A stretch of 39,386 nucleotides of DNA from contig PBJO01000005.1 of NCBI GenBank assembly GCA_002720745.1, forward strand, positions 1 through 39,386, given 5' to 3'. Source of the DNA: Balneola sp. (GTDB lineage: Bacteria > Bacteroidota > Rhodothermia > Balneolales > Balneolaceae). The position numbers were made by a program, and so were the translations under genes. How positions within the stretch are numbered: the stretch's first letter is position 1; each line of letters opens with the position of its first letter. Below are positions 1-39,386 of the stretch, one piece after another. The notes under the pieces were generated by a model. The model was not told where the DNA came from. It did no database searches and was given only the letters and a program-made list of their open reading frames with translations.

Positions 1-42
1 GGTAATTAAGCTATATATTTTATTATATAATTTTATAGAACC

Positions 43-65
43 AAAAAAAATGTTCTTAGGAGAAC
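43..65 (-). terminator. possible intrinsic terminator of the B12 uptake operon
   Basis: On the minus strand GTTCT and AGAAC form a perfect 5-bp stem with a 4-base loop (plus strand 52-65), followed after one base by eight T. The stem is short and lies about 185 bases beyond the propeller gene's stop codon, so its link to that operon is an inference. Confidence 0.35.
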
Positions 66-116
66 CAATAAGGCGCATATTTTACTAATGAATATTTTTT
101 ATTCTGAACATAAAAG

Positions 117-125
117 TTATCCACA
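117..125 (+). promoter_or_regulatory. single DnaA-box consensus TTATCCACA
   Basis: TTATCCACA matches the DnaA box TTATNCACA exactly and sits beside AT-only repeats. I found no second good box within 1-249, and one box can occur by chance, so this is a sequence match and not a supported origin. Confidence 0.2.
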
Positions 126-179
126 TAATAAATAAGTCATCTTAAATAACAGTATAAAAAATATGATTATATGACTATA

Positions 180-211
180 AATATATAATAAAATAAATAT
201 ATAATAAAATA
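180..211. repeat. two tandem copies of a 16-base AT-only unit
   Basis: The unit AATATATAATAAAATA occurs twice without mismatch (180-195 and 196-211) and is followed by an 8-bp inverted repeat AAATAAAT / ATTTATTT. It lies beyond the end of the B12 uptake operon. No function is evident; easily melted DNA is one possibility. Confidence 0.6.
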
Positions 212-249
212 AATATTAATTAATTTATTTATCTATTATACGAAGCTGA

Positions 250-1749
250 TTACTTAATTAGTGTCATTTTCGTAACACGCTGATAGCCATTAAATATGAG
301 ATGTGCATAATACACACCCGATGGTAAACTTTGGGCGTTAAATGTCTGTGAATGATATCCTCTCTGCTTTAAAGTTTTCTCTAAGCTGGCTACTTTTTGT
401 CCTAATGAGTTAAATATCAGTAACTCAACCAATCCAGCCTCTGGTATAGAATATTTAAGCTGCGTGGTGGGATTAAATGGATTAGGATAATTAGGGTATA
501 ACTCAAATTGATTTAGCGCCAAATAATCTAATTGGTCCATAGCTGTACTCTCTACGTCGTAGATAGCTAAAAAACTACCGGGTATAATTCCCACGCTAAA
601 TTCATCCAAATCCTTTAGAGTTTCGGTATCAATCACCCGAACAGAGCCTGCACTCACATAATCTTTTGCATCGGCTAAATAAAGATGACCACGTGTAGGC
701 TCATAAAAGAACGAATAGTATGAACCCGTTATAATAGTTTCAGTAGTTACATCCACCTGATTTAAATCGACCCGTTTGATCCCCTCGCTTTGAAAGTAAA
801 GCAATTCGTCTGTAGGATCATAACCAAGATGAATGCCGGCTTGTTTTAGCTCCAGCTCCTTACTAACCTGCCATTGCTGACTCTGCGCATCTTTTTCTAT
901 CCGAAAAAGACCTCCTGGCCGCTGAGTGCCTTCTATTAGATTCCACTGCGCATCATAATCTCCTGCATAGCCTGTACAAACCACCCATAAATCTCCATTG
1001 TTGTCTACGACTATTTGGCCTGGACCAGAGGCTGCGACTAAGGTATCTATCACCGTATGTTGTACCGGGTCAATTACCATAATGGTTGAATCTTGCCCAA
1101 AACCATAATTACCTACAAATACTGCCTCCTGATGATAAATCATATATTCGGGGCCATCTCCCACTCCAATTTTGTTGGAAAGAACTTGCTGAGTGGTAGG
1201 ATTTATCAAATGAATCTCGTCCCCGTACAAATCTGTCACGTAGGCCACTTCAGAGCTTAATATCAACAACTGCCTCGGGCTTGCTCCTTCACGCAGTGAA
1301 ACTAGACCTTGCTGGGTAAAGGATTCAGTGTCCATTAATACAATTTGTGCTGAGTTATTAATCACGGCATAGATTTGCCCTCCATTATAATGTAGACTTT
1401 GAAGTACATCGCCTAAACCTATTCCGTTTACATTCAAAAACACACCATCCTCAATTTTTTTGGTATCCGGATTATAGCGACTAATAGTAGCATTTGAGGA
1501 ACCAAAGCCACCTTCATTACCAATGAGTATTTGCTCCAATTTAGCCCCTAATTCGACAACTGATTGTCCACTGAACTGAGCTTTATGCTGTGCATTGAGC
1601 GGTGCAGTCGTAACTGCAACAATTAGTGCAAAACCGCACAATTTGGTAGTCCCAGAAATTCCTACTCTCAGATGCTTGATTGTATGGCTAAATGCTGTTT
1701 TATGTCGTTCTGTTAGACTCATTACAAAATTCGTTAGTATTAGTTTCAT
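250..1749 (-). CDS. secreted YncE-like beta-propeller with T9SS sorting domain, possibly BtuG-like
   Basis: This is a 499-residue exported protein. A hydrophobic signal segment ends near residue 53 (TTAPLNA, then Q). Residues about 65-405 form repeated blades typical of YncE/surface-layer beta-propellers, such as YVTDLYGDEIHLINP and GPGQIVVDNNGDLWVV. From about residue 412 there is a type A type IX secretion sorting domain, with YPNYPNPFNPTT at its start and a lysine-ending tail (MTLIK). The gene lies 38 bases behind a BtuB-like receptor under a cobalamin riboswitch. In Bacteroides the seven-bladed propeller BtuG caps BtuB and captures B12, so a similar role is inferred here, with the protein delivered by T9SS instead of as a lipoprotein. 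The start is the first ATG; a second ATG ten codons in would also keep the signal peptide. Sorting domain and propeller are secure; cobalamin binding is not shown. Confidence 0.8.
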   Translation of the reverse strand: MKLILTNFVMSLTERHKTAFSHTIKHLRVGISGTTKLCGFALIVAVTTAPLNAQHKAQFSGQSVVELGAKLEQILIGNEGGFGSSNATISRYNPDTKKIEDGVFLNVNGIGLGDVLQSLHYNGGQIYAVINNSAQIVLMDTESFTQQGLVSLREGASPRQLLILSSEVAYVTDLYGDEIHLINPTTQQVLSNKIGVGDGPEYMIYHQEAVFVGNYGFGQDSTIMVIDPVQHTVIDTLVAASGPGQIVVDNNGDLWVVCTGYAGDYDAQWNLIEGTQRPGGLFRIEKDAQSQQWQVSKELELKQAGIHLGYDPTDELLYFQSEGIKRVDLNQVDVTTETIITGSYYSFFYEPTRGHLYLADAKDYVSAGSVRVIDTETLKDLDEFSVGIIPGSFLAIYDVESTAMDQLDYLALNQFELYPNYPNPFNPTTQLKYSIPEAGLVELLIFNSLGQKVASLEKTLKQRGYHSQTFNAQSLPSGVYYAHLIFNGYQRVTKMTLIK

Positions 1750-1787
1750 AGCGTTTGAATTATTTATGTTTGTTATAGTTAAATATG

Positions 1788-4034
1788 CTAGTTAACACTC
1801 ATGATTGCCCTGCTCCCACTTCCTTCACGTTTTAGTTGAATACTTAGCATGAAATGCCTACCTGGCATGGGGTAGTTTAGCACTTGCTCATAGGTTTCTG
1901 AAAAAATATTGTTTATCTCTAAGCTCCAACTTAAGTTCCACAGCAGCCGCCTAGGAATATTTCTACTAGCTCCTTTAAAATCCTTCTCGACTTGGTCTGT
2001 TCCTAAAATCCTGTCAGCTGCCCAAGGTATTTCGACACCAAAAGATGCATTCCATGTTGAATACGCAGAAAGAGGATCAAAAGGACTGGAATGATCTGCA
2101 CTGCTATATCGCTCAGCCACATATGAATTAGAAAGCATGGCCTGCAATTCTTTATACTGCACATGTATATAATGTTTAAACTGCCATTTGGGAGTGTAAC
2201 GAAGTTGCATATTTAGTGCGGGATCACCTTTGTAGCGTTCTTTATCCATGTGCGCAATCACCTGATATGCTCCACTTTTAACCACTCCACTAAACTGAGC
2301 ATGATGGAATGCTAGGGCGATATCCAATTCTCCCCCTCTAGCAGTAATTGCTTCTATATTAAGGGGCTTTGAAAGTCCCTGTTCATCCGGCAACCAACGT
2401 ATTCCATTGTTCACAGTATTCCAATAATAACTCAGCTGAACATCGGTTCTTAACTTTCCCCCATCCCAATGTAGCAGAGTCTGAGCCAACTGCAATCCAC
2501 TTTCTATCGAATAAACCTGTTCACTGCGAAGATCTGAATTCCCTAAAACCGGCCAATACAGATCATTGAATGTAGGTATGACTGAATGTTTAGCCGAGAG
2601 GAAGCGGATTCCAAGTGCGGGGCTTAACTTCGAGTTCCACCCCAACTCTCCGGACCAATTCAACCCAAAATCATCATAATAGGCTTGGTTCATATCAACT
2701 CTAAGGATATTTCTCGTTCCATACTCTCCATGGAGAGTATGCCGGTGTGAAAATGACCATCGAGAGCGTGTTACCTCATAATCTGTACTATTTACACCTG
2801 TAATTGACCACTCTACCAAACTTTGTAAATAAGCGGACTTTCCTAATCTGTTTTGGTGTTCGATACGAATAATGCTACTCCAAATATCGCTTTCACTATC
2901 AATCTCTTTATCGGGATCTTTAAAATCTAGTGCTTGCCATAGGCCAAAATGCTGTATTCTCCACTGATTCCTAATGCCCCACCTTAGCCCTTGTATCCAA
3001 CGTAAATAAGCATCGGATTGATTCGCTCTAAGAGAGGGCGATAGCTTGCTCCCCGGTATATTATTGTCTTGGGTAAAAGCCCAAATGGTGCTTTGATATT
3101 CACTTTTAGCGACAAAGGAGCGTAAGGATGAAAAAGTTCTGTTGAAAATTTTATCCCTAGAGCCTTTCAACGTCATCTTGCTTGGTTCTTTTTTAAAATT
3201 GAATAAAACTGAATGAGATTGAGAGTCATTATTCTCACGGCTATACCATTTAGGAATTATGGCCCGCTGCTCTGGGTCAAATACTCGTTTTTTAAAGTCA
3301 AAATTATTTTCGGCCGCCATACGGTACACTCTTAGGTCCCAAGATATATTATCTTTGGAAGATGCTGCATGAACCCTCGTCTGCTTTGCCCCATACTTAC
3401 CCATCGAATACTGAAGAGCTATCCTATCTCCATCAAATGTTTGCTGAAGAATATGCATCGATCCAGCTCCACTCTGACCAAATCGAGCTTGTCCTAAGCC
3501 AGGAGTGAATAATACTGCGTCAAATAAATTACTCGGTATTAAAGACAAATCCACTACGCCAAGCATAGGATGATTTAGCCCGAAACCATTCCAAACCACC
3601 TGATTTCTGGATGCTGGTAAGCCTCTTTGGGAAAGTAAAGCTAAGCTACCTGGACCGTTGGTTTGCACATAGGCTGAACTAAATTCTTGTGCAATACTTC
3701 CCATATGCGACGCAAAACGAAGTTCTAAAAGTTCCTTTGATAAACGTCCATACTGAGTTCCGAGCAGTTGAAAATCTTGGTAAGGATTCTGAGCTATGAT
3801 TTCAATTTCGGCCAAACCTATAATGGGTAAATTAGCCAAAGTGTCATGAGCTTCTATTTGCATTTCATGGGCCATTGCATGAATGTTAAGAGTAAAGGTA
3901 ATCTGTACTATTAGGAATGTCAGACCAGGAAATGTAATCAGTTCGTAATAAAAGTGATTAATAGCCCATCTAGTTGTAAGTTCATTTGCTGCGATTGAAA
4001 CGCTAAGATTAAATAAATGTGAAAATCTAACCAT
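1788..4034 (-). CDS. btuB: BtuB-like TonB-dependent outer membrane receptor
   Basis: This is a 748-residue outer-membrane receptor, probably for cobalamin or a related corrinoid. A plug domain follows the N-terminus (about residues 75-200), with the characteristic stretch RGLPASRNQVVWNGFGLNHP and then a glycine-rich GQARFGQSGAGSMHI. The rest is beta-barrel with many aromatic strands, closing with YPMPGRHFMLSIQL. Substrate assignment rests on the B12 riboswitch just upstream, not on the protein alone. The start chosen is the ATG at 4034; a GTG directly before it is the alternative. The N-terminus is odd: the hydrophobic export segment begins only near residue 35. About 12 residues follow the last barrel strand, so the protein does not end in the usual terminal aromatic residue. 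It probably forms a transcription unit with the propeller downstream. Confidence 0.82.
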   Translation of the reverse strand: MVRFSHLFNLSVSIAANELTTRWAINHFYYELITFPGLTFLIVQITFTLNIHAMAHEMQIEAHDTLANLPIIGLAEIEIIAQNPYQDFQLLGTQYGRLSKELLELRFASHMGSIAQEFSSAYVQTNGPGSLALLSQRGLPASRNQVVWNGFGLNHPMLGVVDLSLIPSNLFDAVLFTPGLGQARFGQSGAGSMHILQQTFDGDRIALQYSMGKYGAKQTRVHAASSKDNISWDLRVYRMAAENNFDFKKRVFDPEQRAIIPKWYSRENNDSQSHSVLFNFKKEPSKMTLKGSRDKIFNRTFSSLRSFVAKSEYQSTIWAFTQDNNIPGSKLSPSLRANQSDAYLRWIQGLRWGIRNQWRIQHFGLWQALDFKDPDKEIDSESDIWSSIIRIEHQNRLGKSAYLQSLVEWSITGVNSTDYEVTRSRWSFSHRHTLHGEYGTRNILRVDMNQAYYDDFGLNWSGELGWNSKLSPALGIRFLSAKHSVIPTFNDLYWPVLGNSDLRSEQVYSIESGLQLAQTLLHWDGGKLRTDVQLSYYWNTVNNGIRWLPDEQGLSKPLNIEAITARGGELDIALAFHHAQFSGVVKSGAYQVIAHMDKERYKGDPALNMQLRYTPKWQFKHYIHVQYKELQAMLSNSYVAERYSSADHSSPFDPLSAYSTWNASFGVEIPWAADRILGTDQVEKDFKGASRNIPRRLLWNLSWSLEINNIFSETYEQVLNYPMPGRHFMLSIQLKREGSGSRAIMSVN

Positions 4035-4162
4035 CACACGGTATTAACAACTAGATTTGTAGGTTCCACTATACGACTAGTTGGCAGTTAGTACTGATTA
4101 ATTAAAGTTGCCCACGGAAATTCTAGCTCCCGAAAATTTCCTGAGAAATAGATGCTAATTGC

Positions 4163-4353
4163 GTTGATGGCAGGTCTCCTGACTTTTCCACCTCGAGGCC
4201 TTCCCGTTAAGTTAATAACAGTGGCAAGATTTGCTCGTAGGATTGGTGTGAACAATTCATATTTACAATGAAGTTATTCGAATGGAATTACAGTTGCGGG
4301 TACAGCTCCGGATTTACACCGGATTCCCTTTTGATCTCAATTAAGAGTACCAT
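4163..4353 (-). promoter_or_regulatory. cobalamin (adenosylcobalamin) riboswitch
   Basis: Read on the minus strand, this leader has the conserved blocks of the cobalamin riboswitch in order: GGGAATCCGGTGTAAATCCG, then GCTGTACCCGCAACTGTAA, GCCACTG, GGGAAGGC, and the B12 box AGTCAGGAGACCTGCC (plus strand 4169-4184). It ends about 130 bases before the BtuB-like start codon. Such elements reduce expression of uptake genes when the cofactor is plentiful. I did not resolve whether control is by termination or translation. Confidence 0.95.
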
Positions 4354-4373
4354 CACTATTTCAAAGAGTACCA
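4343..4373 (-). repeat. 10-base direct repeat at the start of the riboswitch leader
   Basis: TGGTACTCTT (minus strand) occurs at 4343-4352 and again at 4364-4373, exactly 21 bases apart. The upstream copy sits directly behind the predicted -7 box and the downstream copy lies at the 5' end of the riboswitch. Confidence 0.6.
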
Positions 4374-4403
4374 GAAATATAAATGCTCCTTGAATCAATA
4401 CAA
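4374..4403 (-). promoter_or_regulatory. predicted promoter of the B12 uptake operon
   Basis: On the minus strand TTG (plus 4401-4403), a 19-base spacer and TATATTTC (plus 4374-4381) match the Bacteroidota primary-sigma consensus TTG-N19-TAnnTTTG with one mismatch. The start point would fall near 4366, just ahead of the riboswitch, which supports the call. Confidence 0.5.
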
Positions 4404-4538
4404 AATGATTATCACAAATCAATATTAAAGTTTATACTCTAGGATAATTTCAAAAGGTAAATCCTACTTAATCTGTTCCCATGGTATGATTTCATTAACC
4501 TTCTTATTTTATTCAAATGAACAATATTTAATCGTCTT

Positions 4539-5279
4539 ATGAACCACGAAGATACTACTCACACGGATAATAGTCGCATTCATGGTGAATTTTTTTCTGT
4601 TCGAGCATCGGAAACAGCACCCGATGAGTGTATGCATTTGAGCGCCTTGGCTAGATTATTTCAAGAAGTAGCCGGCAATAATGCTAAAGAACTTTCCTTT
4701 GATATTACAGACATGCATGCTCAAAATATGAGCTGGGTCCTAAATAGGCTTCAGATCCAGATAGAACGCCTACCCAAATGGAGAGAGAATATTGAAATTC
4801 GGACATGGCCTGCGCTTGGAGATAGCTTAAAAGCCTTGCGTAATTATGAAGTTTGGGACAATAAGGGAGACCTGATTGTCCAATCCATCAGCTACTGGAT
4901 GGTCATAGATTTGGATAGCAGAAAACCAATACGTATCCCAAAAGATATACTTACCAGAAAATTTTCAGACCGACCACATACCTTAAAACCTACTAAAAAT
5001 CGTCTACGAGCATTTGATCCAAGCGATGCAGAGCAAGAAATTACAATGCAGAGTTATGCATATCACCTTGACATGAATAATCATGTCAACAATACTCATT
5101 ATATTGACTGGATGCTTGAAATACTTCAATCAAATCAGAGACAGAGCCTGCGTTGGTTTGATCTGGTATTTCTCAACGAATTAAGTTCCTATATGCCTGT
5201 AAGAGTACAAAGTAAGGATGATCGAATTCAGCTACTAAATACAGAGCTAAACGCAGTTGCACTAGCTCAATGGTTCTAG
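4539..5279 (+). CDS. acyl-ACP thioesterase, FatA/FatB type
   Basis: This 246-residue cytoplasmic enzyme is expected to hydrolyse acyl-ACP to free fatty acid and ACP. It has the double hot-dog layout of the plant/bacterial acyl-ACP thioesterase family (Pfam Acyl-ACP_TE). An N-terminal half carries MSWVLNRLQIQIERLPKW and the RTWP motif near residue 88. The C-terminal half holds LDMNNHVNNTHYIDWMLE, with the catalytic D-x-N-x-H pattern at D178, N180 and H182. The C-terminal half is shorter than in plant enzymes, as is usual in bacteria. The gene stands alone and points away from the B12 riboswitch, sharing the 4404-4538 spacer with it. A physiological link to the LuxE/LuxC genes elsewhere in the window (free fatty acid as LuxE substrate) is possible but only inferred. 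Confidence 0.9.
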   Translation: MNHEDTTHTDNSRIHGEFFSVRASETAPDECMHLSALARLFQEVAGNNAKELSFDITDMHAQNMSWVLNRLQIQIERLPKWRENIEIRTWPALGDSLKALRNYEVWDNKGDLIVQSISYWMVIDLDSRKPIRIPKDILTRKFSDRPHTLKPTKNRLRAFDPSDAEQEITMQSYAYHLDMNNHVNNTHYIDWMLEILQSNQRQSLRWFDLVFLNELSSYMPVRVQSKDDRIQLLNTELNAVALAQWF

Positions 5280-5345
5280 TAGAATCCTAACTGAGGAATA
5301 AAATCCGGATTCACCATCAAGATTTTTTTTACAAATCGTCGATAA

Positions 5346-6647
5346 TTAGTCATCGAAATTGGGTACGTTAAGTAAACCTTCGGTAGAAGCTACCACATAG
5401 GCTACAGCAGCATCTCCCGTAACATTCACCACAGTTCGGCACATATCCAATATTCGGTCAACCCCTAAAATTAAGGCAATTCCAGCAGTAGGTACTTGAA
5501 TAGTTTCAAGTACAACTACCAGCATAACAATACCGGCACCAGGCACGCCAGCAGCACCTACAGATGCGGCTGCAGCCGTTACAACAATCATTAGCTGCTG
5601 GGCAATTGTTAAATCCATTCCTAAGGCTTGGGCAATGAATACCGCAGCAATCGCTTGATACACACTGGTACCATCCATATTTATTGTTGCCCCAACAGGT
5701 AACACAAAACTTGATACTTCTTCGTCAACTCCTAGGTTTTTTTCTACCCGTTCCATAGTGACAGGTAAAGTGGCTGAACTGGAACTCGTACTAAAACCAA
5801 GTAACATAGCTGGACGTATCGCCTTAAAGAATTGAAAAAGACCCACATCCTTACTGAAAATCTTAAACATGGTGCTATATACTAAAAAGACATGGATTAT
5901 TAAGGCAAATACTAGTGTTAAGCTATACCAGCCCAGCGCTCCAAGTAACTCAAGAGCCTTTCCTAAATCGTCTCCTGCTAAATCAATTATGAGTGAAGCC
6001 ATTAACGCAAATACCCCAAAAGGTGCTGTTTTCATTATAAGTTCAACTATAAGGATGATTACATCATTAAATGCATCAAATACCGCTACTAATGTCTTCG
6101 CTTTTTTGCCACCCATGTGAATAATTCCAACCCCTAACAAAATGGCTACGAATACTACTTGCAGCATCCTTGAGTTATCAGAAGCAGCAGCAAAAAAGTT
6201 ATCCGGGACTACATCTACCACAAAGTCTAAAACCCCTCTGTTTAGCACTTCATCAGCTGAAGCACTTCGGTATTCCAGTGAGCTAGAATAAGTTTGCTGG
6301 AGGCTATCCATAGTTTCCTGAGGCAATGATTTTCCTGGCTGAAAAGTATTCACCGTCACCAAGCCTATAGTTATTGCTAGCAAGGTGGTTATCATATAAA
6401 TGAATACCGTTTTGCCTCCCATTCGGGAAAGCCTTGTCGTATCATTTAAGCTGGCTACACCAGCCACCAAAGATGCAAGCACTAGGGGTACTGCAATGAG
6501 TTTTAATAGTTTGACAAAAATGGTTCCAAAGGGTTTTATAAATTCTGATGTGAAATTGTTCCAACCAAAGACACTAGACAATAAACCCCATGCTAGTCCT
6601 AAGAATAAGCCAATAATAATTTGCCAATGTAATTTTTTATACCACAT
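5346..6647 (-). CDS. DAACS-family sodium/proton:dicarboxylate (glutamate/aspartate) symporter
   Basis: This is a 433-residue inner-membrane transporter of the GltP/GltT/DctA family. About eight transmembrane segments and re-entrant loops are visible. The family's serine-rich motif TSSSSATLP is at 287-295 and GATINMDGT at 319-327, both of which line the substrate and sodium site. Glutamate, aspartate or C4-dicarboxylates are the usual substrates; the sequence does not tell me which. The start is the ATG at 6647. It lies two bases after the stop of the upstream DUF92 gene, which fits co-transcription and translational coupling. A longer reading from 6713 would overlap that gene and adds no family sequence. 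Confidence 0.92.
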   Translation of the reverse strand: MWYKKLHWQIIIGLFLGLAWGLLSSVFGWNNFTSEFIKPFGTIFVKLLKLIAVPLVLASLVAGVASLNDTTRLSRMGGKTVFIYMITTLLAITIGLVTVNTFQPGKSLPQETMDSLQQTYSSSLEYRSASADEVLNRGVLDFVVDVVPDNFFAAASDNSRMLQVVFVAILLGVGIIHMGGKKAKTLVAVFDAFNDVIILIVELIMKTAPFGVFALMASLIIDLAGDDLGKALELLGALGWYSLTLVFALIIHVFLVYSTMFKIFSKDVGLFQFFKAIRPAMLLGFSTSSSSATLPVTMERVEKNLGVDEEVSSFVLPVGATINMDGTSVYQAIAAVFIAQALGMDLTIAQQLMIVVTAAAASVGAAGVPGAGIVMLVVVLETIQVPTAGIALILGVDRILDMCRTVVNVTGDAAVAYVVASTEGLLNVPNFDD

Positions 6648-6649
6648 AC

Positions 6650-7477
6650 TCACTGCTGAGTAATTAAATAAATAACGACGGTTAATAGACTTGCTAATCC
6701 AGCTGATAACCAATTAACTATATTGTTGTCAACATACAAAAAATGAGAAGAAAAAAATCGGTTTGTTGTATTAACTAGAGTTTGACCCTGAAGATTTGCT
6801 CCTAACCAAGAATCAATAAAGGTAGCCACCAATCCTGTACTAGCTACTAATGCACCCATAACCATAGAATTGGTAGAATGTAACAACCCCACGAGTAAGC
6901 CAACGCTTATAGCACCTGCCACTGCGGCTAAAGTTCCAGCTATACTTATAGCACCATCAGTGCCCGGTGGCACTTGTTTAAAACCATTGATAGACCATGT
7001 TTTGCCTTTGACACGGTTGCCTCCAATTTCTGAAGCCCATGTATCTGACGTTGCAAAGGCGATACTAGAATAGGCAGCTATCTTTAGAAGTTCGAGATCT
7101 ACCAATAAACCAAGCAAAGTAAAGAAACCAAACCAAAATCCATTGGCCCAAACCTGAGCTCCTATTCTACGAAATTTAAGTTCCATATGATGGTCATTGC
7201 TACTACTGTTTTTGGATAACAGTGAACTACTAACAAAAAAAAATAATAGAATTGCAGCCCCCTCAATGCCAGCGACACCAAAGGTAATAACTCCAAGTAA
7301 CCATGCAGAACCTGAACCATCAAGACTAAGCCAATTTAAGAAAAATGAGAGTGCAGCAAATATTCCTCCCGCCAGAAAACCCCAAAGGATTCTTTGCTGA
7401 ATTTCAGCGTCTGCAACGCCAACAAAACCCAAAATGAGTAAAAAGAGTAAAAAAATATTAATTATTCTATCAATCAT
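6650..7477 (-). CDS. DUF92 integral membrane protein (VTE6/TMEM19 family)
   Basis: This 275-residue polytopic membrane protein has roughly seven hydrophobic segments. It carries the DUF92 signatures SDTWASEIG (144-152), PPGTDGAIS (170-178) and DSWLGA (222-227). The plant member VTE6 is a phytyl-phosphate kinase that recycles prenyl alcohols, so a polyprenyl- or alkyl-phosphate kinase role is conceivable, but bacterial members are largely uncharacterised. The start is the ATG at 7477; an upstream TTG at 7498 is less likely. The gene leads an apparent two-gene unit with the symporter downstream (2-base gap). I see no reason in the sequence why these two should work together. Confidence 0.85.
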   Translation of the reverse strand: MIDRIINIFLLFLLILGFVGVADAEIQQRILWGFLAGGIFAALSFFLNWLSLDGSGSAWLLGVITFGVAGIEGAAILLFFFVSSSLLSKNSSSNDHHMELKFRRIGAQVWANGFWFGFFTLLGLLVDLELLKIAAYSSIAFATSDTWASEIGGNRVKGKTWSINGFKQVPPGTDGAISIAGTLAAVAGAISVGLLVGLLHSTNSMVMGALVASTGLVATFIDSWLGANLQGQTLVNTTNRFFSSHFLYVDNNIVNWLSAGLASLLTVVIYLITQQ

Positions 7478-7525
7478 AGATTTTTGCCTACTTAACAATT
7501 TGTTAGCACGTTTTTGAAGTTATGC

Positions 7526-7618
7526 TACTAGTCTTTTAAGGGTAATTATGTTTAATCCTAACCCAGTTAACTGTGCAAAGACTTAGCTAATTATAACTAC
7601 TAATAAACAAGACTAGTA
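7526..7618. repeat. 10-bp inverted repeat flanking the DUF92/DUF3098 spacer
   Basis: TACTAGTCTT at 7526-7535 is matched by its exact reverse complement AAGACTAGTA at 7609-7618, with 73 bases between. Both lie in the spacer between two minus-strand genes. The arms could pair in RNA or bind a protein; neither is demonstrated. Confidence 0.5.
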
Positions 7619-7628
7619 TTTATCCCAA

Positions 7629-7874
7629 CTAGTCAATCGATTCCTCTTCGACCTCTTGGCGATCATGCTTCATAATTGCAAATATGACCAACACATAACC
7701 CGCCATGACCACTATAGGTGATACATACAGAGAAATAAAGCCATTAACTTTATTTTCCATATACATAGCGGCAAAACCGCCAACAATGAATAGGACTGCA
7801 ATACCTAATAGTTTGTAGTTGAAAGCAGAAAAGAACATTGATGTGTTAGATTTTTTAAAATTTAGTTTTGCCAT
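7629..7874 (-). CDS. DUF3098 family small membrane protein
   Basis: This is an 81-residue protein with two transmembrane helices (about residues 22-40 and 47-68), a short positively charged N-terminus and a C-terminal acidic tail EVEEESID. The spacing GIAVLFIVGGFAAMYMENK ... ISLYVSPIVVMAGYVLVIFAIM fits DUF3098, a family found mostly in Bacteroidota and often near ftsX and uppP. Those neighbours are absent here. The function is unknown. The start is the ATG at 7874 (MAKLNFKKS); an in-frame TTG 23 codons upstream would only add unstructured sequence. It is transcribed divergently from maf. Confidence 0.75.
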   Translation of the reverse strand: MAKLNFKKSNTSMFFSAFNYKLLGIAVLFIVGGFAAMYMENKVNGFISLYVSPIVVMAGYVLVIFAIMKHDRQEVEEESID

Positions 7875-7977
7875 TACTTTAGGTGACAATAAGTTTGTTA
7901 TCTGGTTGGTACAATTGATTACGTTCAATAAGAACGAATTCAATCAACAAAATTATATCAATACATCAGTTTATTTA

Positions 7978-8021
7978 ATATGAAATGGAAAAAGTGTTTA
8001 TAATAGTTTTCCCTTTCATAT
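7978..8021. repeat. imperfect 15-bp hairpin between DUF3098 and maf
   Basis: 7978-7992 (ATATGAAATGGAAAA) pairs with 8007-8021 (TTTTCCCTTTCATAT) at 14 of 15 positions around a 14-base loop. It sits between two divergently transcribed genes, so it is unlikely to be a terminator. An operator for either gene is possible. Confidence 0.55.
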
Positions 8022-8135
8022 AAACATATTTAATTATTACCCATTTATATAGACACATATCTCTAGGAATGCTAATTTCTTAGTCATTGTAAATTAGCTA
8101 TTATTAGGTATAAGGACAAAAGCTAGATAAAAGAA

Positions 8136-8735
8136 ATGACCCAACTTATATTGGCATCACAAAGCCCTCGTAGAAAAGCGCTACTTCAAAAATTAGGCAT
8201 ACCCTTCGAAATTCAACCATCCACGATTAATGAATACTCATTAACCACGGACCCCACGAACTTAGTGAAAGAATTAAGCCTTGCGAAAGCCAAGGACGTT
8301 GCAATGAACTGCTCAGACGCAATAGTTATTGGAGCAGATACTATTGTAGTTCATAACAATGATATCCTTGGAAAACCTACCAATGAACAAGAGGCGGCCC
8401 AGATTTTAGCCCGACTGAGTGGAAACCATCACCAGGTGTATACCGGAGTTTGCCTTCAGTATGTAGATAGGCAAGGAGCACTTCAAGAACCAGTACTTTT
8501 TCATGAACTGACAAAGGTATGGTTTCAAGCGCTTAGTACTTATCCCATTCATAATTATGTTTCATCGGGCCTACCTATGGATAAAGCTGGTGCCTATGGA
8601 ATTCAAGATAAATGGGGGGCTATCTTTGTAAAAAAAATCAAGGGTGACTTCTATAACATAGTTGGTCTTCCTTTGAGTCGATGTTATCTTGAACTTAGTT
8701 CGTTAAAAGAGCGTTACAAATTGAAACTGCAATGA
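8136..8735 (+). CDS. maf: Maf family nucleoside triphosphate pyrophosphatase
   Basis: This 199-residue cytoplasmic enzyme hydrolyses non-canonical or excess nucleoside triphosphates (dTTP/UTP or m7GTP, depending on subfamily) to the monophosphate. It shows the family signatures in order: LASQSPRRKALL (6-17), AKAKD (50-54), GADTIVV (66-72) with the catalytic aspartate D68, LGKP (78-81), and a C-terminal KAGAYGIQDKWGA with FYNIVGLPL. Its length is normal. It opens a four-gene plus-strand operon ending with mazG, another NTP pyrophosphohydrolase. Its stop overlaps the next start as ATGA. Confidence 0.95.
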   Translation: MTQLILASQSPRRKALLQKLGIPFEIQPSTINEYSLTTDPTNLVKELSLAKAKDVAMNCSDAIVIGADTIVVHNNDILGKPTNEQEAAQILARLSGNHHQVYTGVCLQYVDRQGALQEPVLFHELTKVWFQALSTYPIHNYVSSGLPMDKAGAYGIQDKWGAIFVKKIKGDFYNIVGLPLSRCYLELSSLKERYKLKLQ

Positions 8736-10720
8736 AGCACGCCTTAATTAACGCTAGTTGGCGCAGACTCAAATCAATGAACTTATCTTCATTCAATAGT
8801 GAGCATTTAACCAAAAGCATGCTCAGGAAAATTATATACAGTACTCCACGGACTCAATTTCAACAAAGCTCTGCATATTTGGCAAGTATTTTAGCAGTAT
8901 TGATACTTTTGCTTAGCACATCTGCTTTAGCTCAAAGCCAGACAATTAGCAATCGAGGTCGATTAGAAATTGCACTAAGACTAATACAAGAGCAACGCTG
9001 TGATGGTGCTTTACCTATCTTAGAGCAATTACACCGCAATGAACCGAATGCCTTTATCTATTTTGATCGGATAATTGAATGTGAAATTGAACTCAAAAAG
9101 TATGATAGGGCCTTAGAACGAGTACAAAATTATGAAACAAATCGAAGCAATAAAGCTCTAACAGGCGTATTAGAGGGTGAAATTCAGTTTTTCATGGGGA
9201 ATAAGGAACTCGCATTCAATTTATGGAATGAAAATCTTAAAATGCATCCAAAGATGTTGCAGCTTTATATCAATACAGCTAGGACTATGGTTAACCGTAA
9301 AGCTTTTGATCAAGCGTTGTTGGTTTATGAGAAAGCGCAAATAAGTTTCAAGAATCCCATGTTATTTAACTCTGAGATCCCCATGGTGCATATGCAGGCG
9401 GGTAACTACGATGAGGCTGTTGAAAGTTGGCTAACTTTGATACAAAATTCTCCTAATCAAGCAACGGGTTTCCAACGGATTTTGTTTCGATATAATGATC
9501 CTTTATTATATGACATCAGCATTATAAAATTGGAAGATCTACTATCAAACTTGCAGCCAAATGATGTCCTTTATAGTACACTCTATGAGTTGCAAATTTG
9601 GCTGCTTTTGGAAACCAATCTTTTTGAACGAGCATTTAATACCGCTTTAAGATACGAGAAAAATACTCCTGCAATCACCTATTCACTTTACAATGTAGGA
9701 AACCAATTACTCCAAAATAGAGAATATGAAAAGGCACTTAATTCTTTTCACTATTATTCTGATATTGGCTTTAATGAGATAAGATGGCAAGCGCTAGAGA
9801 GACAGGCAGAAATTTGGCTATCATGGGTAAAATACTTGGAGGATTATGACCTCATCCCGGTATCAGAAAAGTCATACTATACCGAGCAGGCAAGAGAGCT
9901 CCTCAACTTAATACTTTCAGAAGCCCCAAATTACCAAAATAGTACAAATGTACACCTTCGCTTAGCAGAATTGTACTTAGATTTTGATAAAGATTTAGTG
10001 CAAGCACAGGAAATTATACAACGACTCGAAGGACTAAGAGAAAACATCTCAGAGGAATTGAATTATCTAAAAGGTCGACTTGCCATAACAAATGAGTCGT
10101 TTACTGAAGCCAGACTATTACTTACTCGGTCAAATCGTTCTGCGAAAGTAGGAGAAATGGCAGAAAAAACGCGCTACTATTTAGCACTATCTGACTTTTA
10201 CTCTCAAGATTATGAATTTTCCAGTTTACAGCTCAAAAGTTTAGGCCGGCAGTATACCTCGTATTATGCTAATAATGCATTAGAACTACGCCTTTGGTTA
10301 CAAACCATAACGGCTTTGGATTCTACTGCTCAATTTAATATAACTTTCCCAAAGGCTATGCTTGAAGAACTCAAAGGCAATAAAGCTACGGCCAAAGCTA
10401 TGCTTTGGGAAATTGCGCGTAATCATAGAAATCCTTTTTCTGGCTATGCTTTTAAAGTACTTTATTCTTTGGGAGCTGATTTGGAAGACTATATAACGGC
10501 CTTGAACGTTTACTTAGTTAATCAAAAGAGTTCTTCACTAAGAGAAAATCTTATGTGGCTACGAGCACAAGCTGCGTTCTATCTTTCGGAACAAGATTCT
10601 TCCTCACTGAGTTCAGAAACCCTTTATTCGTATTATGAGGAATTAATTTTGTCTTTCCCAAATGGTTTTTATAGTCCACTTGCTCGCAAAGTAATAAACA
10701 AATTAAATATTCGCTCATGA
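8732..10720 (+). CDS. exported tetratricopeptide-repeat protein
   Basis: This is a 662-residue protein with a strong hydrophobic export segment (residues about 48-67) ending in STSALA, followed by Q; a signal-peptidase I site after ALA is likely. The rest is all-helical TPR-like repeats, for example from residue 70 and again near 110 (KKYDRALERVQNYE) and 420-500 (KGRLAITNESFTEARLLL). Such periplasmic TPR proteins usually scaffold protein complexes; no partner can be read from the sequence. The start at 8732 overlaps the maf stop (ATGA). An ATG at 8819 would give a more usual 38-residue signal peptide (MLRKIIYSTPR...). The stop overlaps the next gene's start, again by ATGA, so the operon is translationally coupled. 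Confidence 0.8.
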   Translation: MKHALINASWRRLKSMNLSSFNSEHLTKSMLRKIIYSTPRTQFQQSSAYLASILAVLILLLSTSALAQSQTISNRGRLEIALRLIQEQRCDGALPILEQLHRNEPNAFIYFDRIIECEIELKKYDRALERVQNYETNRSNKALTGVLEGEIQFFMGNKELAFNLWNENLKMHPKMLQLYINTARTMVNRKAFDQALLVYEKAQISFKNPMLFNSEIPMVHMQAGNYDEAVESWLTLIQNSPNQATGFQRILFRYNDPLLYDISIIKLEDLLSNLQPNDVLYSTLYELQIWLLLETNLFERAFNTALRYEKNTPAITYSLYNVGNQLLQNREYEKALNSFHYYSDIGFNEIRWQALERQAEIWLSWVKYLEDYDLIPVSEKSYYTEQARELLNLILSEAPNYQNSTNVHLRLAELYLDFDKDLVQAQEIIQRLEGLRENISEELNYLKGRLAITNESFTEARLLLTRSNRSAKVGEMAEKTRYYLALSDFYSQDYEFSSLQLKSLGRQYTSYYANNALELRLWLQTITALDSTAQFNITFPKAMLEELKGNKATAKAMLWEIARNHRNPFSGYAFKVLYSLGADLEDYITALNVYLVNQKSSSLRENLMWLRAQAAFYLSEQDSSSLSSETLYSYYEELILSFPNGFYSPLARKVINKLNIRS

Positions 10721-12042
10721 CATATTTGAATTACTTCAATAATTCTAACCAGGTTATTCGAAATCCACGGTATAGCCTCGTCCGACTAGTCCTCATTAGT
10801 CTGTTCCTCTGCATTAACCATGTTGCACCTAGTAGTGCCCAACAACTCTTTATTCCCATGGATGAAAGTCAGGAGAATCATTTAAAGGCCTATGGACTCA
10901 TCTTCAACCATCTGACAGTGGGAGGTAAAGCTACATGGTTATTAAATTATAGAGGCGGCTCGTTCATGACCGAAGAAAATGCTGAACTAATTAGAGAAGC
11001 ACGCTTAAAAAATATATCCATCGAAATTATAAGTAGCTCGCAGGCCGCTAGAATAATGCAGGAGCTTGAATCTCCAGGTTCGAATACATCAATTGTCAAC
11101 CTAGAAAAAGCGCCTCGAATCGCTGTTTATACCCCCAATCAAACACTTCCATGGGATGATGCGGTAACCCTTGCACTCAGTTATGCTGAGATTAAATACG
11201 ACAAAATTTGGGATATTGAAGTACTACAAGGCACACTACAAAATTATGATTGGCTGCATTTACATCATGAAGATTTTACTGGACAATATGGGAAGTTTTG
11301 GGCTAGCTATCGAAATAATCCATGGTATATAACTCAGGTGAAACAAATGGAAGTAATGGCTGCAGAGTTAGGTTTTAATAAGGTGAGTGAACAGAAACTA
11401 GCCGTAGCTAAAACTATCAAAGAATATGTAGGCAAGGGTGGTTTTCTATTTGCCATGTGCTCTGGTACCGATACCTTCGATGTGGCCTTAGCAGCTGAAG
11501 GTATCGACATTGCCCCTACCCCTTTTGATGGAGACCCAGTGGACCCTAATGCGCAGGAATCATTGGACTATAGCGCAACCTTGGCTTTTGAAAATTTTAC
11601 TATCAGCCTAAATCCATCGGAATACGAACATGCAGATATTGATGTCCCAGTTGCTATTGATGAAATCGATCAAAGTCTAGATTTTTTTACTCTTTTTGAT
11701 TTCTCTGCCAAATGGGATCCTGTTCCAACGATGCTAACCCAAAATCATGTTAGCAGCGTACGTGGATTCTACGGCCAAACTACAGCCTTCAGGACCGCCA
11801 AAATAAAATCTTCAGTGGTTATACTAGGGGAAAGTCCGGGGCGCGAACAAGCAAAATATATTCATGGTAACTTTGGTCAAGGAACTTATACCTTTTATGC
11901 GGGCCATGACCCTGAAGACTACACCCACCGTGTAAATGATCCACCAACAGATTTAGCATTATACCCAAACAGTCCTGGTTATCGACTCATTTTAAATAAT
12001 ATTTTATTTCCCGCAGCGAAAAAGAAAAAGCAAAAAACCTAA
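10717..12042 (+). CDS. secreted GATase1-like protein, family often labelled asparagine synthetase B
   Basis: This is a 441-residue exported protein with signal peptide to about residue 41 (VAPSSA, then QQ). Conserved blocks include IPMDESQENHLKAYG (46-60), LLNYRGGSF (75-83), HLHHEDFTGQYGKF (181-194), GGFLFAMCSGTDTFDVALA (241-259), GHDPEDY (396-402) and a closing SPGYRLILNNILFPAA. The family is common in Bacteroidota-related genomes and is often annotated asparagine synthetase B. I see neither an N-terminal nucleophile glutaminase domain nor an AsnB synthetase domain. The GGFLFAMCSG block resembles a GATase1/ThuA nucleophile elbow with C248 as candidate nucleophile. The substrate is unknown. 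It overlaps the TPR gene by ATGA and mazG by TAATG. Confidence 0.75.
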   Translation: MTYLNYFNNSNQVIRNPRYSLVRLVLISLFLCINHVAPSSAQQLFIPMDESQENHLKAYGLIFNHLTVGGKATWLLNYRGGSFMTEENAELIREARLKNISIEIISSSQAARIMQELESPGSNTSIVNLEKAPRIAVYTPNQTLPWDDAVTLALSYAEIKYDKIWDIEVLQGTLQNYDWLHLHHEDFTGQYGKFWASYRNNPWYITQVKQMEVMAAELGFNKVSEQKLAVAKTIKEYVGKGGFLFAMCSGTDTFDVALAAEGIDIAPTPFDGDPVDPNAQESLDYSATLAFENFTISLNPSEYEHADIDVPVAIDEIDQSLDFFTLFDFSAKWDPVPTMLTQNHVSSVRGFYGQTTAFRTAKIKSSVVILGESPGREQAKYIHGNFGQGTYTFYAGHDPEDYTHRVNDPPTDLALYPNSPGYRLILNNILFPAAKKKKQKT

Positions 12043-12806
12043 TGCACGCATCACAAAGATTCGAAGACCTAGTACGTCTAGTTCAGATCCTACGTAAAGA
12101 ATGTCCGTGGGATCGAAAGCAAACTCACCAGTCCATAAAAGATAATCTGGTCGAAGAAGTCTATGAGGCACTAGAAGCGCTAGAAAATGATAATTTTGAA
12201 GAGTTCAAAAATGAACTAGGGGACTTACTCCTTCACGTTGTATTCCATGGTGTAATTGCATCAGAAAATAGCCAGTTTAATATAGAAGATGTCATTGAGA
12301 CTTTAATGGAAAAACTGATCAGACGTCATCCTCATGTATTTGGTGGCCAAGCGATAGATGATGAAAGAAAGGTTTCTCAAAACTGGGAGATGATTAAAAA
12401 GAAAGAGGGAAAAAAGTCGACTTTAGACGGACTCCCAAAACCCATGCCGGCGCTAATAAGAGCACAACGAATGCAGGAGAAAGCAAAAAATGTAGGCTTT
12501 GATTGGCCTGAGTGGAAACAAGCATGGGAGAAAGTGGAAGAAGAAACCCAAGAGTTTAAAGAAACACTTTCATCGGGATCGACCAAGGAGCAAGCGCAAG
12601 AATTTGGGGATTTACTGTTTTCTATTGTGAATTTGGGACGTTTTTTTGACTTAAATGCCGAGGATAGTTTACGCCTTACAAATACAAAATTTGAGCAGCG
12701 ATTTCGATATATAGAACAGCAGGCTGAAAAAGAAAATCGATCCATAAATAACCTAAGTTTAGAAGAAATGGATAGGCATTGGGAAGCCGCAAAAAAAGCA
12801 CTTTAA
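12042..12806 (+). CDS. mazG: nucleoside triphosphate pyrophosphohydrolase MazG
   Basis: This 254-residue all-helical enzyme removes pyrophosphate from NTPs and dNTPs, and in E. coli it limits damaged nucleotides and (p)ppGpp signalling. Both tandem MazG domains of the long form are present. The first has CPWDRKQTHQSI (21-32), EEVYE (38-42) and ELGD (58-61). The second has EEETQE (166-171) and EFGD (187-190). These E-x-x-E and E-x-x-D residues bind magnesium. Length matches the 263-residue E. coli protein. The start overlaps the previous stop as TAATG, making this the last gene of the maf operon. No clear terminator follows. Confidence 0.95.
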   Translation: MHASQRFEDLVRLVQILRKECPWDRKQTHQSIKDNLVEEVYEALEALENDNFEEFKNELGDLLLHVVFHGVIASENSQFNIEDVIETLMEKLIRRHPHVFGGQAIDDERKVSQNWEMIKKKEGKKSTLDGLPKPMPALIRAQRMQEKAKNVGFDWPEWKQAWEKVEEETQEFKETLSSGSTKEQAQEFGDLLFSIVNLGRFFDLNAEDSLRLTNTKFEQRFRYIEQQAEKENRSINNLSLEEMDRHWEAAKKAL

Positions 12807-12970
12807 GTACTTAATTTATTGTCTGGGTTTCATTAACTTATAACCAACTCTTGAAGTGACACAATATCCTATTTTATTACACAAATGCGGAGAGTCCTCA
12901 CACACACGCGCACTGGATGGTACCGAAAAGGCAAGAGTAAACTGAACACCTAACAAATATTCGGAACACC

Positions 12971-14131
12971 ATGACAAACTATTTACAAACCGGATTTGAC
13001 GAATCAATTTACCCTTTTATAAACAAAGGCTTGGATGGCGTAGTAGCTTTTTCCACCACTAAAAGTTCTATTGATGGACAACGCGGTGAGCTAATATATA
13101 CAGGATACAATATTGATGTGCTTGCAGAAAAAAGTACCTTTGAAGAAGTATGTTTTTTGTTGTGGAACGACCGTCTTCCAACGCGAACCGAATTGGATGA
13201 TTTAACACATAAATTACAAGCGCGAAGAAATATTCCAAAAATAGTTATTGATTATTTACACAGTGTTGACAAAGAGTCAAAGCCTATGTCTGTTTTGCGT
13301 ACAGCTACTTCTATGCTCTCTGAAACTGATATTCATTTACCCGACGATTCCTATTACGAAAAAGCAATCAATATTACGGCTAAGTTACCTACAATTATCG
13401 CAGCTTTTTCTCGACTAAGAAGCGGCAAAGAAATCGTTAACCCGAAAACAACAGGTTCTACTGCATTTAATTTTCTCTACATGCTAAATGGTGAGGAACC
13501 TGGTGTGCAGGCTGAAAAGACTCTAGATTTGTGCTTAATACTCCATGCAGAGCATGGAATGAATGCTTCTACCTTCACTTGTAGAACCGTGGGTGGAACA
13601 TTGTCAGATTTATATTCAGCTATAACTGCTGCTATTGGAACACTGAAAGGTCCTCTTCATGGTGGAGCGAATACTGCTGTAATGCAAATGCTTATGAAAC
13701 TAGAAAAGCAAGGTAAAAATGCTGATGCGGTTACATTTACTAAAGATAAGTTGGCCAAAAAAGAAAAGATTATGGGGTTTGGCCACCGTGTGTATAAAAC
13801 TTTTGATCCTAGAGCTCGTCACCTTCAAAAAATGGCTCAATCATTAAGTGAAGAAACTGGGCATGAAGAATTATATCGCTGGTCAATGGATATGTTGAAT
13901 ACGATGAAAAGTGAAAAAAATATTGACCCAAATGTCGATTTCTTTTCTGCAACCGTTTATTACTCTATAGGAATTCAGCCAGATTTATACACCTGTATAT
14001 TTACCATGAGTCGTATTGCAGGCTGGGCCGGCCATTATATGGAACAAATGGGGCATAACCGACTCGTACGCCCTAGAGCACTCTATGTTGGTGAAAAAAA
14101 TGTAGCTTACACTCCTATTAAGGAGCGATGA
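12971..14131 (+). CDS. gltA: citrate synthase
   Basis: This is a 386-residue cytoplasmic enzyme of the short, dimeric citrate synthase/2-methylcitrate synthase type; it condenses acetyl-CoA with oxaloacetate. The active site is complete: [10 protein letters not shown] (192-201), GPLHGGAN with H230, [14 protein letters not shown] with H272, and [10 protein letters not shown] with D323. The C-terminal [14 protein letters not shown] is typical of the Bacillus-like short form. A 2-methylcitrate role cannot be excluded by sequence, but no prp genes are nearby. It stands alone after the maf operon. Its 3' end overlaps the 3' end of leuS on the other strand by 14 bases. Confidence 0.93.
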
Positions 14132-16703
14132 CTAAATTTACGATCCGCAAAGGAACAAATATTTCCTTTACTAACCGCCCCCCCTCTAAATAACCTTTAA
14201 TATTCTTAAGCTCTTTTGCATTTTCAATAACATATTGCTTATCCATCGCTAAGCCAGCGGGAACATACAGTTCTGCGCGGACCTTCCCATTAATTTGGAT
14301 AGGATACATTATTTCATCGTCTGTCAAGTATTGTTCATCGAAGGCAGGCCACTCTTGGTAAGCCAAACTTTCCTGATGACCTAACTTCATCCATAACTCC
14401 TCACTAATATGAGGGGCAAAAGGTGATAATATTTGCGCAAAATTTTGAGCCACAGCTTTAGGCATCTGACTCCAGTTATTGGCTTCATTTACAAAAATCA
14501 TCAATGCTGATATTGCAGTGTTAAATCGCATCTCTTCAATATCTTGGCTCACCTTTTTAATCACTGTATGAAGCACTTTAAGCTGCTCTTTCGTAGGTTC
14601 TATCTCACTAATCGTGGACTTAAGTTCGCCATCCTTCACATTAACTAAGAGTCTCCAAGCTCGATGTAAGAATCTGTTTACCCCTTCCACCCCTTTAGTA
14701 CTCCAAGGTTTAACCTGCTCTAATGGCCCCATAAACATCTCATACAAGCGAAGTGAATCCGCTCCAAATTTCTCAATAATTTGATCGGGATTTATAACAT
14801 TGCCACGGCTCTTAGACATCTTATATGCTCTAGCTTCAATGCGTATGTTGGTGCCCTTGATTACAAAATGATCCCCTTTTTTCTCTACATCTTCATCAGA
14901 TAGACGAATCCTATCTGTAGCCTTTTCAGCATAATCAATGGATATCCACTCTCCATTTTTTTTAGCAGCAGTATATTCCATCTCACCAAGAATCATACCT
15001 TGATTCACCAATTTCTGAAATGGTTCCTTAGTACTAACAACGCCCAAATCAAATAATACCTTGTGCCAAAATCGGGCATATAACAAATGTAATACCGCAT
15101 GTTCAGCACCACCAACATATAAATCCACCGGCATCCAATACGATTCATAATCAGGATCTACGGGTCCTCCCTCCCAATCTGGGGATATATACCGCAAATA
15201 ATACCAACAAGAGCCTGCCCACTGAGGCATAGTGTTAGTTTCACGTTTAGCAGGCTTACCTGTTGTAGGATCGATGGTATGAACCCATTTAGTTGCGTTA
15301 GCCAGAGGAGGCTCTCCATCACCATTAGGTTGATATTTATCTACATTCGGAAGTTCTAAAGGTAGCTGATCTTCGGATAAAGGAATCACACCCTCGTCGG
15401 TATGAAGTATGGGGAAAGGCTCACCCCAGTAGCGCTGTCGAGAGAACAACCAGTCACGGAGCTTGTAGTTAATAGCTTTTGAACCTACTCCGTGATCTTC
15501 CAACCATTGAATCATTGTAGTTTTTGCCTCAGCCACCCCCATTCCATTCAAAAAATCAGAATTAATGGCGAGACCATCTCCCGTATAGGCTTTGCCAGTA
15601 AACCCTTCTTGGGGTTGAACCGTGCGTACTATCGGTAAATCAAAGGTCTCTGCAAACTCCCAATCTCGCTCATCTTGCGCAGGTACGGCCATGATGGCAC
15701 CTGTTCCATAACTAACAAGTACATAATCCGCAATCCATATGGGAATCTGCTTGTTAGTCACTGGATGAATCGCAAAAGCGCCTGTCCAAACTCCCGTTTT
15801 CTCTTTCGATAGTTCTTGTCTGTCTAAATCCGATTTGGCAGCCGCAGTTTTCACATACTCATGCACAGCTGAACATTGCTGATCGCTTGTAATCTTATCT
15901 ACCATATGATGCTCCGGTGCAAGTACCATATATGTAGCGCCAAACAATGTATCAGGTCTCGTTGTGAATACCCGAATCTGCTCTGAATCATATTCCTGAA
16001 TTTTGAAGTCAATTTCAGCACCTACTGACTTTCCTATCCAATTTCTCTGCATATCTTTCAACGATTCAGGCCAGTCAAGATCATCCAAATCCTGAAGTAA
16101 ACGCTCTGCATAGGCGGTGATCTTGAGGACCCATTGACGCATTGGTCGCCGAACGACGGGATACCCACCCACCTCACTTTTTCCATCAATTACTTCCTCA
16201 TTGGCTAAAACAGTCCCTAATTCTGAGCACCAATTGACTGCAACTTCATCCTCATAGGCCAAGCCCATCTCATAAAGTTTCAAGAAAATCCATTGAGTCC
16301 ATTTAAAATAATTAGGATCCGTTGTATTTACTTCTCTATCCCAATCATAACTGAATCCAATAGCTTGTAATTGTTCACGGAATCTTTTGATATTGTGCTC
16401 GGTGGTAATACGTGGATGAGTCCCCGTTTTTACAGCATACTGCTCAGCAGGCAATCCAAATGCATCCCAACCTATAGGATGAAGTACGTTAAAACCCATC
16501 ATTCGCTTATATCGTGCCATTATATCGGTAGCAGTATATCCTTCTGGGTGTCCCACATGCAAACCAGATCCACTAGGATAAGGAAACATATCCAAAACAT
16601 AATATTTTGACTTGTTACGATCCGTAGGGGTTTTAAACGTCTTGTGCTGTAGCCAATATGTTTGCCATTTCTTTTCAATGGCTGCTGGATTATACGAATG
16701 CAT
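14118..16703 (-). CDS. leuS: leucyl-tRNA synthetase
   Basis: This 861-residue class I aminoacyl-tRNA synthetase charges tRNA-Leu. The HIGH-type motif is HVGH at 49-52 (within [16 protein letters not shown]) and the KMSKS loop is at 628-632. An editing domain (CP1) with a [15 protein letters not shown] block sits between them, and the C-terminal domain ends with [17 protein letters not shown] and later sequence. Length is normal for a bacterial LeuRS. The start is the ATG at 16703 ([14 protein letters not shown]), which gives the usual family N-terminus; an in-frame GTG 29 codons upstream is disfavoured. It lies 117 bases behind the LuxC-like gene. The stop codon is inside the end of gltA. Confidence 0.97.
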
Positions 16704-16820
16704 AAAAAAGTATTTTAGTCTGTAGGGTCGTCGTTGTATATCAATTTTCCCCATTAACCTGTCGAAAAGGTGGAGGTCTTTAGGGCTCACTTATAAATTC
16801 CTAAAATAGGCATAAAAGAA

Positions 16821-18092
16821 TTAAATAATGAAAGGACAAAGATACCTTAGTATATCTACCCCATCGGGCTTCCAATATAAAGGAGGGCACTGGGCGTAGT
16901 CAATGGATTCAACATTAATAGTGTCGTTAAAGAAGCCTTTAAAGGCTGGGATATCAGCTCCTAGATAGTATATACTCTGAAGGGTAAAACCAAAACGCTC
17001 CACCAAACTGCCCAACGCATCTTTATCGGCTTTAACCCAGTAAACCACTCTATTACTTTTTGGCTCAGATACATACTCTAAAGAATGCTCTTCTATAAAC
17101 CAATCGCCGACACATATGAATGCACGATCTATGGCCAAATTATATGCTTGTTTGTAAGCCACACTGGTCAGTCTGTTTCGATTAAATCCTTGCGTTTGAA
17201 CCTTCGAATCGGATATGCCTGCTATCTCAGTTTTATAGAAGGCAGTTTTTAATGCATTTTCTAATGGTTTTTGCAGTTCATTGAGCCCAACTGGAGATAC
17301 AATCATACCTACTGACCTACAGCCTTTTCCATCATGCCTGAGCATCGCTTCGATGAGTTGATTAGAATGTTTTATGGCCAATTCTTTGTTTGGGCAATAG
17401 GCTATTGAAAATGATGCTGTACGATTTAACCAGTTCGTCCGTTTATCTAATATTTGAGCTTTAATTAAGATAGCTTTAAGGCTTTCTAAGGATGATTCTG
17501 ATCCTGCAAAAAGTACTTTCTTGAAGTCTTTAGCGGGAATATCTTTTGTTTCAATGGTCCAATGCTGAATCTGTGCTTCCCAACCTCTGTGAACCAACCA
17601 TTTTAGTATAGAAACTAAGAGATAGGGGTCTTTCCGAGAAATTTTACCCGTATAATTATGACCTGATAATAAAACAGCGATAGCATCCTGCAAACCGACT
17701 AAGGGTAGATTACCAGCATGAATACATAACACATGCGCTTGTTCAAATAGTTGAGAATCTATGTCATCTTGTACATCTACTCTTTTTTTATTTAGTTCTT
17801 GTTGGTCCTTTTCCCCATAATATTGTTCCACCCAGTGTACTAAATCGCCCGCTTCTAAACGGGATTTAATGGAAGAAAGCTGAAAATCAATATCCTCTGA
17901 AGTAAAATCGGTACCTAAAATACTTTGTTTAATGGCTGCGCGCATTCCGGATTGCTCATTATCAAACCACTCGATTAGGTGTTTCTGTAAAAGCAACGCT
18001 CTATCTTTCGCCTGCTTAGTCCAAATCTTATCGACTTGATGTAGCTTATTCGAATTTTTTTGATTTGAATTTGGAAGGGCTGAACTATCCAT
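16821..18092 (-). CDS. LuxC-like acyl-CoA/acyl-protein reductase
   Basis: This 423-residue protein matches the LuxC family (Pfam LuxC), which reduces an activated fatty acyl group to the aldehyde with NADPH through a cysteine thioester. Visible are an aldehyde-dehydrogenase-like nucleotide site (HAGNLPLVGLQDAIAVLLSG, 125-144, then KISRKD) and the catalytic-cysteine stretch HDGKGCRS with C258. The gene overlaps the LuxE-like gene by 8 bases, so the two are surely expressed together. No luciferase (luxAB) is present. The aldehyde is thus likely destined for alcohol, wax ester, ether lipid or another product. It is the last gene of a long minus-strand series, with leuS following. Confidence 0.85.
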   Translation of the reverse strand: MDSSALPNSNQKNSNKLHQVDKIWTKQAKDRALLLQKHLIEWFDNEQSGMRAAIKQSILGTDFTSEDIDFQLSSIKSRLEAGDLVHWVEQYYGEKDQQELNKKRVDVQDDIDSQLFEQAHVLCIHAGNLPLVGLQDAIAVLLSGHNYTGKISRKDPYLLVSILKWLVHRGWEAQIQHWTIETKDIPAKDFKKVLFAGSESSLESLKAILIKAQILDKRTNWLNRTASFSIAYCPNKELAIKHSNQLIEAMLRHDGKGCRSVGMIVSPVGLNELQKPLENALKTAFYKTEIAGISDSKVQTQGFNRNRLTSVAYKQAYNLAIDRAFICVGDWFIEEHSLEYVSEPKSNRVVYWVKADKDALGSLVERFGFTLQSIYYLGADIPAFKGFFNDTINVESIDYAQCPPLYWKPDGVDILRYLCPFII

Positions 18093-19251
18093 CTTGCTCT
18101 ATTAAAAAATTACAACCACGCATAGATGTTTGCTCCCATCGTCCTAATATCTGAAAGTCTCCTTTCTCATCCCTCACCCCCCGATCACCCGTCAACAAAA
18201 AGCTACAAGAATGAATATTAGCTAGATCAACTATCCCAATTCGCCCTTCTTGTCCTGGCTCCAGTAATTTATTGGGTTCATCTGAATCTACCACAACTAC
18301 CTTTACCCATTCCGGACATTTCAGCCACAGTCCATTGGAAGTATAAGACTGACTCAGGCATTCAGTCATCCCATACTCGGTGTGAAGCTGGTCTGGTAGA
18401 CAATTAAATCCTTTTACTAAACGATCAAATAACTCTTGTCGTGAAACCGATCGTCGATAGGTCTTCATACCCCCCGTTTCCATGATTCTTATCTCTTTTG
18501 GCAGGTTTAATGGCACCTTATTTCGCTCGTGTCGTTCAATCAGGTCTAACCATCCAAATGCAGCCCCAAAAAGCATTACTTGATGCCCCTTTGCCACAAG
18601 TTCATGTAGCTGCTGTGTTGGCAGGCACTGATCTAAGGATAAATAGCGACTCTGTCGAGTTTGATCCCACTCCATTAACCGGTCAATCATATATAACAAG
18701 GATGATTGAGAGTTTTCAGAATAACCAGGTGTGTATGCCCAGATGATCCAATTCTCCTTACCAAATCTTGCTTGCCATGATGCTTTAATAGAAGCATCAT
18801 AATATACGGGGTTTAGCACACGATGACGGCTTCGCTGCATAGTGGAGGTCCCACTACTTAAAAACTCTAAAGCTTCATGATTCGATACCAAATGTGGAAT
18901 GCGAGTTGATAGGTAACTATCGCCTATAAGAACATTTTTCGTCCCTATCTCTGCATCTTTAAACGCTTGGACCGGTAGTAATGGTGGCAATTCCTCAAGG
19001 CAGCGTAAGTAATCCTCGACTGACCAGCCTAAAGCAGTGCAATATTTTCGGTATACTGGATTCAAAGTGTATTGAAAGACAAATACTTGGGCTAATTTTT
19101 CTTCGAAACTAAGAGCAGGATTTAGAAAAAAGGAATTGCTCCCTTCAGTTAATGACTTATAGAGATCCGGAATTGTTCTCCGAATCTGCTCGAAAGAATC
19201 ATTTGGTATGGAAAAGGACTTATTCATATCAACAAGAGTATTAGAAACCAT
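18085..19251 (-). CDS. LuxE-like acyl-protein synthetase
   Basis: This 388-residue protein matches the LuxE family, which adenylates a fatty acid with ATP and passes it to LuxC. Adenylate-forming features are seen: SSGTSTMQRSRHRV near 132-145, METGGMKTYRR near 257-267, EYGMTECLSQSY near 292-303, and TGDRG near the end. The start chosen is the ATG at 19251, 7 bases after the stop of the propeller gene; an ATG at 19227 is a good alternative. A longer reading from 19308 would overlap the neighbour. Together with the downstream LuxC-like gene it forms a fatty acid reductase pair. The carrier protein or thioesterase partner is not obvious, though an acyl-ACP thioesterase gene lies at 4539. Confidence 0.85.
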   Translation of the reverse strand: MVSNTLVDMNKSFSIPNDSFEQIRRTIPDLYKSLTEGSNSFFLNPALSFEEKLAQVFVFQYTLNPVYRKYCTALGWSVEDYLRCLEELPPLLPVQAFKDAEIGTKNVLIGDSYLSTRIPHLVSNHEALEFLSSGTSTMQRSRHRVLNPVYYDASIKASWQARFGKENWIIWAYTPGYSENSQSSLLYMIDRLMEWDQTRQSRYLSLDQCLPTQQLHELVAKGHQVMLFGAAFGWLDLIERHERNKVPLNLPKEIRIMETGGMKTYRRSVSRQELFDRLVKGFNCLPDQLHTEYGMTECLSQSYTSNGLWLKCPEWVKVVVVDSDEPNKLLEPGQEGRIGIVDLANIHSCSFLLTGDRGVRDEKGDFQILGRWEQTSMRGCNFLIEQDG

Positions 19252-19258
19252 TCCGCTT

Positions 19259-20329
19259 TTAGTTATCCTCTTGTTGAACAATATCAAATGAGAACAATGC
19301 GCGCTCAAATAAAATCCACAACCTAGTTCCTTCAGTTATTGAATTTACCCAAAGCCCATAATTTTGTTCCAACTCATCCCATTTATCAGCATAGTTTGTT
19401 GAGGAAATATTCGATAGATATACATGATCTCGGGTAATATCATAACTACCTAACCAGAGCCCATTGCCACTAATGCGAGCAATTTTTTTGCTTTGAGCAC
19501 TATATAATTCAATATAATCAGCTCTGCATTGCATGTCAGTTATGGGGCCTATAACTTCATAGAGGGTACTAAATCCAAGATAATCTCCTTTAGAATTAAA
19601 GCGATGTATTCCTCTCCCAAGCGCGTCCCAAACCTGTAAATATCCACTATCAAGGAGGCACAGTTTTTCGGGTTTCCAGCTGGTAGCCACTCCGAAGCGA
19701 TCTAGTCCCCCACTGTAATCTGTACCAGCTCTACTAATATCCAAACTAGATAAATAGTGCAATTCATGATCTAAAATTTTGACACGGCCATTTTCTTTGT
19801 CTGCTACATATATTTTTAGTCCATTTTTACTAACTAGATCAGTCGGTGTATGCAAAGATTCTGTTCCTTCACCCATTCCACCTGCTTCAATACCTAGCTC
19901 TCCATCTATTGTAAAAAGGTACATCTTATGCTCGGTCTGATCACTAACAATTACTCCATCAAGCCCTTTCACCATAGCTGAAGCTTGGGTAAATGTAGCT
20001 ATAGGTATGGGATTTGCCATCGAACTGTAATGGGTTACACCCTGTAATTTGGATAATTTGGCTAGATATTGGCCTGTTGCATTATTCGCAATTTGCTGAT
20101 TTAGTATATTAGCTTGTTGAATCGTATCAATTTTGACCTCTGCTACAACTACACCATTTTGAGCTACACTTCCGATTATCACCAACCATATGTATGAGAC
20201 CATAAAAAAAACCGCCTTTTGTGGTGCTTTTTTTCTAAATAAATGATAGGATTGTAAGATAGATTTTATAATTTGGATGGCTAATATAACCCTTAAATTA
20301 CAGTAGATATGATTGCAAAAAACATTCAT
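19259..20329 (-). CDS. exported NHL/6-bladed beta-propeller-like protein
   Basis: This is a 356-residue protein whose residues about 95-350 form propeller-type repeats, such as GLDGVIVSDQTEHKMYLFTIDG, NGLKIYVADKENGRVKIL and AGTDYSGGLDRFG. A hydrophobic segment near residues 43-62 (SYIWLVIIGSVAQNGVVVA) should direct export. The start overlaps the purD stop (ATGA). An ATG at 20203 directly before the hydrophobic segment is an alternative, though it would leave no basic residues ahead of it. The stop is 7 bases from the LuxE-like start, so it may be co-expressed with that pair. The ligand is unknown. Confidence 0.7.
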   Translation of the reverse strand: MNVFCNHIYCNLRVILAIQIIKSILQSYHLFRKKAPQKAVFFMVSYIWLVIIGSVAQNGVVVAEVKIDTIQQANILNQQIANNATGQYLAKLSKLQGVTHYSSMANPIPIATFTQASAMVKGLDGVIVSDQTEHKMYLFTIDGELGIEAGGMGEGTESLHTPTDLVSKNGLKIYVADKENGRVKILDHELHYLSSLDISRAGTDYSGGLDRFGVATSWKPEKLCLLDSGYLQVWDALGRGIHRFNSKGDYLGFSTLYEVIGPITDMQCRADYIELYSAQSKKIARISGNGLWLGSYDITRDHVYLSNISSTNYADKWDELEQNYGLWVNSITEGTRLWILFERALFSFDIVQQEDN

Positions 20330-21609
20330 GAAACATGGTTCAATCCTTTAGCACCAATATCTTTGCGATAAAACATATTCTCAAACGAAATGGATTCAAG
20401 ACCTTTATATGCCATCGAAATAGACTCATATAGTGTTTTACCGGTACCGACCACATTTAGTACCCGCCCACCTGAAGTGCACAGTTGGCCTTGATACTGC
20501 TTTGTACCTGCATGAAAAATTTGAAAAGCATCCGTTTGTTGGATCTTCTCTATACCAAAAATGGGAAAACCTGTCTGGTAACTAAGTGGATAGCCTCCCG
20601 AAACAAGAACCACCGTTGTTCTATATTGATCATCAAATAGAATGGCTTCGTTTTGAAGTGCTCCCTTTGTGCTTTGAACTAAGTGAGTAAGTAAATCACT
20701 ACGGAGCCTGGGTATAATGACCTGACATTCTGGATCACCAAACCGGCAATTAAATTCAACCACCTTGGGACCTTCAGGAGTTATCATTAAACCTACATAT
20801 AAAAAACCTTTGTAGGGATTCCCTTCAGCGGCCATACCTTCTACAGTGGGAGCGATAATCTGTTCGGAGACCATTTGAAGCATATCTTTTTGAAGAAGCG
20901 GCGATGGCGAGTAAGCCCCCATGCCACCTGTATTTGGACCTTGGTCGCCATCGAGTTGTCGCTTATGATCCTGTGCGGTTCCTATTATTTCGAAGTGTTC
21001 CCCATCACACAAAGCAAAAACGGATGCTTCCTCACCAGGCATGAATTCTTCGAGTATCATCGTCTGTGCTGCGGCTTGCAATGTACCCTTGCAAAGCTGT
21101 TCCATGCCAGCCAAAAGCTCTTCTCTATTTTCAGGAATTAGCACTCCTTTCCCGCCAGCTAGCCCATCTGCTTTCAGTACTACGGGATACTCATTTCTGG
21201 CATCCACGTATTCTAGAGCTTCGGTAAAATAATCCCCTGAAAACACCTTATACGCTGCTGTAGGTATATTATGACGTTCCATAAAATCCTTGGCAAATTG
21301 TTTGCTACCCTCTAATTGCGCAGCGATGGTACTCGGTCCGAAAACAGAATGACCCTTCTCTTGTAAAAAATCGGATATTCCGGCTACTAAGGGTTGCTCT
21401 GGGCCAACAACCGTAAGTCTAATTCCTTTTTTTTCAATGAACTCAAGCACTTTTTCAAAATCTAAGACATTCAAAGCCACATTCACTCCACATGCCTGGG
21501 TACCTGGATTACCTGGTGCAATATATAAGGTATCGCAATGAGGTGATTGGGATAAAACCCATGCCATTGCGTGTTCTCTTCCACCACTGCCTATTAATAA
21601 TACTTTCAT
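20326..21609 (-). CDS. purD: phosphoribosylamine-glycine ligase
   Basis: This 427-residue ATP-grasp enzyme performs the second step of purine synthesis, joining glycine to phosphoribosylamine to give GAR. The N-terminal GSGGREHA (7-14) and the ATP-grasp loop KADGLAGGKGV (146-156) are intact, as are GPNTGGMGAYSP and the metal-binding EFNCRFGDPECQ further on. Length is typical. It starts 4 bases after the tpiA stop, and its own stop overlaps the start of the propeller gene. purK, purE and purB lie elsewhere in the window, so the purine pathway is dispersed. Confidence 0.97.
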   Translation of the reverse strand: MKVLLIGSGGREHAMAWVLSQSPHCDTLYIAPGNPGTQACGVNVALNVLDFEKVLEFIEKKGIRLTVVGPEQPLVAGISDFLQEKGHSVFGPSTIAAQLEGSKQFAKDFMERHNIPTAAYKVFSGDYFTEALEYVDARNEYPVVLKADGLAGGKGVLIPENREELLAGMEQLCKGTLQAAAQTMILEEFMPGEEASVFALCDGEHFEIIGTAQDHKRQLDGDQGPNTGGMGAYSPSPLLQKDMLQMVSEQIIAPTVEGMAAEGNPYKGFLYVGLMITPEGPKVVEFNCRFGDPECQVIIPRLRSDLLTHLVQSTKGALQNEAILFDDQYRTTVVLVSGGYPLSYQTGFPIFGIEKIQQTDAFQIFHAGTKQYQGQLCTSGGRVLNVVGTGKTLYESISMAYKGLESISFENMFYRKDIGAKGLNHVS

Positions 21610-21613
21610 AGTA

Positions 21614-22423
21614 CTAATGTTCCTCTAAGGTTGTTGGTGAGTCGGCCTCTCTAACAGTATTGGTCAAGCTTTCTGCTATCTCAATGATGCTAACAAAACT
21701 TTTTGCATCCAAACTTGCGCCTCCAATCAAACCACCATCAACATCTGGTTGGCTTAATAACTGATGGGCATTAGCAGGCTTCATGCTACCTCCGTAAAGT
21801 ATACGTATAGCATTAGCTACTTCTCCAAATTGCTTAGCTAGAATTGATCGTATAAACGCATGCATTTCTTGTGCTTGTATTGGGCTGGCAGTCTCTCCAG
21901 TCCCAATAGCCCAAACAGGTTCGTATGCGATGACAACTTGAAAGGCCTGCTCATCGGTTAGACCTTCGAATGCAGCTAAAGTTTGTGTTTTGACCACCTC
22001 GAAATGTCGGCTTTCTTTTCGTTCATCTAAAAGTTCTCCAACGCAAACTACTGGTGCTAGTTCATGGCGTAGGACGGTTTGTAATTTTTTATGTACCAAG
22101 GTGTCATCTTCATTATAATAAGCGCGACGCTCAGAGTGCCCTAAAAGTACGAAACTACAACCTGCCTCCACCAACATAGATGCACTTATTTCACCGGTAT
22201 ATGCTCCTTTCTCTGCTTCGTGTACATTTTGTGCCCCCAAGAGAATATCACTTTTGGAAAGTTGATTGATTGCCATCGATAATGACACAAAATTCGGACA
22301 AACCAATACATCTACGTCTTCAGAAATAGCTGGTTTTTGATTATTTATGAATGATAATAAGTCAAAGGTAAACTGGTCTCCCCCATTCATTTTCCAGTTA
22401 CCAGCAATTAAAAATTTGCGCAT
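21614..22423 (-). CDS. tpiA: triose-phosphate isomerase
   Basis: This 269-residue TIM barrel interconverts dihydroxyacetone phosphate and glyceraldehyde 3-phosphate. The catalytic residues are present: K11 in NWKMN, H96 in LLGHSERR, and E168 in AYEPVWAIGTG. The phosphate-binding LYGGSMKPANA and GLIGGASL close the barrel. About 15 residues (NTVREADSPTTLEEH) extend beyond the usual end and are probably disordered. It starts 18 bases after the lipoprotein gene and runs 4 bases into purD, so it is inside a multi-gene unit. Confidence 0.97.
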   Translation of the reverse strand: MRKFLIAGNWKMNGGDQFTFDLLSFINNQKPAISEDVDVLVCPNFVSLSMAINQLSKSDILLGAQNVHEAEKGAYTGEISASMLVEAGCSFVLLGHSERRAYYNEDDTLVHKKLQTVLRHELAPVVCVGELLDERKESRHFEVVKTQTLAAFEGLTDEQAFQVVIAYEPVWAIGTGETASPIQAQEMHAFIRSILAKQFGEVANAIRILYGGSMKPANAHQLLSQPDVDGGLIGGASLDAKSFVSIIEIAESLTNTVREADSPTTLEEH

Positions 22424-22441
22424 AATATCGAGATTATAGTA

Positions 22442-23794
22442 TTAGTTTGAGTTTAAGTGAGGTATGAGGTAGGGGATAAAATCATCCAGTTCATCCCCAA
22501 CAAATTTCCTGATAATTCGACCTTCAGCATCAAGGAGTATCCGCGTTGGATAGTATTGGATATTAAAGGTTTTAACTAAGGATTTTCGATTCATCATGGA
22601 TGGTTCTGCAATAGACCAAAAGCGATCCCTTTCTTCAAAAAACGCCCAAATTGTGGTTATACTTTCGTCAAAGGCCATGGTGTAAATTTGGAACCCTCGA
22701 GGAGAGAATAGTTGATAACTAATCATTAACTCCTCGTATTGTTGCTGATATAATCCATTTTCCATAAGGGTAAATTCTAGTAAAGTAGGGGCCCCTTTAA
22801 TACTCTCTTCATTAATGGTTTCCCCTTCTGTACTAACAAAGCTAAAGGCTGGAATAAACGTACCCGGCGTTAAATATTCGAATTCAAAACGCATATTTTT
22901 ATACCAAAATGATAAATATTCATCGTCTTCGTATAAACGCTTGAATCGGGCTATGCTCTCTTTTCCTTGTTCAATTCGTAAGGAATCATAGTACAACTCC
23001 ACAAGCATTTGATCGATTACTCGGCTTTGCTTTTTATCAGAAACAATTGATTTTAATGAATCCAAATATTTAACACCTTGATCAAACCCATTGATTTTAC
23101 TCATGTAGTCCTTTCCAACTGTTATGGCAAGTCCTAAAGACTGTTTATTTTCGAGGCCTTCATTTATGAGCGACATCATTTTCTGTTGATCAATGTCTGA
23201 AAGAATTAGAACTGCCGCCTCTAGTGCGAATGAAGAGGCGAACGTTCCAGGATAATCATTGTAGACCTGTTTATATAAGTTGGCCCATTTTCGTAATTCA
23301 TCGGCAATAGCGGTATCTGCAAGTGCTCCTATAGCAATAAATCGCCGAGCGCGGGTAAATCCTGCATCGATCCGATCAAAAACATCAACCGCTCGCTGTT
23401 CTCTTGAATTTACCTTCAATGTTTGGCCAATCTCTGGGAATTCTCCAGTGAATAGCACCGAATCATCTGGTGCCAACAGTATTCTCATGTTCAAAATTGG
23501 ACTTCCATCGCGACTTATTTGGAGAGGATAAGCTCCAGCTTCATTGAAGCTTATGGTACTCATGATTCTACCCATACTATCGGTTTCACCTATAAATAGG
23601 GTATCTACTGGACTATTTTGTGTTTTTTGAGAGTATAACAAGAATTCAAAACCTTGACGATTGCGATTCTGATCCAAAGAATCCATCACATCAATTACAA
23701 CAGAAAATAAACTAGTATTAATTGATTTGGGGCGGTCACATTGGGCAAGCAAAGACACAAAGAATAAAGTAAAAAAAGCTCCTCGGATACCCAT
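22442..23794 (-). CDS. putative lipoprotein with thioredoxin-like domain lacking the CxxC
   Basis: This is a 450-residue exported protein of unknown function. The ATG at 23794 was chosen because AGGAG lies 10 bases before it and because MGIRGAFFTLFFVSLLAQC then makes a compact lipoprotein-type signal with the cysteine at residue 19 (Q at -1 is unusual for a lipobox). Longer in-frame starts exist at 23899 and 23938; the latter overlaps gatB. Residues about 320-450 have the TlpA/AhpC-like thioredoxin fold: SFVSTEGETINEESIKGAP then LLEF, and YYPTRILLDAEGRIIRKFVG with the cis-proline at 416. Where the CxxC should be the sequence reads NGLY (346-349). It is therefore probably not a disulphide enzyme. 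It sits between gatB and tpiA. Confidence 0.75.
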   Translation of the reverse strand: MGIRGAFFTLFFVSLLAQCDRPKSINTSLFSVVIDVMDSLDQNRNRQGFEFLLYSQKTQNSPVDTLFIGETDSMGRIMSTISFNEAGAYPLQISRDGSPILNMRILLAPDDSVLFTGEFPEIGQTLKVNSREQRAVDVFDRIDAGFTRARRFIAIGALADTAIADELRKWANLYKQVYNDYPGTFASSFALEAAVLILSDIDQQKMMSLINEGLENKQSLGLAITVGKDYMSKINGFDQGVKYLDSLKSIVSDKKQSRVIDQMLVELYYDSLRIEQGKESIARFKRLYEDDEYLSFWYKNMRFEFEYLTPGTFIPAFSFVSTEGETINEESIKGAPTLLEFTLMENGLYQQQYEELMISYQLFSPRGFQIYTMAFDESITTIWAFFEERDRFWSIAEPSMMNRKSLVKTFNIQYYPTRILLDAEGRIIRKFVGDELDDFIPYLIPHLNSN

Positions 23795-23909
23795 ATGGAC
23801 AATACTCCTGGCGGAAAATAAATAGTTTATTGATACTAATTCATTTATTCGATTACTGATTGCAGATGGTGTTGGCATGGTTGGTTTATTCTTGTTCATT
23901 ATCAGATGC

Positions 23910-25355
23910 TCAATCCAAATATTTGCGAACGAGTTCATTTGCCATTTTAGGATTTGCTTTTCCCTTGGAGGCCTTCATCACCTGCCCAACAAAGAATCCC
24001 ATTAATTGCTTTTTTCCTTCTTTGTATCTGGCTGCTTCATCAGGATTTGCATCAATAACTTGTTTAACCAAACCATCCATATAGTTCGAGTCTGAAACCT
24101 GTAGTAAATTAAGAGTCTCTGCCAATTCTTGAGCTGAGCTATCCTGCTCTAACATCGCATTAAAAATAGTTTGCTGAGCAGTAGAACTGACTTTATCTGA
24201 AGCTCTTAAATTCAACAACTCGGCTAATCTAGTCACCGATAGAGGAAAATTGTGAATAGCTATACTTTGCTCATTCAAGACCCGAAGAACGTCACTTAAT
24301 ACTAAATTAACCGAAGCTTTAACTTGATCACTTTTCAAAACTAATTCCTCAAAGAAGTCGGCTAAATACCGATTCTCCGTTAAGGTAATCGCATCAACTA
24401 GACTAAGTTGATATTGCTCAATAAAACGCTGTTGTCGAATGTGAGCAAGTTCGGGCAGCTCTTCTTTAATTTCATCTAACAAATCGTTAGTCACAATAAT
24501 GGGAGGAAGATCCGGCTCCGGAAAATATCGGTAATCGTGTGCCTCTTCCTTTGATCGCATGATACGAGTCTCCATTTTACTGGTATCCCACAATCGAGTT
24601 TGCTGCACCACTTCACCCCCCGCTTCTATGAGTTCTATTTGTCGATAAATTTCGAAGTCGATGGCTTTTTCAACATTCCTAAAAGAGTTCATGTTTTTGA
24701 GCTCAGTTCGAGTACCAAACTTTTCACTTCCTCTTAGTCGTACAGAGACATTGGCGTCGCATCGTAAGCTTCCCTCCTCCATATTCCCGTCACAAACCTC
24801 AAGGTATTGGACAATCTGCTTTATTTTTGATAGATAGGCGTAGGCTTCTTGTGGGGTGCGTAAATCAGGCTCTGAGACTATCTCAATTAAAGGGGTTCCT
24901 GCACGATTTAAATCGACCAAGGTATTATAAGGGTCCTGATCATGAATTGATTTACCAGCATCCTCTTCCATGTGTATTCGGGTGATCCCTATACACTTTG
25001 AATACCCTTCTACTTCTATATCGATATGACCACCTTCACAAATTGGTGTTTCAAACTGAGAAATTTGATAACCCTTTGGAAGATCAGGATAAAAATAATT
25101 TTTTCTGGCAAATATAGATTTAGGAGCAATAGAACAGTTGGTGGCCAAACCCATTTTAATGATGTAACGGATGAGATTCTCATTCACTAATGGCAAGGTG
25201 CCAGGGTAACCCAAACAAAGAGGGCTAATTTGGGTATTGGGTGCCTGTCCATACTGCGCAGCTACTGGAGCAAACGCTTTGCTTTGAGTTAATAATTGGG
25301 CATGTACCTCTAAACCTATTACCGCCTCAAAGTCTTCATGATCAATGGTATTCAT
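23910..25355 (-). CDS. gatB: aspartyl/glutamyl-tRNA amidotransferase subunit B
   Basis: This is the 481-residue tRNA-binding and transamidation subunit of GatCAB, which converts Glu-tRNA-Gln and/or Asp-tRNA-Asn to the amidated forms. The N-terminal AVIGLEVHAQLLTQSKAFAP, the DLPKGYQISQFE block, HMEEDAGKSIHD and DLNRAGTPLIEIVSEPD are family hallmarks. The C-terminal YqeY-like tail domain ends in KANPKMANELVRKYLD. gatA and gatC are not in the window. It leads the long minus-strand series and is divergent from the rhodanese relic. No matching promoter was found in its upstream spacer. Confidence 0.96.
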   Translation of the reverse strand: MNTIDHEDFEAVIGLEVHAQLLTQSKAFAPVAAQYGQAPNTQISPLCLGYPGTLPLVNENLIRYIIKMGLATNCSIAPKSIFARKNYFYPDLPKGYQISQFETPICEGGHIDIEVEGYSKCIGITRIHMEEDAGKSIHDQDPYNTLVDLNRAGTPLIEIVSEPDLRTPQEAYAYLSKIKQIVQYLEVCDGNMEEGSLRCDANVSVRLRGSEKFGTRTELKNMNSFRNVEKAIDFEIYRQIELIEAGGEVVQQTRLWDTSKMETRIMRSKEEAHDYRYFPEPDLPPIIVTNDLLDEIKEELPELAHIRQQRFIEQYQLSLVDAITLTENRYLADFFEELVLKSDQVKASVNLVLSDVLRVLNEQSIAIHNFPLSVTRLAELLNLRASDKVSSTAQQTIFNAMLEQDSSAQELAETLNLLQVSDSNYMDGLVKQVIDANPDEAARYKEGKKQLMGFFVGQVMKASKGKANPKMANELVRKYLD

Positions 25356-25620
25356 AACTCTATTTATCCTACTGATTTAGAATCGAAAGATATTAAAGTT
25401 GGCGCTTTGTATTTGTATTTTTTTCGGCTAGATATCGCCTCTAATTGCCAGCAAAATTATAGCTTAAATTTCCTATTTATTTTATACACATGCTAACACT
25501 TACACCCTAAACGCAGTACTAATGTTTAAAGACCAACCAAAAGAACTGCTTCCTTCTAAATGATGCTGGGCACAAGAGAATATTTCAAGAAAATTTCTAT
25601 CATTATCCGGTAAGTACTAA

Positions 25621-26031
25621 TTCACAAGACTTTTTGGCATAGCGCTACTACTCAGTGGGTTATGGGCTTGTAACTCAACCCCCAAAAAAGGAATGGAAAA
25701 CGCCTCACAAGAAACACCAATTAGCCAAGGTACCTTTGAAGATATTTATATTACAACCTTCGGCTCTTTAATGAATTAAAATTTCGTAGTAATTTTGGAT
25801 GTTAGAACCCTTGCAGAAGATAATTAAGGGGCCATAGAGGGAGCAATGCACCTGTACTTTTACCAATCTGACTTTGAGGCTATTCTTAGATTGCTTGATA
25901 AAGATAGCTCCTATTCAGTGTACTGCCGTTCAGGCAATAGAAGTTCACAGGCTTAGGCGCTATTGTTGGAGCGCCTAAGCTTCAAGAATGTAAAAAATCT
26001 TACTGCTAGGTACCAAAGATGGGCGAATTAG
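25621..26031 (+). pseudogene. decayed rhodanese-domain lipoprotein gene
   Basis: One continuous plus-strand frame encodes a recognisable lipoprotein signal (RLFGIALLLSGLWAC, lipobox LWAC). A rhodanese domain follows, with VILDVRTLAED, GAIEGAMHL, the intact active-site loop YCRSGNRSS, and a closing FKNVKNL plus RW. The frame is broken by three stops: TAA at 25777, TAA at 25825 and TAG at 25954. No frameshift is needed to read through. No start codon remains; TAA stands directly before the signal sequence. Degraded motif positions (D for the aromatic after E, A for H in GHI) agree with relaxed selection. Rhodaneses transfer sulphur through the loop cysteine. An apparently intact terminator follows the final stop. 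Confidence 0.85.
25951..25980. repeat. perfect 11-bp hairpin inside the rhodanese relic
   Basis: GCTTAGGCGCT (25951-25961) and AGCGCCTAAGC (25970-25980) are exact reverse complements separated by 8 bases. The left arm contains the in-frame TAG that interrupts the rhodanese frame. The arms are much more GC-rich than the surroundings. Confidence 0.8.
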
Positions 26032-26032
26032 T

Positions 26033-26050
26033 AAGCACAAGGTGCTTTTT
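26033..26050 (+). terminator. intrinsic terminator after the rhodanese relic
   Basis: AAGCAC (26033-26038), a 3-base loop and GTGCTT (26042-26047) form a perfect 6-bp stem ending in a run of five T (26046-26050). It starts two bases after the relic's final stop codon, which fits its having been that gene's terminator. It also insulates pckA. Confidence 0.6.
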
Positions 26051-26217
26051 ATGGTACCGCTTTTTTGAAACTTAAAGCTATTTTTGAGAGTTATTCCTAA
26101 GCTCCTTATTATTGCTCTAGAAGTGATATGTTGGAATTCGATGGAATGCTTTTTTTCTCTCATAAATTGCACATTCAACCAAATTCATGACCGCTTAAAA
26201 CGATATAACAAAGAGCT

Positions 26218-27822
26218 ATGAAAGCAGACTACAATATACATCCCCGAAGTAAAATAGGGTTAGACTATATAGGATTAGATCATAACGATGAAGTATACTG
26301 GAATTTAAACCCCTCAGAACTTTACGAACATGCCATTCTTCATGGCGAAGCAATTTTAACCGCAGATCATGCTCTGCTCGTACATACAGGTAAGTTTACG
26401 GGCCGCTCCCCAAAAGACCGATTTATTATAAAACAGCCGTCTACACAGGATGAAATAGATTGGGGTGAAATAAATCAACCCGCTAGTGAAGAAATTTTTA
26501 ACAATCTCTTTTCTAGAGTTCAAAAATATCTCGGAGATAGGCGCTTATTTGTAAAAGATGCTTATTGCGGCGCCGATACTAAAAACCGACTGAACGTGAG
26601 AGTAGTTAGTGAAGTTGCCTATCATGCCCTATTCACCCACAATATGTTTATCAGGCCAAATGAGAAAGACCTTGCGAGTATTGAACCTGATTTCACGGTA
26701 CTTGCTGCTCCTTATTTCGAGGCAGATCCAAAAATAGATGGAACAAAAAGCAGTACCTTTATCCTCTGCAACTTTGAGAAAAAAATTATTCTTATTGGTG
26801 GAACGATGTATTCTGGTGAAGTTAAAAAGGGAATATTTTCCGTAATGAATTACCTGCTCCCCAAAAAAGGTATTATGGCTATGCATTGCTCGGCAAATCA
26901 TGATAAATATGGAAAATCTGCTGTATTTTTTGGACTTTCAGGTACTGGAAAAACAACGCTATCTGCGGACGCTTCAAAAACTCTAATAGGGGATGATGAG
27001 CACGGCTGGAGCGATGAGGGAATATTCAACTTTGAGGGTGGGTGTTATGCTAAGACCATTAATCTTAGTAAAAAAAGTGAGCCTATGATTTATGCTACCA
27101 CCAAAATGCCGGGAACTATTCTTGAAAATGTCATTTTAAATTCAAATCGCGAACCAGATTTTACTGATGTAAGTCTTACTCAAAATACGCGTTGCTCTTA
27201 TCCTATCAATTTTATTCCAAACGCTAGTGAAACTGGCATGGGAAACCACCCAGATAACATTATTTTTCTGACGGCAGATGCCTTTGGAGTACTACCTCCC
27301 ATTTCAAGACTTACACCCGAACAAGCTATGTATCATTTCATCAGTGGATATACCGCAAAAGTAGCTGGTACAGAACGAGGTGTAACCGAACCGCAAGCCA
27401 CTTTTTCGGCTTGTTTTGGTTCCCCTTTTATGCCATTACACCCAACCGTGTATGCTGAATTATTAGCTAAAAAAATCAAAAAATACAAAGCTAAGGTCTG
27501 GATGGTAAATACGGGATGGACTGGTGGAGAATTTGGTACTGGAGAACGTATAAAATTACGCTACACCCGAAAAATGCTAAGTGAGGCTATCGCTGGGAAA
27601 CTTGACAAAGTGGAATATGTAAAAGATCCCATTTTCAGATTTCAGGTACCTATACAAGTAACTGATGTTCCCTCCAAAGTTTTAATTCCACGATACACCT
27701 GGGACGATGCCATGGAGTATGATAAAAAAGCTAAAGAATTAGCTCAAATGTTTGTGAATAACTTTAAACAGTTTAAATCCCAAGCAAGTAAAGAGCTTTT
27801 AAGTGCCGCACCAAGAGTGTAG
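26218..27822 (+). CDS. pckA: phosphoenolpyruvate carboxykinase (ATP)
   Basis: This 534-residue gluconeogenic enzyme converts oxaloacetate and ATP to PEP, CO2 and ADP. It shows HTGKFTGRSPKDRFI near residue 57, the kinase P-loop GLSGTGKTT (239-247), the adjacent ADASKTLIGDDEHGW, and the FEGGCYAK block, all typical of the ATP-dependent family. Length is normal. It is a single plus-strand gene, convergent with prfA. With citrate synthase in the same window, it points to a conventional TCA cycle and gluconeogenesis. Confidence 0.97.
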   Translation: MKADYNIHPRSKIGLDYIGLDHNDEVYWNLNPSELYEHAILHGEAILTADHALLVHTGKFTGRSPKDRFIIKQPSTQDEIDWGEINQPASEEIFNNLFSRVQKYLGDRRLFVKDAYCGADTKNRLNVRVVSEVAYHALFTHNMFIRPNEKDLASIEPDFTVLAAPYFEADPKIDGTKSSTFILCNFEKKIILIGGTMYSGEVKKGIFSVMNYLLPKKGIMAMHCSANHDKYGKSAVFFGLSGTGKTTLSADASKTLIGDDEHGWSDEGIFNFEGGCYAKTINLSKKSEPMIYATTKMPGTILENVILNSNREPDFTDVSLTQNTRCSYPINFIPNASETGMGNHPDNIIFLTADAFGVLPPISRLTPEQAMYHFISGYTAKVAGTERGVTEPQATFSACFGSPFMPLHPTVYAELLAKKIKKYKAKVWMVNTGWTGGEFGTGERIKLRYTRKMLSEAIAGKLDKVEYVKDPIFRFQVPIQVTDVPSKVLIPRYTWDDAMEYDKKAKELAQMFVNNFKQFKSQASKELLSAAPRV

Positions 27823-27884
27823 CTCATTCACTGTAGCAATTACATTGTAGCTAATTTGCATAAGGATAATACCGAAAACTAGAT

Positions 27885-28961
27885 TTATTCAGCCATTTCC
27901 TGCATCTTTTCTAAATTATCTTGAATGCGTAGTCCCTCTATAACTTCATGTAACTGACCTTTCATAACCGCATCAAGATTATAAAGAGTAAGATTGATGC
28001 GATGATCGGTTAGCCGACCTTGTGGGTAATTGTAGGTTCTAATTTTTGCGGAACGATCTCCCGTAGAGATCTGACTTTTCCTCTCTGCAGCCCTAGCTTT
28101 TTGTTTTTTTTCTAGCTCAATATCATACATTCTTGCACGAAGCATTGCCATCGCCTTCTCTTTATTTTGGTGCTGTGAGCGTTCCTGTTGACATTCTGCA
28201 ACTATGCCTGTTGGTTCATGAGTTATTCGGATGGCTGAATCCGTTTTATTGACATGCTGACCTCCGGCACCACTCGCCCTAAAAGTATCTATTCGTAAAT
28301 CACTCGGATTAATATGAATATCCACCTCCTCCACTTCAGGCAGTACTGCAACGGTTGCTGCTGATGTGTGCACCCTGCCCTGACTTTCAGTGATAGGAAT
28401 ACGCTGAACCCTATGCACTCCAGACTCATACTTCATTTTTCCGAAAACTTCATGACCTTCCAAAGAAAAACTGATTTCTTTAAAACCGCCTTTTTCAGAT
28501 TCGTTCAAACTTAGTATTTGGAGTTTCCAGCCCAAATCATCGGAATACCGGCGATACATATCAAATAAATCGCCTGCAAAGATAGCTGCTTCGTCTCCGC
28601 CTGTACCTGCTCTGACCTCAACTATTGCATTTTTAGAATCCTCAGAGTCTTTTGGTACTAACTTAATTTTAAGTTCTTCCTCAAGTCGACCTAATTCAGC
28701 TTTTAACTCTTTATTCTCAGCCGCAGCCATCTCAGTGATTTCTGGGTCTTCATTAATCTCGATGAGCTCAAGGTTACCTTCTAAATTTCCTTTCAGTTCC
28801 GAGTATCGGTCGAAATCTTTTACAACCTCTTCAAGATCGCTTCTTTCTTTGGTAAGCTTGGTATAATTTTCAGGGTCATCGAATACAGCAGGGTCACTCA
28901 TTGCTGCATTGACTTCATTATAACGAGCTTTGAGTTGTAGTAATTTTTTTTCTAAATCCAT
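27885..28961 (-). CDS. prfA: peptide chain release factor 1
   Basis: This 358-residue factor terminates translation at UAA and UAG. The stop-codon reading motif is PIT (in [13 protein letters not shown]), of the PxT class that marks RF1; RF2 has SPF. The catalytic GGQ is at 233-235 within [16 protein letters not shown]. The start is the ATG at 28961 ([17 protein letters not shown]), the usual family N-terminus; a GTG nine codons upstream is the alternative. It is a single gene, divergent from purK. Its presence argues that UAG and UAA are ordinary stops in this organism, which matters for the rhodanese relic. Confidence 0.96.
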
Positions 28962-29127
28962 TGGATATAATTTGTTGTAAAAATACACAATAGTGCACTT
29001 TATTGTGTAGGCATTTCTTTGATGTCTTTGAATACGATCAAATTATACTTTTAGCTAAGACATGAACACGTTATTTTCCATGAAAACGATAGGTAGTATC
29101 CTATAAATTAACCCATCATTGTACAAA

Positions 29128-30321
29128 ATGACCGATACCATAGGCCCTAAAAGTCTCATCACCGAATCACAAACTATACCTGCTTCTTTCACCATCGGTT
29201 TTTTAGGGGCAGGTCAACTCGCTAAAATGAGTGCTATTGAAGCCTACAGATTAGGCATTCAAGTAGCTGCATATACAGACCGTAACAACCATGAACCCAT
29301 GCACTTCATAAGCCCTAAGGTCACCACCGGCAGCTTTAGTGATGTAGAAGCAATGACCGAATTTGCACGACAGTGCGATGTGCTAAGCTTGGAAAATGAA
29401 TTCATTGATTCTAAGGTATTAAAGAAAGTTCAAGAGAATTCAGGTACTCCTATATATCCAAGTCCCAATGGCTTTGCAAAGATTGAAAATAAAATTATTG
29501 AAAAACAAAGCTTCGAAAATGCAGGAATACCCGTTACTCCGTATAAACAAATAAATAGGGAGTGTGATTTAAAGGATTTTGGCCATCAATATGGTTGGCC
29601 ATTTGTATTAAAATCATCCAAAGGTGGATATGATGGCTATGGCAATGCAACCGTTTCTAATTTAGGTGAAGCAGTAGAGATGTTTACCGAACTGGGAGGT
29701 TCAGATGGTCATGAAATCTTAGCCGAGGCATTTATCGATTTCACACATGAATTAGCAGTTCAAGTTGCACACAATGGACGAGAATACTCAGTATACGAAT
29801 GCTGTGAAACTGTACAATCAAACCATATCTGTGTTGCAGTAGTTACACCAGCAAGAGTACCCGATTCTATTAAAAAGCTCGCTCAAAAGTATGCTTTAGA
29901 AGCCATGAAGGTCTTAGCTACCCGAGGTATTGTAGCTTTTGAATTTTTCTATACATCAACTGGCGAAGTTTTATTGAATGAATCGGCACCCCGTCCACAC
30001 AATTCAGGTCATTACTCCATTGAAGGCTGTATAACTTCTCAATTTGAAAATCATATACGGGCAGTATTAGGACTTGATCTTGGATCCTCAGAGCTTATAC
30101 AAACTGCTTGTGTAATGATTAATCTTTTAGGCACTCAAAATAGAAAGGCTCAGATTGAATGTAGCGATGAACTATTGCCCGAACCCAATGGTCATTTGCA
30201 CATGTATGGTAAAATTCAGAGTAAAATAGGTAGAAAAATGGGGCATTACACCCTATTAGGGGATGATGTTGAGAGCGTCTATGCTAGAGCGATAGAAATA
30301 ACTCAAGGTCTACAAATCTGA
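29128..30321 (+). CDS. purK: 5-(carboxyamino)imidazole ribonucleotide synthase
   Basis: This 397-residue ATP-grasp enzyme carboxylates AIR to N5-CAIR in purine synthesis. The N-terminal IGFLGAGQLAKM is the family dinucleotide-like motif. LKSSKGGYDGYGN is the ATP-grasp loop, and NESAPRPHNSGHYSIEGC is a PurK hallmark near residue 287. The start is the ATG at 29128; a TTG three codons earlier is possible. It is followed 77 bases later by purE, the next enzyme, which is the normal pairing. Confidence 0.95.
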   Translation: MTDTIGPKSLITESQTIPASFTIGFLGAGQLAKMSAIEAYRLGIQVAAYTDRNNHEPMHFISPKVTTGSFSDVEAMTEFARQCDVLSLENEFIDSKVLKKVQENSGTPIYPSPNGFAKIENKIIEKQSFENAGIPVTPYKQINRECDLKDFGHQYGWPFVLKSSKGGYDGYGNATVSNLGEAVEMFTELGGSDGHEILAEAFIDFTHELAVQVAHNGREYSVYECCETVQSNHICVAVVTPARVPDSIKKLAQKYALEAMKVLATRGIVAFEFFYTSTGEVLLNESAPRPHNSGHYSIEGCITSQFENHIRAVLGLDLGSSELIQTACVMINLLGTQNRKAQIECSDELLPEPNGHLHMYGKIQSKIGRKMGHYTLLGDDVESVYARAIEITQGLQI

Positions 30322-30398
30322 TAGTTCCTTCAGCCATTTTTATGTTGTTACTCTTATGTGTAGTTTTCGATATAAATTAAGTAGTAAGGAGCACTTCT

Positions 30399-30887
30399 AT
30401 GACAGATATGATTGAAGTTGGATTAATTATGGGAAGCGACAGCGATTGGGCCACCATGAAAAAAGCTGCAAACATAATGGAAACAATGGGCGTTAACTAC
30501 GAGAAAAAAGTAGTATCTGCTCACAGGACACCCGATTATATGGCAGAGTATGCCAAAAATGCCTTGATTAGAGGCTTAAAAGTCATTATTGCTGGTGCTG
30601 GTGGCGCTGCTCATCTGCCAGGTATGGTAGCAAGTTATACCACTTTACCCGTAATTGGGGTACCCATTCAAACATCAGCCTTGGGCGGTTTGGATAGTCT
30701 TTACTCAATTGTTCAAATGCCAAATGGTATCCCTGTGGCCACTGTAGCTATTGGAAAAGCCCAGAATGCTGGTTTACTAGCCTGTAGAATCTTAGCCAAT
30801 GGCTCTACAGAATTACAAAATAAGCTACAGGAATTCCATAAAAATATGGCCGATCAATCGTTCAAAAAATCAGACAATCTGCATTAG
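30399..30887 (+). CDS. purE: N5-carboxyaminoimidazole ribonucleotide mutase
   Basis: This 162-residue class I PurE moves the carboxyl group of N5-CAIR to give CAIR, directly after PurK. MGSDSDW (11-17), SAHRTP (40-45) with the catalytic histidine, [12 protein letters not shown] and [22 protein letters not shown] are all present, and having purK next door agrees with class I rather than the class II AIR carboxylase. AAGGAG precedes the ATG by 8 bases and fixes the start. Confidence 0.97.
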
Positions 30888-30936
30888 GTTATGGGATTTA
30901 TCCCTGATATTGCCTGTATGGATAATTTTGTTGGTG

Positions 30937-30966
30937 TTGATTCATTAATACCGTAATTTATATTTG
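30937..30966 (+). promoter_or_regulatory. predicted promoter of the RRM protein gene
   Basis: TTG (30937-30939), a 19-base spacer and TATATTTG (30959-30966) match the Bacteroidota consensus TTG-N19-TAnnTTTG exactly. Transcription would start near 30973 and leave a leader of about 90 bases before the ATG at 31063. Confidence 0.6.
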
Positions 30967-31062
30967 GATTGGGTATGATATCCAGATGTACGTTTCTTTG
31001 AATCCTGTAGCTGTTGCTGTCTGCTTCTCTCCGTAACTTTAATTACTTAATTATTTTTTGAT

Positions 31063-31338
31063 ATGAACATTTACGTAGGAAATCTTAGCTATGGGGTTTC
31101 TGATGACCAATTACGAGAAGTCTTTGAAGCTTATGGAACCGTTAGTTCCGCAAAAGTTATTTCAGACAAATACTCTGGCCGATCCAAAGGTTTTGGATTC
31201 GTTGAGATGGATGATGATAACGAAGCCAAATCTGCTATTGAAGATTTAGACGGTGCAGAAATTGATGGCCGTGCTGTGAAAGTTAACGAAGCACGACCAA
31301 GAGAAGAACGACCAAGAAGAGATAACTTCCGTCGTTAG
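31063..31338 (+). CDS. single-RRM RNA-binding protein
   Basis: This is a 91-residue cytoplasmic protein consisting of one RNA recognition motif and a basic, arginine-rich tail (EERPRRDNFRR). RNP2 is IYVGNL (3-8) and RNP1 is KGFGFVEM (42-49), with the aromatic residues needed for RNA stacking in place. Such short RRM proteins are common in Bacteroidota and Cyanobacteria; some act as global RNA regulators, possibly standing in for absent chaperones such as Hfq. It has its own consensus promoter, a leader of about 90 bases and a strong terminator, so it is monocistronic. The target RNAs are unknown. Confidence 0.93.
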   Translation: MNIYVGNLSYGVSDDQLREVFEAYGTVSSAKVISDKYSGRSKGFGFVEMDDDNEAKSAIEDLDGAEIDGRAVKVNEARPREERPRRDNFRR

Positions 31339-31359
31339 TCGTAATTGCATTTCGATTAA

Positions 31360-31388
31360 AAGCCTTCTCGCTCGGGAAGGCTTTTTTT
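31360..31388 (+). terminator. intrinsic terminator of the RRM gene
   Basis: AAGCCTTC (31360-31367) pairs perfectly with GAAGGCTT (31376-31383) around an 8-base loop and is followed by a seven-T run (31382-31388). It begins 21 bases after the RRM stop codon. Confidence 0.9.
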
Positions 31389-31470
31389 GCTTATAGATGT
31401 CGCCAATACTCTATTTAAACTATCGAATTATATTGTTAATATTTTAGCGTAAAAATCTGGGAATCGAATT

Positions 31471-31791
31471 ATGATAATGACAACTACCAATAATCTGTAA
31501 GGAAAGGTAATTAACCAGTACCTGGGAATTATAACCGGTGAGGCCATACTAGGTGTGAATATCTTTAAAGACTTTTTTGCGGGTATTCGAAATATTATTG
31601 GAGGTCAATCTATTTCCTAATGAAAGAGAACTAAAAGAGGCAAGACGCATTGCTTTTAGTAAATGAAAGAAAAGGCTTTTCAATTGGGAGCTAACGCAAT
31701 AATAGGCATTGATGTGGACTACGAAACCATTCAAGGGCAAACTGGAAGTATGTTAATGGTAAGTATTACAGGCACTGCTGTGCAGTTCTAG
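31471..31791 (+). pseudogene. decayed YbjQ/UPF0145 family gene
   Basis: The frame from ATG 31471 reads MIMTTTNNL, then TAA at 31498, then [37 protein letters not shown] and a second stop at 31618. The family pattern continues only after a one-base shift (ERELKEARRIAFS, about 31622-31660) and then returns to the first frame from about 31663 ([20 protein letters not shown], later [14 protein letters not shown]). One base appears inserted near 31620 and one lost near 31660. The usual family sequence has NNLEGK where the first stop now lies. YbjQ proteins are small pentameric proteins of unknown function. The product cannot be made whole from this sequence. Confidence 0.88.
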
Positions 31792-31875
31792 GGGCTAAAC
31801 TCTCATTCTATTACGTTACCATTTAAATAGCAATAGACTGCCAGTTCACAAACTCATGGCACACTAAACCTATAT

Positions 31876-32319
31876 TTATTCTAAAAAAATACGGTGCATA
31901 GCAGTGCATTCACTAACGGTAAATTTTGCCTGACTCCAGCTCGCAGGCCCAAATCTACCTCTGGCATTATTGGAAAAGCCAAACTCTTCAAGGGGAATGC
32001 CCAGTATATTAGTATCTAACTTACCATTTTTATTTCTATCATGGTAGACTGCTATAGCATACTGTCCATAAGCTAAATTCTCTATTTTCCATTCAATTTT
32101 GGTCTGACTCACAGGTACAACATCAACAAGGCTGGGATTTTCTAAATATCCATTTTCAGAATCAAAAATAGCGATTCTAATTTCTCCAATAGGATCATCC
32201 ACACCTTCTATCATTAAGGTAATAGTAGAAACAAGATTGTCTTCTACTGTAAACCCACTGCTAAACAGAAAGTATGTTGTTATCAGTAAGAAGCTAAAAA
32301 CTACGCTACTTTTCTGCAT
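31876..32319 (-). CDS. DUF2141 family exported protein
   Basis: This is a 147-residue secreted protein with an N-terminal signal (MQKSSVVFSFLLITTYFLFSS). The DUF2141 domain follows, including GEIRIAIFDSENGYL, YGQYAIAVYHDRNKNGKLDTN and FGFSNNARGRFGPASW. The DRNKNGKLDTN stretch looks like a calcium-binding loop. Family members are widespread in Bacteroidota and Proteobacteria without a known role. The start is the ATG at 32319; an upstream TTG at 32355 is unlikely. It lies downstream of glnA on the same strand but behind a terminator, so it is probably separate. Confidence 0.85.
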   Translation of the reverse strand: MQKSSVVFSFLLITTYFLFSSGFTVEDNLVSTITLMIEGVDDPIGEIRIAIFDSENGYLENPSLVDVVPVSQTKIEWKIENLAYGQYAIAVYHDRNKNGKLDTNILGIPLEEFGFSNNARGRFGPASWSQAKFTVSECTAMHRIFLE

Positions 32320-32456
32320 AGTGCAATGAATAAACTTAATGAGTCCACATAACAAGATGAATGTGTCAAATCACACGGTTGGATTATGCGACCTGTTGGA
32401 CTTGTGATGTTACTGTATACCTATGTGTAACGGTCACTTGGAAGAATTCATTCCAT

Positions 32457-32489
32457 AAAAAAAGCCCATCTTCAAGTGAAGACAGGCTT
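32457..32489 (-). terminator. intrinsic terminator of glnA
   Basis: On the minus strand AAGCC and GGCTT plus TCTTC and GAAGA form a two-part stem with a 2-base internal mismatch and a 4-base loop, followed by a run of seven or more T (plus strand A-run 32457-32463). It lies about 20 bases beyond the glnA stop. Confidence 0.8.
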
Positions 32490-32511
32490 GTTGGTATTCT
32501 AAAATAAGTTG

Positions 32512-33522
32512 TTAATCAGCTGTCCGAACCGTTTTAATGATTCGTGCTGCTACTTTGTAAGGATCTGCATTAGACGCTGGGCGGCGATCTTCTAGTCGTC
32601 CTAACCATCCATCTTCAACAGTACCTACAGGAATACGGATTGATGCACCCCGGTCAGACACACCATAACTATACTTATCAATTGATTGCGTTTCATGCTT
32701 ACCGGTTAGACGCATGTCATTATCAGCACCATACACATCAATATGTTCTTTTATAAAATTACCAAAGGCCTCACATACCGCCGTGAAATAAGTCTCTCCA
32801 CCCTCATCTCGCATCTTACCGTTTGAAAAGTTGGCATGCATACCTGATCCATTCCAGTCTGTATCACCCAATGGTTTCGGATGATAATCTACAGCGACAC
32901 CATACTTTTCAGCTGTTCGCTCAATCAGATAACGACAAACCCATATCTGGTCTCCTGCCTTGGCGGCACCCTTAGCAAAAATTTGGAATTCCCACTGTCC
33001 TGACGCTACTTCGGCATTAATACCTTCAATATTTAGACCTGCTTTTAGGCATAAATCCAAATGTTCCTCTATAATTTCTCTTCCATAAGCAGATTTAGCT
33101 CCTACTCCACAATAATACGGTCCCTGAGGCGCTGGATATCCACCTGTAGGAAACCCAAGCGGTAAGTTGGTTTCAGGATCAATGAGGAAATATTCCTGTT
33201 CGAAACCAAACCAGAAATCTTCGTCATCCTCGTCAATTGTTGCCCGTCCATTGGTTTCATGAGGAGTACCATCTGCATTGAGTACTTCAGACATTATTAG
33301 ATAAGAATACTCGCGATCTGGATCTGGGAAAATAGCTACTGGCTTGAGTAGACAATCAGAACTGCTACCTTCGGCCTGTTCGGTAGAACTACCGTCAAAT
33401 GACCACATAGGACAATCCTCTAAATTACCACTAAAATTTTGTACTACTTTGGTCTTACTTCTTAATGTTTGAGTAGGCTTATACCCATCAAGCCAAATAT
33501 ATTCGAGTTTTGCGTATGACAT
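32512..33522 (-). CDS. glnA: glutamine synthetase, type II (eukaryote-like)
   Basis: This 336-residue enzyme makes glutamine from glutamate, ammonia and ATP. It is the short GSII form and not the ~470-residue GSI or ~730-residue GSIII. The beta-grasp N-terminal domain (EYIWLDGYKPTQTLRSKT, MWSFDGSSTEQA) is followed by the catalytic domain with FGFEQEYFL (105-113), PQGPYYCGVGA (132-142) and INAEVASGQWEFQI (168-181). The tyrosine adenylylation loop of GSI is absent, so PII/GlnE-type covalent control is not expected. It has its own predicted promoter and a clear terminator, so it is monocistronic. A probable ammonium transporter begins at the right edge. Confidence 0.95.
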   Translation of the reverse strand: MSYAKLEYIWLDGYKPTQTLRSKTKVVQNFSGNLEDCPMWSFDGSSTEQAEGSSSDCLLKPVAIFPDPDREYSYLIMSEVLNADGTPHETNGRATIDEDDEDFWFGFEQEYFLIDPETNLPLGFPTGGYPAPQGPYYCGVGAKSAYGREIIEEHLDLCLKAGLNIEGINAEVASGQWEFQIFAKGAAKAGDQIWVCRYLIERTAEKYGVAVDYHPKPLGDTDWNGSGMHANFSNGKMRDEGGETYFTAVCEAFGNFIKEHIDVYGADNDMRLTGKHETQSIDKYSYGVSDRGASIRIPVGTVEDGWLGRLEDRRPASNADPYKVAARIIKTVRTAD

Positions 33523-33558
33523 ATTTTACTAAAATTCAGGTGTTTTTGTTTAACGAAA

Positions 33559-33590
33559 GAAATATATAGTATTTTTATTAATTCACACAA
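33559..33590 (-). promoter_or_regulatory. possible glnA promoter
   Basis: On the minus strand TTG (plus 33588-33590), a 21-base spacer and TATATTTC (plus 33559-33566) fit the Bacteroidota consensus with one mismatch and slightly long spacing. The -7 box is identical to that predicted for the B12 operon. The region is AT-rich, so chance matches are likely. Confidence 0.35.
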
Positions 33591-33756
33591 TAGATTTAAG
33601 CATAATTATAAATCTGCTGTAATTTAAATTAATTGCAATCGCTTTTATCTAATTTATTTAATTAACATAGCACCTTCACTAAAATTTATACGAATACCTG
33701 AAGCTTACGCACTATGACTCATAATTTATTTAAGCTATTCAGCTTTACATATAATT

Positions 33757-34668
33757 ATGCCATATTTTAATCACATCATGGGAAAATCTTTTTCATTAAA
33801 TAACTGGATACAAGCGGCAAGACCGAAAACTCTAACCGCAGCCTATACCCCTGTAATTATTGGGGCTAGCCTTGCCTATTTACAAGATAGTTTAAATCTA
33901 CTGGTATGTCTGATCGCCCTTTTATGTGCCACACTCATACAAATAGGTACTAATTTTGCCAATGACTATTATGATTACAAAAAAGGAAGTGACCGGGCCG
34001 ATCGTATTGGATTTAAACGAATGACGGCTGCCGGGCTAATTGAACCAGATACGATGAAACTGGCGGCCTATGTAACCATGTTCTTAGCTTTCCTTGCCGG
34101 ATTATACCTGGTAAACGTGGGTGGTGTCATCATACTGGCTATTGGTACTAGTTCACTGATTTTCGGAATAATGTATACTGGAGGACCTTTTCCTCTTGGC
34201 TATAATGGGCTGGGGGATATTTTTGTATTTGTGTATTTCGGCATCGTCGCCACTATGACTACCTATTATCTAAATACGCTGGAATGGTCAAGCATGAGTT
34301 TTTGGGCGTCTGTTATCCCCGGTGCTCTGAGTACAAATATACTGGTGGTTAATAATCTACGCGATGTAGCACAAGATAAGCTCAGTGGTAAGAAAACATT
34401 AGGAGTCTTATTGGGTGAAAAAGCTTTACAGTGGGAGTACACACTACTACTTGCACTTGCTTTAGCGATCCCACCTCATTTTTTTTTCCGCTTGGACGCA
34501 AGTTTATGTATTTTTTTACCTTATCTAAGTGTACCCCTATCCTTAAAATTACTTGCAGAGATTTGGTCACACCAAAAAAAATCAACGCTCAATGGAACCT
34601 TGGAAAAAACGGCCGCATTTATGTTCGTTTACGGAGCCCTTTTTACGATAGGACTCCTCATTCCTTAG
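33757..34668 (+). CDS. menA: 1,4-dihydroxy-2-naphthoate polyprenyltransferase
   Basis: This 303-residue UbiA-type inner-membrane enzyme attaches the polyprenyl chain to DHNA, giving demethylmenaquinone. The first aspartate-rich motif is NDYYDYKKGSDRAD (69-82) and the second is NNLRDVAQDKLSGKKTLG. AARPKTLTAAYTPVIIG at the N-terminus is typical of MenA. About eight or nine membrane helices are present. The ATG at 33757 is used; an ATG at 33778 (MGKSFSLNNW) would also fit the family. It lies 120 bases ahead of menC. Confidence 0.95.
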   Translation: MPYFNHIMGKSFSLNNWIQAARPKTLTAAYTPVIIGASLAYLQDSLNLLVCLIALLCATLIQIGTNFANDYYDYKKGSDRADRIGFKRMTAAGLIEPDTMKLAAYVTMFLAFLAGLYLVNVGGVIILAIGTSSLIFGIMYTGGPFPLGYNGLGDIFVFVYFGIVATMTTYYLNTLEWSSMSFWASVIPGALSTNILVVNNLRDVAQDKLSGKKTLGVLLGEKALQWEYTLLLALALAIPPHFFFRLDASLCIFLPYLSVPLSLKLLAEIWSHQKKSTLNGTLEKTAAFMFVYGALFTIGLLIP

Positions 34669-34788
34669 CGAGTTATTCAACCTAGGTACTTAGCTTTATA
34701 GATTATATAGCTATTGCAATACAATGCTAATATATTGACTTAAGTGTTGTCAAATATATGGTATGCAAAGTATGACTAGAAAAAGTAC

Positions 34789-36129
34789 ATGAGTCTTCAT
34801 TTTTATCTCTACCAAAGCCCATTCGTTTCTGAATTTATTCAGGCCAAAGGAAGTATGGGCTCGCACCGAGAAGGAATTCTTATTGAATGGAAACACTCTA
34901 TTGGCTCAGCTTGGGCCGAATGTGCACCTCTTCCCGGCTTTTCCAAGGAAAGTCTAGCAGATTGTGTAAACATTCTAGTTACACACAAATCAGAAATGGA
35001 AAAACAGTTAGACCATTTAGAGGACAATGCTGCTCAAAACCAGAGCGGTTTGCCCACATTTTTTGACTTTGAATATGCAGAAAGGGCAACACGAGCACTA
35101 TACACATCTACTAAGCATAAATTTCCGTCAGTTCAGTTTGCCTTAAGTATGCTTCTTTACGATTGGGCAAGTCAAAGAGAAAATCGCCCACTAAACTGCC
35201 TAATTGGCGATCATGCCCATGAATTGGCCTCCGAGGCTAATGCTGCTGCTAGTTCTACTCCCTCCCCTGCTGCCACTGTTCATGCAAAAACCATAGACGA
35301 TTCGTATCAGATAACAGGTCCCATCTCTGACTCAAAAGACCATCTGCTACAAATTCCAATAAATGCATTAATACCAATTACAAACCCGGAGGAATCTTTG
35401 AAGTTGGCCAAAAATGCCTGGTTGAAGGGTTTTAGGACCATAAAAATGAAAGTTGGCTCAAATCATGAATCGAACCTAAATAGATTGGCTAAAATTCAGG
35501 ATGCATTACCTGGAATATGTTACCGACTGGATCCAAATGGGCAGTGGGAATCCGAGTCCCTTAAGCCATTTGAAAAAGACTACGAACGCTATGCCATTGA
35601 ATATATAGAACAGGCCGTACCCCCTGACGAATTCATTGCGTTTTGCCTTGAACGCTCATCCAAAGCACCTTCAATGGCCGCGGACGAAAGCAGTGTTGAA
35701 TTTTCGTCCTTCACCTCACTATTAGGTCAAAAAAATATATCTTTTTTCGTGCTCAAACCAACACTAACTGGTGGAATTCCAGAGATGATTCAACGCTGTG
35801 TTTTAGCCCATGAGAAAAGTCAATCATGCATCTTTAGTAGTGCATTTGATGGCATCATTGCCCGACATACCTTAGCCTGCCTAGGATGGATGAATAACCA
35901 ACTTAGCGGCCGAAAACTGACGCATGGGGTAGATACTGGTCGCTGGCTTGTCGAAAATTACTCAAGCCCTGAGCGTAAATTTATCCCTGAGGTGTATGAG
36001 GGAAATTACAGCTTAAATCCTAGCCTTTTTGACGGTCAAGCCTATCATTCAAGCCCTCAATACAGTAAAAATTTCCAAACGCTTGATTCGCTGATAACAC
36101 GCAGCGGACTTACATCAATAGCAGAATAG
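34789..36129 (+). CDS. menC: o-succinylbenzoate synthase
   Basis: This is a 446-residue enolase-superfamily enzyme that dehydrates SHCHC to o-succinylbenzoate in menaquinone synthesis. The active-site set is complete: the K-x-K pair K219/K221 (TIKMKVG), metal ligands D248 (YRLDPNG), E274 (YIEQAV) and D299 (MAADESS), and the second lysine K323 (FVLKPTLTGG). It is longer than common MenC (about 320-375). A low-complexity insert near 145-185 (NAAASSTPSPAATVHAK) and extra N-terminal sequence account for this. It is directly followed by menE with a 4-base gap. Confidence 0.92.
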   Translation: MSLHFYLYQSPFVSEFIQAKGSMGSHREGILIEWKHSIGSAWAECAPLPGFSKESLADCVNILVTHKSEMEKQLDHLEDNAAQNQSGLPTFFDFEYAERATRALYTSTKHKFPSVQFALSMLLYDWASQRENRPLNCLIGDHAHELASEANAAASSTPSPAATVHAKTIDDSYQITGPISDSKDHLLQIPINALIPITNPEESLKLAKNAWLKGFRTIKMKVGSNHESNLNRLAKIQDALPGICYRLDPNGQWESESLKPFEKDYERYAIEYIEQAVPPDEFIAFCLERSSKAPSMAADESSVEFSSFTSLLGQKNISFFVLKPTLTGGIPEMIQRCVLAHEKSQSCIFSSAFDGIIARHTLACLGWMNNQLSGRKLTHGVDTGRWLVENYSSPERKFIPEVYEGNYSLNPSLFDGQAYHSSPQYSKNFQTLDSLITRSGLTSIAE

Positions 36130-36133
36130 AATA

Positions 36134-37672
36134 ATGAGTAATTCAGAGAATACACCACAGAAATTTACGTTTTCGTGCTCCGCATACTCAATTTTTATAC
36201 ATGATGGACGTGACGAAAAGCAGCCCATCAACTATTCGGATATAGCAGTATATAGCGAGCAGCTTCCCGATTGGCTACAAACGCATGAGTCCGATGACAA
36301 TACGTTTATCCTTCAGAGCGAAAATTCGGTAGAACTTTGTTGCCTCATTGCCGGATTATTCATTGCAGGTATCCCATTTTGCAGCATTGATCCAACATGG
36401 ACACCTGCACGAGTGATAGAATGGACCAAGGAAGTGCCACAAGGAAACTATTTAAATAGCGCTGATATAACAGCACTTCACGCTCAATGGCTAGCCTTTT
36501 TATCTAGTCATAAACCATCTCGTAAAGAGCTAAGCTTAACGGTTAAGTCCACACCATTTGCCTTTTTATTTACTTCGGGCACTAGTTCCAGACCAAAAAA
36601 AATTCCTCTTCGACATGCACAGCTTTGGGCAGCCTTCCAAGCCACACAAGCTCAAGTGCAACTAAGTCCAAATCTGAGTTGGGGGCTGTGCCTACCCCTG
36701 CATCATATTGGGGCTCTCAGTATTGTATTAAAATCACTGCTTTCTCACTCAGCTATAAGTCTCAGTAGCTCATCGGATGTTGAACGCTGGAATTCTTGGC
36801 TAGGTGGACAGCATAATTGTAAGGTAATCTCCATGGTACCTACTCAATTGTACAATTGGCTGGAGTACAATCGCACCAAAAAGCTAAGCCCAACTATTTC
36901 TAATGCCTTCCGTTTTATTATCTTAGGAGGTGGACCTGCAAACGCCACCGATGTAAAAAAATCCGAAAACCTTGGATGGCCAATATTGCTTAGCTACGGC
37001 ATGACCGAAACCTTTGCGCACATATGCTCCGTGCCAGCTTCAAAACTCCCAATGCCTTTGAAAGATCCGCTACCTGTTGGACACATGCATCCCGGTCAAT
37101 CCTTAGAATTACGTGCAAATAAAGACTCTAAAGATCTGATTATCTGGATAAAAGGTACCCAAATTTTTTCTCCAGAGCCATCGCAAAATCAACTCCAAAA
37201 AAATTTTGATGACCAAGGATGGTTTTGTACTGGAGACATTGGAAATACGGACAAAAAAGGTCTCTTATACATCCAGGCTCGTAGATTAGATCGCATAGTG
37301 AGTGGTGGAGAAAATGTTGCTATAGATTGGGTTATTGACTGCCTAAAGCGGCATCCAACCGTACAGGATTGCGCCATTATTGGAGTTGCTGACCCAAAAT
37401 GGGGACAAAAGGTAGTGGCCTTTATTGTGCCAAATCAAAGCATTTTAACTCCTGACGCCCAAAACAACATTGAGACTCATTCATCATTCGCAATAACAGA
37501 GCTAGAACCCGTTATAGCTGAAAAACTCTTACAACAATGCCGCGAAACATCACTGCCTCTATCCCATCACCCCAAAGAGATTTATTACCTGAGTGCGCTC
37601 CCGCGCACTTCGCTTGGTAAGCTGAATATGCCTAGGTTACAGAATCTATACTCATCAACCCGTGGAAAATAG
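36134..37672 (+). CDS. menE: o-succinylbenzoate-CoA ligase
   Basis: This 512-residue adenylate-forming enzyme activates o-succinylbenzoate to its CoA ester, the product step after MenC. The AMP-binding P-loop FTSGTSSRPKKI is at 146-157, YGMTET at 288-293, TGDIG with the hinge region RRLDRIVSGGEN further on, and the catalytic C-terminal lysine K496 in SLGKLNMPR. Substrate assignment relies on the adjacent menC and on menA. menF, menD, menH and menB are not in the window. It converges on purB with only 24 bases between. Confidence 0.92.
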   Translation: MSNSENTPQKFTFSCSAYSIFIHDGRDEKQPINYSDIAVYSEQLPDWLQTHESDDNTFILQSENSVELCCLIAGLFIAGIPFCSIDPTWTPARVIEWTKEVPQGNYLNSADITALHAQWLAFLSSHKPSRKELSLTVKSTPFAFLFTSGTSSRPKKIPLRHAQLWAAFQATQAQVQLSPNLSWGLCLPLHHIGALSIVLKSLLSHSAISLSSSSDVERWNSWLGGQHNCKVISMVPTQLYNWLEYNRTKKLSPTISNAFRFIILGGGPANATDVKKSENLGWPILLSYGMTETFAHICSVPASKLPMPLKDPLPVGHMHPGQSLELRANKDSKDLIIWIKGTQIFSPEPSQNQLQKNFDDQGWFCTGDIGNTDKKGLLYIQARRLDRIVSGGENVAIDWVIDCLKRHPTVQDCAIIGVADPKWGQKVVAFIVPNQSILTPDAQNNIETHSSFAITELEPVIAEKLLQQCRETSLPLSHHPKEIYYLSALPRTSLGKLNMPRLQNLYSSTRGK

Positions 37673-37696
37673 GCTTAGGATATGGAACAAAGCTTA

Positions 37697-38992
37697 TTAA
37701 TCAAGACCAACTCGGGCAAAAATCTGATCGACTTGCCTGCTATGATGGGCTAAATCGAACAGTTCATCAATTACTTCAGAACTAAACTGGCTGCTTATAA
37801 AGGGGTCCTCTTGAACTAGAGGTTTGAATGGGATTTGTTCCTTCCATGCGCGCATCGCGAGTGGTTGGACAGCGTCATAAGCTTTTTCACGCACCATACC
37901 CTGATCAATTAGTTTATTTAGAACCCGCTGAGAGAATACAAGTCCATGTGTTTTCCATATGTTGTACTCCATATTGTCTTCAAATACCACTAGGTTTTCC
38001 ATAACATTTGCAAAACGATGAAGCATGTAATCTAATAACATTGTGGCGTCAGGTAGAATAATCCGCTCTGCAGATGAGTGAGATATATCGCGTTCGTGCC
38101 AAAGGGGAATATTTTCGAAGGCAGTAATCATGTATCCACGAAGTACTCGAGCACAACCCGTGATATTTTCAGAACTAACAGGATTACGCTTGTGAGGCAT
38201 GGAAGAGGACCCTTTTTGCCCTTTACAAAAAGCCTCTTCTACCTCTCGCACTTCGCTTCGTTGCAAGTGACGCACTTCTACCGCTATTTTTTCGAGACTT
38301 GATCCAATTAAGGCTAAAGTCGACAAATAATGAGCATGGCGATCGCGTTGTAAAGTTTGAGTGGAAATTGGTGCTGGCTTGAGGCCTAATTTTTTACAAG
38401 TATAAGTTTCCACCTCAGGTGGAATATTCGCAAAAGTTCCAACTGATCCTGATAGCTTCCCAAACTCAACCGTATCGGCAGCATGTTCAAATCTTTCCAG
38501 ATTTCGTTGCATCTCCGCATACCATAGGGCACACTTTAGTCCATAGGTAGTGGGCTCAGCATGAATTCCGTGGGTACGACCCATCATCATAGTATATTTA
38601 TAATCTAAGGCTTTATTTTTTAGTACATCTATCATACGATACATATCATTTCGTAGTATTTGGTTTGCCTTTTTTAAACGAACTCCCCAAGCAGTATCAA
38701 CTACATCAGTAGAGGTAAGTCCATAATGCACCCATTTTTTTTCATCACCTAGGGTTTCAGAAACTGCCCGAGTAAATGCTACTACATCGTGACGAGTCTG
38801 CTCTTCAATCTCTTTTATTCGATTCAATGAAAAGCTAGCCTTTTGGTAAAGGGTATTCACATCATTTTGAGGTATACCCCCTAATTGTGACCATGCCCAA
38901 CAAGCCGCTAATTCAACGTCGAGCCAAGCATCAAACTGTGCTTGCTCGGTCCAAATTGCTATCATTTCTTCGCGAGAGTATCGAGCTATCAT
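37697..38992 (-). CDS. purB: adenylosuccinate lyase
   Basis: This 431-residue enzyme of the fumarase/aspartase superfamily acts twice in purine synthesis, splitting fumarate from SAICAR and from adenylosuccinate. The superfamily signature [10 protein letters not shown] is at 262-271, with the catalytic serine in it. [16 protein letters not shown] and [15 protein letters not shown] are further active-site blocks. The N-terminus [14 protein letters not shown] matches the Bacillus/Bacteroidota type. It is a single minus-strand gene. Confidence 0.97.
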
Positions 38993-39270
38993 AAAAAATA
39001 GTGAATTAGTGGATTGGATTTAAGATAAGGTTTCTATTAATGTGTTTGGAACTAAATATTGTTGACAGTGGACTAATTAAAACATAAAAATTTTATTTTA
39101 TAAACCTAAAATAATTTATATAATAAATAGATTTACTTTATTTATTCAATATAAAAATATTTTACACGTAAATTATTAATATTTTTACATAAAAAATATT
39201 AATAATTTTATTTTATTTTATATTTTCACTAAATAAATTAGCACCGTTAATAATCACAAACTCGCTATAA
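38993..39270. other. AT-rich divergent spacer between purB and the ammonium transporter
   Basis: The spacer carries no gene. It must hold the promoters of both flanking genes, but no strong TTG/TAnnTTTG pair is visible. Its main structure is the 17-bp hairpin listed separately. Confidence 0.5.
39170..39208. repeat. perfect 17-bp AT-only hairpin upstream of the ammonium transporter
   Basis: AAATTATTAATATTTTT (39170-39186) and AAAAATATTAATAATTT (39192-39208) are exact reverse complements with a 5-base loop (ACATA). The right arm ends 62 bases before the ATG at 39271. Because the flanking genes diverge, it is not an obvious terminator. Confidence 0.85.
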
Positions 39271-39386
39271 ATGGAACAACTACTCGCCTTAATAACTCTA
39301 CTGTCTCTAAGTAGTTTATCTTTATTTGCACTAGAAGCAGATGCTGGGACAGTACAGGATAACTTAAACTATGTTTGGACAATTAT
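39271..39386 (+). CDS. amt: ammonium transporter, 5' part only
   Basis: The window ends 38 codons into this gene. A hydrophobic signal-like segment (LLALITLLSLSSLSLFA) is followed by DAGTVQDNLNYVWTI, which resembles the start of the first helix of Amt/AmtB ammonium channels (commonly a NLDYVWT-like run). The identification rests on this short stretch and on the nearby glnA, so it is moderate. Amt proteins let ammonium enter the cell for glutamine synthetase. Confidence 0.6.
   Translation, partial: MEQLLALITLLSLSSLSLFALEADAGTVQDNLNYVWTI

Follow-up and report, generated by a model that had tools for sequence, protein, structure and literature searches.

How is a BtuG-type lid brought to the cell surface when it bears a type IX secretion (T9SS) sorting domain instead of a lipid anchor? 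In Bacteroides, the lipid anchor of BtuG and its linker are thought to serve as the hinge of a lid, which opens for B12 and closes over BtuB. The stretch of DNA analysed here, 39,386 nucleotides from Balneola sp. (hereafter the window), carries on its minus strand, in this order, a cobalamin riboswitch (4152-4369), a gene for a BtuB-type receptor (1788-4037) and a gene for a BtuG-type propeller (250-1749). The operon leader matches the full RF00174 model (positions 1-189) with 95.0 bits (E 1.4e-22; gathering score 31.5), which places it in the cobalamin riboswitch family, and this match is the sole one found in the window's genome. The receptor contains a Plug domain and the propeller a DUF5074 match above cut-off. 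The layout proposed in the first-pass annotation, a cobalamin riboswitch ahead of a BtuB-like receptor and a propeller, is therefore confirmed, and the propeller gene has the position expected of a btuG, beside btuB and under cobalamin riboswitch control. We regard it as probable that the locus is an uptake operon repressible by B12, and that the lid protein it encodes, a BtuG homologue, leaves the cell through type IX secretion and is not a surface lipoprotein.

The affinity of the propeller with BtuG is clear. The protein of 499 amino acids contains a seven-bladed domain at residues 70-400 (550-1542, minus strand), modelled by AF2 mostly with pLDDT above 95. Its matches in the PDB by sequence are BtuG3 and BtuG2, with E values down to 2.2e-35 (phmmer, residues 73-393), and a profile match to BtuG gives E 3e-63. 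A structure prediction of the propeller alone, which had been suggested as a check, gave seven blades and a fold nearest to BtuG: the BtuG2 structure 8bai_A superimposes with Z 40.0 and an rmsd of 2.0 over 308 residues. The first sixteen Foldseek ranks are all BtuG entries. The protein had first been described as a YncE-like beta-propeller. The beta-propeller stands, but it is closer to BtuG than to YncE and is no plain YncE-type protein: BtuG entries reach Z 35-40, other propellers score about 30, and in the Foldseek list E. coli YncE comes no higher than rank 29. The idea that the protein is a counterpart of BtuG is thus borne out at the level of homology, over the full length of the domain and specifically in both sequence and fold. 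The propeller is also acidic (45 D/E versus 18 K/R). By analogy with BtuG, it would be expected to bind cobalamin and to sit as a lid on BtuB.

The two ends of the protein distinguish it from BtuG as known so far. The signal peptide region (1591-1749, minus strand), inspected in translation and compared with that of relatives, has a predicted cleavage site between A53 and Q54. Inspection revealed an ordinary signal peptide without lipobox: the sole early cysteine, C38, is found at the start rather than the end of the hydrophobic stretch (about residues 37-49), whose end reads LNA-Q. The combination of lipobox, lipid-bearing cysteine and export signal that defines the BtuG lipoproteins is absent from the window's protein and from its tailed relatives. 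Because it has no lipobox, the protein is called here a BtuG homologue and not a BtuG lipoprotein. At the other end, a flexible linker (residues 401-420; 490-549, minus strand; pLDDT below 50 at residues 402-415) leads to a T9SS type A sorting domain (residues 421-499; 253-489, minus strand), which forms a separate beta domain in the model. Residues 421-495 match TIGR04183 with 33.6 bits (cut-off 23) and Por_Secre_tail, PF18962 in Pfam, with 32.4 bits (cut-off 27). Both observations of the first-pass annotation, the missing lipobox and the sorting domain, are thereby upheld. The genome also encodes T9SS machinery, with SprA (1469 bits), PorU (1015 bits) and PorQ (234 bits) all above cut-off. 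By analogy with other cargo of this kind, the propeller would be exported by the T9SS and cleaved by PorU. It would then probably stay at the cell surface.

The receptor (749 amino acids from a GTG start codon, mature from about residue 56) belongs to the BtuB2/BtuB3 type. Its Plug domain (PF07715; residues 100-192; 3462-3740, minus strand) scores 26.5 bits for a cut-off of 23.9. The best PDB match by sequence is BtuB3 (8p98_A, E 5.6e-28), and the family profile finds BtuB2 with E 7.5e-155 and BtuB3 with E 2.7e-153. The AF2 model (pLDDT 86) has the same 8p98_A, the BtuB3 of the BtuB3G3 complex, as its best structural match, followed by BtuB2 and BtuB1, ahead of E. coli BtuB. Plug and beta-barrel are thus nearest to Bacteroides BtuB1-3, and the E. 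coli BtuB equivalog TIGR01779 gives only 37.9 bits, far below its cut-off of 599.7. The profile and fold matches agree with the earlier description of this receptor as BtuB-like. The motif IRWLPDEQGLSKPLNI (2355-2402, minus strand) aligns to the EL8 region of BtuB2 and BtuB3; judging from this alignment, the loop is the counterpart of the BtuB3 loop that frees B12 from BtuG.

A survey of relatives, another of the checks initially suggested, showed that the layout is conserved and that the exchange of lipobox for tail is recurrent. The order riboswitch-btuB-btuG is retained in nearly all complete loci examined, and the locus holds either of two mutually exclusive forms of BtuG. In the lipoprotein forms, a cysteine precedes the propeller by about 18 residues. 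The T9SS forms have a C-terminal tail and, in most of them, the propeller begins just a few residues after the end of the signal peptide; in most T9SS forms of the window's own genus, this gap is of about 20 residues. The NCBIfam sorting-domain model matches 40 of the 40 tailed forms and none of the 68 lipoprotein forms, and no protein bearing both a lipobox and a T9SS tail was found among the BtuG forms surveyed. In the phylum sample, every matching genome of the window's order has one BtuG match. The two forms are therefore alternatives and not paralogues, which discards the idea that T9SS forms are extra copies accompanying a lipoprotein BtuG. Nor do the lipoprotein forms result from a missing T9SS: SprA is present in 127 of the 128 genomes of the order (in all 83 with at least 90% completeness and low contamination) and in 18 of 18 other genomes tested, and a single family with SprA in its genomes includes both BtuG forms. 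In Balneolaceae relatives, the following gene is nrdJ, for the B12-dependent ribonucleotide reductase, whichever the form of BtuG. In the window's genome, contig C11 has nrdJ at its end and overlaps the first 109 bases of the window with about 94% identity. An AU test rejects the hypothesis that the tailed form arose only once (p 7e-99). Because the same test allows both tailed clades of the window's order to be united in one (p 0.107), we put the number of switches at 3 to 5. On balance, these data favour a BtuG lid that has switched repeatedly between two unrelated display machineries, type IX secretion and the lipoprotein route, an N-terminal tether giving way to a C-terminal one while the docking loops of the receptor kept their lengths.

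Other readings have to be weighed against this one. Proteins with T9SS type A sorting domains may also end up free in the medium, and some cargo of this type in other Bacteroidota is indeed released. It may thus be imagined that the cell sheds the propeller as a protein cobalophore, which scavenges cobalamin in free form and docks later on BtuB, and the loss of the N-terminal tether in the tailed forms would fit this idea. However, between T9SS-type and lipoprotein-type loci, receptor loops EL2, EL5 and EL7-EL11 differ in median length by at most one residue, so that no compensating change in loop length is seen; btuB and btuG keep a one-to-one genetic pairing; and in Bacteroides the complex of BtuG with its BtuB is stable (PMC10404256). 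For these three reasons release would seem wasteful in open water, and we consider shedding unlikely. The fold and loop lengths of the receptor are compatible with the propeller being a lid on BtuB. Still less probable is a descendant of BtuG devoid of high-affinity cobamide binding, acting only as a structural cap or on another ligand. Of the five named pocket aromatics of BtuG2, the window's propeller retains only Y316 and Y335, with Tyr in place of W194 and Ala in place of both Y239 and W272; moreover, Tyr538, the EL8 aromatic of BtuB3, is replaced by Ser in the window's receptor and most of its clade. Yet the pocket aromatics are equally variable among lipoprotein BtuG forms, and the tie to B12 is kept by riboswitch control and the neighbouring nrdJ. 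Finally, a chance or decayed C-terminal addition on a periplasmic protein, for which we found no supporting point, is hardly credible given a domain that passes two curated cut-offs and recurs intact in all 40 tailed forms, across at least three separate switches and always without lipobox.

For the preferred reading, a T9SS-exported lid, the following mechanism may be envisaged. Scarcity of B12 would switch the operon on, as in other members of the riboswitch family. As known from T9SS biology, the propeller would cross the inner membrane by Sec and be handed to the translocon, SprA with PorV-type shuttles; PorU would then cut off the C-terminal domain and either attach the protein by its new C-terminus to a glycolipid of the surface or free it. 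In this way the tether, which in lipoprotein forms is an N-terminal lipid-bearing cysteine followed by about 18 residues, would be relocated to the propeller's C-terminal end. By homology to the Bacteroides pedal-bin complex, the propeller would capture cobamides by its acidic face atop BtuB and pass them to the receptor with the assistance of EL8. Since the anchor swap recurs in several bacterial lineages, it is suggested that the lid works with either surface route, and this natural recurrence suggests that the two routes are exchangeable in evolution. If repeated switching is true, the lipid anchor and the N-terminal hinge would be dispensable for pedal-bin B12 uptake. Gracilimonas mengyeensis DSM 21985 (T9SS form, locus L163) and Balneola sp. 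EhC07 (lipoprotein form, locus L170) offer matched organisms for testing the role of anchor and hinge. Judged from sequences, BtuG-type B12 capture would also extend well past gut Bacteroides, to marine Balneolaceae and Calditrichota.

In the literature searched, BtuG is described solely as a lipoprotein, in keeping with the initial impression that this anchoring route was not described; neither a T9SS-sorted BtuG nor a T9SS-sorted lid of any TonB-dependent transporter was found there. Among known systems, the closest are BtuG2 and BtuG3 of Bacteroides thetaiotaomicron (8bmy, 8bai, 8okv; complexes BtuB2G2, 8bmx, and BtuB3G3, 8p97/8p98), which have seven blades, about 30% identity domain-wide and Z of about 40, and are likewise encoded beside btuB under a cobalamin riboswitch. 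Unlike them, the window's propeller has neither lipobox nor lipid anchor, carries an additional C-terminal sorting domain and shows several changed pocket aromatics. BtuG1 (8blw, 8ptd; Z 35.5-35.7) and BtuK1 (9s6c; Z 29.3), two other B12-binding propellers of Bacteroides, share its fold and B12 context but are more distant (about 20-22% identity) and, as far as described, are not T9SS-sorted. E. coli BtuB shares the fold of a TonB-dependent B12 receptor, whereas it has no BtuG partner and the window's receptor is nearer to BtuB3. With T9SS type A cargo (TIGR04183, PF18962), the propeller has in common a Sec signal peptide, a C-terminal sorting domain and the presence of SprA and PorU in the genome.

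The B12 locus is transcribed from the minus strand, with the riboswitch first, then the receptor and then the propeller. A cobalamin riboswitch (RF00174; 95.0 bits, gathering score 31.5) occupies positions 4369-4152 and is the sole one found in the window's genome. It precedes a BtuB-type TonB-dependent receptor (4037-1788) and a BtuG-type propeller protein of 499 residues (1749-250), placements that confirm the coordinates of the first-pass annotation. That annotation had also rightly described the propeller protein as devoid of a lipobox and ending with a T9SS type A domain. By inspection, the signal peptide is predicted to end at A53|Q54 and contains no lipobox. The sorting domain covers residues 421-495 (TIGR04183, 33.6 bits for a cut-off of 23; PF18962, 32.4 bits for a cut-off of 27). 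The genome encodes SprA (1469 bits), PorU (1015 bits), PorQ (234 bits) and, adjoining PorU, a PorV/PorQ-like protein. Thus, the machinery for the T9SS sorting signal is present.

Residues 73-393 of the propeller protein align to BtuG3 and BtuG2 (E ~2e-35), and the propeller family profile matches BtuG with an E value of 3e-63. In the AlphaFold2 model, pLDDT is mostly above 95 for the propeller and below 50 for the linker 402-415, which leads to a separate C-terminal beta domain. Structure prediction of the propeller alone, as had been suggested, gave a BtuG-type fold: BtuG entries occupy Foldseek ranks 1-16, and comparison with BtuG2 yields a Z of 40.0 (rmsd 2.0, 308 residues), against 35.5-35.7 with BtuG1 and about 30 with the best unrelated propellers. 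Five aromatic residues are named in the BtuG2 pocket, W194, Y239, W272, Y316 and Y335 (PMC10404256). Y316 and Y335 are retained in the window's propeller, whereas W194 is replaced by Tyr and both W272 and Y239 by Ala, the Y239 column being in a loop where the alignment is possibly off by one. With 45 D/E for 18 K/R, the propeller is acidic. The protein is a BtuG homologue whose predicted export and anchoring signal is unlike that of the BtuG lipoproteins, as the first-pass annotation had proposed; its function and anchoring are predicted.

Among PDB sequences, the receptor best matches B. thetaiotaomicron BtuB3 (E 5.6e-28). A profile built from 58 receptors of like-kind loci matches BtuB2 (7.5e-155) and BtuB3 (2.7e-153), then E. 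coli BtuB (~1e-48) and siderophore receptors (~1e-21). The AlphaFold2 model (pLDDT 86) ranks BtuB3 of the BtuB3G3 complex as nearest, with BtuB2 and BtuB1 next and E. coli BtuB after them. Alignment with BtuB2 and BtuB3 places extracellular loop EL8 at IRWLPDEQGLSKPLNI (2402-2355, minus strand). At the position of the BtuB3 aromatic Tyr538, this receptor and the majority of its clade have Ser. Most of the remaining tailed clades, like most lipoprotein loci with a readable motif, have Trp, Phe or Tyr there. Median lengths of loops EL2, EL5 and EL7-EL11 differ by at most one residue between T9SS-form and lipoprotein-form loci, the exception being the longer EL2 of the window's clade.

The propeller is present in 189 of the 394 genomes sampled across the phylum, and comparison with named relatives sets the window within marine Balneolaceae. 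BtuG occurs in two forms. In lipoproteins, the Cys lies 13-26 residues (median 18) ahead of the propeller and the protein ends soon after it, two loci with an additional domain excepted. In most T9SS members, the signal peptide ends a few residues ahead of the propeller, the distance being about 20 for most members of the window's genus, and the sorting domain begins 24-33 residues (median 26) past it. Individual scans with TIGR04183 matched 40/40 tailed forms and 0/68 lipoprotein forms, and none of the surveyed proteins combines lipobox and sorting domain. Since each matching genome of the window's order (Balneolales) has a single BtuG match in the phylum survey, the two forms are alternatives. 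The proposed survey of relatives bore out the association of riboswitch, BtuB and BtuG-type propeller. A same-strand BtuB gene adjoins BtuG in 48 of the 50 loci fetched from the order, the other two (L040 and L049) being at contig ends; a cobalamin riboswitch is found in 49/50 genomes, mostly on the btuG strand ~2-3 kb ahead of that gene, and also at each of the 12 tailed loci studied beyond the order. Whichever form they carry, Balneolaceae relatives have a gene for B12-dependent class II ribonucleotide reductase directly after btuG in most loci examined. In the window's genome, this gene, nrdJ, lies at the end of contig C11. Because the C11 end (end of stretch L240) overlaps the first 109 bases of the window at ~94% identity, nrdJ most likely follows the propeller gene at a distance of ~480 bases, an arrangement matching that of the relatives.

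Several loci deserve separate mention. Lipoprotein-form BtuB-BtuG pairs occur in six genomes labelled Calditrichota (L165, L172, L181, L183, L189, L197), the riboswitch result being checked in L172 alone. The BtuG of L105 and L108 have ~300 extra C-terminal residues, without a Pfam match, whose end looks by eye like DUF4465 (B12-binding BtuJ type). Locus L118 (5593-6726) carries two same-strand cobalamin riboswitches ~700 bases apart within one BtuBG locus. A BtuG-type propeller on a possibly mis-binned contig labelled Candidatus Poribacteria (L216, 485-1381) has no BtuB beside it within the stretch examined.

The anchor switch between the forms is recurrent. With the sorting domain excluded, 116 propellers gave a tree that requires 5 label changes, 4 of them forced by starred branches; a smaller, careful tree requires 4 (bootstrap range 4-5), 3 forced. 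Three to five switches, whichever their direction, is a fair statement. Tree tests, whose p-values are only guides because the groups were defined with the first tree already in view, do not reject a single clade for the two tailed groups of the order (p 0.107) and reject a single origin of the tailed form (p 7e-99). Absence of the T9SS does not explain the lipoprotein form, since genomes with that form also encode SprA.

In the papers searched, which left out most preprints and subscription journals, pairing BtuG or cobalamin with flavobacteria, gliding or type IX secretion yielded no account of a T9SS-sorted BtuG, and any claim to priority is provisional. Among gut genomes, the only ones surveyed, BtuG homologues were found in Bacteroidetes exclusively, with lipobox and Cys in nearly all of 114 (Wexler et al., 2018; PMC6143338).

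Alongside the established riboswitch, homologies, predicted folds, signal exchange and T9SS genes, the propeller is probably exported by the T9SS, tethered at its C-terminus and positioned as a lid on BtuB, where it would capture B12. Hand-over would probably be aided by EL8, which in Bacteroides loosens the grip of BtuG on B12 and is required for B12-dependent growth (PMC10404256). In gut Bacteroidetes, BtuG is a surface lipoprotein (Wexler et al., 2018; PMC6143338), and the lid complex was described with BtuG in that form (Abellon-Ruiz et al., 2023; PMC10404256); the window's propeller instead lacks the lipobox and carries a C-terminal T9SS sorting domain. In Bacteroides BtuG, the linker behind the lipid-bearing Cys follows EL2 and is a proposed hinge (PMC10404256). 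In contrast, this N-terminal linker is gone in most T9SS-form members, and therefore either the hinge is located elsewhere or contacts with the barrel alone hold the lid.
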